A DNA stretch of 51,505 nucleotides from NCBI GenBank assembly GCA_030607575.1, contig JAUWJS010000006.1, forward strand, positions 1-51,505, written 5' to 3'. Position 1 is the stretch's first letter. Every line of letters begins with the position of its first letter. The translations under genes were made by a program, and so were the position numbers. The notes beneath the pieces were generated by a model. The model ran no database searches and had not been told where the DNA came from. It saw only the letters and a program-made list of their open reading frames with translations. The stretch is from Candidatus Heimdallarchaeota archaeon. GTDB lineage: Archaea > Asgardarchaeota > Heimdallarchaeia > Heimdallarchaeales > Heimdallarchaeaceae. Below, piece by piece: positions 1 to 51,505 of this stretch.

Positions 1-54
1 ATCTACTCAAAATGGCATGAAACAATCGATCGATGGGGTTATGAGAAACCTTAG
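1..54 (+). CDS. C-terminal end of an unidentified protein (partial)
   Basis: Frame 1 is open from the window edge to a TAG stop at 52-54 and encodes about 17 residues ending in DRWGYEKP. The composition (several W, Y, H and charged residues) looks like protein, but the fragment is too short to identify. If real, this gene converges on the M24 peptidase, with about 20 nt between the two stops. It could equally be chance open frame. Confidence 0.35.
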   Translation: MYSKWHETIDRWGYEKP

Positions 55-76
55 AAAAGATAAAAAGAAAAAGACT

Positions 77-1222
77 TCATAAACACACAATGTCTTTTGG
101 TGTATTTGAAAGCCTTATTACTCCCTCTTTTATCACAATACAATCATCTTCTAGACGTACGCCAAATTCACCAGCAAAGTATAAACCTGGTTCTACAGTA
201 ATTACTGAATTCTCTAGTAAGTTTTGAGCTGGTCTCTCAGGATAAGACTTTCTAATGCCTACGCCAATATCATGAGTCTCAATACCAATCGGATGTCCTG
301 TAGAATGAATGTATAACTTCTCATGGTCATAACCAAATTCTTCAAATTTATCTCTTACAGCTAATTCAACGATATCTGAAGGAATTCCTGCTTTGATTTT
401 AGTATAAGCCGCTTCCTTTGCTTCATGAACGGCTTCATAAGCTCTAAGAACTTCTTCGTTAGGATTGCTACCTATCCAGTATGTATGTGTAATATCAGAA
501 TTGGACATATCATAAGCAACTCCATAATCTATTAGAAGAACTTGATTTTCTTTGATTTTACCAGTTCCTGCTTTATGATGAGGTATAGCTGCATTGGATC
601 CTGAGGCCACTATAGGTTCAAAGGCTACTCCACCTCTTTTATTACACTCAAATTCAATTATTGCTGCTAATTCCTTTTCTATCATGCCTGGTTTAATTAA
701 TGGTTCAACAACATCTTCCATCAATTCTTCTGCAAGTTTAGCTGAAATTTTATGATTTTCAATTTCTTTCTTGGTTTTGACAGCTCTCACATCATAGATG
801 ATCTCATTAGCTGAAATATAATTCAGATTTTTATTCTGATTAGTTAGAGCTTTGAATGCCCCACTTGTTAAAATATCGTAATTTAGTTTCACAAACACTT
901 CTTTCTCTTCAACAAAATTAAGTGCAATTGTTGAGTTATCTGAAATATCTTTGAATAGTTTACTTACCAATTCTGTAAATTCATTCCCTTGTTTGTATGC
1001 TTTAATATTATATATTTTTTCATCCACAAGCATTTCTTCCATTCTAGATGTGATGACAGTGGGTTTTCCTGTTTTTGGAATAAGAGTAAGAGTGGCTGAA
1101 GAAATCCATTTTTCATGTAAATATTTTTGATGAATATCATGGGAATGATGGCAGAAAATTATCCATCCATCAACATTATGTTTATCTAAAATCGCTTGAA
1201 TTCTGTCTACTTTTTCATTCAA
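77..1222 (-). CDS. M24B metallopeptidase (Xaa-Pro aminopeptidase / prolidase-like)
   Basis: The 381-aa protein has the creatinase/prolidase layout: an N-terminal domain (about 1-140) and a C-terminal pita-bread catalytic domain. All five expected metal ligands are visible in order: D of IDYG, D of SDITHT, H of GHPIGIE, E of VEPG and E of RLEDD. The family removes an N-terminal residue preceding proline or cleaves X-Pro dipeptides, in the cytosol with two metal ions. Its ATG overlaps the end of cofC by 8 nt, so it is probably the last gene of the cofD-dus-cofC transcript. The role with F420 genes is not obvious and may be only co-transcription. Exact substrate is unknown. Confidence 0.88.
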   Translation of the reverse strand: MNEKVDRIQAILDKHNVDGWIIFCHHSHDIHQKYLHEKWISSATLTLIPKTGKPTVITSRMEEMLVDEKIYNIKAYKQGNEFTELVSKLFKDISDNSTIALNFVEEKEVFVKLNYDILTSGAFKALTNQNKNLNYISANEIIYDVRAVKTKKEIENHKISAKLAEELMEDVVEPLIKPGMIEKELAAIIEFECNKRGGVAFEPIVASGSNAAIPHHKAGTGKIKENQVLLIDYGVAYDMSNSDITHTYWIGSNPNEEVLRAYEAVHEAKEAAYTKIKAGIPSDIVELAVRDKFEEFGYDHEKLYIHSTGHPIGIETHDIGVGIRKSYPERPAQNLLENSVITVEPGLYFAGEFGVRLEDDCIVIKEGVIRLSNTPKDIVCL

Positions 1223-1835
1223 AATCTACACATTCCTTAATTATATGTCTTATGTTTTCTGGAATAGAATTATTCTCCATTATTTCTAACAAATCCTTAA
1301 ATTTGTCTATATCTCTGTAAACATCCTTACTTTCTAAAATCTCAAAAGATATGGCTTCTTTTTCAAAAACTTCTCTAAATCTTATGGCTGAATTCTTTCC
1401 AAAGACCAATGGAAAAGAGTTATTCTTATTGAAAGTTAATATGCTTGTTCCATTATCAGGTGTTGGACCAAGTAATATTTTTTTCTCGATTTTGTGTCTT
1501 TGAAGAATTTCCATAATTTCTTCAGATTTAATTAATGGTAAATCAGCCATAACTATTATGATTATATCCTCTTTTATTTCATTGAAAGCATTAGTCAGTG
1601 ATTCATTTAACTCATTTCCCTTATCTGACAGCAGAGTAAATTTTCCTGAAAAACTAAGATTATTCTTCTTTGTTAATATGTATAAGTGAACATCTGTTTT
1701 AATCTTAGATATCTCATTTATTAGATTCTGAGTCATATAATAGAGAAGTTTTCCAACAGAAGATTCCTTTAGATCAGACCTTAATCTGCTCTTATCATTC
1801 ACTGTTCCTCTATAAGGAATTATTATTGCTTCCAT
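1215..1835 (-). CDS. cofC: 2-phospho-L-lactate guanylyltransferase (CofC)
   Basis: CofC activates 2-phospho-L-lactate (or phosphoenolpyruvate) with GTP to give the substrate of CofD in coenzyme F420 biosynthesis. The 206-aa length fits. It shows a nucleotidyltransferase N-terminus with a KSRL-like motif near residue 15, the acidic MADLPLI motif near 97, and PDNGTS near 127, all typical of CofC. It overlaps the upstream Dus-like gene by 26 nt and the downstream M24 peptidase by 8 nt, so the genes look translationally coupled. cofD lies two genes upstream in the same direction, which supports the assignment. Which phospho-acid is preferred cannot be read from the sequence. Confidence 0.9.
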   Translation of the reverse strand: MEAIIIPYRGTVNDKSRLRSDLKESSVGKLLYYMTQNLINEISKIKTDVHLYILTKKNNLSFSGKFTLLSDKGNELNESLTNAFNEIKEDIIIIVMADLPLIKSEEIMEILQRHKIEKKILLGPTPDNGTSILTFNKNNSFPLVFGKNSAIRFREVFEKEAISFEILESKDVYRDIDKFKDLLEIMENNSIPENIRHIIKECVDFE

Positions 1836-2628
1836 GGTTATTTTGTCCGGTATAATCTTTAACTAGTTTTTGAATAAACTTTGGATCTCGAATCAGTGGT
1901 CTAGCAACAGATACCGCTTTTGCACCAGCTTCAAACATTGTCTTAATGTCGCTTATAGTTCGAACAGAGTTATTTCCAATAATTGGTATCTCAGTTGAAT
2001 TAACGAGATCATGGATGATTTTAATATTAGCTCTATTGTGTCCTGGTAACATAGCATCAGAATGAATGAAACTAATTGAAAATTTATCTAAAATTCCTAC
2101 AAAATTTTGATAATCATTAACTAAATATCCTCGAATTTTTATTCCTAAAGGAAATGAAGGAAGTACTGCTCTTATATCATTAAGTAAGAGTTCCAACCTT
2201 TCTAGGTTTATAAGTAAACTCTCTCCCCCTTTGGTGTTGATAATTTCTTCTTGACGACAATGAGCATTTATTTCTATAAAATCTGCAAATTTAGTAAATT
2301 CCTTTAACCATATTTTAGTTAGATCATCAACTTTAGAAAATCTTACGTTAACATTTATGGACTGATGTTTGTTTAGTTTCTCAAGAACTAAATTTCTCAT
2401 GCACCACAATTTAGTATTCTTTTGTTTTGTTGGAAGAACAAACTCCTTTCTCCCTCTTTCAATCATTTTAATTGTAGCTTTATGAGATTCATAATCTATG
2501 GAAAATCCTCCTAAAGTTACCATACCAGTACCATATCTCAGAATTTCTTGGCAAAAATCTCTATTTGAAATACCAGCTAAGGCAGATTGAACAATTGGTG
2601 GTCTAAATTTAAAACCAAAATCTATCAT
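1810..2628 (-). CDS. Dihydrouridine-synthase-like FMN TIM-barrel protein
   Basis: This 272-aa protein resembles tRNA-dihydrouridine synthase / dihydroorotate dehydrogenase-like TIM barrels. Visible signs are the N-terminal RPPIVQSALAGISN strand-loop, the EINAHCRQ motif near residue 153 (where Dus enzymes have their NxxCPQ-type catalytic stretch), and the C-terminal phosphate-binding stretch IIGNNSVR...GAKAVSVARPLIRDP typical of FMN binding. Canonical Dus proteins are about 320 aa with an RNA-binding helical tail, which is missing here. It sits between cofD and cofC with a 4-nt gap and a 26-nt overlap, so a function linked to F420 or flavin chemistry is possible. The reaction is unknown. Confidence 0.72.
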   Translation of the reverse strand: MIDFGFKFRPPIVQSALAGISNRDFCQEILRYGTGMVTLGGFSIDYESHKATIKMIERGRKEFVLPTKQKNTKLWCMRNLVLEKLNKHQSINVNVRFSKVDDLTKIWLKEFTKFADFIEINAHCRQEEIINTKGGESLLINLERLELLLNDIRAVLPSFPLGIKIRGYLVNDYQNFVGILDKFSISFIHSDAMLPGHNRANIKIIHDLVNSTEIPIIGNNSVRTISDIKTMFEAGAKAVSVARPLIRDPKFIQKLVKDYTGQNNHGSNNNSL

Positions 2629-2632
2629 TGGA

Positions 2633-3559
2633 CTATCTCCTATTTAGAATGAAAGAGGAAAGCTTCTTGGGAATAGTTTCATCTCTAAAGAGAATGTTTT
2701 GTGTAAGAACATCTAAACCTGTTTCTTCTTCAATTTCCTCAGTATAATTCTTATCTGTTTCATGAATTATTATTGTGCTACATATGTCTTTATACAGTTT
2801 TGCTACACCTACAGGAGATATCTCAAGACTTTTGGTTTTCATCAACTTACCTGTCGGTCCACTAACAGGTGCTTCACCAATAATTGGACTTATAGCTATA
2901 CATTTGCTTTTGTTTTTTTCAAGCATTTTTCTAATGGGTTTAATGTCAATAATGGGCCCAATGCTGGTGATTGGGTTACTAGGACCAATTATTATTAATT
3001 CTGAAATATCCAATTCATTTAAAGCTAAGTTTGGAACTATTGCTTTTTCAAGACCTTTAACATATATATCTTTAATTTCGATTTCTCCTTTGTATTTCAC
3101 CCAAAATTCTTGGAAGTGAATATTTCTATCGTCCTCAGTAATAATACGCGTTTCAATATGATTTTCTGAACTAGGAAAAATCTTTGCTCCAATGCTTAGT
3201 TTCTCTCTCAAATTATTAATTATTACAGATTGATTTACGCCCTTTTGCATTTCATTTGTCCTAAAAACGTGCATCCCTAAGTCTTTGTCTCCTAACTGGA
3301 ACCAAGTGTTTACCCCATACTTGTTTAGGAAGTCTAGAGTGTTGTAAGTTTCATTTATTACACCCCAGTATTTTTCTATATCTAATAGGTTACTGAAGAG
3401 ATAAAGAATTGTATCAATATCTGGAGAAACATAGTAACCATACACCCAGAAATTGTCTGCAGAATTGGCAATTATTGATATTTGTTCTTCTGGAATATTA
3501 CTTCTAAAACCTTGAATTAGTTTTGGGGTTCCTGTTCCTCCAGATAGGAAAGTTATCAT
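2633..3559 (-). CDS. cofD: 2-phospho-L-lactate transferase (CofD)
   Basis: CofD transfers the phospholactyl (or phosphoenolpyruvyl) group from the GDP-activated donor made by CofC to the deazaflavin Fo, giving F420-0. The 308-aa length and N-terminal SGGTGTPKL motif (residues 6-14) are diagnostic. Also visible are the NSADNFWVYG segment near 31, the DIDTILY segment near 48 and SPIIGEAPVSGP near 224. It leads the dus-like, cofC, M24 run, and starts 33 nt after the end of the RpoH-like gene. Fo synthase (cofG/cofH) and CofE are not in this window. Confidence 0.95.
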   Translation of the reverse strand: MITFLSGGTGTPKLIQGFRSNIPEEQISIIANSADNFWVYGYYVSPDIDTILYLFSNLLDIEKYWGVINETYNTLDFLNKYGVNTWFQLGDKDLGMHVFRTNEMQKGVNQSVIINNLREKLSIGAKIFPSSENHIETRIITEDDRNIHFQEFWVKYKGEIEIKDIYVKGLEKAIVPNLALNELDISELIIIGPSNPITSIGPIIDIKPIRKMLEKNKSKCIAISPIIGEAPVSGPTGKLMKTKSLEISPVGVAKLYKDICSTIIIHETDKNYTEEIEEETGLDVLTQNILFRDETIPKKLSSFILNRR

Positions 3560-3592
3560 TTTGAACCCTCATGATTTTGAAATCTAAAAAAA

Positions 3593-4480
3593 TTATTTAG
3601 CTGATTTTTTTGAAGCAGTTGTTTTAGATTTTGCAGCTTTCTTACTTGGTGCTTTCTTTGGTTTTGCGGCAGTCTTACTTGGAGTTTTCTTTGGTTTTGC
3701 GGCAGTCTTACTTGGAGTTTTCTTTGGTTTTACGTCTGTCTTACTTGGAGTTTTCTTTGGTTTTTCAGCTGTCTTACTTGGTGCTTTCTTTGGTTTATCT
3801 TCAACTGGTTTTTCAGGTGTTTCAGGTGTTTCTTTAGGCTTTTTTGGAGCAGTTTTTCTTGTTGTTTTCTTTTTGATAGTTCCAGTTTCTAATAAACGAA
3901 GTCGCGATGTTGACTTTATAACGACTCTATAATAAGATCCATTTTCTCCCATATCTGGATTTCGAACGATTTTGATAACGTCCCCAGGTTTTGCTTGAAT
4001 AGCTTTCACAGCTGCATCACTTTCTAGGATTTTAGGTATTTGATGTTTATTAATTTGGTATCTCTCTAAGAAGTACTTTATTTCTGGTGATTTAAGCTTA
4101 ACATGTTGACTAACCATTGCATGATCAAAGATGTTAAACAGTGGATTATTGCTACTTATAATTTCAATACCCAGTTTAATTGACTCTTTCTTTGCATAAT
4201 GAGTTAAAGGTGATTCTGCAATAAGGAGGGCTTCACCTAGCTGTTCTTCCTCTTGTAGTTTTCCTAAAAGTCTAATTAATTTTACTCCAATTTGAGGATT
4301 TTTTGGAAATCGTGCAATCGCTGTTATCTTTTCTTTTTCTTCAGAAATTTTATCAGCATATATATCTAGAAAATCGTCATCTTCTTTGGTATCTTTAATT
4401 TGAAATCCTCTAAATTCAAGAATCTCTTTAACACCATCCATTATCCTCTTTTCCTTAGCCTTTTGTTCTTTAGAAGACAA
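3593..4480 (-). CDS. rpoH: Full-length Rpb5-like RNA polymerase subunit H with Lys-rich tail
   Basis: Three parts are visible in this 295-aa protein. Residues about 123-188 match the archaeal RpoH / eukaryotic Rpb5 assembly domain (YQINKHQIPKIL, AKPGDVIKIVRN, YYRVVI). Residues about 11-115 align in order with the N-terminal jaw domain of eukaryotic Rpb5 (KEILEFRGF near 18, a GEALLIAESPLT segment near 82, I-F-H before the C-domain). Ordinary archaeal RpoH is about 80 aa and lacks this jaw. Residues about 200-295 are a basic tail with an 11-residue repeat (KPKKTPSKTAA type), like histone H1 or other DNA-binding tails. The TTG start is preferred because GAGGTAA lies 8 nt upstream; an ATG exists at 4441. 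It sits upstream of cofD rather than in an rpoB operon. Confidence 0.85.
   Translation of the reverse strand: MSSKEQKAKEKRIMDGVKEILEFRGFQIKDTKEDDDFLDIYADKISEEKEKITAIARFPKNPQIGVKLIRLLGKLQEEEQLGEALLIAESPLTHYAKKESIKLGIEIISSNNPLFNIFDHAMVSQHVKLKSPEIKYFLERYQINKHQIPKILESDAAVKAIQAKPGDVIKIVRNPDMGENGSYYRVVIKSTSRLRLLETGTIKKKTTRKTAPKKPKETPETPEKPVEDKPKKAPSKTAEKPKKTPSKTDVKPKKTPSKTAAKPKKTPSKTAAKPKKAPSKKAAKSKTTASKKSAK
3616..3800 (-). repeat. 33-bp in-frame tandem repeats encoding the RpoH tail
   Basis: About five imperfect 33-bp units encode 11-residue KPKK(T/A)PSKT-type repeats. Two neighbouring units (about 3657-3722) are nearly identical at the DNA level, which points to recent slippage or unequal exchange. 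The repeat is coding and is not a CRISPR: units are contiguous, without spacers. Confidence 0.85.
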
Positions 4481-4550
4481 GTAAGTTACCTCTGCCCCGT
4501 TAAAAATCCGTTAATTTAAAATCTTTTGACAAGTGAGAGGTTTTCAAAAG

Positions 4551-4907
4551 CTATTTATCTTCCTCTTCTGTTTGAAATTTAATATAATAAGAACCATCTT
4601 TATTTCTACTTACTATTGGTTTATTATCATCACTTTCTGAAAGCAATTTTTCAATATCTACCTCAAAAATTCCATCACTTGTAAGTCTGATCTCTTCAAC
4701 CCCCTCTTTTATATCTGTTTGGTGAATCTCTTTTTCTACAATAAGTTCAAGTTCTTCTTCTTTCTTCTGATAGGAAGACTTTTCTCTATAAGTTTTGAAT
4801 TTGAAGGATCCACAAAAAGGGCATCCATTAAGCAGGATTTGACTATTCAAATCAAGTTTCTTATTACACAGTGCACACTTTGTTATTCTATTAGATGGTT
4901 TTGACAT
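4551..4907 (-). CDS. OapC-like (DUF2072) zinc-ribbon protein
   Basis: This 118-aa protein starts with a zinc ribbon: CxxC at about 12-15 (CALC) and a second knuckle NGCPFCGS at about 28-35. After a charged linker, the C-terminus has a small strand motif (SDGIFEVDIEKLL, then IVSRNKDGSYYIKF) found in archaeal DUF2072 proteins. One member of this group has been described as the origin-associated protein OapC. Function in this lineage is not established; nucleic-acid or protein binding is likely. It lies 30 nt downstream of the BpsA-like gene and 70 nt upstream of the long RpoH in the same direction. Confidence 0.72.
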   Translation of the reverse strand: MSKPSNRITKCALCNKKLDLNSQILLNGCPFCGSFKFKTYREKSSYQKKEEELELIVEKEIHQTDIKEGVEEIRLTSDGIFEVDIEKLLSESDDNKPIVSRNKDGSYYIKFQTEEEDK

Positions 4908-4937
4908 ACAATCACTTGATTTCTGATATGGTTTCTC

Positions 4938-5798
4938 TTATTCAATATTTATGCTTGAATTATATAAGAAAGGACCTTTATGATTACATTTTGGACATCC
5001 CTTGTTTTCTAGTTCATCAATTGAATTGAATTCACCCTCAGATCCTACGTTGAAGCTTTCTCCACATATTGCTTTGCACTTATATAGTTGTAAATGACTA
5101 TTACTTTCTCTATAATACATTGGCCCATAGTAATGATTTGCTATAGTTTCTTTAGAATTTGGTTTTACTTTAATTATGTATAAGTCTGAAACTTTTTTAT
5201 TCAGAGGAGTTTTGTACTCATAACTGTTGAAATCTGTTTTCTTCTCTTCTATTTCCAAATTCATTTCATTGACTAGTTCTTCCAGAATATCCTCTTTTTC
5301 ACTTTCAATATCAATAGATAGAAAGATTCTTGATGGTGATTCCTTGTTGGCACATTGTACAGCTCTTGTTAAACCAACTTCTAACCCTTCCTTTGTCATA
5401 GGGGGTTCAACAAAAATATAGTCAAATTGATTTTTTAGAATAATTATCATTCGAACCCGGATATCATGATTTACATACCGTATGGTTCTAATCTTTTGTT
5501 TAACTTTCATATTAAAAACAATTTCAGGAATTCTTTTGTCTATATCTAGAACTGCTAAATCCTTTGGTTTTGAAAGAATACCCAATGGCAAAGAAGAAAG
5601 ATCCATATCTCCTAGAAAAATAATTCTCTTTCCATTATAATCGTCAGGATGTTCTAAGAGGACTCGTTCAATACTAGATGTCTTTGAAATATAATATTGA
5701 TCATAACCAATATTTGGAATTCCACGTAGCTCTTGTAGTTCCAAATAAGCTTTGTCGATTTTTTCAAAAAGTTCTTCCTCATTGGGAATTGTTTTCAT
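4938..5798 (-). CDS. BpsA-like aminopropyltransferase (DUF43) with C-terminal zinc ribbon
   Basis: The protein resembles branched-chain polyamine synthase BpsA, which adds aminopropyl groups to spermidine using decarboxylated AdoMet. A Rossmann segment (IIFLGDMDLSS near 54, AVLDIDKR near 78) and VEPPMTKEGLEVGLTRA near 130 correspond to the GDDD and PPYT motifs of the family, but both are altered (GDMD, PPMT). At about 246-276 there is CxxxC...CPKC, a zinc-ribbon-like end. At 286 aa it is shorter than typical BpsA (about 350 aa) and seems to lack the N-terminal winged helix. The ATG at 5796-5798 is chosen over the adjacent TTG. The altered motifs leave activity uncertain. Confidence 0.68.
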   Translation of the reverse strand: MKTIPNEEELFEKIDKAYLELQELRGIPNIGYDQYYISKTSSIERVLLEHPDDYNGKRIIFLGDMDLSSLPLGILSKPKDLAVLDIDKRIPEIVFNMKVKQKIRTIRYVNHDIRVRMIIILKNQFDYIFVEPPMTKEGLEVGLTRAVQCANKESPSRIFLSIDIESEKEDILEELVNEMNLEIEEKKTDFNSYEYKTPLNKKVSDLYIIKVKPNSKETIANHYYGPMYYRESNSHLQLYKCKAICGESFNVGSEGEFNSIDELENKGCPKCNHKGPFLYNSSINIE

Positions 5799-5843
5799 CA
5801 AGAAATGCTAATGTTACTGACTTAAAAAAGATTCGCTGCCATC

Positions 5844-8108
5844 TTAAGAAAGAAAAGTAAGTTGTTTGAGAACGTTGAATAACTCATCAATAGGTAGTTT
5901 TTGTAATTTCTTATTTTCTCTTGTTTTTCTTTCTAGCTCTTTCAGCAAAATACTGTATTCATATGCTGATTTAGCTAGTTTTGCAAAGGTTGAATCGAAT
6001 TGTGCAACGGATTGTAAATGATCACTTGCATCCTTCGCTGCTTTTGCTCCATTGTTAAAGTGAGAGGCAGCTTTGTAATTTTCCTTATTATTATCTGCAC
6101 CAATTCCAAAGATTGCTTTCTTTGTTGCTTCTACGAAATCGGTCAAAGCAAGAGATAATATTTTCTTAATTTCAATTGCATTCCAGTTAATATTTGAGTC
6201 CTTTAAATCAAACATCTCTTTGTGATTTAATAGTTCTGAACAGTTTTCAGCAATTCGTTTGTTAATTATGTCAAATAGAACAAAATGATTGAAGTTGTGA
6301 TTTATAATTGTAAAGTAATTTTCCTTTATAGAATTTTCTGTAGATAGTGAGAATCTGTATCCTTTAGCAATTTTATCTATTACAGTATTTAAAAACAGAT
6401 ACTGTCTGGATAGTTCAAATAAACGTAATTCTACGTCCTGTCCTTGAATGAATGTTTGACTATATCTGTGTTGTACCCATTCCTTATTTATTTTTGATTC
6501 ACTGCTCAATTGAGATATTTCTAGTGCCTTTGTTGAATAATAATGAGCTTTAGCATGATATACGATATCCAAAACCTCATTTGTTTCTTTTTCAACTAGA
6601 TTTTGTTCCAAATGTACAGAGTTGGCCAAATACTCAAGACATTCAATGTCTTTCACAATGTAAACTTTCTTTTCTGTTTTAGGAAGGAAATAAGCTGATA
6701 TCTTTATCGTTTTTATATTTTCTAGTAAAGGTTGTATATCTTCAGATTTTATTTTTGTATCGGCTTTTTCCATTTCTATCAATTGAGTAGAGATATCATT
6801 GATTGCATATTCTAATCTTTCAATAAAACGAACTAGATTTTGTTCTGCTCTTCCCATTGCATCTTTTAAGTGTATATTTTCAAGTAAAGCAATTTTTAAC
6901 TCTTGAACAAAGTTCAGATAAACAAATGGGAGACTACTTACATAATTGATATTTACCTTTAGATCTGGTTTATTTACAATTTCTTCTATTTGTTCTACGA
7001 TGCTCTGAATTTCTTCTTTCTTCTCATCTGCAATCGTATTGTACAACATTGAAGTTTTAGCAGCAAGTTCTGCAATTCCATGAAAGAAACGATGTATTAT
7101 TTCTTCTTTTTTGATATTTTCTTTCAATTTCGCAATTCTTTCGTTCGTTTCCACATTGGAGTCTAAGATTTTCAAAGCTTCTTCTTCTAGTCCTAAAACG
7201 AGATTCAAATATTCAACACTTGCAATGAAAATATCACTTTTAGCTGCTTCAAAACTCAATCTGAGATAATGGTCACTAAGCTCTTTATTTCTTTTAACTT
7301 GATTTAAAGAGATATGACTTGTTTCAATTTGATTTCCTTTTAATTCTGGATCTTCTGGTATTTGCTTATAATAATCTAGTGCTACCTCAAGATGGCTTAA
7401 GCTTCTTTCAAATGCAAAGTGTGTAGCTATTGAATCTTTCCACCACCAATCTTCTCCCAATCTTTTTAGAAATTGTGCAGTGAAAGTGACATCAAATTCT
7501 GCCATTATTAGTTCATAAGCACCCTTTTCCTCGATCAATTTTTCCTTGCTATATCCATTTGGAGATTCTTCTAAAAGCTGTATAATTTGTTTTTTTTGGT
7601 TAAGTAGTAGAAAGGTCAACATTACTTCTTCTATATTTGATGCTCTTGGGTGAGATGAATCAAAATATGTCTGAGAAATTGTATTTAGTATTCTATAACC
7701 CTCAATAAATGATGTACAATAAACAGGAGATGGTTGAGAACTAAATATACCTGTATTAACAATATCCGCATATACTATCATTAAAATTGCTAATTCCATC
7801 TGAAATTCTTGCAAATCTTCTAATTTTTGAGTGATAATTTTCTTTCGTTCTTTATCTGTTTTAATTTGAGCTTGATCTCTTGTCCATTCATCCAGATAAC
7901 GACTATAAAGTAGGTGAGATAGTGATGAAACATTCGAAAGAGTGTTTGCACAGAATTGAGAAAAATCTAGCCAAACTTGACTTATTTCATCCAAATCATC
8001 AATTTGCACAAAAGATTGGTAAATTCTTTCACGTTCTAATTCCATTAGTACAAACTGTTTGAATGGTGAATCACTTAGTAACTCGGCGATCTCTTTAGAA
8101 AATAACAT
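5844..8108 (-). CDS. Large helical protein of unknown function
   Basis: I do not recognise this 754-aa protein. It is almost entirely predicted helix from its heptad-like, charged composition, has no signal peptide or obvious membrane segment, and few glycines or prolines. Stretches such as 320-345 and 425-460 look like coiled coils, and spacing of aromatic/alanine pairs in places suggests TPR-like helical hairpins, so an alpha-solenoid scaffold is my best structural guess. It begins 87 nt downstream of the zinc-ribbon gene and ends 45 nt before the BpsA-like gene, so it may be part of the same long transcript. Confidence 0.8.
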   Translation of the reverse strand: MLFSKEIAELLSDSPFKQFVLMELERERIYQSFVQIDDLDEISQVWLDFSQFCANTLSNVSSLSHLLYSRYLDEWTRDQAQIKTDKERKKIITQKLEDLQEFQMELAILMIVYADIVNTGIFSSQPSPVYCTSFIEGYRILNTISQTYFDSSHPRASNIEEVMLTFLLLNQKKQIIQLLEESPNGYSKEKLIEEKGAYELIMAEFDVTFTAQFLKRLGEDWWWKDSIATHFAFERSLSHLEVALDYYKQIPEDPELKGNQIETSHISLNQVKRNKELSDHYLRLSFEAAKSDIFIASVEYLNLVLGLEEEALKILDSNVETNERIAKLKENIKKEEIIHRFFHGIAELAAKTSMLYNTIADEKKEEIQSIVEQIEEIVNKPDLKVNINYVSSLPFVYLNFVQELKIALLENIHLKDAMGRAEQNLVRFIERLEYAINDISTQLIEMEKADTKIKSEDIQPLLENIKTIKISAYFLPKTEKKVYIVKDIECLEYLANSVHLEQNLVEKETNEVLDIVYHAKAHYYSTKALEISQLSSESKINKEWVQHRYSQTFIQGQDVELRLFELSRQYLFLNTVIDKIAKGYRFSLSTENSIKENYFTIINHNFNHFVLFDIINKRIAENCSELLNHKEMFDLKDSNINWNAIEIKKILSLALTDFVEATKKAIFGIGADNNKENYKAASHFNNGAKAAKDASDHLQSVAQFDSTFAKLAKSAYEYSILLKELERKTRENKKLQKLPIDELFNVLKQLTFLS

Positions 8109-8194
8109 TACTTATCTTTTCGGCAAATAGTAAAAAAACGTTTTGTAGCTCTCTTTAACATTATTAAAGGAGAAAATCCCAATTTCCTCTCTGC

Positions 8195-8443
8195 TTATTG
8201 GGTCTGTTTTCCCTTGTTTTCCTTATACCAACTTGGTTCTCTTAATTCTCCAAGTTTCTTGTTAAATTCTTGTACAAGTTTTCTAGCTTGAGAATTAGTT
8301 TCAACTGCTATTTTCTCAATTTTATTAAGATTGATTCTGCGTTCACAGTAAGGACACATCTTAGTCTTTTGAATAGCTTTGCAATAACTGAATTTTCCGC
8401 AAGATAAATTACTACATCTTACAACATAATATTCTGGTTTCAT
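8195..8443 (-). CDS. Small DUF1922-like zinc-ribbon protein
   Basis: An 82-aa protein with YYVVRCSNLSCGKFSYC at the N-terminus and CPYCERRI near 30, giving two cysteine knuckles, then a helical stretch (SQARKLVQEFNKK). This pattern matches the archaeal DUF1922 zinc-ribbon family, for which no function is established to my knowledge. The ATG at 8443 lies 4 nt after the yjbQ-like stop codon; a TTG at 8458 would overlap it. Tight spacing suggests translational coupling with the YjbQ-like gene. Confidence 0.72.
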   Translation of the reverse strand: MKPEYYVVRCSNLSCGKFSYCKAIQKTKMCPYCERRINLNKIEKIAVETNSQARKLVQEFNKKLGELREPSWYKENKGKQTQ

Positions 8444-8447
8444 AATT

Positions 8448-8861
8448 CTATTCCCCAACTACTGTAACTGCAACTTTTCTTGAACGAGGTCTTATATCTA
8501 GACATACAAAGACAGGTTGTTGCCATGTTCCTAGTTGTAATTGCCTTTCTTGTATTGAGAATGAGATGCTCGGACCTATTAATGAAGCCCGAAGATGAGA
8601 ATGAGCATTTGAGTCTATGAGATCATGTCTATATCCGGCCCCCTTTGGTACTAATTTCTGTAGAATCTGTTTAAAATCATCTACAACCCCTCTTTCATAC
8701 TCTATTGCAGTTAGAGCCCCAGTAGATCCTATGACATTGGCACTTAAAATTCCATTTTCTATTGTTGATTCTGTTAATATTGCTTCAAAATCTTGAGTTA
8801 GATCTACGATATCAATTTCTCCTTCTGTTTGAAAATGAATTATTTTTGTGAAGATTTGCAT
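8448..8861 (-). CDS. UPF0047/YjbQ family protein
   Basis: The 137-aa protein has the family signature near the C-terminus: NAHSHLRASLIGPS followed by LGTWQQ and DIRPRSRKV. YjbQ proteins form small trimers; some have been annotated as secondary thiamine-phosphate synthases, but the physiological role is not settled. The ATG at 8859-8861 is preferred to the GTG three codons upstream. It is the first gene of the leftward block and is divergent from the TPR gene at 9004, with about 140 nt between them holding both promoters. Confidence 0.9.
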   Translation of the reverse strand: MQIFTKIIHFQTEGEIDIVDLTQDFEAILTESTIENGILSANVIGSTGALTAIEYERGVVDDFKQILQKLVPKGAGYRHDLIDSNAHSHLRASLIGPSISFSIQERQLQLGTWQQPVFVCLDIRPRSRKVAVTVVGE

Positions 8862-9003
8862 TTTGAACACTTAACTTTCTGGTATTCTATCAATGTGATT
8901 TTTGTTAAAAAACCAATCGGTTACTGAAAAACAATAATCTAATTCTTTAGGATAACTTCCAAAAGAAATAAGAATTAGATTCGCAAAATAGCTTTAGAGA
9001 TAC

Positions 9004-9708
9004 ATGTCAGACCCAGATATAAAAATGAACATTCTAATAGAAGAAGCCAATGCAAATTATAAAGCAAATCGTTTCAAGGATGCTGCTCGAACATTTGAGC
9101 ATCTCATAACTCTAGCCATTCAAAATGATGAACTTGAAGAAGCTATTTATTTTGCGTATAGAGCAGCTGATTGTTGGAAAAAAGATAAGAATACTTTGAA
9201 CAGGGCAGTTATTTTCAGAGATATAGGAAATATGGCATGTAATTTTGGTATTCAAATAATAGAATCTAATCTCTCCAAACTAAAAAAATTAGATGAAAAA
9301 GCTAAAGCTCTAGAAATTGCTGGAGATTGTTTGCTAGGAAGAGATGTTAAATTAGCGAAAGAAAGATATCGGGAAAGTATTGATCTGTATAACGAACTTG
9401 TAAAAAAAGAAAAAGATTCGAACAAGAAAGTTCAATTTCTGAGAGATGCTTTAGAAGTTACTGTAAAGCTAGAAAATGCTAAAGCAAAAAAAGATTTGAT
9501 GATAAGAATTGCTAATATGTATGTTTCAAACTCAGAGAAGGAATTAAAGAAGAAGACACCTGAAGGAATTCAAATCGCTCTCAGATTTTATGAAGATGCT
9601 CTTGATATGTTTAAAGAATTAAAATTAAAAGAAGATATTCAAACCATAACAAAGAAAATAGAGGAACTTAAAAAACAAGTAGAAGCATATGATCCCTTTG
9701 CTACATAA
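9004..9708 (+). CDS. TPR-like helical protein
   Basis: This 234-aa protein consists of helical hairpins with TPR-like spacing: ANANYKANRFKDAARTFEHLI (10-30), ELEEAIYFAYRAADCW, AKALEIAGDCLLGRDVKLAKERYRESIDLY (about 98-127) and IQIALRFYEDALDMF near 197. The arrangement of long hairpins recalls the SNAP/TPR families that bridge proteins in membrane trafficking, but the resemblance is only general. No signal peptide or membrane segment. It is transcribed alone, with tRNA-Arg about 120 nt downstream. Function unknown. Confidence 0.8.
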   Translation: MSDPDIKMNILIEEANANYKANRFKDAARTFEHLITLAIQNDELEEAIYFAYRAADCWKKDKNTLNRAVIFRDIGNMACNFGIQIIESNLSKLKKLDEKAKALEIAGDCLLGRDVKLAKERYRESIDLYNELVKKEKDSNKKVQFLRDALEVTVKLENAKAKKDLMIRIANMYVSNSEKELKKKTPEGIQIALRFYEDALDMFKELKLKEDIQTITKKIEELKKQVEAYDPFAT

Positions 9709-9826
9709 TGAAAAAAGATTTTCTCTTAATTCTTCTTTCGAAGCAATTTTTTGTTCATAAAGATAGGATTTTTATTTCGATTATCAATAAAAGCAATAAG
9801 AAGAAGGTTTAGTCAAGAAACTATTT

Positions 9827-9900
9827 GATCCCGTAGCTCAGTTGGATAGAGCACCAGCCTCCTAAGTTGGGGGTCGCGAGTTCGAATCTCGTCGGGATCG
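9827..9900 (+). tRNA. tRNA-Arg (anticodon CCU)
   Basis: A full cloverleaf can be folded: acceptor GATCCCG/CGGGATC, D stem GCTC/GAGC, anticodon stem CCAGC/GTTGG with loop CTCCTAA, and T arm GCGAG TTCGAAT CTCGT. Anticodon CCU reads AGG. Discriminator is G and CCA is encoded at 9901-9903. No intron. It ends only 40 nt before the Tsr3 ATG, so the two may share a transcript. Confidence 0.95.
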
Positions 9901-9939
9901 CCAATCTTCTCTTAAATTCCACCTTATAATGTGGTAGAA

Positions 9940-10479
9940 ATGAAAAAACATCCCGCTGTTCAAATTCCTGTTTATATTAGCAATTTTAAAACTTGTAACC
10001 CAAAAATGTGTACTGCTATTAGAGTACTTAAATTCAAGAAAGCTGAATCCATCTCCGTGGGAAAAATACATTCTAAGCTTATTGTTTTAACTCCATTTGC
10101 TAAATATGCTCTTTCTCCTGCTGATTTGGATTTAGCTAAGAAAAACGGTGTTGTAGGTGTTGATTGCTCATGGAACGACATAAAAGGTGGGAGCAAAGCT
10201 CTTGAGAGAGGAACTGGAAGGGCTTTACCTTTTCTTATTGCAGCTAATCCAAACAACTATGGTGTTCCTTCTAAATTAAGCACTTTAGAAGCCTTAGCTG
10301 CAGCTCTGTTTATTTTGGGAGCTAAAGAACAAAGTTTAGCCATATTATCTCTTGTAGGGTGGGGACAAGAATTCTATAAGATTAATAGAACCTATCTTGA
10401 AAGCTACACCAAATCTAGTAATAGCAGTGAAATTATTGAAACACAAAGAAAAATAATGAACAAATTATATCATGAATGA
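9940..10479 (+). CDS. tsr3: Tsr3-type rRNA aminocarboxypropyltransferase
   Basis: Tsr3 transfers the 3-amino-3-carboxypropyl group of AdoMet to a (methyl)pseudouridine of small-subunit rRNA, a late ribosome maturation step shared by archaea and eukaryotes. The 179-aa protein carries the family hallmarks: VGVDCSWND near 75, RALPFLIAANPNNYG near 95, KLSTLEALAAALFILG near 113 and WGQEFYKIN near 142. The ATG at 9940 is preferred to the GTG at 9931. Upstream is tRNA-Arg, downstream bshA. High confidence on family. Confidence 0.93.
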   Translation: MKKHPAVQIPVYISNFKTCNPKMCTAIRVLKFKKAESISVGKIHSKLIVLTPFAKYALSPADLDLAKKNGVVGVDCSWNDIKGGSKALERGTGRALPFLIAANPNNYGVPSKLSTLEALAAALFILGAKEQSLAILSLVGWGQEFYKINRTYLESYTKSSNSSEIIETQRKIMNKLYHE

Positions 10480-10548
10480 TTATTTTAGTTGCTAGAAAGT
10501 GTTCAGCTACAAAATTTTTTTTAATAAGTGATTTCATTGAAAAGTGTT

Positions 10549-11670
10549 ATGAAAATAGGAATTAACTGTTTCCCAACTGTAGGAGGATCTGGTATTGTTG
10601 CTACACAATTAGCAATCGAGTTAGCTAAAAAAGGTCACGATATACATTTGATAAGTTATGATACACCATTCTTACTAAGAACTTATAGACATCCCAATAT
10701 AACACTTGACCTGGTAGATATTATATCATATCCCCTGTTCAAAGATATAGGAGCTCCATATACAATATTAGCTGGATCAAAACTTGCTCGTATAGCAAAA
10801 GAATCTGATCTGGATCTACTACACATTCATTATGCTATTCCTGCAGGAGTTTCAGCATATCTAGCAAAGCAGATTTCTGGTGTTCCTGTCGCAATTACGG
10901 CTCATGGTTCTGATATTCATACTTTGGGAGTAGATCCTGCATATAATCCAGTGATTTCCTATGTTTTTGATAATATTGATGGTTTATCTACTGTTTCAGA
11001 ATATATGAAAAGAGAAATGGAAGAAAAATTTTCTCACAATATTGAAATTGAAGTTTTATACAATCCAATTGACGTTGAAAAATATAAAAGAATCGATACT
11101 AAGCTATGTGACTTTAGAATTCAACATGAGAAAAACTATGTACACGTTTCAAATTTTAGACCTGTTAAAAATGCCCCATTTATTGTAGAAGCATTCGCTG
11201 AAGTTGTTAAAGAATATCCAGACACAGGATTAATAATGGTGGGAGAAGGACCTGAAAGAAAGAAATGTGAGGAAGTAGCTAGTAAGTTGGGAATAAGGGA
11301 TAATGTTACCTTTCAAGGAGTTAGAGTTTCAATCACTCCAATTTATAACTGCGCTTCAGCTCTATTATCAGCAAGTACAAATGAAAGTTTTGGGTTAACG
11401 ATTGCTGAATCTATGTCCTGTGAAATTCCCGTGATAGCACCTAAAGTTGGAGGGATTCCAGAGGTAATTGACCATGAAGTAAATGGTTATGTCTATGAAC
11501 TTGGAAACAGAGAATCATTGGTGAAATATATGCTTGAGTTATTAGATGATCCTCAACGTGTAAGACAGATGGGTGCAAAAGGGAGACAAAAGGTCATTGA
11601 TAAATTTGAAGCTGGAAAAATTGCTGATCAGTACATTAAATGGTATAGCAAAGTTCTGGAAAATCTATAA
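10549..11670 (+). CDS. bshA: BshA-like GT4 glycosyltransferase (GlcNAc-malate synthase)
   Basis: BshA joins UDP-GlcNAc and L-malate in the first step of bacillithiol synthesis. The protein resembles Bacillus BshA along its length: KIGINCFPTVGGSGIVAT at the N-terminus, ELAKKGHDIH, HIHYAIPAGVSAYLAKQ near 92, AHGSDIHTLG near 118, VSNFRPVKN near 202, and the GT4 donor-site ESFGLTIAESMSCEIPVI...GGIPEVI near 283. Start at the ATG 10549 because a T-rich/TTAATAA box at about 10514-10526 lies about 27 nt upstream, fitting a leaderless mRNA; an earlier GTG exists at 10528. It converges on bshC with a 6-nt overlap of their ends. A related GT4 specificity cannot be excluded, but the bshC neighbour makes BshA likely. 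Confidence 0.88.
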   Translation: MKIGINCFPTVGGSGIVATQLAIELAKKGHDIHLISYDTPFLLRTYRHPNITLDLVDIISYPLFKDIGAPYTILAGSKLARIAKESDLDLLHIHYAIPAGVSAYLAKQISGVPVAITAHGSDIHTLGVDPAYNPVISYVFDNIDGLSTVSEYMKREMEEKFSHNIEIEVLYNPIDVEKYKRIDTKLCDFRIQHEKNYVHVSNFRPVKNAPFIVEAFAEVVKEYPDTGLIMVGEGPERKKCEEVASKLGIRDNVTFQGVRVSITPIYNCASALLSASTNESFGLTIAESMSCEIPVIAPKVGGIPEVIDHEVNGYVYELGNRESLVKYMLELLDDPQRVRQMGAKGRQKVIDKFEAGKIADQYIKWYSKVLENL

Positions 11671-13287
11671 TCTAGCATTAATATAACCTATTCCTCCTAT
11701 CGGAGTATCTTCGCTATAATAACGTCTATATGATGCTAGGTAATCTCCTAATCCCGTTACACTTGCCATAATGAACCAAGGCCAGCTTACTTCTTGCCAC
11801 TTATGAAATTCATCATACATACCAAATTGCCAAGATTTGTATCTTTCAATTATACTATTTGGTTTATCTGAGTGTTTTATTACTTTTGATATCTTTGCTT
11901 TAATAATATCAGCTAAATGTTCTGATTCAAAAGACAGTTGTTCTTTTTCTCCTTTTCTTCTGGCTTTGGATAAATTTCCAAGTGTTTTAAAAAAATCTCC
12001 TGAAAATAGAGAAATTGATTCATCTTTTATTTCATGTGAAAGATTTTCAATCCAAGGAGTATTATATAATATTCTTGTATATTTTACAAAAATTGGGGAT
12101 TTCAGACCAATCTTTCTTATTGCTGGAATTACTTGAGCATTATAATTGATTTCTCCTGGTCCTGAAACCCTGATATATACTGGCATTATATCTTGAAGGA
12201 GAGCTTGATTAGTATCTAATCTGGGAACTAGGTGTAAAGAAAGAGAAGAAAGATCTATATTATTCTTATCAATATCAAATGAATACTTTTCCTCATCTAG
12301 AGGACACTCCCCACTGAATGATAATACACCATTTTCTTCTTTACATGAAAGATTAAGTCTGTAGCCATCATTTGGACATTCATAGAAGAAAGGAGAAAAG
12401 GTTTCTGCTTTTTTTGCTGTAGTAGTTTGATATCCTAATTCTTCTATTTTCTCTGATGCTTCATTGAACTCCTTAATATACTCCATTCTTTTTTCAAGAA
12501 AAGGTTTGTAACCATCTGTTGTTAACTTCCTGATTTCAGGATGAGAGGAAGGAAAGAAAATGACACCCCAATCATTAATTATATTTGCTTGAATTCCCCA
12601 TAAAAGAGTGATCCACTCACCTATGTCATTCGAAGTCCTATACGTCTCTCTAATAAAAGTGAGAATATGGTCGACTTTCTCTGTGAATATTTTATGAGAA
12701 TCTTTTTTTATTGATGTTCTGAATTCATTGAATATGTTCTTTACTATTGAAAGACTCTCTTCCATCCATTCATACTGGTTAGCTAAGATTTGGCTTGAAA
12801 CTAGTCCATCTATTGCATTAGGTAGAAAAATTGATTTACTTATCGATGATTGATTATTGGGAAGATGAATGGTTGAAATTTCTGGCTGAATGCTATCATG
12901 AGTGTTAACCAGGAACATAGGAACTAGATAATGACCTTTTTCTCTACTAATGTCTGAAATTGTAGTGACTGTAGCAATTTTATTTCCAATAATTCCTGAA
13001 CCTCCAAAAATAGTAGCTTGTTGTCCTCCTAAAACTATTCCTTGATGAATCAAATCTATATTGCGACTAACTTTCTCAGTTAGTAAACCTAAATCTTTGT
13101 GATAATTCTTAAGAATACGCTTTAATTCTTCTATTTTGTTGGAATCGATTTTAATTTCAGATGATTCTTTAGCTAAGCTGATTGCATCAGCTATTGTTTT
13201 AGGTACATTTCCATAGAAATAATTGATGTCAGGTAAATTAGATGCATTTCTAACAAATTTTTCGTATAAGTCACCTAGTGTCCCCAT
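11665..13287 (-). CDS. bshC: BshC-like cysteine ligase (bacillithiol synthesis)
   Basis: BshC is the proposed enzyme that adds cysteine to GlcN-malate to form bacillithiol. The length (540 aa) matches the family. The Rossmann-like signature LGGQQATIFGG near 88, followed by VPMFLVNTHDSIQPEIS near 121, corresponds to the GQQ and FW-DHD-E region of bacterial BshC; the usual paired DHD is HD here, so the match is divergent. A long helical region around 430-480 corresponds to the C-terminal coiled coil. It faces bshA tail to tail, ending inside its last codons. Confidence 0.85.
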   Translation of the reverse strand: MGTLGDLYEKFVRNASNLPDINYFYGNVPKTIADAISLAKESSEIKIDSNKIEELKRILKNYHKDLGLLTEKVSRNIDLIHQGIVLGGQQATIFGGSGIIGNKIATVTTISDISREKGHYLVPMFLVNTHDSIQPEISTIHLPNNQSSISKSIFLPNAIDGLVSSQILANQYEWMEESLSIVKNIFNEFRTSIKKDSHKIFTEKVDHILTFIRETYRTSNDIGEWITLLWGIQANIINDWGVIFFPSSHPEIRKLTTDGYKPFLEKRMEYIKEFNEASEKIEELGYQTTTAKKAETFSPFFYECPNDGYRLNLSCKEENGVLSFSGECPLDEEKYSFDIDKNNIDLSSLSLHLVPRLDTNQALLQDIMPVYIRVSGPGEINYNAQVIPAIRKIGLKSPIFVKYTRILYNTPWIENLSHEIKDESISLFSGDFFKTLGNLSKARRKGEKEQLSFESEHLADIIKAKISKVIKHSDKPNSIIERYKSWQFGMYDEFHKWQEVSWPWFIMASVTGLGDYLASYRRYYSEDTPIGGIGYINARL

Positions 13288-13538
13288 AGTTTAAAATTAA
13301 AATGACTATTCTTAACAATTTTTATATATCGTACTTCATTAAGTCCATGCTGATAAGGTGAAATTTTACATTATTTATTTCTAGATACAGATAAAGACCA
13401 ATATGTCTGCCTTTTCTTCAGTTCTAGTTAAAAAATGACCTTTTCTCTTGTTTTTATATTGATTCTTACACAAATTTTTTAAATGTAAACCTCTTAATGA
13501 AACATCAAGTAATAATATTCTAAAGGTGAAAAAAAGAA

Positions 13539-13703
13539 ATGGCTAAAGAGTGCCCCAAGTGTCACAGTAGGAATTATAAAGAAGTAGAAGATAAGTCTAA
13601 AGCAATTGCGTATTTCAATCATCAACCAATCTATAAAAAGAAAAATGTCTGCAAAGAATGCACATACGAATGGTCCGATGAAGGCGGCGCAGAGGCTGTA
13701 TAA
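13539..13703 (+). CDS. 54-aa zinc-ribbon protein
   Basis: A short gene encodes a 54-aa protein beginning MAKECPKCHSRN and carrying a second knuckle VCKECTYEW near 38-45, so four cysteines form one zinc ribbon. A Shine-Dalgarno-like GGTGA sits 9 nt upstream of the ATG, and a TTTTTTAAATG box at about 13475-13485 would place the transcript start about 30 nt before the ATG. It ends in an acidic tail. The fold suggests nucleic-acid or protein binding; no specific function is recognised. Confidence 0.78.
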   Translation: MAKECPKCHSRNYKEVEDKSKAIAYFNHQPIYKKKNVCKECTYEWSDEGGAEAV

Positions 13704-13794
13704 AACCTTCTTTATTCTATTTTCTTTCTCTTTCTCTATCTGAAATGAATTCTAGACATTATTTCTATTTTAAGCTACTTGTAGGGATTCACTG

Positions 13795-14949
13795 ATGAAG
13801 TTGAAGACATCAATACGTAAGTACATTTTTCGTTTTCTAGTAATTGCAATAATGGCAGGAACTTTACTGTATTTTTTCCTTACTTTAGATATTAAGGGTT
13901 CATTTAGTCTTTACAAAACTGCTGTTTTATATCTCCTAATACTTTCTCTGCTCTTTATGGTTATCAGTACAATAGTTAAAGCTTATCGCTTCTATATCCT
14001 AATCAAACCTTCATCTCCTGATCTTAAATTCATTAAGTTTCTCATTCCATATTTCGTTGGGTATGGTTTTAGTGTTCTTGGACCTTTTAAAACAGGAGAA
14101 ATTGCAAGTGTTGAGATAAACAAACGTTCTTTAGATGTTCCTCGCTCCTCCTCTCTTGCAGCGCTTGCTTTTTTTAGAATAGTAGACATGTTTGTAGTAC
14201 TTGTCTTCTTAATTATCGCGCTTGGAACAACTGTTCCTGAGATTATCAATTATATCGAACAGAAGAGCGCACTCCTTCAGGTGCAATCATCAGTTTATTA
14301 TATAAAACAGAAAATTTCTATTTGGGAATTCTTGTCATCTGGATTAGCTGAAAATATTCAATTAGCAATCCAGATTGTCTTTTATGTTGCAATTGTTGGT
14401 ACAATGATTCTAACATTCATACTTTTCTTTCCTCCAGTTGGTAGATTAGTTCTCAGAATAATAGTTAATATTACAGGCAAACTGTCAACAAAAGGTAAAA
14501 CTTGGTTGGAAAATAAAATTGTTACTGCTTTAGATGATTATTATAACTCACTTAAACTCCTTTATACAAAAAAAATGATTGCCACTATGGTTATTGTTAC
14601 AACTGTATTTCGTTGGATATTAGAATTTTATTCTCTAAAATTCACGCTAATGGCATTTGGGGGGAATATTTCGTTAGTAAATGCAGCTTCAGTTACTTCA
14701 ATCACTTTACTTGTTGGACTATTAACTTTCGTACCAGCAGGTTTAGGAACAGGAACTGTAACTACTCAATCCCTCTTTAAGGGGTTAAATATATCCCCAG
14801 TAGTTGCAGGTGCAACAATAATCTTTCAAACTTTAATAGGCACAGGTCTAACACTTTCAATTGCTGCTTTCTCTTCCATTTTCCTAAAAGAGAAAAAGAT
14901 TGAAATGATTGGCGAGGAAAAAGAACCATCTTCAGAAAATTCTGAATAA
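13795..14949 (+). CDS. LPG-synthase transmembrane-type (flippase-like) membrane protein
   Basis: This 384-aa polytopic protein has about eight membrane segments (for example 13-30, 41-60, 120-142, 195-218, 258-285, 300-320, 330-362) and the conserved features of the lysylphosphatidylglycerol-synthase TM region / UPF0104 family: a GYGFSVLGPFKTGE segment near 89, a membrane-embedded R-hvDmf segment near 125, and FVPAGLGTGT near 313. Archaeal and bacterial members act with glycosyltransferases or lipid flipping. It ends 2 nt before the convergent phosphoesterase gene. Substrate unknown. Confidence 0.8.
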   Translation: MKLKTSIRKYIFRFLVIAIMAGTLLYFFLTLDIKGSFSLYKTAVLYLLILSLLFMVISTIVKAYRFYILIKPSSPDLKFIKFLIPYFVGYGFSVLGPFKTGEIASVEINKRSLDVPRSSSLAALAFFRIVDMFVVLVFLIIALGTTVPEIINYIEQKSALLQVQSSVYYIKQKISIWEFLSSGLAENIQLAIQIVFYVAIVGTMILTFILFFPPVGRLVLRIIVNITGKLSTKGKTWLENKIVTALDDYYNSLKLLYTKKMIATMVIVTTVFRWILEFYSLKFTLMAFGGNISLVNAASVTSITLLVGLLTFVPAGLGTGTVTTQSLFKGLNISPVVAGATIIFQTLIGTGLTLSIAAFSSIFLKEKKIEMIGEEKEPSSENSE

Positions 14950-14951
14950 AA

Positions 14952-15674
14952 CTATATTCCTTTTTTAAGACGGTTTATCAGAAAATGATGAAAACCTAAC
15001 TCTTCCATCTTGTTACAAGTAAATTCAACATCATATTCAAGTCTTATGTGTTCATATTCGAATCCCTTATTTTCTTCATCAATTTTAAATGTCAAATATG
15101 ATGCTCTTGGATCATTATCTCTTGGTTGTCCAACTGATCCTGGATTCAAGAGATGTTTTCCTTCGTTGACAATATGTAAAGGTTTGTGGGTATGACCTAA
15201 AAAGAGAAAATCTATTTCAGTAAACTCTCTCGTAATCTCAAAAAACATGTTATATGACCATGACGGTAAATCTGGAGAAACATAGTCTCGTAAAGGTCTT
15301 CTTGGAGACCCATGAACAAACATTGCATTTCCTTCAGAGATAAAAAGAGGAAAAATGGAAAAGAATGGGTGAGATCCTAGGAGTTGTTTTTCCCTATCAG
15401 AAAGTAGGTTTTTAGTCCACGATAAGGAAATTTTTGGTAATGGGTTGAAATATTTGAAATTATCTTTCCAGATGGCATAATCATGATTTCCAACAACATG
15501 GATTTGAGCCAAGTTTTCCACAATTTCTATACATTCTTTTGGATTAGGACCATAACCAACAGTGTCCCCAAGGTAGATAATAATATCTGGTGATGAGTCT
15601 TTAATGTGGTCTGTTACAATGTTGAGAGCTTCTAAGTTGGAATGTATATCTGAAAATATTGCCAAAGTTATCAT
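14952..15674 (-). CDS. Calcineurin-like phosphoesterase (YfcE/MJ0936-type)
   Basis: A compact 240-aa metallophosphoesterase with all expected metal-binding motifs: IFSDIHSN at the start, YLGDTVGYGPNP near 35, VVGNHDYAI near 63, MFVHGSPRRP near 117 and FLGHTHKP near 156. The family hydrolyses phosphodiesters or phosphomonoesters with two metal ions. The ATG at 15674 places the first motif near residue 7; the open frame extends 12 codons further upstream without a better start. Substrate cannot be told from sequence. Confidence 0.88.
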   Translation of the reverse strand: MITLAIFSDIHSNLEALNIVTDHIKDSSPDIIIYLGDTVGYGPNPKECIEIVENLAQIHVVGNHDYAIWKDNFKYFNPLPKISLSWTKNLLSDREKQLLGSHPFFSIFPLFISEGNAMFVHGSPRRPLRDYVSPDLPSWSYNMFFEITREFTEIDFLFLGHTHKPLHIVNEGKHLLNPGSVGQPRDNDPRASYLTFKIDEENKGFEYEHIRLEYDVEFTCNKMEELGFHHFLINRLKKGI

Positions 15675-15758
15675 GAAATTATCAACTATAGATGTAATAT
15701 TGCTGAACATAGTAATAAGATTTTTTCAAAGAATATAAAATAAAAAGAAAAGAAGTTA

Positions 15759-17795
15759 TTACTCTTCTTTAACAACTTTAAATCGTTTTGTAGCCAAACC
15801 ACCTATAACAGCGAGACCAATTGATGAGATAAATATGATCAGAGCTATGACATCAATCCTGATGCTTGTATTGAGAACTGGCTCCATGAAAACTTCAACT
15901 AGATTGGTTTCATTGTAACCATAGCCTCTCTTATGCATTCGAATTGAAATATCGACAAATTGAGTTTTAATACTTGAATCTGGAACAATTATTCCATTGA
16001 AGTTTATTTCATCACCAGTATTGTTTAGGAGTTCTTTGTTGATATCTGTTTTCAATTCTAGCACAATAATCCAAACTTGAACATCTGCTATTGTACTGTT
16101 TTCATCTCCTCTAACAGTAATACTTGCAGTAATGTTACCCCCCTCGACTATAGTCAAATCTTCTACAACGAAGTTGTCATATGAGATTTGATGTTGTAAA
16201 TTAAGTAACCATTGAATTTGTCGTAGGAATAGATATTTGTTATCAGCTTTAAGAATATTAGTTGAATTAAAAATATCAGCTGAAGCAAATGCTAAAAGTT
16301 TTCCACCTCTTTGCAATTCTAAAGCTGCTTGAATTGATGCAGAGCTATTCAATGAAATATCTTCTGAACTGTTGAAAACACCATCTTTCACTTGATCAAT
16401 ATAAAACTCTCCAGATTTGTTTATTGAAGCATAAAGGTCTCCTTCTTGGAACTGATAGTATCCTTCACCTAAGATAAGAGTTCCGTTATCATCATCAAAT
16501 ACAATGGCTGACCCCTGATATTCTATTGTATTAACTGATTGATTTGTTAGTATATTTGTTTCAGTAAAGTAAGGAAGATTGAGTATGTCGTTCATATCAA
16601 AATCAATTGTTGAATTGATACCAATGTTTTTTGAATAAAGAGTGTCATTATATGTTTGAAAACCGAAGTTGCTTAGTAGATCATTAATTTTACTATCATG
16701 ATCTGTTGTATCTCCAAGAACATACAAACTTCCTCCTGAAGCCACATAATATCTCAAATCATCAATTTCATCAATTGTTAAATCAGTATGAGAACCTACT
16801 AGAATGACCAAATCCATATCTTTCATTCTATCATATGTAATTACAAAACCTTCTGAAGCTTTCTTCACTGAATTATTAAAACCATAAGCCCGAATTAGTG
16901 TTGCTATATTAGTAAGATTTCTTTCTATAGTATTAGATGAATCTGAAATATATACTAAAATGTTAATGTTTGAGAGGTCATCTACGTTTGAGAAATAGTC
17001 ATGGACAGTTTCTAACTTGATTGTATTCCAAGCAGTAACTTTATTGTCTATAATGGTGTGATTTAATACTGCTGTATTGTTTTGATGTACTATAAACATG
17101 TATCGTAAGGGTTCCCCCTCCTTAACTGCGATGTCTTTTCCAATAGTATCCTGTGAATCAAGTTCTTTAACAACTTCATATGAAACAATATAGTCATTAA
17201 AATCATCCAGTTCAGTACTTAATGCAGAAACAGTATTTTCTTGGCCTGTCATATTTAAATCTAATACCAATGAATTTGTTGTTGTACCATTTACGTACGC
17301 ATCTTGTCCCCCCTCTTGTCTATAATTGACTAAAACAACATCATCTGCGGCTTCATCACTATATCCGATTCTTTCATCAAAGTTGTTATCAAATATAATG
17401 GCATGCCATGTATGGGATTCATTATTGTAGGAATCACCAACTGGAATAGTTGTATTTATTGGAACGAAGATGCTACTAACATAACTAATACCCATGAATA
17501 AATGAGTAATATTCGATTGAACACGAATTGTAAGAGTTATTCTGCTTGGTCCAACTCCAAAACTAGTTGCTTGAATTGTAGCGTTTTCCCATTCTCCAAT
17601 ATAACTTTCTAAATCTCCATCAATAACAGGTGGAGTGTTATTAAATAGCAATATGTCAACTAGAGGAGAATATGTTGGTTTTCTATTTTCATCAATAGTT
17701 GCAGTAGTAAATGATATACCTACAAAACTTGCTGTAACTAAGCCAAGAATATATATAGATACGACCATTAGTTTTCTAAGATTGTGTGTTCGCAC
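15759..17795 (-). CDS. Type I membrane surface glycoprotein with GATase-like domain
   Basis: The 678-aa protein has a signal peptide (positive RTHNLRK, then a hydrophobic stretch 9-32), a large Ser/Thr/Asn-rich ectodomain with many N-x-S/T sites, a single C-terminal membrane helix (about 648-669) and a short KRFKVVKEE cytosolic tail. Residues about 270-370 (INILVYISDSS, MDLVILVGSHTDL, YVASGGSLYVLGD) resemble the GATase-like fold found in DUF4350/GldG-type extracellular proteins, without a visible catalytic cysteine. A beta-sandwich precedes the membrane. GTG start is used because it keeps the basic n-region. Likely binding or structural role on the cell surface. Confidence 0.78.
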   Translation of the reverse strand: MRTHNLRKLMVVSIYILGLVTASFVGISFTTATIDENRKPTYSPLVDILLFNNTPPVIDGDLESYIGEWENATIQATSFGVGPSRITLTIRVQSNITHLFMGISYVSSIFVPINTTIPVGDSYNNESHTWHAIIFDNNFDERIGYSDEAADDVVLVNYRQEGGQDAYVNGTTTNSLVLDLNMTGQENTVSALSTELDDFNDYIVSYEVVKELDSQDTIGKDIAVKEGEPLRYMFIVHQNNTAVLNHTIIDNKVTAWNTIKLETVHDYFSNVDDLSNINILVYISDSSNTIERNLTNIATLIRAYGFNNSVKKASEGFVITYDRMKDMDLVILVGSHTDLTIDEIDDLRYYVASGGSLYVLGDTTDHDSKINDLLSNFGFQTYNDTLYSKNIGINSTIDFDMNDILNLPYFTETNILTNQSVNTIEYQGSAIVFDDDNGTLILGEGYYQFQEGDLYASINKSGEFYIDQVKDGVFNSSEDISLNSSASIQAALELQRGGKLLAFASADIFNSTNILKADNKYLFLRQIQWLLNLQHQISYDNFVVEDLTIVEGGNITASITVRGDENSTIADVQVWIIVLELKTDINKELLNNTGDEINFNGIIVPDSSIKTQFVDISIRMHKRGYGYNETNLVEVFMEPVLNTSIRIDVIALIIFISSIGLAVIGGLATKRFKVVKEE

Positions 17796-17974
17796 TTGAG
17801 TCTACTCCATAAGGGTTTATTAAAGCGCTAACTTCTGCCTTTTTAAACTTTATTTCTGCAAAGAAGAATGAATTTATGTTGATGCAACATTAGCAAAATA
17901 CTTATTTGAAAGAGATACAACTATGTTAACGTAGCACTGTTTAAAATCGTGAGATGTCTCCGGAGAAGAAAACC

Positions 17975-19198
17975 ATGGTTGAATTAAAAGAGAAGCTTCT
18001 AAAAGAAGAGTACCACAAACAAAAGAACATCAAAAATTTTCCAGTTCAAGCTCTATTAGATATTTCTGAAGATGAATCAAAGTTTCTTAAAGAATTAGGA
18101 TTAGAAACCATTGAAGATCTTGCAAACAAATGGAATGAACAATATGATAAAATGGTAAAAAAGATTCCAAAAGAAAGAGTAAATAGCTGGATAGCAGCTA
18201 GTCGTTTAGTATCTTTAGAAGAAACGGAAAAAGTTACTTCAGGTGCAAAGATAATCATGGTTGGAATCGATAATGCAGGAAAAACTTCTCTTTCAATTGC
18301 ATTAAAGCATAGAGGAGCCTTGTCATTGTTATTTCAAAAATTATATGCTCTTACTCCTACAAGAGGATTATTAAGAAGCAAAATCGAGGTTTTTGGAATG
18401 GATATTCACATGCATGAATTAGGTGGTCAAAGTATATACCGTGAAGACTATTTGAATAATCCACAACAATATTTTATTGGAACTGATGTGATTATATTCG
18501 TTATTGATGTGCAAGCTAAAGATAGGTTCGAAGAGAGTTTTGAATATTTAAAGCAAATAACTAATGTAACAAATGCTTTGAAACTTAAAGTTCCTTGGAA
18601 AATATTTTTCCATAAATCTGATCCTGATTATGAAATAGACGAGAAAAGCACCGAAGTTTTTGGTTCAATAATTGAGTATATGTCAAAAAACTGTCCTTTT
18701 TTCAATCCTGCAAAAGACTTTTTCAGAACAAGTGTAAAAATACGCTCATCAATTCTTGGAGCCTTTTCTCACATATTTAGGGGAATTTCCTTAATTGAAC
18801 AAGGTACTAAAGAAGCATCTCAAAAAGTTGCAGAACAGCTAAATGCTGATTTCTTTGGTCTTTATGATTCAAGAAGTAATGTCTGTTTTGCTCAATATAC
18901 AACAGGTGAGCAGTATGTAGATATTGCACACAATGCATATTATGAAGCCATTGAAACAATAGTAAATATCCGCGAACCATTTTTACGAATACGCAGGTAT
19001 ACTCTCGAAGATGATGCAAATGAAATATTTATTTTAAGAGACCTGCATTTCAGTGGGGATATCTATATAATGGCAGTACTGACGCAAGATGAAGAAATGG
19101 CAACAAATCTTGACCAGGATGCCGTACAAGAAATAATTGAGAATCAACTAAGAGATTGGATTGAGTTTAGAGGATATGCAGCTTTCCCACTAGATTAA
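17975..19198 (+). CDS. Arf/Rag-like small GTPase with N-terminal helical and C-terminal longin/roadblock-like domain
   Basis: In this 407-aa protein residues about 20-55 look like a helix-hairpin-helix unit. The G domain has a P-loop GIDNAGKTSL (97-106), switch I TPTRG (127-131, conserved Thr), G3 ELGGQ (148-152), and HKSD (213-216) at the place of NKxD. G3 has Glu for the usual Asp, and the base-recognition Asn is His. The surrounding pattern (ELGGQ then R, Y, IFVID) is Arf/Rag-like. Residues about 290-380 (LYDSRSNVCFAQYTTGE...FLRIRRYTL...IYIMAVLTQDE) resemble a profilin/longin/roadblock fold, as in Rag-type GTPases. The ATG at 17975 is preferred to that at 17954 because a TTTAAAAT box lies at 17940-17947. 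Confidence 0.82.
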   Translation: MVELKEKLLKEEYHKQKNIKNFPVQALLDISEDESKFLKELGLETIEDLANKWNEQYDKMVKKIPKERVNSWIAASRLVSLEETEKVTSGAKIIMVGIDNAGKTSLSIALKHRGALSLLFQKLYALTPTRGLLRSKIEVFGMDIHMHELGGQSIYREDYLNNPQQYFIGTDVIIFVIDVQAKDRFEESFEYLKQITNVTNALKLKVPWKIFFHKSDPDYEIDEKSTEVFGSIIEYMSKNCPFFNPAKDFFRTSVKIRSSILGAFSHIFRGISLIEQGTKEASQKVAEQLNADFFGLYDSRSNVCFAQYTTGEQYVDIAHNAYYEAIETIVNIREPFLRIRRYTLEDDANEIFILRDLHFSGDIYIMAVLTQDEEMATNLDQDAVQEIIENQLRDWIEFRGYAAFPLD

Positions 19199-19317
19199 TT
19201 CCAAAAAATACCTGATGATTTTCTTTTAGTAATATCTTTATTATCCTCAATATGATTTTGGTCAATAAGAAATACAGAACAAAAATAGATTGGAAAGCTA
19301 TAAAAATGTAACAACAA

Positions 19318-19405
19318 GCCCCGATAGCTCAGCCTGGCTAGAGCGGCGATCTCGTAACAATGTCGAGAAAGTCGCAGAACGGGGGTTCAAATCCCCCTCA
19401 GGGCT
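19318..19405 (+). tRNA. tRNA-Thr (anticodon CGU) with intron
   Basis: Acceptor GCCCCGA/TCAGGGC (one C-A mismatch at pair 5-68), D stem GCTC/GAGC, anticodon stem GCGAT/GTCGC and T arm GGGGG TTCAAAT CCCCC all pair. The anticodon region is 20 nt rather than 7. Removing 13 nt (19357-19369) restores loop CTCGTAA with anticodon CGU, reading ACG. Discriminator U is usual for archaeal tRNA-Thr, and CCA is encoded at 19406-19408. Confidence 0.9.
19357..19369 (+). other. 13-nt tRNA intron at position 37/38
   Basis: CTCG (19351-19354, exon) can pair with CGAG (19364-19367, intron) as the 4-bp central helix. It is flanked by a 3-nt AAA bulge at the 3' splice site and a TAA-containing loop at the 5' site, i.e. 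a relaxed bulge-helix-loop rather than a full bulge-helix-bulge. Cleavage is expected by the archaeal tRNA splicing endonuclease. The exact cut could shift by one base. Confidence 0.78.
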
Positions 19406-19428
19406 CCATTTTTCCTTTTGGCTGAAAG

Positions 19429-19437
19429 TTTAAATAC
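19429..19437 (+). promoter_or_regulatory. TATA box for the lipid kinase gene
   Basis: TTTAAATAC is centred about 26 nt upstream of the ATG at 19459, the normal TATA-to-start distance, so the mRNA is probably leaderless. Confidence 0.65.
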
Positions 19438-19458
19438 ATGCAAAAAATCTAAAATAGT

Positions 19459-20388
19459 ATGACTTCATATCTTTTCATTGTAAATCCTAATGCTAGAAAT
19501 GGCGATATAGGGGAGACATGGCCAAAAATTGAAGAAGAAATAGCTAAACGTGGCTTGAATTATTCTGTCGAAATGACAAAAGAACCTAATCATGCCATCG
19601 AGATCGCCAAATCAAAAGGTGAAGAATTTGACGTTGTTGTGGCTACTGGTGGAGATGGAACTGTAAATGAGGTGGCAAATGGATTATATGGTTTGAATGC
19701 AACGTTTGCTTTGCTCCCTTTAGGAAATGGTAACGATTTTGCAAGGGGAATCAAATTTGATGATAATTATCACAAGAGTCTAGATATCCTTGAAAAAGGT
19801 TCAACCTGCGATTTAACTGTTGGTATAGCAAGAGCTGATGAAGATCAAAGATATTTTGTTAATATTGTTGATACTGGTGTTGGGGCAACTGTTTCAGTTG
19901 CATCTTTTACTGAAGCTAAATGGTTAAGGGGTTTTGTGAAATATTATTATCTTGCTTTAAAGAAATTACTACAATATCGTTTAGTTAATTGTGTGATAAA
20001 AATTGATGATCAAGATGAATTGGAAGGAAAACTAGTTATAATTGCTGCAGGTGTAGGTAGTCGTTTTGGTAGTGGATTTCAAATTCTTCCAGATAATTAT
20101 CACTTCTTTAAGGACTTTGCAGTATGTTATGCATTTAACCTCAAAAAAATAAGACAAATTTACTTATTGAACATTTTAAAATCAGGAAAACACATAGGTA
20201 CGAAAGGTGTTGAGTACATTAGAGCTAAAAAAATTAGTTTAAAATTGGAAAAAGCTTTACCAGTAGAAGTAGAAGGTGAAATTGTTAATTTCGCAGCAAC
20301 TGATATTTCATTTGAAGTGGCCCCTAAACAATTGAAAACTATTGTTCCACAAGAATTCTTGGATTTAAAGAAAGAATTATCTGAATGA
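19459..20388 (+). CDS. Diacylglycerol/sphingosine kinase-family lipid kinase
   Basis: The protein (309 aa) has the YegS/DgkB-type layout: FIVNPNARNG at the N-terminus, the nucleotide-binding VVVATGGDGTVNEVANGL (about 56-73), LPLGNGNDFARGI near 88 with the catalytic-type GNDFAR motif, and a C-terminal beta-sandwich with VEVEGEIV near 274. Family members phosphorylate diacylglycerol or related lipids with ATP at the inner membrane face. In an archaeon the substrate may be an ether-lipid diol; it is not determinable here. Expression appears leaderless from its own promoter just after tRNA-Thr. Confidence 0.9.
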   Translation: MTSYLFIVNPNARNGDIGETWPKIEEEIAKRGLNYSVEMTKEPNHAIEIAKSKGEEFDVVVATGGDGTVNEVANGLYGLNATFALLPLGNGNDFARGIKFDDNYHKSLDILEKGSTCDLTVGIARADEDQRYFVNIVDTGVGATVSVASFTEAKWLRGFVKYYYLALKKLLQYRLVNCVIKIDDQDELEGKLVIIAAGVGSRFGSGFQILPDNYHFFKDFAVCYAFNLKKIRQIYLLNILKSGKHIGTKGVEYIRAKKISLKLEKALPVEVEGEIVNFAATDISFEVAPKQLKTIVPQEFLDLKKELSE

Positions 20389-20486
20389 TTTACTACTAAT
20401 TTGTCGAAAAAGAGATAAACGCTTATCTCTTACTCATTTATTAGAACATTCTCTATAAACAGGGATTCTCTAGTAGGGCGAAATCG

Positions 20487-20951
20487 ATGCATGTAGGATT
20501 CATAATTCAACATCTATCTGAGAGTGAAGTTAAAAGTAATGTAATAATTATTCCAGAAAAAGATAGAGAAATGTTCCCTAAAGAAGGCGTTCTTTTTTTC
20601 ATAGAATCATATAATGATACCTACGGAAGCCATATTACTAAGGCTAACCATATAACTGGACTTGATGAATGGTTTAACGAATATCCAGTAAAGAGTGGGG
20701 ATACAATTATTATTTCCAAATATTTTGAAGGATATTATTTGTCTTCAACATCTGAGATTATAGAACGACAACATCACTTTACTCTAGAAATGGATAGAAT
20801 TTTATCACTTGAACCTGGTGATATTTTGTGCCCTAACTGTAGATATAATCTAGAGCATGCTGGACGGGGAACAAAAGAAAATTCTTATATCTTAAAGTGT
20901 GGTCGATGTGGTTTTACTCTTGTAAAAAAAAGTGATTTTGATTTAGGATAA
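20487..20951 (+). CDS. Unknown protein with C-terminal zinc ribbon
   Basis: The 154-aa protein has an N-terminal beta-rich part (IIPEKDREMFP...GVLFFIESYND, then VKSGDTIIISKYFEGYYLS near 70-90), which looks like a small barrel of the kind seen in B3/PUA-like or nucleotide-binding proteins, and a C-terminal zinc ribbon: CPNCRYN near 112 and CGRCGF near 133. I do not recognise the family. Upstream gap of about 100 nt; downstream is the longin/wHTH gene in the same direction. Confidence 0.75.
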   Translation: MHVGFIIQHLSESEVKSNVIIIPEKDREMFPKEGVLFFIESYNDTYGSHITKANHITGLDEWFNEYPVKSGDTIIISKYFEGYYLSSTSEIIERQHHFTLEMDRILSLEPGDILCPNCRYNLEHAGRGTKENSYILKCGRCGFTLVKKSDFDLG

Positions 20952-21102
20952 GAGGTAAAGCAAATCTAAATCGTCCATTTCCTAAAAATTCAGCCGTTTA
21001 AGGAATTCTAATTCAATTTTCAATTTATTTTAGTGTGCATGTGAAAATACCCATGTATTATGTGAGTTTTTGTGTTCAATTGATTTTAATTTCTTGAAAT
21101 CT

Positions 21103-21714
21103 ATGCTTCATAACATTTGGATTGCCAAAGATACAGGAGAATGTCTCTTTCATCGTAAGTACGGTAGCATAGATCATGATGAAAACCTCATTACTAGTTT
21201 TCTTAGTGCAATTGAGATTTTTGCACAAAATGTCGATGGGGGTTGCGATTTCTTACAAACAACTAGTTACAAATTCATATATACAACCTCCAATCAAACA
21301 GTAACAGTTGCTTGTATCGACAACAATGATGATGACACAACTGTTAGACAGGATTTACATAAAATTCAGAATGAGTTTCATTCCCGTTTTGCACATGAAT
21401 TGAAGGATTGGAGAGGTAGGGTAGAACATTTTGCTGAAATGACTGAATATGTAGATACTCAGCTTAAGAAGTACAGTATTCCAATAGCAAATCTGTCTTA
21501 TTCCAAGCTAGAGCTTAATCCTCATATTATTAGCAGAGATATCGGTACAAAATTCAGTAGCCAGCAACAAAAGGTGATTTCTTTATTGAAATACAAGGGG
21601 TCAGCTACTCTAAGTGATATAGTGAAACTGATGAAATTAACTGAAAATGATGCAGAAAGAGCTACTAACGATTTATTATATAAGAATGTGATTCGTCAAG
21701 TTCCAATATCTTAA
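21103..21714 (+). CDS. Longin/roadblock-like protein with C-terminal winged helix
   Basis: Residues about 1-105 fit an alpha-beta longin/roadblock-type domain: IWIAKDTGECLFHRKYG at the first strand pair, a helix around 28-42, FLQTTSYKFIYTTSN and VTVACIDNN strands, then a long helix FHSRFAHELKDWRG. Residues about 145-203 form a winged-helix-like unit (QKVISLLKYKGSATLSDIV...NDLLYKNVIRQVPIS). The same order is found at the cytoplasmic end of the surface protein at 38372. The ATG at 21103 starts just before the domain; a TTG at 21070 would add 11 residues. A regulatory or adaptor role is inferred. Confidence 0.78.
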   Translation: MLHNIWIAKDTGECLFHRKYGSIDHDENLITSFLSAIEIFAQNVDGGCDFLQTTSYKFIYTTSNQTVTVACIDNNDDDTTVRQDLHKIQNEFHSRFAHELKDWRGRVEHFAEMTEYVDTQLKKYSIPIANLSYSKLELNPHIISRDIGTKFSSQQQKVISLLKYKGSATLSDIVKLMKLTENDAERATNDLLYKNVIRQVPIS

Positions 21715-21736
21715 AAGTTTTTCAGAAGACAAAGGC

Positions 21737-21746
21737 TTTAAATATA
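21737..21746 (+). promoter_or_regulatory. TATA box for the M48 protease gene
   Basis: TTTAAATATA is centred about 30 nt upstream of the ATG at 21772. The ATG at 21751 is only about 10 nt away and would be upstream of the expected transcript start, so 21772 is the likelier start. Confidence 0.6.
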
Positions 21747-21771
21747 TTTTATGTTCAAAGCCACTGATAAT

Positions 21772-24300
21772 ATGTCACTTATTGATTATTGGAATCTATT
21801 ATGGGGATTAATCAAAAATGATCCCAATATTGGTATAGGTATCCTCATAGCTTTGTTAGGGTTAGTTTTTCTAATTTCAGAAATTGTTACTAAAATAAAG
21901 CACGGAACAACTTCTGAAAATCTTATGTTAGCTTTTATTGCGTTAACTTTTGGTCTGGTGTTAATCTTTCTTAGCAACTGGTTAATAGCTATCGCTTTAG
22001 GATTATTTGTTTTAGCAGTTTATCAAACATATATGTTAAGAGAATCCCCAGTTTGGAGGGAATTAATGATTATTTCAGTTGTAACATACTTTATATTTCT
22101 AGTTGGGACTGTTGGAGATAAAGTATGGCAACTTGTTACTGGTGAAAAAAACGAATTGTTTACAGGTTGGGCTTACAACCTTATGCTCTATGTTTTTATA
22201 ATCCTTGCTCTGATATTCTTTGGGAAGAAATTCGTACTAGTTAGTCGTTTAATGTCACCACAGATTTTATACTTGACACTTTTTGCTCTAGCATATGTGG
22301 CACTTTATGGTGTGGGTAAATTAGTTCCTGGATTTGACAACCTTACATGGAATTACCTCGGCTTATTTTTGTTTGCATTTTCTAATTTCTTCACGATTAG
22401 TGACAGTGCTCTTTTGGCTCGTGCAGGGAATCATCTAGGTGGTTTAGTAAAAACAGATTCTCCTCTAGTTCAGCGAACTATTTTCCTTTCACTTGGACCG
22501 TGGGAGATAATTATACTTCTTTCAGTTTTCATGTATTTTATTTCAGGCTGGTTACTTACATTTTTACTAAGAATTAAACCAACTGATGACAAAAGAGTTC
22601 TGAAGATTGTTGAAGAAGTTAGAATTCGTATAGGAACCAAGAGAAAAGTCAAAGTAGGGTTTGTTGAAGCACCCATTTTGAATGCAATGGCATATGGTCC
22701 TCTTTTTGATCAAAGAGTTGCACTTATTGCATCAAATTTAGATGAATTTAGTGATGATGATATACGCGGAATCGTTGCTCATGAATTATCTCATAATCGT
22801 CGAGGTCACATTATTTGGTTACAATTATTAGCATGGATAGAAATGATTATCAAAAAAGGATTTTTACTCCCAGCTACAACATTAGATTATGCTGCAGTGA
22901 AAGGTCTTATTCCATTTGGATTGTATTTCTTAATTAGTTATGGGATTATAGCTATTCTATATATATTTGTTAGAATCTTAGAGGGAGATGCTGATTTACA
23001 AACTAAGAAAGCTGGTTATGGTAAAGAACTTGCTCAAGCTTTGTATAAACTTGAAGGCTTTTATCAAGGTGTAGCTGGAGACTTTGGTTTAAATGTTCAA
23101 TTATTGACAGGTAGGGAGTTCACACCAGAAGAAAAACAAAGATTCCAAGGTGAAGCTGCAATGAGACTTTACAGACATCTTTACAGACCTGGTAGGTGGG
23201 ATATGGTGGCAAACATGTTCATGTCTCATCCCCGAACTGCATATAGAATAGTTGCTGTTGTAAGTGATGACTATTCCCCAGTTAAGGGAGCACTTCTGCC
23301 CTTTTGGTTTGTTCTTCCAAATTTCATAAGAGGAAAATCGATTAAAAAACTAAGTAAAAAGAGAGAAGAATTCTCTAAACTTATTTCTGATAGATATACT
23401 GAATATCATGGAGAAAAAGGAGTAGAATCATTTCTAGAAATCACAAGAATGAACGATTTGATTTCAATGTTAAAGGGAAGATATGTTGTTGCATATGACC
23501 GCATTTTTGATGATTGTATTGAAGGTGAAGTGATTGACATTGAAATAAGTGATACTATTGTTAGACCTCTTTTGTTAATAATTCAATCAAAGAATGAAGT
23601 TAAAAAAATACTCTTCACAGATTATGTTATACATGATGCTCAAGTAAATGACAAGTATGTCTTGAAAAATGGAAAAATAGGTAAATTGGTTTCATGGCAG
23701 AAAGAGGAAAAAACTCAAAGACCAACCTTTGCTTTTCAACAGACAGACAATCCTTCAAAAGCATTTGAAAGAGATTATACAGGTAAACCAATATCATATT
23801 TTACAGATTTAATTGGTAAGGAAGTATTTAGTTATAATGACGGATTAGATAGAAAAGCTGTTTTAGAGAATCTTTCTTTTGAAAATAATCTTAAATCCTC
23901 CCTAATTACTCTGAAAACAGATGATAATGGTAAAATGAAATCATTCGAATTGAAGGGTAAAGACATCATAATTGATCTACCTCCTGTACTAGTTAGATTA
24001 AATTATGATAAAAAAGAAAATCAAACAGAACTTATAAAATCAACCATAGGAAAATCTGTTGTTCTCTTTACGAAAGAGGAAATTGAAACTGGAATTGCTT
24101 GTATATTAACTAGCTTAAAAGACGACAAAGTAACCTATAAAATCAAAGATAAGGAATTTGAAATTGAAAGAAAGAAAATTGATTATATCTATATCTACAC
24201 AGATACACCTAAGTTTATGATAAAGAAACATGTTTCGTTTTTCGATAGGATACTTATGCGCGTTTCCAATATAAAGGATATGAAGTACATTTTCAGTTGA
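21772..24300 (+). CDS. M48-family (HtpX-like) membrane metalloprotease with long C-terminal domain
   Basis: An 842-aa protein. About seven hydrophobic segments fill residues 15-270; two more follow the zinc site. The zinc motif HELSH is at 337-341 inside GIVAHELSHNRRGH, and the third ligand is E404 in RILEGDADL, as in HtpX/Ste24. Residues about 430-500 complete the catalytic domain. The remaining 340 residues are soluble, beta-rich and unusual in length for HtpX (about 290 aa in total). Function probably membrane-protein quality control. Terminates at a strong palindrome overlapping the stop codon. Confidence 0.88.
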   Translation: MSLIDYWNLLWGLIKNDPNIGIGILIALLGLVFLISEIVTKIKHGTTSENLMLAFIALTFGLVLIFLSNWLIAIALGLFVLAVYQTYMLRESPVWRELMIISVVTYFIFLVGTVGDKVWQLVTGEKNELFTGWAYNLMLYVFIILALIFFGKKFVLVSRLMSPQILYLTLFALAYVALYGVGKLVPGFDNLTWNYLGLFLFAFSNFFTISDSALLARAGNHLGGLVKTDSPLVQRTIFLSLGPWEIIILLSVFMYFISGWLLTFLLRIKPTDDKRVLKIVEEVRIRIGTKRKVKVGFVEAPILNAMAYGPLFDQRVALIASNLDEFSDDDIRGIVAHELSHNRRGHIIWLQLLAWIEMIIKKGFLLPATTLDYAAVKGLIPFGLYFLISYGIIAILYIFVRILEGDADLQTKKAGYGKELAQALYKLEGFYQGVAGDFGLNVQLLTGREFTPEEKQRFQGEAAMRLYRHLYRPGRWDMVANMFMSHPRTAYRIVAVVSDDYSPVKGALLPFWFVLPNFIRGKSIKKLSKKREEFSKLISDRYTEYHGEKGVESFLEITRMNDLISMLKGRYVVAYDRIFDDCIEGEVIDIEISDTIVRPLLLIIQSKNEVKKILFTDYVIHDAQVNDKYVLKNGKIGKLVSWQKEEKTQRPTFAFQQTDNPSKAFERDYTGKPISYFTDLIGKEVFSYNDGLDRKAVLENLSFENNLKSSLITLKTDDNGKMKSFELKGKDIIIDLPPVLVRLNYDKKENQTELIKSTIGKSVVLFTKEEIETGIACILTSLKDDKVTYKIKDKEFEIERKKIDYIYIYTDTPKFMIKKHVSFFDRILMRVSNIKDMKYIFS

Positions 24301-24325
24301 GTTTTTAGCTAAAAACTCTCTTTTT
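24299..24325 (+). terminator. Hairpin plus T-tract terminator
   Basis: Positions 24299-24318 form a perfect 20-nt palindrome (GAGTTTTTAG and its complement) starting inside the TGA stop, followed by TCTTTTT. This is intrinsic-terminator-like, unusual in strength for an archaeon, and ends the M48 gene. Confidence 0.7.
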
Positions 24326-24444
24326 ACATTTTTTCAAATTTCCTAGTCCCATGTTTTTTGTCAATACTTTGCGTTCTTAGATGTTTCCAGTATATTATGC
24401 TGATATTAACCCTTATTTTTAATAAAGTCCCTTTCGTTCTTCTA

Positions 24445-24813
24445 ATGAGTAATGAAGAATCTATTATAAATTATGTGCTGAGGAATGAATTAGCTGCAAG
24501 AAATGTACAGGTTAAGGAAAATGCTACTTTTAAGCTTGATAGAAGGAAATATGTGATAGATTTCTATCTCGAAGGTCACGATATAGGTATAGTGACTATG
24601 AATTGGAAACGTACAATTCCAACAAACAAATTACTCCAATTGGAACAAATAATTATTTCACTGAAACTGAAGAAGTTAGTTTTAATCTGTAATTCAATTA
24701 GTTCTAATGCAAGGGATTTCCTCGCGAGGCGAAATATCCCAATAATGGTTGTACATTTAAATGAAATACTCCACAAAGAAAGGAGAATTGAAGATTTAAT
24801 TTCAAGTTATTAA
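24445..24813 (+). CDS. Unknown small protein, possibly nuclease-like fold
   Basis: A 122-aa protein with alternating strands and helices (KYVIDFYLEGHDIGIVTMNWK near 31-51, then KLKKLVLICNSISSNARDFLARRNIPIMVVHLNEI). The order of a charged first strand pair, a helix and a VLICN-type strand recalls restriction-endonuclease-like (Mrr/VRR) folds, but I cannot point to a complete D-ExK set. The ATG at 24445 is preferred; upstream codons back to 24358 read as poor protein. Ends 3 nt from the convergent beta-CASP gene. Confidence 0.65.
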   Translation: MSNEESIINYVLRNELAARNVQVKENATFKLDRRKYVIDFYLEGHDIGIVTMNWKRTIPTNKLLQLEQIIISLKLKKLVLICNSISSNARDFLARRNIPIMVVHLNEILHKERRIEDLISSY

Positions 24814-24816
24814 TAT

Positions 24817-25833
24817 CTAGAAAAATGAATCTAGTATTGTCTGCTTTGAAAGTGGAATTGCGTTAAATCCAAGTTTTATCAACTCTGCTGCAAATCTTGT
24901 TGTATGTCCATAGATCGTATAAATCTGATTTGGATTGCTTTTTTTGCAAATCTCTAACAATTCATTGTAATCAGCGTGGTCACTTATAGGGTAACCATGA
25001 TTAACCGACATTCTGAATTTATAGCTGTTTGATAGTGCCCAACCACTGAATGCAAACAATTTCGCGTTATATTTTTTCTTCAAATAAGAAAAAAAGAAAT
25101 CTCGTCCAGATTTCAGAGGTGTAAAAAGAATCCATTTACTAGATTGTTCAAGAAGATTAGATTCTTTTGCTTCTGTATAATCCATTGCAGATATGGCACC
25201 CTTAATTTTCTCTGCTAGAAGTAGGGAATTAATCTTGAAATTAGCTCCATGCATAATTACATTTTCAGAAAGATGGGAAAAAGCATTATACAACATCTGT
25301 GCCTTTCCTAGGGCATAACCCATTAAAACTACGGGGATATTGTTATCCAAATAATAGGATATTTGTTCTTGTGCTTCCTTTATTACACTATCATAAGATG
25401 GGAAGACGTAATCTGGTGAACCAAATGTACTTTCAATGATTAAGATATCACACTTTTCTGGTGAAAAGGGTTTTAAGAATCCCTTATCTCGTGTTGAAAC
25501 ATCTCCTGTGTAAACAAGTTTTCCCTCAGAAGATTCAATTTTCAATGCAGTAGATCCTACAATGTGACCACTAGATTTTTGTTTGAAAGTGACATCATTA
25601 ATTGAATAAGAATCGAAGAAATTTCCATCATCAAAATTTGACACAAAATTCTTCAATAGAATCTTTGTTATTGGTGATGTTATTATATCCGTTTTTGGTA
25701 ATTTTCTTGGGATATGGTCTGAATGAGCATGACTATAAAAAACGAGAGGATAGTGTTGTGAGTTAGTACTATCACAAGCTAATTTCCAATCGTTTCCGTT
25801 TACTCTAATAGCTTTTGACAGAAAAACTTTCAT
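24817..25833 (-). CDS. Metallo-beta-lactamase/beta-CASP-type nuclease
   Basis: A 338-aa MBL-fold protein: YSHAHSDHI (HxHxDH) near 32, SSGHIVGSTALKI near 93, LVYTGDVSTRD near 112, an ESTFGSPDY stretch near 135, and the C-terminal SDHADYNELL and YGHTTRFAAEL segments (H-containing motifs B/C type). This matches archaeal exonucleases related to mRNA 3'-processing factors and ligase-associated DNA exonucleases. The ATG at 25831-25833 is preferred to GTG four codons earlier. RNA or DNA preference cannot be told. Confidence 0.85.
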   Translation of the reverse strand: MKVFLSKAIRVNGNDWKLACDSTNSQHYPLVFYSHAHSDHIPRKLPKTDIITSPITKILLKNFVSNFDDGNFFDSYSINDVTFKQKSSGHIVGSTALKIESSEGKLVYTGDVSTRDKGFLKPFSPEKCDILIIESTFGSPDYVFPSYDSVIKEAQEQISYYLDNNIPVVLMGYALGKAQMLYNAFSHLSENVIMHGANFKINSLLLAEKIKGAISAMDYTEAKESNLLEQSSKWILFTPLKSGRDFFFSYLKKKYNAKLFAFSGWALSNSYKFRMSVNHGYPISDHADYNELLEICKKSNPNQIYTIYGHTTRFAAELIKLGFNAIPLSKQTILDSFF

Positions 25834-25898
25834 AATCCTCTTCACAAAAATTAAGTTTTGCGAATATAAATTTGGTGTAAATAAATAGAAAAAATAGA

Positions 25899-26555
25899 TT
25901 ATGCCTTATAAGGCATAATTTCAATAGCTATGTTATCATCTGTTAACTCTATATCTCTAGCAGCTTTGTGAATGGCTTCTTTAGCTATTTTAACCATTTC
26001 ATCGGTTGTTAATTCATCAGAATATTTTTCCTTTAGATAAGCAATAGCTTCAGAATCCCCTTCACCCATGGCTTTTGCTTTACAGGAGACTACTCCACCA
26101 CCAGGATCTACAAATTGTAAATTTGGTCCAGTATCGTCTAGTCCTCCATACAACATTCCAACTCCAAAAGGCCTTAATCCACCTTGCTGAGTAAAGATTT
26201 GGACATAATCGCCAGTCTTAACAGCTAAACCTCTAACATCCATTGGAACAGCATATGTTAATTGGAATATTTCTGCTTCAAGACGAGATTGACTTATCAA
26301 AATACGACCATCAGCAGCAACTCCTGCGAAAATTGCTTGGATAGTATTAGAAATTTTATGGATTTTCAAATCGGGTTCATTAAGATCTACTACTCTTAAC
26401 AATCCAGCTAAAACAACACCGTGTTTACTTTTTATTCCTATTGCTATACTTCCTCTTCTAACTGATTCTCTAGCATATTCTGTTTGAATGATACGCCCTT
26501 CGGGAGAATACATTAAAGGTGATCTATCGTAACCCATTGATTGCGGTCCTAACAT
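25899..26555 (-). CDS. psmA: 20S proteasome alpha subunit
   Basis: PsmA forms the outer rings that gate the 20S core. The N-terminus has the alpha signature YDRSPLMYSPEGRIIQTEYA (9-28). LLRVVDLNEPDLKIHKI near 52 and GVAADGRILI near 78 are the conserved core strands. No catalytic threonine, as expected. It is 218 aa, a little shorter than usual (about 240). The start lies 4 nt after the psmB stop, so the two are co-translated. Having beta directly before alpha is a compact arrangement; archaea often keep them apart. Confidence 0.95.
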   Translation of the reverse strand: MLGPQSMGYDRSPLMYSPEGRIIQTEYARESVRRGSIAIGIKSKHGVVLAGLLRVVDLNEPDLKIHKISNTIQAIFAGVAADGRILISQSRLEAEIFQLTYAVPMDVRGLAVKTGDYVQIFTQQGGLRPFGVGMLYGGLDDTGPNLQFVDPGGGVVSCKAKAMGEGDSEAIAYLKEKYSDELTTDEMVKIAKEAIHKAARDIELTDDNIAIEIMPYKA

Positions 26556-26559
26556 TTTC

Positions 26560-27225
26560 TTATGCCTCCAAGTAACTTTTTACTTCATCAGATGCCATCC
26601 TTTTGACACCTTTTTTGTTCACTACTAAAACATCCATTCCATCACCTGTTGCTGCATCTCTACTAATAGCTGTAGCCAAAGCAGTTATTGTAACTTTGAG
26701 TCCTTCAGCTTCAGTCAGTCCATCTTTCCAGGTTGATTCTAGAACACCATAGGCAACTAGAGAACCTGAACCAGTGGATGCAAAGTCTTCTTCTGTGATT
26801 CCACCTGCCATATCCAAAGTATAGATATGAGGACCATCTCTATCCAAACCTGCAACAATCATAGAGACATAATATGGAAAATATGCCCTATATTGTCCAT
26901 ACATGATAGAGGCTAACAGATTACCTGCCATTTTTGCAGTAGGAGCATATCCTCTCCCAAGTTCGAATAGGTTGAGATTAGCTCTTGTTAGATGAACCAG
27001 ATATTGAGCATCTGAAACCAATCCAGCAATTGTGGCAACAGTGTATTCATTAAGTTCATGGACTTTTTGAGCTTTCTTTGAAGCAATAAAAGATCCCATA
27101 GTAGCTCTTCTATCTGCCGCTACAACTGTTCCTCCTTTAAATCTTACAGCAACAGTTGTTGTTCCGTGCTTGGGATCCATAAATGGATTATTATTTCCCA
27201 TTCCATTGAAATTCGGATTATTCAT
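26560..27225 (-). CDS. psmB: 20S proteasome beta subunit
   Basis: PsmB carries the proteolytic sites. A 21-residue Asn/Gly-rich propeptide ends at HG, and T22 of GTTTVAV would be the catalytic nucleophile; D of AADRRAT near 37 and K of KKAQKV near 52 complete the site. Further conserved blocks are TIAGLVSDAQYLV and ASTGSGSLVAYGVLE. 221 aa is normal length. It is upstream of psmA in one operon. SD-like GAGG lies about 10 nt before the ATG. Confidence 0.96.
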   Translation of the reverse strand: MNNPNFNGMGNNNPFMDPKHGTTTVAVRFKGGTVVAADRRATMGSFIASKKAQKVHELNEYTVATIAGLVSDAQYLVHLTRANLNLFELGRGYAPTAKMAGNLLASIMYGQYRAYFPYYVSMIVAGLDRDGPHIYTLDMAGGITEEDFASTGSGSLVAYGVLESTWKDGLTEAEGLKVTITALATAISRDAATGDGMDVLVVNKKGVKRMASDEVKSYLEA

Positions 27226-27256
27226 TTTAATTCCTCATTATTTTTTCTTTACTTTG

Positions 27257-27271
27257 TTTAAATATTTAACG
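27257..27271 (-). promoter_or_regulatory. Promoter (TATA) of the psmB-psmA operon
   Basis: On the minus strand GTTAAATATTTAAAC is centred about 39 nt before the psmB ATG, leaving a leader of about 13 nt that contains the GAGG ribosome site. Confidence 0.55.
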
Positions 27272-27288
27272 TTCTATGAATGATTTAC

Positions 27289-28005
27289 CTAATTGTATGT
27301 ATTTTTCTCAAAATCGTCAACAATTTCATAATCTTCAAATTCTATATTAACTTGTTCTAGATTTAGAATCTTATTACTTATCCAGTTTGTAGCTTCTTCC
27401 ATTTTACTGTAACTAGGGACAGTCGCTCTATATTCAAATTCGATTGAACCTCTTTTTTGAATATACAAATAAACTCTATTACTGTCATTATCTTCCCAGC
27501 ATAACTCAGTTCCATCTTTGTTTTCTCTCTTGAATAGGAATTTAAAACTCCCAAACCATCTTTTTTCAAAAACTGATACTAATAATTCAGATTCTAGAGG
27601 TGGAATTAGATGAATTTTTTTCCACTGAGAGTAAAAGCTATTGTTCTGAATATTTACTGCTTTATTACTGATTAAATCTTTGATTAATTCTGTTGTATAT
27701 CTACTACCAGTACTAGTTATTTCATATGTACCATTGTCTCTTTTGGATAGATAGTCCCTATCAATTAATCTCTTTAGAGCCTTAGCGAGTTGATATTGAT
27801 GCAGCAGTGTGGTTCTTCTTAATCCTGAAAAACTGTAGGAGATATGCGAATCTGACAAAGTTAATAATAGTTGGACCTCTGGTAGTGTCATGTAATCATA
27901 TTCTGTACTGTAGAAATAATCCTTTGGAAGATCTTCTAACTCTAAGTCATCGTTATAACCTGTTTTCAAGCTAGCAAAATCTTGATACCCTTGATCCATA
28001 TTCAT
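27289..28005 (-). CDS. Winged-helix transcription regulator-like protein
   Basis: A 238-aa protein. Residues about 42-112 (LPEVQLLLTLSDS, GLRRTTLLHQYQLAKALKRLIDRDYLSKRDNGTYEITSTG) look like a winged helix with a beta wing. The C-terminal half (WKKIHLIPPLESELLVSVFEKRWFG onward) is an alpha/beta domain of unknown type rich in aromatic residues. No membrane segment. It ends about 60 nt upstream of psmB in the same direction, so it may influence proteasome expression, but there is no direct evidence. Confidence 0.72.
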   Translation of the reverse strand: MNMDQGYQDFASLKTGYNDDLELEDLPKDYFYSTEYDYMTLPEVQLLLTLSDSHISYSFSGLRRTTLLHQYQLAKALKRLIDRDYLSKRDNGTYEITSTGSRYTTELIKDLISNKAVNIQNNSFYSQWKKIHLIPPLESELLVSVFEKRWFGSFKFLFKRENKDGTELCWEDNDSNRVYLYIQKRGSIEFEYRATVPSYSKMEEATNWISNKILNLEQVNIEFEDYEIVDDFEKNTYN

Positions 28006-28076
28006 AGTATTATCAAAATTATATAATCATAGTACTTTATAATGACTTGGTTTTATCAGATTTTTGTCATAGAAAA

Positions 28077-29837
28077 TTAATTTTCAAAGGTATTATCGCT
28101 TTCTTTTCTCTTTTTGTTCTCTCTACTACCTATTTCAACTGAAGGATGAACTGAAGTAGGATGCAGGTACACTTCTCCATCTAATATAGTGTAAGGAATC
28201 CTTCTTTCATCAATCCAGGGTGTTGATTCTCTGAATTCCTTAAACATATCATTACTTACAATCATAGCATTTTCCTCTTCTGCTATCCTCAGAATGAACT
28301 TGTCTCCATCAACTCTTGCGGGTAACATTTTCATAGCTCCTTCCCTAACTAATCTGTCTAATCTTTTTTGTTCATCTATCTGATAGCGTAACGCTGCATC
28401 AGCTACGGTTATAATTTTCTTAAAATTGGCTCTACTCAATCGGTTAATCATGGCTTCAATGTTGTTAATTTGTGGTTTGTTAGAATTGCTTTTCTCTTCC
28501 CATGCGATGTTTGAACCATCTAGAATAACTGTTTCCAAAGGATAAGAAATTTCAGGGAAAATCCGAGAACTGGTTGTTATAGTTCTTCTAGCAATACCAA
28601 TAATAATATCTCTTGAGAAGTAAGCTAATCCTACGAAGAGAGATGAAAAAACGATACCAAAAAATACCCTAGGTTGTAGAATTAAAGGGGGATTTTCTAG
28701 TGGAATGATATCGATGATTTGATATTGTGTAAGAAGCAAAATTGAATACCACTTTGTTTCAGAAACAGTAGTCCATTCTAGTTCTAAACCAAAGTTGAGC
28801 GAGTATACTCCATCTACTAGAGGACTTCCAGAAATGGAGACTATATTACTACCTTCTGGAATTATAATTCCATCAATATCATCAAAATTGATTTGATCGC
28901 AAAGAATATTTGGAACAATAATTAGTGATTCTTCTTCATTGTTAATTATTTCAGTCGTAATAATATACTTCTCTCCCATGGTCACATTTGTTGGTAACAA
29001 AAAACTTTCAACAACAATATCAGGCATCACAATTATTTCAATAGGGTCACTAAGATACACTCTTTGCGTCTCTGGAACACCTATTGTTCGATATGTAATG
29101 GTGAAAGAATGTTTTTGAAAGAGATAAGTATCTGGAAAAAACCCTATTATGTCTTCGTGGAATTCTCCTTCAGCAATTTCTAAATTGTTAATAGAATAAG
29201 ATCTTGTAATTGAACCAACTGTTCCCGTTTTTGTAATTTCATTAGTTACTGAGACATTAATGACTGTAGTTCCACCTACATTCTCTATCCTACAAGTAAC
29301 TTGGTTATCTTGATTCCTAATGAGAAATGCAGGATTTATTGGAAAGAACATCCTTACTTGTCCAACTGGAAGAACTTCGAGAGTAAAATAAGTTGTAATG
29401 TTATAAGATGTAGTAGTAGTACTATTCGCAACCGCAGCAATTGTATAGTTTCCCTCATCTTGACCATTGAAGGTTTGCCATGGAATTGTACGATTAAATT
29501 CAGCAGTTGTATTAACCCATACTGTCTCTTCGAAAATTTTTTCATCCAGTGTGTTAGTTATATTATAATAAATGTTTGAATTTGGAATCAAAGTATTATT
29601 CTCATAAGTGAATTTCATGGTAAGATTGAGGTCATCCACTCCTCTTGTTATTTTCTCAATAGATGGGTAACAAATGAAAGTAGCATATTCATAGTTCTGA
29701 TAAACAATTTGAGAATTGTCCCCTATAGGAGGCCTTATAGCTACCGCTATATTAGATGCAGGATTTAATATCATAATAAAAAGGGAAAATCCTACAAGTA
29801 TAGATAGAATGCTACTGTTCAATAACCTCCTAAGCAT
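28077..29837 (-). CDS. Membrane-tethered Zc3h12a/Regnase-like NYN ribonuclease
   Basis: Signal/anchor segment 10-32, then about 350 residues of extracellular beta-sandwich with many N-x-S/T sites, a membrane helix at about 391-408, and a cytosolic NYN-type RNase domain (about 434-570). That domain has VILDGSNIAWEE with D440 and N443, KKIITVADAALRY, DGDKFILRIA with D510 and D512, and IVSNDMFKEF with D530, matching the order of Regnase-1 (DGSN, DDRFI, VSND); one Asp of the DD pair is Gly511. After it a basic tail KKRKESD. The family cleaves RNA hairpins or mRNAs with Mg2+. This orientation puts the RNase in the cytoplasm. Confidence 0.85.
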   Translation of the reverse strand: MLRRLLNSSILSILVGFSLFIMILNPASNIAVAIRPPIGDNSQIVYQNYEYATFICYPSIEKITRGVDDLNLTMKFTYENNTLIPNSNIYYNITNTLDEKIFEETVWVNTTAEFNRTIPWQTFNGQDEGNYTIAAVANSTTTTSYNITTYFTLEVLPVGQVRMFFPINPAFLIRNQDNQVTCRIENVGGTTVINVSVTNEITKTGTVGSITRSYSINNLEIAEGEFHEDIIGFFPDTYLFQKHSFTITYRTIGVPETQRVYLSDPIEIIVMPDIVVESFLLPTNVTMGEKYIITTEIINNEEESLIIVPNILCDQINFDDIDGIIIPEGSNIVSISGSPLVDGVYSLNFGLELEWTTVSETKWYSILLLTQYQIIDIIPLENPPLILQPRVFFGIVFSSLFVGLAYFSRDIIIGIARRTITTSSRIFPEISYPLETVILDGSNIAWEEKSNSNKPQINNIEAMINRLSRANFKKIITVADAALRYQIDEQKRLDRLVREGAMKMLPARVDGDKFILRIAEEENAMIVSNDMFKEFRESTPWIDERRIPYTILDGEVYLHPTSVHPSVEIGSRENKKRKESDNTFEN

Positions 29838-29917
29838 TTATACACTTCTATTTTTTTATTCGAGGTAACATCTTAGAAGAGATTTAATAAACTTACTGTA
29901 AGCAATTTTTAGCATTT

Positions 29918-29924
29918 AAAAAAA
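29918..29924 (-). terminator. T7 tract after rnpB
   Basis: Seven consecutive U on the minus-strand transcript, 12 nt beyond the proposed 3' end of RNase P RNA; archaeal RNA polymerase stops at such tracts. Confidence 0.5.
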
Positions 29925-29935
29925 GAGAAATTTGT

Positions 29936-30264
29936 TGGACGATGCAAAAATACCCCTGATTCTGTTCGGAAGCCTTTAGGATCTTCCTGGCAACATTCAT
30001 CTAAGCACTTTACCCAGTTCATATGAACTCTACTTAAGCTTGCTCCACAATGTTTGGCCGTTTCATCGTATCCCAATTTCTTCTCAGCAATTTATTTCTA
30101 GAAATGTTACCACTCTATTTATCGCATCATTGTTTACGAAAATGGGGCGTTCGTTTCTGTTCCAAGAGCCATATTCTCATATGGTGGATTTGCATCCACA
30201 TCGTTTTTTCGGAGTCAGGAGGTTCCTCAGCAATAAGCCGAAAGTTGCCCTTTTGCTTCGTCCA
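29936..30264 (-). ncRNA. rnpB: RNase P RNA
   Basis: On the minus strand a 329-nt RNA shows the conserved regions of RNase P in order. CR-I is GAGGAACCTCC (within 30216-30231). An ACAGAAAC block and GGAGCAAGC lie in the middle. A TAGATGAATG block precedes CR-V, ACAGAATCAGGGG (29953-29965). The ends pair as helix P1: TGGACGA with TCGTCCA, a mismatch, then GCAAAA with TTTTGC. This is the ribozyme RNA that removes tRNA 5' leaders. It explains why the 490-bp gap carries no convincing gene. A TATA-like ATTTAT lies about 25 nt upstream, at about 30287-30295. Confidence 0.93.
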
Positions 30265-30328
30265 TCTAGAAAATATAGTCAATGCAGATAAATGTAACTG
30301 TTAAAGTGTCTAATTACTAATGGAAAAT

Positions 30329-31474
30329 TTAGATGACCTTTAGGTTTTTGCCTATTTTTTCCATGGTTTCTATAATATAATCGATTTCCTCTTCAGTATG
30401 GGTTGCCATAACACAACATCTTAATCTTCCTTTGTCTCTAGGGACTGCAGGAAATACTATTGGTGGAACTAAAATCCCTTCCTTTTTCATTTGCTTTGCA
30501 AAGCGAAATGTTTTGACATCGTCTCCAATTACAACAGGGACTATTGGTGTGTCCTTGCTTTTTAATGTGTCATAACCTATTTCCTTAACGCCATTAATGA
30601 ACTTAGCATAGTTTTTCTGTAGGGATTTTATACGCTCTTTATCTGTTTCAATAATCTCAAGTGCTTTGAGAGCGACTGCTGTTGAAACTGGCGGAAGAGC
30701 TGCACTAAAAATAAACGCATTGGAAGTGAATTTCAAATAAGTAATCACATCCTTCTTCGCAGCAATATACCCTCCAATTGATGGAATTGCTTTGCTTAAA
30801 GTTCCCATGTAGATATCAACAGCACCAGGTTCAAGATCAAAATAGTCATCAACCCCTCTTCCATTTGGACCCACTGTTCCGATTGAATGAGCTTCATCTA
30901 CCATTGTAGAAGAATCATATTGCTTTGCTATTTCGATAATCTCAGGCATTGGAGCTATGTCTCCATCCATACTATAAACTCCATCAACAACAACTATCAC
31001 ACGTTTATAGTTTTCCCTATTCTCTTCTAGAACCCTCGATAAATCATCCATATCATTATGATTGAACCTTTTCCAATCTGCTTTTGAAAGAATACAACCA
31101 TCATAAATACTTTGATGATCATATTTGTCAATTACAACCAGATCATCCTTCCCAAATAAGGTTGATATTACTGTCATATTTGTTACATAACCGCTACTCA
31201 GAACTAAAGCATCTTCAGTTCTCTTAAAACTAGCAATTTTTTTCTCCAGTAAGTGATGTAAATCTGTAGTTCCTGTTAATAATCTAACCCCTCCCGCTCC
31301 AGTACCATATTTATCTAAAGCTTCATGACCTGCTTGAATTATATCTGGGTGAGTTATGAGACCTAAGTAACTATAAGAGCCAAGCATTAGATATTCTTGA
31401 CCATCGATAAGCACTTTGCTTGAAGCCGCACTTTGAATTGGTAGCATATATGTATTTAATCCAATTCTGTTCAT
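30329..31474 (-). CDS. Alpha-oxoamine synthase (KBL/BioF-type PLP enzyme)
   Basis: The 381-aa protein is a fold-type I PLP enzyme of the 2-amino-3-ketobutyrate CoA ligase / 8-amino-7-oxononanoate synthase / serine palmitoyltransferase family. It has LGSYSYLGLITHP near 31, GTGAGGVRLLTGTTDLH near 57, DEAHSIGTVGPNGRG near 193 and the Schiff-base lysine K228 in GTLSKAIPSIGGY. The family condenses an amino acid with an acyl-CoA and releases CO2. No biotin or threonine-catabolic genes flank it, so the product is unclear; a sphingoid-like base is one option given the lipid kinase in the window, but unsupported. Confidence 0.88.
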   Translation of the reverse strand: MNRIGLNTYMLPIQSAASSKVLIDGQEYLMLGSYSYLGLITHPDIIQAGHEALDKYGTGAGGVRLLTGTTDLHHLLEKKIASFKRTEDALVLSSGYVTNMTVISTLFGKDDLVVIDKYDHQSIYDGCILSKADWKRFNHNDMDDLSRVLEENRENYKRVIVVVDGVYSMDGDIAPMPEIIEIAKQYDSSTMVDEAHSIGTVGPNGRGVDDYFDLEPGAVDIYMGTLSKAIPSIGGYIAAKKDVITYLKFTSNAFIFSAALPPVSTAVALKALEIIETDKERIKSLQKNYAKFINGVKEIGYDTLKSKDTPIVPVVIGDDVKTFRFAKQMKKEGILVPPIVFPAVPRDKGRLRCCVMATHTEEEIDYIIETMEKIGKNLKVI

Positions 31475-31712
31475 GTTCTTTATTCTCTTCAGTAAATCCT
31501 TAATTCTATGAGTATCTGTAATGTCTGTAATTTAATTCACCTCAGAAAGCTCTTAATTTCGAGCAGTATACTCTAAAGCCAAACTTGTTATTAATAAAAC
31601 TTCACATGCAATTAGTCTATTTTATTGACTGAATGGTTTCAAACCATAGTTTTCAAAAAATAATTTTGTGGAGCTTAAATAGGTTTGATAGACTGAGATT
31701 GATGAAAGTAAT

Positions 31713-32078
31713 ATGTCTAGCTTTTGGGGATATACCAAAGAATTTAAGGATATTACAAAGAAAACTATCGAACAGCATTTACAAACTATTACCACAAAAA
31801 AGGGTCAGATTACAGTAGACGAATTGATTAAACTGCTATGGAATGATTATCATCTTTTTGAGCACTATCTTAAAATCAACTTAAGGTTGGAAGAGCTTGA
31901 AGATGAAGCCAAAATAGTTATTGATTCAGAAAAAAATCTTCGACCTGCAAAAATGACTATTTTAGAAGCTGGTCAGATAAAGGAAATAAATGTTTGGGAT
32001 TTTTATCACAAAAAAGAACAAGCTGATATTAACAAAAAAATTATTGAAAGATATAAGAACATTAACTATCTTATTTGA
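31713..32078 (+). CDS. Unknown 121-aa helical protein
   Basis: I do not recognise it. Mostly charged helix with a possible small helical DNA-binding-like start (TVDELIKLLWND near 34) and no cysteines or membrane segments. Coding is supported by protein-like composition and an ATG in good context; it ends about 70 nt before tRNA-Arg(GCG). Confidence 0.62.
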   Translation: MSSFWGYTKEFKDITKKTIEQHLQTITTKKGQITVDELIKLLWNDYHLFEHYLKINLRLEELEDEAKIVIDSEKNLRPAKMTILEAGQIKEINVWDFYHKKEQADINKKIIERYKNINYLI

Positions 32079-32149
32079 ACTAATATTTAATCGAAAAATA
32101 TAAAGAGGAGGGGGATTAGAAAACAACAATTTAGATTTAGCTATAAAAT

Positions 32150-32222
32150 GAGCCAGTAGTTCAGTGGATAGAATGGCTGCCTGCGGAGCAGTTGGTCGAC
32201 GGTTCGAATCCGTTCTGGCTCG
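32150..32222 (+). tRNA. tRNA-Arg (anticodon GCG)
   Basis: Acceptor GAGCCAG/CTGGCTC, D stem GTTC/GAAT, anticodon stem GCTGC/GCAGT with loop CTGCGGA, and T arm GACGG TTCGAAT CCGTT. Anticodon GCG reads CGC/CGU. CCA is encoded at 32223-32225. No intron. Confidence 0.95.
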
Positions 32223-32262
32223 CCAAATTTTTTTTTATAAATCTCTCCTTGAATCAACCAGT

Positions 32263-32913
32263 TTAAAGCTCCGAATGCTTCTTTTCATAAAAAGGGCTGT
32301 TTTGCTTTAATGATACTTTAAGAAATGCCTCTGCATGTTTTGTTGAAGCTTGGGCTCCCCTCATCTGTGTTCTATTTTTGTGAAAATTAATGTAAAAATT
32401 ATCCCCTCCTTTGTAAAGCTGTGATTTATAACATTTTATCGCTTCTTCTTTTTGATCATAATAATCACTAATATCAACTAAAATATGTGGATTTGGAATC
32501 AAGATCGTAGTTTCAGCAACATATAACTTATTTACAAGATGAGGGTTCTTATGCTGTGTTTCATGAGCTGCCCATTCGATTCCTTCCAAAACAATGTTGT
32601 AAGTTGCTCTATGGTCAATGTGATAATCATTTTCTAGATGAGTTACCACGATTTCTGGCCTAAAATCAAGTAAATAATCAATGAAATCTTTTGTTATTTC
32701 TAATTCTTTACTTTTTACATCTGTGAAATCAAAAATCATCGGTTTTTGAACTCCTAGTTTTTTGGATGCGTTGAAGTATTCCTCCTTTCTCACAGAATCT
32801 GATGAAAAACATAAAGTACTAACCTGATGTCCTAAAGCCACATATTTAGCTATACTTCCACCAGAACTCAAAGCTTCATCATCAGGGTGAGCGAAAACAA
32901 ATGCTAATTTCAC
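32263..32913 (-). CDS. PIG-L/LmbE-type deacetylase, BshB-like
   Basis: A 217-aa zinc deacetylase with FAHPDDEALSSGGSIAKY at the N-terminus (H, D, D ligands/base) and the second histidine set in YHIDHRATY near 105. The family includes BshB (GlcNAc-malate deacetylase), MshB and PIG-L. Length fits BshB. The GTG at 32913 is chosen because it places AHPDD near residue 8; upstream codons look non-homologous. It overlaps or abuts the thioredoxin-reductase-like gene, the adjacent upstream gene, so translational coupling is likely. With bshA and bshC in the window, BshB is the best guess. Confidence 0.8.
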   Translation of the reverse strand: MKLAFVFAHPDDEALSSGGSIAKYVALGHQVSTLCFSSDSVRKEEYFNASKKLGVQKPMIFDFTDVKSKELEITKDFIDYLLDFRPEIVVTHLENDYHIDHRATYNIVLEGIEWAAHETQHKNPHLVNKLYVAETTILIPNPHILVDISDYYDQKEEAIKCYKSQLYKGGDNFYINFHKNRTQMRGAQASTKHAEAFLKVSLKQNSPFYEKKHSEL

Positions 32914-32963
32914 AACTATTTGGTATGAGGCTGAATATAAAAAGAATTCCAAGAGTACTAATT

Positions 32964-33935
32964 TCAACTCTTCATTTCCAAATATTCGACTGCATAAACT
33001 CCCGCTTTATACCCATCCCCCATCAATATGGGGACATAATCTTTCTCTCCCCGAGCAGTTCCTGCCACGAAAAGGCCTGATACATTCGTTTCGTTTTTCT
33101 CATTAGTTTTAATATACCCATCCTCTGTTATTTCTAAATTTAAATTCTCAGCATATACAATATTTGGTTTATCCTTTAACTCTATAAATATTACATCTGC
33201 AGATAATTCCTTCTCATCTTGAAGTTTTTTGTATTTTATACCTTGAACAACCTGTGATCCAAAAACTTCTAGTGAATTTATTGGTATTTTATACTTTATT
33301 TGAATGTTTGAAGATGTTGTTAGTTTCCTCAAATACCTCTTATCACACTCTAGAGTTGTTGTGTGACATAAAATCGTTATTTTTCGGCAATATTTCCGTA
33401 GAAAAAGTGCACCCCTTGCAACAATATTTCCAGTTCCTACAATCACAGCTTTTCTTCCTCTAAAGAGAGCACCATCACAAACCGCACAATGCGACACTCC
33501 TTTATGTACAAATTCGTCCTCTCCCTTAATTGTTCCTTTTAGCTCAGGGATACCCGTGGAAATTATAACAGCTTTAGATACATATGATTGATCTGGTGTT
33601 TTGATTTCAAAATCTGAACCAAGAGTATTTAATGAGATAACATTTTCGTTGATTAATTCTATGATGGGAAAATGAGTGTCTGTTGGTTGTTCAGGGGTAA
33701 ATTCTGAGCTAAACTTCTCAATTTGCTCAGTAAGTTTTTGTATATAGTCTACACCTATGATTTTATCAACCCCAGGAATATTTTCTATGTCACCCTTTTT
33801 TGCTGTGTTTGAGTCATAAGAGATTCCAAAAGCTTTGATAACTAAATCTGGATTTTTACAATAAGCTGCAATAACTGCAGATAAACCAGTTGAGCCCGAT
33901 CCGATGATTGCTAAATCGCAATTTACTTTATCCAT
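32964..33935 (-). CDS. Thioredoxin-reductase-like flavoprotein lacking the NADPH 2'-phosphate motif
   Basis: The 323-aa protein has the FAD-binding AIIGSGSTGLSA (10-21), the redox CAVCDG (C150, C153) and VAGTARGEKDYVP near the C-terminus, the usual second FAD contact. The second Rossmann fold is IVGTGNIVARGALFL (165-179), but at the HRRxxxR position typical of NADPH-dependent enzymes it has HTTTLEC. F420H2-dependent archaeal reductases (DFTR type) are known to lack that motif. It is the gene directly upstream of the BshB-like deacetylase. The ATG at 33935 is preferred to the TTG at 33947. A thioredoxin or bacillithiol-disulphide substrate is possible. Confidence 0.83.
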   Translation of the reverse strand: MDKVNCDLAIIGSGSTGLSAVIAAYCKNPDLVIKAFGISYDSNTAKKGDIENIPGVDKIIGVDYIQKLTEQIEKFSSEFTPEQPTDTHFPIIELINENVISLNTLGSDFEIKTPDQSYVSKAVIISTGIPELKGTIKGEDEFVHKGVSHCAVCDGALFRGRKAVIVGTGNIVARGALFLRKYCRKITILCHTTTLECDKRYLRKLTTSSNIQIKYKIPINSLEVFGSQVVQGIKYKKLQDEKELSADVIFIELKDKPNIVYAENLNLEITEDGYIKTNEKNETNVSGLFVAGTARGEKDYVPILMGDGYKAGVYAVEYLEMKS

Positions 33936-34065
33936 AATAATACTCAAAGGTTAAAATAAAAAAACTTTGTTGCTAAGGAAAAAGCATAACATGAAAAAGT
34001 GAAACTGAATATTCAGCTGTATTTTGAAAAGTGAAAAATAAAGAATGGAAAAAGGAAAAAAGGGC

Positions 34066-34281
34066 TTAGTTGTCTACAATGAAGTAGAATACTGACCTCA
34101 TATCGTTTAAATTACTTCTTTTGATGATTAACCCTAATTCTATCAATCTTCTTAGAGCATATCTTGCAGTTCTTGCAGGGATTGCTGAAGCTTTAATTAG
34201 TTGCTTTTGAGTTAGCGGTCCCTTTTTTTCCAAAATAGAAAGTAGTTTTTTTCCTGAAACTGGTATTTCTTCATCTGCCAT
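34066..34281 (-). CDS. Small winged-helix regulator
   Basis: A 71-aa protein that is one winged helix: SGKKLLSILEKKGPLTQKQLIKASAIPARTARYALRRLIELGLIIKRSNL, with the recognition helix about 33-46 and a wing at 55-70. Comparable to small archaeal MarR/HTH_20-like proteins. On the minus strand a GGGGAT stretch precedes its ATG by about 10 nt and CTTTTATAAGAG (34326-34337) could be its TATA box, with TTTATCCGCGAT repeats just upstream. Autoregulation is an inference. Confidence 0.82.
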   Translation of the reverse strand: MADEEIPVSGKKLLSILEKKGPLTQKQLIKASAIPARTARYALRRLIELGLIIKRSNLNDMRSVFYFIVDN

Positions 34282-34347
34282 TTTTGTTTATCCCCTTGCT
34301 ATGTAAGTAATACGGATAGGTTACTCTTATAAAAGCAATCTCAGTAT

Positions 34348-34392
34348 TTTATCCGCGATTGCTAGAGAGTTTCTAGGGAATTTATCCGCGAT
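34348..34392. promoter_or_regulatory. Paired TTTATCCGCGAT repeats (operator candidate)
   Basis: Two identical 12-bp copies sit at 34348-34359 and 34381-34392, 33 bp apart (about three helical turns). The CCGCG core stands out in this AT-rich sequence. They lie in the 330-bp gap between the winged-helix gene (minus) and the gene at 34612 (plus), just upstream of the TATA-like box of the former. The rest of the gap is AT-rich with no gene that I can see. Confidence 0.55.
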
Positions 34393-34611
34393 AGAGTATT
34401 CTGAGTTTTACTTATATTCTTAGATATTTTTCTCATAATATCGAACTAATATGTGCCGAGTAATTTTTCTTCAAGGGGAATTATAACTAGATTGCTATTT
34501 AAACACATAGCTTTTCTATTGTAATACACTTAATTAGTTCTAATTTTCGAACAAAACATAATAAAGCTTATAATAGTCAAATAGCCATATGTATTTCTTA
34601 GTGAGGTTATT

Positions 34612-35070
34612 GTGAGTCATAAAGTTGAAAGCTCTCCAGAAATATACCATTTAGCAAATCAGTTGCAAAGAATCAACTATCTTGGGAATGTACAAACAAT
34701 ACAAATAGAGTTTGAATTCATACCTGAAGATAAAAAAACAGAATTAGACAAAATGTTTGAAGACTCAACAGGAATTGGTAAATTTAAATCTGATATGATT
34801 ATTCTTGAACAGATTTCTGGAAGAGATATGCTGGAAATAATCAACACTCTTCATAACATCAGTATAATCTTTGGAGATCTTTCAGCTCTAGATGGAATAA
34901 CAGCTCTAGTAGAAGTTAATTATCAGGGAGAAACATACTTCGTGGTTGTTTCATATAATCCGTCAACTAGTGGTTTGGAGCTAATATCAACCTCTGAAAG
35001 TAAATTATATTTCGAGCTTCTAAATTTCATTAGAACAAAATGGGCTTTGTCTAAAACATTTATGAAATGA
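34612..35070 (+). CDS. Unknown 152-aa protein
   Basis: GTG start. Mixed alpha/beta with a Glu/Asp-rich middle (FEFIPEDKKTELDKMFED near 35) and a beta pair ALVEVNYQGETYFVVVSYN near 103-121, then a helical end. No motif is recognised. Possible ligand-binding or regulatory partner of the divergent winged-helix gene (330 nt apart), but that is only position-based. Confidence 0.65.
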   Translation: MSHKVESSPEIYHLANQLQRINYLGNVQTIQIEFEFIPEDKKTELDKMFEDSTGIGKFKSDMIILEQISGRDMLEIINTLHNISIIFGDLSALDGITALVEVNYQGETYFVVVSYNPSTSGLELISTSESKLYFELLNFIRTKWALSKTFMK

Positions 35071-35090
35071 GATAAATGAACACCATTGAT

Positions 35091-36194
35091 CTATCCCACT
35101 AGTTTATCAGTCAATATTTTTCGAAGAAGACTGATTTTAACCTGTATATCTTCATCTTCAAGGTTATTTTTGTTGTTTTCAATCTTTTCACTGATATTAT
35201 ATAGAATGTAAGAAGATACATGAAAATCAATTGTTAAGCCCCCGGAGTAAAGATCTTGAAGAGTATACTTGGATTCCATCTTTGAAAGTGCGAAATCATA
35301 TCCTTTAATGAATGCACTAATATCCTTTTTTGTTTCTTCAAATGTACAATATTTCTGAAACTCTTTAATTAATGGCTTAGCAAAAAAAGTTCCAATATCT
35401 TCTGCTCTGTCTCTACCTGGCATAACAAATTCTGGATCTATAATGTATACTTTTATCCTTGGTGGAAACTCTTCTATAATCTCACTTATTGGTGAAGTAG
35501 CTTCTGATGAAAAGAGTAGATTCCCTTGATGAAAATCTCCATGAATCAATGTTGAACCTAGTGATTTCTCTAAAGAGAGAAATGAAGGGAGCATTAATTC
35601 TAATATTTCTCCTTCTAAATCTGAATCCTTTAGCGTAGATAAAAGATATAATATCAATTTTTTGTAAGGTTTAGTAACAAATTTATCAGTCTCTGTTCCG
35701 TGGATCGCAGCTAGGGTTTGACCAGCTAATTGATATTTAAAATTCTTATCAAGACTTGTTTCCCTAAAACTCTTACCCATAATACCTTCGTAGATTATAC
35801 TCCTATTGGGATGACTCTTATAGACTATCTTAGGAATATAAATGCCTGGGAATCTCTCTGTAGCTTTTGAGATTGTTTCATAATTTTTTATTTCTTTATT
35901 ATATCTTGTTTCATCAGCTGAAAACTTAACAACCAGATTGATTGATTGCTCACCAATATCAGTATTCAAGTAATATGTGACGAAATGGACTTTAGATTTT
36001 GAGGTACCTTTCTCTATTGAGTTCACTTCTTTTATAGATATCAAAGAAGGTAGCTCACCTGTTATTTCGAAAATTTGTGATTTAAAATATGAGTCAAGAC
36101 TCTCCCCTATCATTGTAAGAATGGTTTTTAATTTCTGTTTTTTTCTTACAGAATCTGGAGAGAAAGATTCCTCTTTTTCACTCAAAAAACTCAC
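35091..36194 (-). CDS. Aminoglycoside phosphotransferase/choline-kinase-like kinase
   Basis: The 367-aa protein has the protein-kinase-like fold of APH/ChoK enzymes: LIHGDFHQGNLLF (catalytic D220, N225) and VYIIDPEFVMPGRDRAEDIG with the metal-binding D253. The N-lobe has a beta-rich region around 60-130 with VVKFSAD containing a likely lysine. Closest guesses are methylthioribose kinase or fructosamine-kinase-like; substrate unknown. GTG start. It faces the 34612 gene tail to tail, 20 nt apart. Confidence 0.78.
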   Translation of the reverse strand: MSFLSEKEESFSPDSVRKKQKLKTILTMIGESLDSYFKSQIFEITGELPSLISIKEVNSIEKGTSKSKVHFVTYYLNTDIGEQSINLVVKFSADETRYNKEIKNYETISKATERFPGIYIPKIVYKSHPNRSIIYEGIMGKSFRETSLDKNFKYQLAGQTLAAIHGTETDKFVTKPYKKLILYLLSTLKDSDLEGEILELMLPSFLSLEKSLGSTLIHGDFHQGNLLFSSEATSPISEIIEEFPPRIKVYIIDPEFVMPGRDRAEDIGTFFAKPLIKEFQKYCTFEETKKDISAFIKGYDFALSKMESKYTLQDLYSGGLTIDFHVSSYILYNISEKIENNKNNLEDEDIQVKISLLRKILTDKLVG

Positions 36195-36268
36195 TTTCTA
36201 AATTGTATAATAGAACAAGCAAAAAACTCACTGAAAAACTTACCCCTATTACTTTTGCTTTTTTTCTG

Positions 36269-36655
36269 TTAAATCAACAAGTTTAGCGGATTGATCATTC
36301 CAATTATTTTATCTCCATCTACAACGATTAGATGGTTAATTTTTTGTTCTTTCATTTTTAGAAGTGCAGAAGAAATGGTTTCGTGAGCGCTGATTTCTAT
36401 TAATGGTGTTTGCATAATATCTCTAACTTTTATTTTCTTCAATTCTTTGTCCTCAGAAATGACCTTGATGATATCTTTACTTGTTACGATACCAACTGCA
36501 TTACCATTATCTCCTACTAACAAGGATCCCACGTCGAAATCTGCCATGATAGAAGCTGTTTCAGCTAAATTTTTTGAAGATTTTACAAAAAGAACTCCTT
36601 TGGTCATCACACTTGAAACTGGGTCGTCAATTTCGTAGGTTCTAAGTGTCATCAT
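36269..36655 (-). CDS. Two-CBS-domain protein
   Basis: A 128-aa protein made of one CBS pair: VSSVMTKGVLFVKSSKNLAETASIM...VGDNGNAVGIVTSKDI and VRDIMQTPLIEISAHETISSALLKM...VVDGDKIIGMINPLNLL. CBS pairs bind adenosine nucleotides and regulate partner proteins. No effector domain is attached. Next gene upstream is divergent, with a short shared promoter gap. Confidence 0.9.
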   Translation of the reverse strand: MMTLRTYEIDDPVSSVMTKGVLFVKSSKNLAETASIMADFDVGSLLVGDNGNAVGIVTSKDIIKVISEDKELKKIKVRDIMQTPLIEISAHETISSALLKMKEQKINHLIVVDGDKIIGMINPLNLLI

Positions 36656-36753
36656 GGTTATCTAGACTACTAAGAAATTAAAGATTTTGTAAAGTGCAAT
36701 CAAAGTTAAGACAAGCGATAAAGATAATTACCCTTCAATCATTACTGTTCTTG

Positions 36754-38307
36754 ATGGATAAATCTGTAAGAATAGTTCATTTCAGTGATATACATTTCAC
36801 TCCGCGTGCCCAATTCATCAGAAGTAGTTATGATGAAGCAGTTTCTGTAATAAACAAAACTCCACACGATTTTGCAGTTTTTTCTGGCGATCTAACACAG
36901 GATGGGTTAATCGAGGAATATGAACTAGCCGATACATTGCGGAAAGCAATCTTTTCACCTAAGATTTACTGGATTATTGGTAACCATGATTCTCGGTCTG
37001 GAGGATTTGAAGTATGGGAAAAGAAGGTTGGACCTAGAGAATTTCGAGAATATGCTGATGATGTTCTTTTCATAGGTTTGGATTCTTGTATACCCGATCG
37101 AGATGGGGGGAGATTCGGAAGAGAAGCTCTTGACTATACAAAAAAGATACTCATGAAGTATGGAGATGCGAAGTTAAAGCTTATAGGGTTTCATCACCAT
37201 ATATTACCCATTCCCAAAACAGGAAGGGAAAGGTCAAACGCTGTTGATGCAGGTGATATGCTTTCAGTTCTACTAGATCATAACGTTGATGCAGTTTTCA
37301 CAGGTCACAAACATCATCCTAATGTCTACAAAGTAGAAGATACTATTATAATTTCAGCTGGAAGTGTTTCTAGTTACAAGACTCGTAGTGGTGGTTCAAG
37401 ATCATTCAACTATGTGGAAATAACTCCCGAAAAAGAAGTTAAAGTTAAGATAATGAAAACAAATGGAGATACAATCAAGAATGAATTAAAGACCATAACC
37501 AGACGATTTAGAATGGTAGATTCAACAGGAGGAATATGGCTCAGATTGGCTCAAATTGCTGGAACAGATTTTGGAATTGGTAACAATAGCCAAAAAGAAC
37601 TGTTCCAGAAAGGAATGGACCTGATTAATAGTACCAATCCCGATTTAATACTTCATTGTGGAAATATGACCTCAGAAGGTAGAACTTCTGATTATGAATC
37701 AGCTGTTAAAGCATTTTTACCATATTCAGACAAGTTAATATTTTGTCCTGGACCTAATGATTTGAGAGGTTTTGGTGAAACATTACTGCATAAATACTTT
37801 GATATCGAAAACACAATAGAAAAAAATAATTCGTTATTTTATGTCCTGAACACATCTGCACCTGAAACAGAAATAGGTGTAGTTGGTAGAACAACCCAAC
37901 ATAGACTTGAGACATATGTTTATCATACTAGACATCAATCTCAAGATAAATTTCATACTGTTGTTATGCATCATCATCTTATTCCGATTCCAGGAACAAG
38001 AGAAACTTCAGCTCTTGAAGATGCAGGGGATGTTTTACGATTGCTCTCTGATACGGGAGTAAATCTTGCACTTAGTGGTCATTTGGGAAGAGCCTTCTGT
38101 ACAAGAGTCGAAAAGACAGCATTTGTAAACTGTAATACACTTTCATCACAACACACCGCTTCATCCGAAAATAGTTTCAATCTAATAGATATATCCACAG
38201 AAGGTGCAATGGTTGTATCAGAAATAAATGTTCCTTCTGGATTTAGAAGAATCTTAGGTATATTTCCTGGTATTGAAACCGACAAAAATAAAGAATCCAC
38301 AGAATAG
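36754..38307 (+). CDS. Tandem calcineurin-like phosphoesterase, second domain degenerate
   Basis: A 517-aa protein with two metallophosphoesterase domains. The first (about 1-230) is intact: VHFSDIHF, FSGDLTQDG, IIGNHDSR, FHHHILP and TGHKHHP, as in Icc-like cyclic-nucleotide phosphodiesterases. The second (about 260-500) keeps the fold but has GN for GD (HCGNMTSEG), GPND for GNHD and SGHLGR for GHxH, so it should not bind two metals; MHHHLIP remains. The ATG at 36754 is chosen because it lies 8 codons before DIH; the frame opens at a GTG at 36694. Domain 2 probably has a structural or regulatory role. Confidence 0.87.
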   Translation: MDKSVRIVHFSDIHFTPRAQFIRSSYDEAVSVINKTPHDFAVFSGDLTQDGLIEEYELADTLRKAIFSPKIYWIIGNHDSRSGGFEVWEKKVGPREFREYADDVLFIGLDSCIPDRDGGRFGREALDYTKKILMKYGDAKLKLIGFHHHILPIPKTGRERSNAVDAGDMLSVLLDHNVDAVFTGHKHHPNVYKVEDTIIISAGSVSSYKTRSGGSRSFNYVEITPEKEVKVKIMKTNGDTIKNELKTITRRFRMVDSTGGIWLRLAQIAGTDFGIGNNSQKELFQKGMDLINSTNPDLILHCGNMTSEGRTSDYESAVKAFLPYSDKLIFCPGPNDLRGFGETLLHKYFDIENTIEKNNSLFYVLNTSAPETEIGVVGRTTQHRLETYVYHTRHQSQDKFHTVVMHHHLIPIPGTRETSALEDAGDVLRLLSDTGVNLALSGHLGRAFCTRVEKTAFVNCNTLSSQHTASSENSFNLIDISTEGAMVVSEINVPSGFRRILGIFPGIETDKNKESTE

Positions 38308-38339
38308 ACTATAGGATAGACACAGCCTTTGTCGAAGGA

Positions 38340-38349
38340 TTTTTTAAAC
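38340..38349 (+). promoter_or_regulatory. TATA box of the giant surface protein
   Basis: TTTTTTAAAC is centred about 27 nt before the ATG at 38372, so a leaderless mRNA is expected. Confidence 0.6.
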
Positions 38350-38371
38350 CTAACATAAAGTACTAAATATA

Positions 38372-41300
38372 ATGAAGCTTCCTTCTCATTTACGTAAACT
38401 TAGAAAGTTTACTATTTACCTATTATCATTTTATTTGCTTATTTTAGTTATGTTTTCACCAGTTCCACAGATTTATGCAGCGTCATCTTCTTTGGGAAAC
38501 AGTCCCTGGTTCAGCAATGATTCTGATTTATCAGATAGTAGATTTGAAACAGAAATTATTGTTATAGATTCAGCTATAAAGAAGGATATACGTCCTGAGG
38601 AGGTTGGTTTTCCATATACTCCTCAAACTCAATCTGGAGATACTAGCGATCAATTTTCAGCTTCTGATTATCTTTCTGTAAATGATTACAATGAATTAAA
38701 CCTAACAAACTTCAGCGACACGGGGAAGATTAACAACAGCTATTCTATAAGTGGTATTTCTGATTATACTAATGATAGTTTAAGTTATGATATTACTGGT
38801 ATCGAATCAATTGAGGATTATTATACAATTGAAGATGGATGGGATGGTTTTGAAACATTGAAAGTAAACGGTTACTATTCCTTAGCTCAAGAATTCGAAG
38901 TAAAATGGGATTATGCAATGTTTTATGACACTCAACTTTATCTTTCATATGACACTCCAAGTTTCAATTCATTAGATTTGTATGAATTAGATCTGTTTTT
39001 AGTAAATGCAAGTAGTGTAGATGGAAAACCTGATATGAGTAAGATTATAGCAAATTGCACAGGAAATTCTTTCATAGAAGGAACAACATATAATGATATG
39101 GGTTTTCAAAGCTTTGATTTTCCTGATGTAAAACTCGCTGTTGGGTCATATTTTATTGTTGCTAATTTATCTGTAATTGATTCTGATGATGCATTAAGGC
39201 ACTTTATCTGGTTAAGAAACAATGACGCTTCAGATGGAGGAATTGATGATGGTGATACCTATTTCAGACATGATGGTATTCCTGGAGTATGGAGTGGAAC
39301 TCAAACCTATGATTTTACTATGATAAACAACCTATTACCTTGTGATAGTGATAATAGTTCAACAACTTTTACATCCCCTGATCAAATTAATCTCTACGAT
39401 AATAGTGATTCAATTACCACAAATACTGCTTCAATTTCAAGTATAGGATCTCATGAGCTTGTTGCTAATACATCAGTTCAGATAACTTTCAATAACAGTT
39501 ATATTTTTACTAAAACTTTCAGTGGAAATGATGTTTATTCAACATTTTATGCAATAAATGGTTCATATTGGTCTTACAGTATAGATTGGGACATCAACTG
39601 GACAACTCCTGTTATTGATATATCCCCGTATTCAAATCTAGATAGGTATCAAGTTGTCTATACACCTGAGGATTGGCATGATTCAATTTTTACATTTTAT
39701 TATAATGAAACTAATACATTAACAGGTTCAAGGGAAACGGAAGGCTATCGTGTAGATTTGGGGGCTAATAACTCAGCTGGTAATTGGTTACTATCTACTA
39801 CGAGTCCGAATTATCTAAGTGATTTAGAACTGTTAGATGACACAACACCAACTGAAAGATTTTTCCTTGGATATTGGGTGGGTGGAGCTACTGATTCAAC
39901 AGGATATGTTGGATCCAAAATAGTAGCTAACACTTTAGTACAAGGAGATGGTGCTGGAACTCCTTATAATGAGACCACAGGAAGCTTGAATTATACTCTC
40001 TATGACATTAATGGAAATATCGTTCCTTTTAAGAGTTCCTTACCAGCCAATCTCATTTATACAGATTCAACTAACTATACTCAATCTGGAATAACCCAAG
40101 TAAGTGCAGGTTTCTATAATCCCGAGATATATTTTGACCCCTCAGCAAGTGGATCTGATTTACCTGGTTTCTGGACCGCAGTTGTGCTCTGGCAAAACGG
40201 CACTGAAGTTGGTTTTTATTCACAGAGAATAGTCGTGCAAACTCAGACAGAATTAGTTTTGGAATGGGAAGAAGAACCTTCAAATGATAATTGGATTACA
40301 ACTGATATTTCAAGAATAAGTTTAGATTCAATTTTAGTTAGAGGTTCATATTACAATATTAGTGAGCCATATACAACTGGAACTAAAAATCTGATTCCTG
40401 ATGCTACTGTATCTTATACAGTTCATAATGCTACTTGGAATAAGAATGATGTTTTCAATGATTATGCACCTGATTATAACACATCAATATTAGTTGATGC
40501 AAACATAGATGTTGGTACATATACAGTTGATTTTCTTGGTACAGGTGCTTTTCTGGAGAATAACTCAACAAGTTTCACACTAATAGTTTTCTATGAACTG
40601 TCTCTTGTTCCTGAATATACCAATTATCAAACGAATTATTCAAACAATGTGTTATATTATCTGAATCTATATGATGTAACAGCTTCTTCAAATTTGAGTC
40701 TGACTCCTGATGATATGACTGTGACAATAACTAACGGAACAGATTTTCCACTTTCTACTCCAGTTGATTATAATTTCACCTACCAAGCATCAACAGAACA
40801 GTGGATTCTTAATTTAAGTACATCTACAAATAATCTGTACACAGGTGATTATTCTGTAGAAATTTCCATCTATTTGAATAACTACCAGGCAAATTATTCA
40901 GAAATATATGCCTCAGATGTATACACCTTCCAGATTACAGCTCCCAAGACATCAGTACAGAAAATTGGTGACGCTACAACAATCTATGTATATCATGATG
41001 CAACATTTTCATTCAGGTTCCTTGATACTAATCATTCAACAGCGTTGCTTGGTGCTAATTTTGTGGCTTCTGCAAATGTATCAAATATCGACTTTAGTTA
41101 CAACATTATTGGTGATACTTACTATGTAACTGTGACCAATAATAACCCTGCAGTAAATTCCATTGCCATATACGTTGATGTAAGCTTGTCAAACTATGAG
41201 TCGAAAATAGGTTTTCTATTAGGAGAGTTAAGTGTATTAACTATCCAAACTAGTTTAACAGAAGTGACTACACCCACTGAAGTGTATGTAGGTTATATTA

Positions 41301-44300
41301 CATCAATCGTTGTTCAATACAATGATATAACTCATGTAGAACTTATCAATGTCGGATCTGGAACATTTGTAACAATTACCAGTAATTCAAGTTCATTTGA
41401 TGATACTTTAGGCTATACTAACATCGGAAGTGGAAGGTATAATGTGTCATTTATTAACAATGATTTCACTTTAGAAGGAATAAATATCACTATCACTATA
41501 GGAAAAACTGGTTATGAGAATGCTAGTATATCTTTCCAAATACAAGTGCTTTCAATTTCCACTGATTCAATGTTAGTCGATAGTGCAGATCAAGACATTA
41601 CTATTTACTTTGATGAAGGAACGTCAATAGAGATCCTTTACTGGGACAATATTTCTTTTGTTAATATCACTGATCCTCAAGTATTCTTTTCTGGTGATTT
41701 AACTGTAATTCCAAGTTACAGCTTTTCGGACAATATTACAACAATAACTATCCTTACGATATTGGATTTAGGCTATTATGAATTGATTATTACATTAACA
41801 GCACCTGGATATGAACCTCAAATAATTACTGTCTATATCCTTGTTCAAGAAAGACAAACTTCAGTAGATTCTGATGATACTGATATTACATTCTACGCTG
41901 ATCAAACGGATCAAGTGTTATTAAATTATACAGATGAAGTAGATCTAGTAATAATTCTAACAGCTACAGTAGATATTGATTTTGCAGTAGATAACAGTAC
42001 CTTAATTGTTCAAGATTATTTCATTATTGATTTTGTAGAAGTGGGATCATTTTATGAAATTACATTCGATCCTATTGAAATTAATGCTACAGGTTATGTG
42101 TTTTTGTTTAATATAACACTTAGTAAGTATGGTTATGAAACTAATTTCATCATCATTACTGTTACAATCAATATTCACCCCACCGATATTGATCCTACTT
42201 CTCAGGATGAAGACTCTGTTTATACTGATGAAGATGGTGTATTCACAATCATCTATGAAACAATTGAAGATACCTTCATCAGTGGTGCTGAACTCAGCTA
42301 CACTCTTCTTAATGGTACATCTGCAGAAATAGAAAATGTTGTTCTAACTCAAATTCTTGATACCTATGTTGTTTATGTTTACATTAACAGTAGCATTGTT
42401 CCAGTTAAGAGTTATGAAATAGAGCTCACTTTCTATAAACATGGTTTTGAGAACCAAACTTGGATAATAACGATAACTATAACCATCCACCCTACAGGCA
42501 TTGACCCTACTTCACAAGTTCAAGATACCATCAATAATGAAGAAGATGGTGTATTCACAATCATCTATGAAACAGTTGAAGATACCTTCATCAGTGGTGC
42601 TGAACTCAGTTACTCTCTCATTAATGGTACATCAGCAGAAATAGAAAATGTTGTTCTAACTCAAATACTTGATACCTATGTTGTTTATGTTTACATTAAC
42701 AGTAGTATCGTTCCAGTTAAGAGTTATCTAATAGAGCTTACTTTCTATAAACATGGTTTTGAGAACCAAACTTGGATTATTACGATAACAGTAGCGTCTC
42801 ATCCTACAGGCATTGACCCTACTTCTCAAGATGAAGATAATATTTATGCTGATGAAGATGCTGAATTTACAATCATCTATGAGACTGAAGAAGGAGATTT
42901 CATCTCTGGAGCGGAGTTGGATTATAATATTATTAATGGCACCACAGCTGAAATTTTATCAGTTACCTATTCTCAAAGAACCAATAGTTATGTAATTTCT
43001 GTTTATTTCGATGAATCTCTGATTGCTGGGAAGAACTTCTCCATAGAGCTTATCTTCTTCAAACATGGCTTTGAAAATCAAACTTGGATTATAAACATAG
43101 GTGTTTATGAAAAGATAACCCATGAAATATCAGTAGAAATAGTAGGAGATATGAGCCAACTAAGTACTATTCAATTCAGAGTAACATTAAATAGTTCCAA
43201 TATTGATTTACTAACTGCATTATCGTTTGATAATATCAAGTTCTTTTCAACACCAGATGGAGACTTTGTTGTAATAACTTATGTTTTTACTTTTGCTAAT
43301 GGAACAACGATAGAATATTCAATACAAGCAGAATTTCAACAAACTCAACCAGGTCATTATGTAGCTCTCACTAGTGAGATTTTGGTTCCTTGGCGTGTAA
43401 CTAATGTTTCATATTCAGCTTCGTATACTCCTACAAGCCAATCTGTAATCGCTTCTGAAGAAACTATTTCACAATCCACTGAAACCAAATCAGCTCAATT
43501 CAAGAATCTTATAACCTACCTATTCAGTGAATATACACCTTACATGGCTGCTGCTTTAGCAGTGATTGCTGTAGTATTCATTTCATTAACAATATACTTC
43601 GCGGTAGTAAGGCCAAAAAGACAAAGGAGAACAGCAAAGAAACGTGGTTACTTAGATAAAATTTCGAAAATACTTACAAGTGTTATTTCTATGAGAAAAA
43701 TCATAATTGTACATAATGAAACTGGGTTGCCTATTTACGAATGGGATCTTGGTGGTGAAATTGCTGTTGATTCTTCATTAGTAACTGGCTTCCTTCAAGC
43801 TGTAGCTGGTATGGGGAGTGAAATAAGTGGTGGGCAAACTGGAGCTATAAAAAAGCTTGACTATGGTCAATTTGTAGTATCTAGTGCTTCAAAAGATTGT
43901 ATTTGTGCTTATCTCTTCAGTACAAGTGAGGTTTCGATTGATGTAGAAACTGGTCTCGCTAATTTTGTCGAATGGTTTGAGAAACGATTCCAATCAGTCT
44001 TACATGAGTGGGGTGGTGTAACAGATGAGTTTACCAATAATTCTAGACAAATTATTGATACCCTTAGTGAGGAGCTTTTTATCTGGACATTACATCCTCT
44101 ATCCATAAATACCTTAAAAGAAAAAGACATTCATAAGCTTAATTCTTTTGGTCAGAAGATATTCAATTTTATTAAAGATTATAAGGAAGTTACAATTAGT
44201 GTAGCACTTGAATACTTCAACAAAACACCATTAGAAGAAACACTATCTACATTATTCAACTTGATTGATGATAAATACTTGTTGAGAATGAGATTAAGAT

Positions 44301-44302
44301 AA
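38372..44302 (+). CDS. Giant surface receptor-like protein with cytoplasmic longin/winged-helix end
   Basis: This 1976-aa protein has a signal peptide (1-36, ending IYAAS), about 1690 residues of beta-sandwich ectodomain rich in N-x-S/T sequons, a membrane helix (about 1724-1746), a basic stop-transfer RPKRQRRTAKKR, and a 200-residue cytoplasmic part. The latter begins KIIIVHNETGLPIYEWDLGG, followed by FVVSSASKDCICAYLFS and a long helix FEKRFQSVLHEWGG, then a C-terminal winged-helix-like stretch ending LRMRLR. The same layout is seen in the soluble protein at 21103. Residues about 1268-1579 are three 104-aa repeats. A sensor or adhesion receptor is inferred. Confidence 0.85.
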   Translation: MKLPSHLRKLRKFTIYLLSFYLLILVMFSPVPQIYAASSSLGNSPWFSNDSDLSDSRFETEIIVIDSAIKKDIRPEEVGFPYTPQTQSGDTSDQFSASDYLSVNDYNELNLTNFSDTGKINNSYSISGISDYTNDSLSYDITGIESIEDYYTIEDGWDGFETLKVNGYYSLAQEFEVKWDYAMFYDTQLYLSYDTPSFNSLDLYELDLFLVNASSVDGKPDMSKIIANCTGNSFIEGTTYNDMGFQSFDFPDVKLAVGSYFIVANLSVIDSDDALRHFIWLRNNDASDGGIDDGDTYFRHDGIPGVWSGTQTYDFTMINNLLPCDSDNSSTTFTSPDQINLYDNSDSITTNTASISSIGSHELVANTSVQITFNNSYIFTKTFSGNDVYSTFYAINGSYWSYSIDWDINWTTPVIDISPYSNLDRYQVVYTPEDWHDSIFTFYYNETNTLTGSRETEGYRVDLGANNSAGNWLLSTTSPNYLSDLELLDDTTPTERFFLGYWVGGATDSTGYVGSKIVANTLVQGDGAGTPYNETTGSLNYTLYDINGNIVPFKSSLPANLIYTDSTNYTQSGITQVSAGFYNPEIYFDPSASGSDLPGFWTAVVLWQNGTEVGFYSQRIVVQTQTELVLEWEEEPSNDNWITTDISRISLDSILVRGSYYNISEPYTTGTKNLIPDATVSYTVHNATWNKNDVFNDYAPDYNTSILVDANIDVGTYTVDFLGTGAFLENNSTSFTLIVFYELSLVPEYTNYQTNYSNNVLYYLNLYDVTASSNLSLTPDDMTVTITNGTDFPLSTPVDYNFTYQASTEQWILNLSTSTNNLYTGDYSVEISIYLNNYQANYSEIYASDVYTFQITAPKTSVQKIGDATTIYVYHDATFSFRFLDTNHSTALLGANFVASANVSNIDFSYNIIGDTYYVTVTNNNPAVNSIAIYVDVSLSNYESKIGFLLGELSVLTIQTSLTEVTTPTEVYVGYITSIVVQYNDITHVELINVGSGTFVTITSNSSSFDDTLGYTNIGSGRYNVSFINNDFTLEGINITITIGKTGYENASISFQIQVLSISTDSMLVDSADQDITIYFDEGTSIEILYWDNISFVNITDPQVFFSGDLTVIPSYSFSDNITTITILTILDLGYYELIITLTAPGYEPQIITVYILVQERQTSVDSDDTDITFYADQTDQVLLNYTDEVDLVIILTATVDIDFAVDNSTLIVQDYFIIDFVEVGSFYEITFDPIEINATGYVFLFNITLSKYGYETNFIIITVTINIHPTDIDPTSQDEDSVYTDEDGVFTIIYETIEDTFISGAELSYTLLNGTSAEIENVVLTQILDTYVVYVYINSSIVPVKSYEIELTFYKHGFENQTWIITITITIHPTGIDPTSQVQDTINNEEDGVFTIIYETVEDTFISGAELSYSLINGTSAEIENVVLTQILDTYVVYVYINSSIVPVKSYLIELTFYKHGFENQTWIITITVASHPTGIDPTSQDEDNIYADEDAEFTIIYETEEGDFISGAELDYNIINGTTAEILSVTYSQRTNSYVISVYFDESLIAGKNFSIELIFFKHGFENQTWIINIGVYEKITHEISVEIVGDMSQLSTIQFRVTLNSSNIDLLTALSFDNIKFFSTPDGDFVVITYVFTFANGTTIEYSIQAEFQQTQPGHYVALTSEILVPWRVTNVSYSASYTPTSQSVIASEETISQSTETKSAQFKNLITYLFSEYTPYMAAALAVIAVVFISLTIYFAVVRPKRQRRTAKKRGYLDKISKILTSVISMRKIIIVHNETGLPIYEWDLGGEIAVDSSLVTGFLQAVAGMGSEISGGQTGAIKKLDYGQFVVSSASKDCICAYLFSTSEVSIDVETGLANFVEWFEKRFQSVLHEWGGVTDEFTNNSRQIIDTLSEELFIWTLHPLSINTLKEKDIHKLNSFGQKIFNFIKDYKEVTISVALEYFNKTPLEETLSTLFNLIDDKYLLRMRLR
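42171..43110 (+). repeat. Three 312-bp tandem repeats in the surface protein
   Basis: Units begin near HPT(D/G)IDPTSQ, with GA(T/C)CCTACTTC at 42191, 42503 and 42815, exactly 312 bp apart (104 aa, one beta-sandwich each). Units 1 and 2 are nearly identical in DNA; unit 3 is more diverged. Weaker homologous units precede them (around 41250-42170). Not CRISPR; coding repeats grown by duplication. Confidence 0.9.
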
Positions 44303-44354
44303 ATCTTCTCATAACCTTTTTTTCTCTTATTTTTGATGTTTTTTACACCTTATC

Positions 44355-44897
44355 TTGAGTTCTTGGAAAAAGATAAATAAGGAAAACTTCAAAAATGGAT
44401 TAGAAACGATTGACTTGACTGAAATGAAACGAAACTTCATATTCCCAGAAAGCCTCTTGTACTATTCAACATTTGTGTGGGTAGAAGATAGGGGCAGAGG
44501 TGTCTTTAGAATAGGTTTAACTGATTATGGTCAACATGTACTTGATGATATTATATCTATTAGTTTACCTGAAAAAGGAATATTCGTTGAAAAAGACGAA
44601 GAAATCGTCTCAATAGATTCTATCGAAGATATATTTGTTATTCAATCACCAATCAGTGGAACAATCGATGAAATAAATATGGAGATAAGGCAAGATCCAG
44701 AAATATTGAATGAAAGCCCCTATGAAAAGGGCTGGATATTGGAATTAGAGATTGGAGCTGAAGACGATTTGGATAGTCTCATGGATTATAATGATGTTCT
44801 TGATAGCTTCCACGAAGAAACCGAAGATGAAGATTTCGATGAAGATGATGAAGAACATGTCACCAATCTCGATGAAAATGAGGATTTCAACTATTAA
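44355..44897 (+). CDS. GcvH-like lipoyl-domain protein without the lipoyl lysine
   Basis: A 180-aa protein similar to glycine-cleavage H protein: WVEDRGRGVFRIGLTDYG (42-59), ISLPEKG near 69, SPISGTIDEIN (98-108), DPEILNESPYEKGWILEL (114-131). In true GcvH the swinging-arm lysine lies in ESVKAVSDI; the equivalent here is DSIEDI with E91, so it cannot carry lipoate. It has an acidic 40-residue tail. The start is uncertain: TTG at 44355, or ATG at 44424, which fits GcvH length. No gcvT/P nearby. Possibly a scaffold or binding module. Confidence 0.8.
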   Translation: MSSWKKINKENFKNGLETIDLTEMKRNFIFPESLLYYSTFVWVEDRGRGVFRIGLTDYGQHVLDDIISISLPEKGIFVEKDEEIVSIDSIEDIFVIQSPISGTIDEINMEIRQDPEILNESPYEKGWILELEIGAEDDLDSLMDYNDVLDSFHEETEDEDFDEDDEEHVTNLDENEDFNY

Positions 44898-45088
44898 TGA
44901 ACCTCTAAGGGCATTAAAATCTCTATGCTTGACCTCGAAAGTTTTAAATATTTTTTTGTTTTAATATTACAAAAACCTGAATGGGGCGTATCGTGACTTG
45001 GAATTTCATTAACTCCCTCTAATCTTTCAATAATAACTAAGTTAGTAGTAACTATTTTTTTAAACTATGGTGTGAGGAAATGTGAACA

Positions 45089-46585
45089 ATGAGTAATTCA
45101 GAGAAGAAAATATCTTTGCCTTCTGAAGCTGTAAAGATTTATCAGATAATTGATGAAAATGGCAACATTTCAATCAGAGAATTAGAGAAACAGACAAAAC
45201 TGGATCGTGGAAAATTGGAATATTATCTCGGTTTTCTAGTTACTAATGAATTAATTTCTCGTCTTGAAATTGAAAGTCATCAAATATCTCTTACAAATAA
45301 CGGAAAAGAAGCAGCTGAAAATCAATTAGTAGAAAGACGAATTACTAAGATTCTCAAAGAGAAAGTAAGCGTTTCTTTCGCTGATCTTTCAAAATTAGTG
45401 AAAACAGAAAATAAAGAGATGAACGCTGGCGTTGGTCTTTTGAAGAAACAAGGCTTGATTAAGATAGACAAGGGTCAAATTAGCATAATCGACAAGAAAA
45501 AAGAAGTTAACAAAGAGCTTCAGATAATCTTAGAACAACTCTTATCAGGTGAAACAGTAGATACAAGTAATTTCAACGAAATATTACTTCAACGAAATTT
45601 AGCTTCTTTGGAAGAAGTTAAAGATATTCTTTTGGAAATACTAATTCCTTTCAAGGAAGTATCTCCATCCATTCAAAAAATGAGCGAAGTAAGTAGATTA
45701 ACCCCTGAAATGATTAGAGATGGTTCTTGGCGAGATACGAGACTAAGGGAATATAATCTAAAGGCTTCCCCCCCTACTTTCTATGGTGGGAGAAAACAAC
45801 CCTACGCTGAGTTTCTAGATGAAGTTAAGCAAAAACTGTGTGCTCTGGGTTTTAAGGAGATGAGAGGTCCAATAGTTGAACTAGAGTTTTGGAACTTTGA
45901 TGCTTTATTTCAAGCTCAAAATCATTCTGCAAGAGAGTGGTCTGATGTATATCAGGTATCAAACCCGAAACAAGGCAAATTGCCAAAAGCAGACTATGTA
46001 GAAAATGTGAAAAAAGCTCATGAAAATGGTTATGATACCGGAAGTAAGGGTTGGCGATATAAGTGGGACCCATTAAAAAGTGCTCACTTAGTTCTACGTG
46101 CTCATGGAACATCTGTTAGTGCAAGAACCTTAGTAGACTTAGAAGTTCCATCTAAATATTTCTCAATATCTCGTTGCTTTAGGCCTGATACAGTAGACGT
46201 AACACATCTCTCTGAATTTACTCAAGTTGAAGGAATTGTCGTTGATCCTTCTATAACATTTAGAGATTTATTAGGGATTTTAAAGGCATTTGCAGTGGAT
46301 ATAGCTGAAAATGAGAATTTCAAATTTAAACCAGATTATTATCCTTTTACAGAACCTTCTGTAGAACTTAATGTTCTTGATCCAAATCTAGGTTGGATTG
46401 AATTCGGTGGAGCAGGGATTTTTAGGCCTGAAGTAACAAAACCTTTTGGAATTGAAGCGCCTGTTATAGCTTGGGGTTTAGGGATAGAAAGACTGTTTAT
46501 GGTTAAAAATGGAATTACGGATATAAGGGAACTATTCAGTCATAAGTTTGACTGGTTGAGAACAGCTAAGATGTCGAGAGGTTAA
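45089..46585 (+). CDS. pheS: Phenylalanyl-tRNA synthetase alpha subunit
   Basis: PheS charges tRNA-Phe as a heterotetramer with PheT. Residues 1-150 hold winged-helix units typical of archaeal/eukaryotic PheS. The class II core has FKEMRGPIVELEFWNFDALFQAQNHSAR (motif 1 region), FRPDTVDVTHLSEFTQVEG (motif 2) and GAGIFRPEV...AWGLGIERLFM (motif 3). 498 aa is normal. GAGG sits 11 nt upstream of the ATG. pheT follows after 4 nt. Confidence 0.96.
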   Translation: MSNSEKKISLPSEAVKIYQIIDENGNISIRELEKQTKLDRGKLEYYLGFLVTNELISRLEIESHQISLTNNGKEAAENQLVERRITKILKEKVSVSFADLSKLVKTENKEMNAGVGLLKKQGLIKIDKGQISIIDKKKEVNKELQIILEQLLSGETVDTSNFNEILLQRNLASLEEVKDILLEILIPFKEVSPSIQKMSEVSRLTPEMIRDGSWRDTRLREYNLKASPPTFYGGRKQPYAEFLDEVKQKLCALGFKEMRGPIVELEFWNFDALFQAQNHSAREWSDVYQVSNPKQGKLPKADYVENVKKAHENGYDTGSKGWRYKWDPLKSAHLVLRAHGTSVSARTLVDLEVPSKYFSISRCFRPDTVDVTHLSEFTQVEGIVVDPSITFRDLLGILKAFAVDIAENENFKFKPDYYPFTEPSVELNVLDPNLGWIEFGGAGIFRPEVTKPFGIEAPVIAWGLGIERLFMVKNGITDIRELFSHKFDWLRTAKMSRG

Positions 46586-46589
46586 ACAA

Positions 46590-48284
46590 ATGGTATCAAT
46601 AAAAGCAAGTTACAAAAAAATGCAAGAAATGTTAGGTAAGCAATTATCAATTGAGCAACTAGACGATTTGCTTTCGTATGCTAAATCAGAAATTGATCAA
46701 TACATCGAAGAAGAAGATATGCTTGTGATTGACATTAAAACCAGTAATCGACCTGATCTTTGGTCACCTGAAGGAATGATAAGAGAGATAAAAGGTATTC
46801 TTGAGGAAGAGAGTGGTATCCCAGAATATGAGGTGAAAGAAAGTGGCTATGTGGTGAAAGTAGATTCACAGTTAGCTTCTACAAGACCATACATAGCTTG
46901 TGCAATTGCAAAAAATATCTCCCTAACAGATTATTATATTAAACAAATTATGCAACTCTCAGAAAAGATTGATTTCTCCTATGGGAGAAGAAGAAAAAGG
47001 TCTTCTATAGGTTTCTATAATCTCTCGATGATAAAGAGTCCAATTGAATACAAAGTGATCGAAGAAACCCATGAATTTATCCCACTTGAATCTACAGAGA
47101 AGATGTCTTTAGAAAGAATTTTGGAAGAACATGAAAAGGGAAAGGAATTTGGTCATATCGTTAAAGAATACGGTCATTATCCGATTCTTCTTTCTGCAGA
47201 TGGTACAACATTATCCTTACCACCTGTCATTAACAGCAATGACGTAGGTAAAATTACAGAAGAAACTACTGGCAGTTTAATAGAAGTAACTGGAAACAAT
47301 TTTGAAACAGTTAATGTGGTTTTGAACATATTATGTCAGGTTTTGGTAAATCATGGTGCTGAAATTTATAGTGTCAAAATAGAATACCCACCAGATATTT
47401 ACATAGCGAGTGTAATAACTCCCCTTCTTGATAAAGAGGAGATTGAGATTGATCTAGATGTAGTAAACAAGTATCTTGGAACAAAAATGAAACCAAAAGA
47501 TGCAGTAAAGTTAATTGCAAAAAGAAGATTCAATTGTAATTCAATTGATAGCAAAATTTTAACCATAGAAATCCCTCCTTACAGAAAAGATATTCTCCAC
47601 TGGGTCGATATAGCTGAAGAATTAGCAATTGCTTTAGACTATAACAAAATTGGTCCAACAAAATGGACGGTTCTAACCACTGGAGGGCTTTTACCTGAAA
47701 CTGAAAGCGAGAATTTGGTACGAAATATACTTGTAGGTGCTGGAGGAACTGAGGTACTTACAAACATTCTTACTGACCCTGAAATTTTAACTACTAGAGT
47801 AAATATTGACAAGCAAGATTATGTAAAAATTGAGAATCCTGTTACATCCACCTATAGTGTTATGCGTAAAATGATCTATCCACTTTTGATTAATGTTCTT
47901 TCTAAGAATACACATGAAACTTACCCACAGATGCTTTTTGAAGTAGGAGAAATTGTGAAATTAATAGACAAAAAGGTTGTCACACAAAGTAATGCTGCTT
48001 TTCTCTTTGCTGACGCAGATGCTAGTTTTGAAGATACCCATAAAAGATTGAATCAACTTTTATCTTTATTGAATACTAACTATGAAATAAAACAAGTCAA
48101 TCATCCGTCATTTACTGAAGGAAGATGTGGGCAGATAATTATTGAGAACAAAGAATGTGGAATTATAGGAGAATTTCATCCAAGTATACTTGAGAATAAT
48201 CAGATTTGGGTACCTGTAGTCGGTTTTGAAATAGAATTACCACTTATTCCTAGTTTGAAATGTAAAGTAAAAAGTACAGACTAA
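46590..48284 (+). CDS. pheT: Phenylalanyl-tRNA synthetase beta subunit
   Basis: The archaeal-size (564 aa) PheT. TSNRPDLWSPEGMIREIKGI near 52, PYIACAIAKNISL near 91 and the B3/B4 editing region around 115-260 (SYGRRRKRSSIGFYNL) are seen, followed by B5 (IPPYRKDILHWVDIAEELAIALDYN near 326) and a catalytic-like C-terminal domain without class II signature residues. Co-operonic with pheS. No bacterial-style N-terminal tRNA-binding extension. Confidence 0.95.
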   Translation: MVSIKASYKKMQEMLGKQLSIEQLDDLLSYAKSEIDQYIEEEDMLVIDIKTSNRPDLWSPEGMIREIKGILEEESGIPEYEVKESGYVVKVDSQLASTRPYIACAIAKNISLTDYYIKQIMQLSEKIDFSYGRRRKRSSIGFYNLSMIKSPIEYKVIEETHEFIPLESTEKMSLERILEEHEKGKEFGHIVKEYGHYPILLSADGTTLSLPPVINSNDVGKITEETTGSLIEVTGNNFETVNVVLNILCQVLVNHGAEIYSVKIEYPPDIYIASVITPLLDKEEIEIDLDVVNKYLGTKMKPKDAVKLIAKRRFNCNSIDSKILTIEIPPYRKDILHWVDIAEELAIALDYNKIGPTKWTVLTTGGLLPETESENLVRNILVGAGGTEVLTNILTDPEILTTRVNIDKQDYVKIENPVTSTYSVMRKMIYPLLINVLSKNTHETYPQMLFEVGEIVKLIDKKVVTQSNAAFLFADADASFEDTHKRLNQLLSLLNTNYEIKQVNHPSFTEGRCGQIIIENKECGIIGEFHPSILENNQIWVPVVGFEIELPLIPSLKCKVKSTD

Positions 48285-48293
48285 AATAACTTT

Positions 48294-49211
48294 TTACTCC
48301 TTTACCTTATTTTCAAGAAACAAAACTCTTTCCCAGACAATGTCCATAATCTTTTCTATAGCAATTGTCCCATCTGAAGTTTCTATTATAGGGATATTGA
48401 GTTTATTTGCTTCTTCAACAAGATAAGTTTGAATTTTTCTTATCTCTTGAAATGAGCTAAGATATCTGTCTGCACCTCTTTGTTTTACTTCTGAACCTCT
48501 TGATTGAATTCTTCGTAGATGTTCTTCTTCATTTTCTAGATAAAAAAGTATCATCAAGACATGTGATTCATCAAGAACTGAACGATTTAGAATATTGGGA
48601 GCAAGATGAACACCTTCAATAATTGTATTTTCTCTAGAGTACAAAGCTGATTGAATAGCAGCTTCCACACCAACAATCACATGCCTGCATTGCTCTTCAT
48701 AACCAACTATTGCTTGTCGTAAGATTGGATTTATCGTTGGTTTCAAGTATTTGTAAGCTTCATAGCTACTACTGTGTAATTCAGGTATTAGATTAGAAGA
48801 AATTGTATGTCTAAGAATCTCTCTAACCATATCAGTCCCAATTATGTTGGTTATTTCAAGTCTCTTTGAAAGATCTACAGAAAGAGTGCTTTTACCAATT
48901 CCGGGGACTCCAGCTAATAAGACGATGATGGGTTTGTATTTTTCCTCTCCTTCAAAAACTATATATCTCTCAGCTAAACGTTTGTCTATTTTTTCAATTG
49001 CTGAGGTTATAATCTTAATCAGTTTCTTCTTAGATGGTGTTTCGGAAGCTGAACTAATTTCTTCTTCAACCTGATTTGCTACCTCTAAAGCAAGATTAGC
49101 ACTAATTCCAATAGAATACAATGATGAAGACAATATACCTTTTGAGAAATACTCATACTTGTCTTTCTTCGTTTTAATTCTAAGAAAATTTTTGGAATTA
49201 TTACTAGTCAT
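48294..49211 (-). CDS. 2-phosphoglycerate kinase-like protein 1
   Basis: A 305-aa P-loop kinase with an N-terminal ATP-cone-like domain (FSKGILSSSLYSIGISANLALEVA near 22) and the 2PGK core: GVPGIGKSTLS (101-111), NIIGTDMVREILR, ELHSSSYEAY, GVEAAIQSAL, IIEGVHLAP. In Methanothermus-type pathways 2PGK starts cyclic 2,3-diphosphoglycerate synthesis. ATG at 49211; the frame opens six codons upstream. Divergent from its paralog at 49303 across about 90 nt of shared promoter. Paralog roles may differ. Confidence 0.85.
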   Translation of the reverse strand: MTSNNSKNFLRIKTKKDKYEYFSKGILSSSLYSIGISANLALEVANQVEEEISSASETPSKKKLIKIITSAIEKIDKRLAERYIVFEGEEKYKPIIVLLAGVPGIGKSTLSVDLSKRLEITNIIGTDMVREILRHTISSNLIPELHSSSYEAYKYLKPTINPILRQAIVGYEEQCRHVIVGVEAAIQSALYSRENTIIEGVHLAPNILNRSVLDESHVLMILFYLENEEEHLRRIQSRGSEVKQRGADRYLSSFQEIRKIQTYLVEEANKLNIPIIETSDGTIAIEKIMDIVWERVLFLENKVKE

Positions 49212-49302
49212 TAAGCATAATAATCGCAATCTTATCTAAAAAGTTAACTTTTTAACAGTTTGATTATATTTTTCTTTAAAGTTAATTTACCGTGATAGAA
49301 AA

Positions 49303-50196
49303 ATGGAGAAAGAACCTCAAATCTATATTCAAGGAAAAAAGAAGCATTTATTTTCTAGAGGGATTCTTGCACAAAAACTAAGAATGATTGGTTTTTCACT
49401 CTCAGAAGGTTATGAATTCTCGATTCAAATTTATAATGATTTAGCAAATCTCCAAAAAGAAACTATTAGTAAACAGAAACTAGATGAAATTGTTTCTTCT
49501 CATTTAACTAATTCACAAGATGTTGGTGTTGGCAACAAATATTTGATGATTGAACAATGGAGAGATTCTAATATTCCTCTCTGGATCCTTATATCTGGTG
49601 CAATTGGTGCTGGAAAAAGCACTCTTTCCAGACAAATAGCTGGAGATTTGGGTATTCAACATGTTGTGGGAACTCAAGTAGTTCGCGATGTTTTAAGAAA
49701 GGTTCTTTCAGCAGATGTAATGCCTGAGCTTCATTCTTCATCCTATAGGGCTTATCAGACTCTTCGACCAATTTACAGTAGTCGTTTTGATGAAGTACTT
49801 ATAGGATTTGAAAATCACTCAAAACTAGTTAACATAGGTGTTGAAGCAATTTTATCAAGGGCCGAAAAAGAGTCAGTATCGATCGTTGTAGAAGGAGAAC
49901 ATTTACTACCTGCATTCTTTGATGAAACTATTCTAAATAAACCAAATGTGCTTTACATCACTATAGCTGTTCCAGATCCTGAGATGCATAGAGAAAACCT
50001 AAGTTCTCAATATACTCAAGAAAAGGAAGATTTACTCAATCATTTCGAGATTATTAGAAAGATTCAAGAGCTCCTTGTTAACGAAACTAAAATACGTAAA
50101 TTGCCTTTAATTGAAACAATCAAAGGTGAAAATACAATAAAAAAACTTCGAGAACTTGTAGTAGATAAAATTGTTTCATTAGTTTCATCGCAATAG
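49303..50196 (+). CDS. 2-phosphoglycerate kinase-like protein 2
   Basis: A 297-aa paralog of the divergent neighbour: LFSRGILAQKLRMIGFSLSEGYEFS near 16, P-loop GAIGAGKSTLS (99-109), HVVGTQVVRDVLR (Q where the other has D after GT), ELHSSSYRAY near 141, NIGVEAILSR, VVEGEHLLPAFF. The T-Q change falls in the probable substrate/metal-binding loop. The insert TDEIVSSHLTN-type region differs. Possibly a regulatory or altered-specificity copy. Confidence 0.83.
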   Translation: MEKEPQIYIQGKKKHLFSRGILAQKLRMIGFSLSEGYEFSIQIYNDLANLQKETISKQKLDEIVSSHLTNSQDVGVGNKYLMIEQWRDSNIPLWILISGAIGAGKSTLSRQIAGDLGIQHVVGTQVVRDVLRKVLSADVMPELHSSSYRAYQTLRPIYSSRFDEVLIGFENHSKLVNIGVEAILSRAEKESVSIVVEGEHLLPAFFDETILNKPNVLYITIAVPDPEMHRENLSSQYTQEKEDLLNHFEIIRKIQELLVNETKIRKLPLIETIKGENTIKKLRELVVDKIVSLVSSQ

Positions 50197-50228
50197 AAAT
50201 TCTTTAAAATTCACAAATTTATCCTTAT

Positions 50229-50287
50229 TTGCCAATGATGTAGTTGCAACGACCTGATCACTGATGATCGACTTTTGGCTGAGGCAA
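50229..50287 (+). ncRNA. C/D-box sRNA candidate
   Basis: A 5-bp terminal stem (TTGCC 50229-50233 / GGCAA 50283-50287) encloses ATGATGT as box C (50235-50241), CTGA as D' (50254-50257), TGATGA as C' (50262-50267) and CTGA as box D (50279-50282). Spacers of 12 and 11 nt (guides AGTTGCAACGAC and TCGACTTTTGG) are of the length used to direct 2'-O-methylation in archaea. Box C ends in T instead of A. It lies between the kinase gene and the B-box gene. Targets were not determined. Confidence 0.75.
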
Positions 50288-50300
50288 TAAAGTGATTAAA

Positions 50301-50576
50301 ATGTCAGAAAGTACATGTTATATTCATACAAAATATACTGCAATTAATGAATGTAATAGATGTAAGCTTCCTATTTGTGACGAATGCTCTAAAACTTACT
50401 GGCAAACAAACGCATTATTAGCGATGTTTCAATCACAAACACACCAGCAAGAAAAAATAATTTTGTGCCCTGGATGCTTGAAAAAGACAAGGATACGTAA
50501 TGGTTTCTTCCCTGGATTATTATTAATTTTAATTCTAGGTATGATTGCTGCAGGCATTATATTCGGAGTTAGGTAG
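50301..50576 (+). CDS. B-box zinc-finger membrane-anchored small protein
   Basis: A 91-aa protein: a B-box-like zinc finger CYIHTKYTAINECNRCKLPICDEC near 5-28, CPGC near 56, then a single hydrophobic helix FFPGLLLILILGMIAAGIIFGV (about 69-90). The ATG at 50301 is chosen over the GTG at 50292. The finger would face the cytoplasm if the helix is a tail anchor. Function unknown; a binding/adaptor role is likely. Confidence 0.82.
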   Translation: MSESTCYIHTKYTAINECNRCKLPICDECSKTYWQTNALLAMFQSQTHQQEKIILCPGCLKKTRIRNGFFPGLLLILILGMIAAGIIFGVR

Positions 50577-50599
50577 ATGAAGTACTTATCTGGTTTAAT

Positions 50600-51478
50600 T
50601 TAAGAATTGTTTTTTTCTTCTTTATTATTATTGTCATTAACAATGTCTAGATTATTATCTTTTTCAGTATTTTCAGCTAAATATTCTGTATCAATTTCCT
50701 CAATTTCCTTGACTAAATCTACATCACATATTGGACAGACAATTAAATCGCTTGATATAATAGAACCACATGAAAAACATGTAATTGGAAATACATCTTC
50801 TTCCTCCCAATTAAATGTATATGGTTTTTTCCCCCAAGTTCTTGATCTCCACTTTTCCATATCAACCTCCCCGTCTTCCTTCATAAATTCTTTAAAATTG
50901 AATGTTTCAGTTGGGACTAGTTTTTTGTTTATCATTCTTTGGTAAATAAAGACAAATAAAGGAAAGAAGATGATATGAGATAATAATATAGAGAGAAAAA
51001 CATTAGCAAGAGAAGTTTCATTTAAATTATAAACAATTGGAAGAACAAATGATGCTATTAGAGAGCTAACTGCAAACGTTATGAATTCTAAGATTAGAAA
51101 AACAATAAGAGAAAAACCGGCTATAATTGAGATATCTTTGATAACTGTTTTAACAATTAAACCTCGTTGCTTATCTTTGAAGTCAATTTTTAAATATTCC
51201 AAGTAACTTCTAAATGCACCTATACTTGTCTTTGTTACTAACAGTGAAAGGAAAATAGTAATTATTGAAGCACTAAAGAACAAAACTATACTAATCCACC
51301 AGTTATAAACTAAATATCCTAAGGACTCTACTAACCAACTTTTATACCCTAAAAAATTCATATCTAAGATTCTGAGTAAAGGATAGAGTTTCCCTAAAAC
51401 TGTGAAAACAAAGAGTAGGAAAAACGTGAATACAAAATTGATCTTAAATAGATTACCCAATTCTTGATTTTTCTTCAT
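50600..51478 (-). CDS. Polytopic membrane protein with C-terminal zinc ribbon (5' end may extend beyond the window)
   Basis: Hydrophobic segments occur at about 13-35, 55-78, 109-150 and 160-180, followed by a soluble part with a zinc ribbon ITCFSCGS...CPICDVDL near 234-254 and an Asn/Glu-rich tail. The family is not recognised. The frame stays open upstream of the ATG through the window edge (about nine more codons), so the true start may lie outside. Its tail converges on the B-box gene with a 23-nt gap. Confidence 0.72.
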   Translation of the reverse strand: MKKNQELGNLFKINFVFTFFLLFVFTVLGKLYPLLRILDMNFLGYKSWLVESLGYLVYNWWISIVLFFSASIITIFLSLLVTKTSIGAFRSYLEYLKIDFKDKQRGLIVKTVIKDISIIAGFSLIVFLILEFITFAVSSLIASFVLPIVYNLNETSLANVFLSILLSHIIFFPLFVFIYQRMINKKLVPTETFNFKEFMKEDGEVDMEKWRSRTWGKKPYTFNWEEEDVFPITCFSCGSIISSDLIVCPICDVDLVKEIEEIDTEYLAENTEKDNNLDIVNDNNNKEEKNNS

Positions 51479-51505
51479 AACAGCTTTTTGTTGTTTTTCC
51501 CAAGG

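Follow-up and report, generated by a model that had tools for sequence, protein, structure and literature searches.

It is very probable that the gene at positions 3593-4480 (minus strand) of the window, the whole stretch of 51,505 nucleotides of Candidatus Heimdallarchaeota archaeon DNA that was analysed, is the archaeon's Rpo5 (RpoH) in a full-length Rpb5-type form, with a jaw that would lie at the downstream DNA, and that the eukaryotic jaw most likely stems from this long form. The open reading frame, identified by ORF analysis, Pfam, phmmer and genome search, encodes an uninterrupted 295 residues from a TTG start codon at position 4480; a Shine-Dalgarno-like GAGGT (4488-4492, minus strand, read from the sequence) stands 7 nt upstream of the start. 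Three parts of the protein were recognized, all on the minus strand: an Rpb5-like jaw with a catalytically dead PD-(D/E)XK/Mrr fold (residues 1-112, positions 4145-4480; profiles, model and structure alignment), an RpoH/Rpb5 assembly domain (residues 113-190, positions 3911-4144; Pfam, phmmer and structure alignment) and a Lys/Pro/Thr-rich tail of variable length in the genus (residues 191-295, positions 3596-3910; composition and genome search). The Pfam model RNA_pol_Rpb5_C (PF01191) covers residues 115-187 (E 3.1e-21; 75.4 bits against a cut-off of 23.5). A phmmer search with the whole protein found residues 56-186 to be collinear with human Rpb5 (its residues 74-208; E 4.9e-15), and the alignment thus spans the second half of the jaw and continues into the assembly domain. 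The assembly domain carries RNPDMGENG at the place where R.S.TAG is usual, and its score against the NCBIfam model for archaeal subunit H (NF007129) is 78.6 bits, just below the cut-off of 83.

The domain formed by residues 1-112 is a homologue of the jaw of eukaryotic Rpb5; the two proteins agree in its fold and in the order of their domains. A jaw-only profile (A2), made from 41 Asgard proteins after removal of the assembly domain, matched 13 PDB sequences at E<=1; 11 of these fell below 1e-3, all of them eukaryotic Rpb5 (best 6.3e-10), and the remaining two, Phi92_gp146 and toxofilin, both had an E value of 0.13. A separate jaw-only profile (A5), made from 17 proteins of Bathyarchaeota-named genomes and genomes of the same class, matched seven PDB sequences below 1e-3, every one a eukaryotic Rpb5. 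The two profiles match one another with an E value of 1.4e-27. Among the Asgard jaws R24, G65 and T93 were found to be invariant (41/41). According to the A2 profile alignment, G65 corresponds to the KVGIK segment of human Rpb5 and T93 to MTPSAK; the pairing of R24 with human RGY comes solely from a second, weak alignment (1.7 bits), which covers the first jaw helix of the human protein. The loop around T93 reads THYAK in the window protein versus TPSAK in human, and the TPSA segment of human Rpb5 is a reported contact with downstream DNA (PMC6690254, excerpt).

The Pfam models divide the jaws differently. PF03871, the Rpb5 jaw model of Pfam, has no match to the window protein at E<=1, for which reason the protein is called here an archaeal variant of Rpb5 and not a plain member; the same model matches just seven of the 41 Asgard jaws (best 1.4e-5) and none of the 17 A5 jaws at E<=0.01. 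The comparison of residues 1-120 with the Rpb5 N-terminal domain, proposed in the preliminary description, succeeded with the A2 profile and failed with PF03871. Mrr_cat (PF04471) matches all 41 Asgard jaws and all 17 A5 jaws; its score is 19.8 bits for the whole window protein, below the cut-off of 21, and rises to 22.8-23.0 bits, above the cut-off, when the jaw is taken by itself. More matches to Mrr_cat than to PF03871 are to be expected if the Rpb5 jaw itself belongs to this superfamily as a dead member, as has already been stated for yeast Rpb5 (PMC551604, excerpt). The Mrr-type fold of the archaeal jaw is likewise catalytically dead: the catalytic (E/Q/D)xK is kept in none of the 41 Asgard jaws. 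An active nuclease was considered and ruled out by its absence at the catalytic strand in all 41.

Structure prediction led to the same assignment. A template-free AlphaFold2 model of the window protein was built from 46 Asgard rows (pLDDT 81.6, pTM 0.60). Rpb5 chains fill ranks 1-36 of the Foldseek search with this model (best E value 1.1e-12); African swine fever virus contributes two of them and eukaryotes the other 34. Alignment of the model with Rpb5 of 7f4g in VIA-align gave Z 16.1 over 182 residues (rmsd 3.9 A; residues 3-188), and the preliminary claim that about 110 residues before the RpoH domain align in order with the Rpb5 jaw is thus borne out by profiles, Foldseek and VIA-align in agreement, as is the expectation that the predicted structure would resemble Rpb5. 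In alignments of the model the jaw region also fits nuclease folds (EndoMS, Z 11.5 over 99 residues; AF1548, Z 10.7). Since both fit well, the fold alone is insufficient to decide the identity of the jaw.

An Mrr-type domain might instead have joined archaeal RpoH separately from the event that gave rise to Rpb5, in which case the likeness between the jaws would reflect only their shared superfamily. This is the strongest of the competing explanations, and we consider it improbable. The fit to EndoMS and AF1548, the breadth of the Mrr_cat matches beside the seven for PF03871 and the stand-alone jaw-like ORFs of the Bathyarchaeota class are in its favour, but the jaw-only profiles of two groups independently find Rpb5 and zero known nucleases in the PDB at E<=1, the order of domains is the same, and (E/Q/D)xK is lost throughout the Asgard jaws. 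Furthermore, in a tree made without the jaw (see below), a single clade of the long forms and human Rpb5 is not rejected.

Analysis of the archaeon's own assembly (87.6% complete, 185 contigs) revealed a single PF01191 match above the cut-off. No second RpoH was found there, although at that completeness one may be missing. In this genome rpoB lies on contig C111 and rpo5 on contig C40; no RpoH stands beside rpoB, where the upstream gene is helicase-like. The order rpoH-rpoB-rpoA is that of non-Asgard archaea (PMC10833476, excerpt). As the gene is the only Rpo5 found in the assembly, we infer a role in RNA polymerase; the separate short rpoH near rpoB, or any second RpoH, that the preliminary description had named as grounds for doubt did not appear. 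The next gene downstream of rpo5 encodes CofD (2633-3559, minus strand); next upstream are genes for an OapC-like zinc-ribbon protein (4551-4907, minus strand) and a BpsA-C-like protein (4938-5801, minus strand), both conserved neighbours in the genus and the family. Throughout the genus and family the OapC-like and BpsA-like genes adjoin rpo5, as does CofD in most genomes, and a CofD homologue flanks rpo5 in the Asgard families f2, f26 and f29 as well. Elsewhere in the same genome (contig C66), a 123-aa ORF (L240) is weakly similar to the jaw profile and to Mrr_cat, under the cut-off.

The protein could also be a paralogue that has the Rpo5 fold and works outside the polymerase, for example as a basic-tailed DNA-binding protein, while a canonical RpoH serves the polymerase. 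The location of the gene away from rpoB, the altered TAG motif and the basic tail would suit such a protein. We regard it as very unlikely, considering the lone Rpo5 of the assembly and the copies present in other genomes. Jaw-bearing Asgard genomes have one PF01191 copy or extra copies that are likewise jaw-bearing, with the exception of a 48-residue PF01191 fragment at a contig end (G206). Similarly, no genome of the Bathyarchaeota class combines a full-length with an assembly-only match, and the partial extra copy in one of them (G232) includes part of the jaw. The long and short forms of Rpo5 are therefore nearly exclusive between genomes and almost never share one; this exclusive distribution supports the view that the long form replaces the short form across genomes and is not added to it.

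A survey of 227 genomes of the window's phylum, Asgardarchaeota, found 205 that match a profile of jaw plus assembly domain. By hand count the jaw is present in 124 of these and absent in 81 (one unclear), where genomes beyond the listed matches, most of which belong to family f19, were classed by best E value and frame length, and where four of the 124 are fragments or are cut by a contig end (G070, G168, G174 and G196). The extension is accordingly shared with other Asgard genomes, as the preliminary description had asked. Within the window's own class, 54 of the 58 genomes match and one of the 54 is jawless. This exception (L083, genome G013) belongs to the window's own genus, in which 19 others have the long form; it is a lone short rpoH beside rpoB with a very long tree branch, and perhaps a foreign contig in the bin. 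One genome counted as jawless (G163, family f22) has an Rpo5 (L090) with a long N-terminal region that was not recognized as a jaw and bears TKPSDKNAKEAE; it is perhaps a strongly diverged jaw. Loci L112-L118 (families f23/f24) have a jaw-like N-terminus together with about 30 extra residues towards the end of the assembly domain.

Occurrence of the long form extends beyond the Asgard archaea. Named genomes yielded 183 relatives in a scan, of which the best 80, at 79 loci, were nearly all long; among these best 80 most are labelled Bathyarchaeota or Thorarchaeota, and the other labels are a few Jordarchaeia, Borrarchaeum, Nitrososphaerota and Crenarchaeota and one Lokiarchaeota. An even sample of 398 genomes from the phylum of a Bathyarchaeota genome gave 377 matching genomes, with, by hand count, at least 57 full-length matches in at least 56 genomes. 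In the Bathyarchaeota class, 115 of 121 genomes match, and 71 full-length matches were counted by hand in 66 genomes; the jaw of one further genome (G385), interrupted by an insert, is not counted among the 66. This insert (L244) is Cys-rich and zinc-ribbon-like and lies between the last jaw helix and the final jaw strand of Rpo5. Three loci of the same class (L245, L246 and L247) encode stand-alone proteins of about 245 aa, in which a jaw-like domain is followed by a Cys-rich region, without an Rpo5 domain. The preliminary description had set the window protein against an ordinary archaeal RpoH; that contrast is not upheld, the long form being the commoner one among matching Asgard genomes (124/205) and common in the Bathyarchaeota class (66/121). 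Because the long form is common in both groups, the window protein is one of a large class.

Comparison of gene neighbourhoods revealed an association between the form of Rpo5 and its position. The collected loci contain 256 distinct Rpo5 ORFs, 206 with a jaw and 50 jawless; none of the 206 jaw-bearing ORFs adjoins rpoB versus 45 of the 50 jawless ORFs. The set is non-random, as named loci were collected via a mostly long-form query and some jawless regions were chosen deliberately; some loci overlap and relatives are non-independent, and therefore no p value is given. At least 600 bases downstream are present in the locus for 191 of the 206 long ORFs, so the absence of rpoB is mostly no edge effect. 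The five jawless ORFs that are not beside rpoB are L090, with its long unrecognized N-terminus, L106 (a 48-aa fragment), L117 (cut at the contig start), L248 (whose contig ends right after the gene) and L271. It follows from these counts that the jaw goes with leaving the rpoB operon. The site known as E62K from a yeast/Pyrococcus chimera (PMC3906176, excerpt) was tried as a marker that might set the long form apart and was rejected, with K or R occurring there in 194 of the 206 long and 46 of the 50 short ORFs.

A tree of 97 rows and 81 columns was made from the assembly domain, with no jaw columns included; its rows were hand-picked from the 256 ORFs plus human Rpb5 and two Thermococcales sequences. 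The rows cluster by form more than by phylum. Placing the long rows, including human, in one clade lowers the log-likelihood by 2.4 (p-AU 0.469) and is not rejected; placing the Asgard rows in one clade lowers it by 60.0 (p 0.008) and is rejected with this set of rows. After removal of five rows, namely those of seemingly mixed genomes (G013, G165), of a genome with two matches (G322) and on a long branch (human), that is L083, L088, L089, L287 and human, the log-likelihood deficit is 36.5 for the Asgard clade (p 0.085), which is then no longer rejected, and 7.2 for the long clade (p 0.381). The unconstrained tree places human and five long rows of Asgard families f14-f16 among the short forms, and the Asgard short rows L089 and L103 among the long forms. 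Grouping by form is thus favoured, and grouping by species is not firmly rejected. The result leans towards a separate old jaw-bearing lineage, which 81 columns do not prove. Together with the homology of the jaws and the order of the domains, the tree suggests, without proving it, that eukaryotic Rpb5 descends from the long form. The least probable alternative is a transfer of Rpb5 from eukaryotes to archaea, which could account for the scatter of the long form across Asgard archaea and part of Thermoproteota but disagrees with the diversity of the archaeal jaws (18-77% identity to the window's jaw) and their presence in Bathyarchaeota-named records too, with their matching Mrr_cat more often than PF03871, which fits a position nearer the root, and with the human row standing in no donor-like clade of the poorly resolved assembly-domain tree.

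Multiplication of the jaw was found within the window's order. In 11 genomes of families f3 and f4 (L072-L082), the rpo5 frames are 321-500 residues long, the shortest being truncated where its contig ends. With the jaw profile and a threshold of 8 bits, six of the 11 ORFs have three modules before the assembly domain and the remaining five have two. The first module is weak: in a search of just 11 sequences, its domain E values in seven ORFs lie between 3.8e-6 and 1.5e-3. A Pfam scan of the aligned ORFs found both Mrr_cat and Rpb5_C in 9/9. The AlphaFold2 model of one of these ORFs (473 aa, 9 rows, pLDDT 76.0, pTM 0.48) has three successive modules of similar topology, and its best Foldseek match is Rpb5 (E 1.7e-11). 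We know of no description of multi-jaw subunits, and none was met in open-access searches on the subunit in general, preprints excluded. Family f28 presents a different kind of multiplication, with two or more rpo5 copies, mostly in tandem, in 16 of 39 matching genomes; at five of its loci (L091, L099, L087, L108 and L107) two full-length jaw-bearing rpo5 genes stand in tandem.

Analysis of the tail revealed 36% lysine and a net charge of +28 for residues 201-295. Part of the tail is encoded by a 33-bp tandem repeat (3629-3796, minus strand) with an 11-aa unit in 5.1 copies. Tails within the genus vary from 29 to 160 aa and differ in their repeat units; in L055, a member of the same family, the tail is short and acidic. 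A search of the archaeon's own genome with the tail gave no further match at E<=0.01. The Lys-rich repeat tail announced in the preliminary description is thus confirmed, and its likening to histones is not: no histone family was among the Pfam matches of the whole protein at E<=1, and a histone relationship was rejected, composition alone being alike. The tail may be a young extension that binds nucleic acid independently of sequence.

Taken together, the protein is most likely an Rpb5-type subunit that would grip downstream DNA. From the established structures of Rpb5 and Rpo5, the assembly domain would dock on the largest subunit. By homology the jaw would be at the downstream end of the cleft, with the T93 loop meeting the downstream duplex. 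More speculatively, the basic tail would probably add a sequence-independent affinity for DNA or RNA and with it an electrostatic grip. The long form would be old in archaea and the likeliest source of the eukaryotic jaw. A wider scenario is put forward tentatively, its chances being somewhat below even: subunit 5 may comprise two ancient interchangeable lineages, one of them short and located in the rpoB operon, the other jaw-bearing and encoded elsewhere, with repeated replacement in either direction. Eukaryotic Rpb5 would then be a branch of the jaw-bearing lineage that survived, the jaw would have come about in archaea from a dead Mrr-type nuclease, and the two- or three-jaw subunits of one Asgard order would hold a longer stretch of downstream DNA.

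In the literature the Rpb5 jaw is described as eukaryotic and as absent from archaeal Rpo5/RpoH (PMC2675907, PMC3906176 and PMC6690254, excerpts), and a paper from 2026 on archaeal small subunits (PMC13257274, excerpts) makes no mention there of a jaw on archaeal Rpo5. No earlier report of such a jaw was found in the open-access literature, preprints excluded, and a prior report is possible. The occurrence of the long form in many archaea suggests that the jaw of the eukaryotic polymerase is older than eukaryotes, and the subunit may have contributed to how eukaryotic polymerases originated. Were the jaw archaeal, the passage from the archaeal to the eukaryotic polymerase would count one supposed invention fewer, and the source of the jaw could be tested with archaeal enzymes. 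The exclusive distribution of the short and long forms, with the exit from the rpoB operon, constitutes a natural experiment on the function of the jaw.

Comparison with known systems places the window protein closest in architecture to eukaryotic Rpb5/RPABC1 (human and yeast), with which it shares the jaw followed by the assembly domain, the fold, the RGY, VG and T..AK positions and a dead PD-(D/E)XK domain; it differs in being archaeal, in an identity of about 24% in the structural alignment, in a Lys-rich C-terminal tail of about 105 residues and in THYAK for TPSAK. With canonical archaeal Rpo5/RpoH it shares the assembly domain, at 33-49% identity to the solved ones; unlike the window protein, these subunits (Pyrococcus, Thermococcus, Sulfolobus and Methanocaldococcus) have 77-84 aa in the PDB, without a jaw. 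The window gene shows none of the characters of a canonical short RpoH, namely a length of about 80 aa with the assembly domain only, a location directly upstream of rpoB and an NF007129 score above the cut-off. The Mrr-type PD-(D/E)XK nucleases and NucS/EndoMS resemble the window protein in the fold of residues 9-113 and in the Mrr_cat match, whereas the Asgard jaws are without (E/Q/D)xK (41/41) and form one chain with a polymerase subunit. Rpo13 of Sulfolobales, in contrast, is an unrelated helix-turn-helix protein and a separate subunit, but it resembles the jaw-bearing Rpo5 in position, its place being partly filled by the eukaryotic Rpb5 jaw and its basic C-terminus lying near the downstream DNA (PMC2675907, excerpt).
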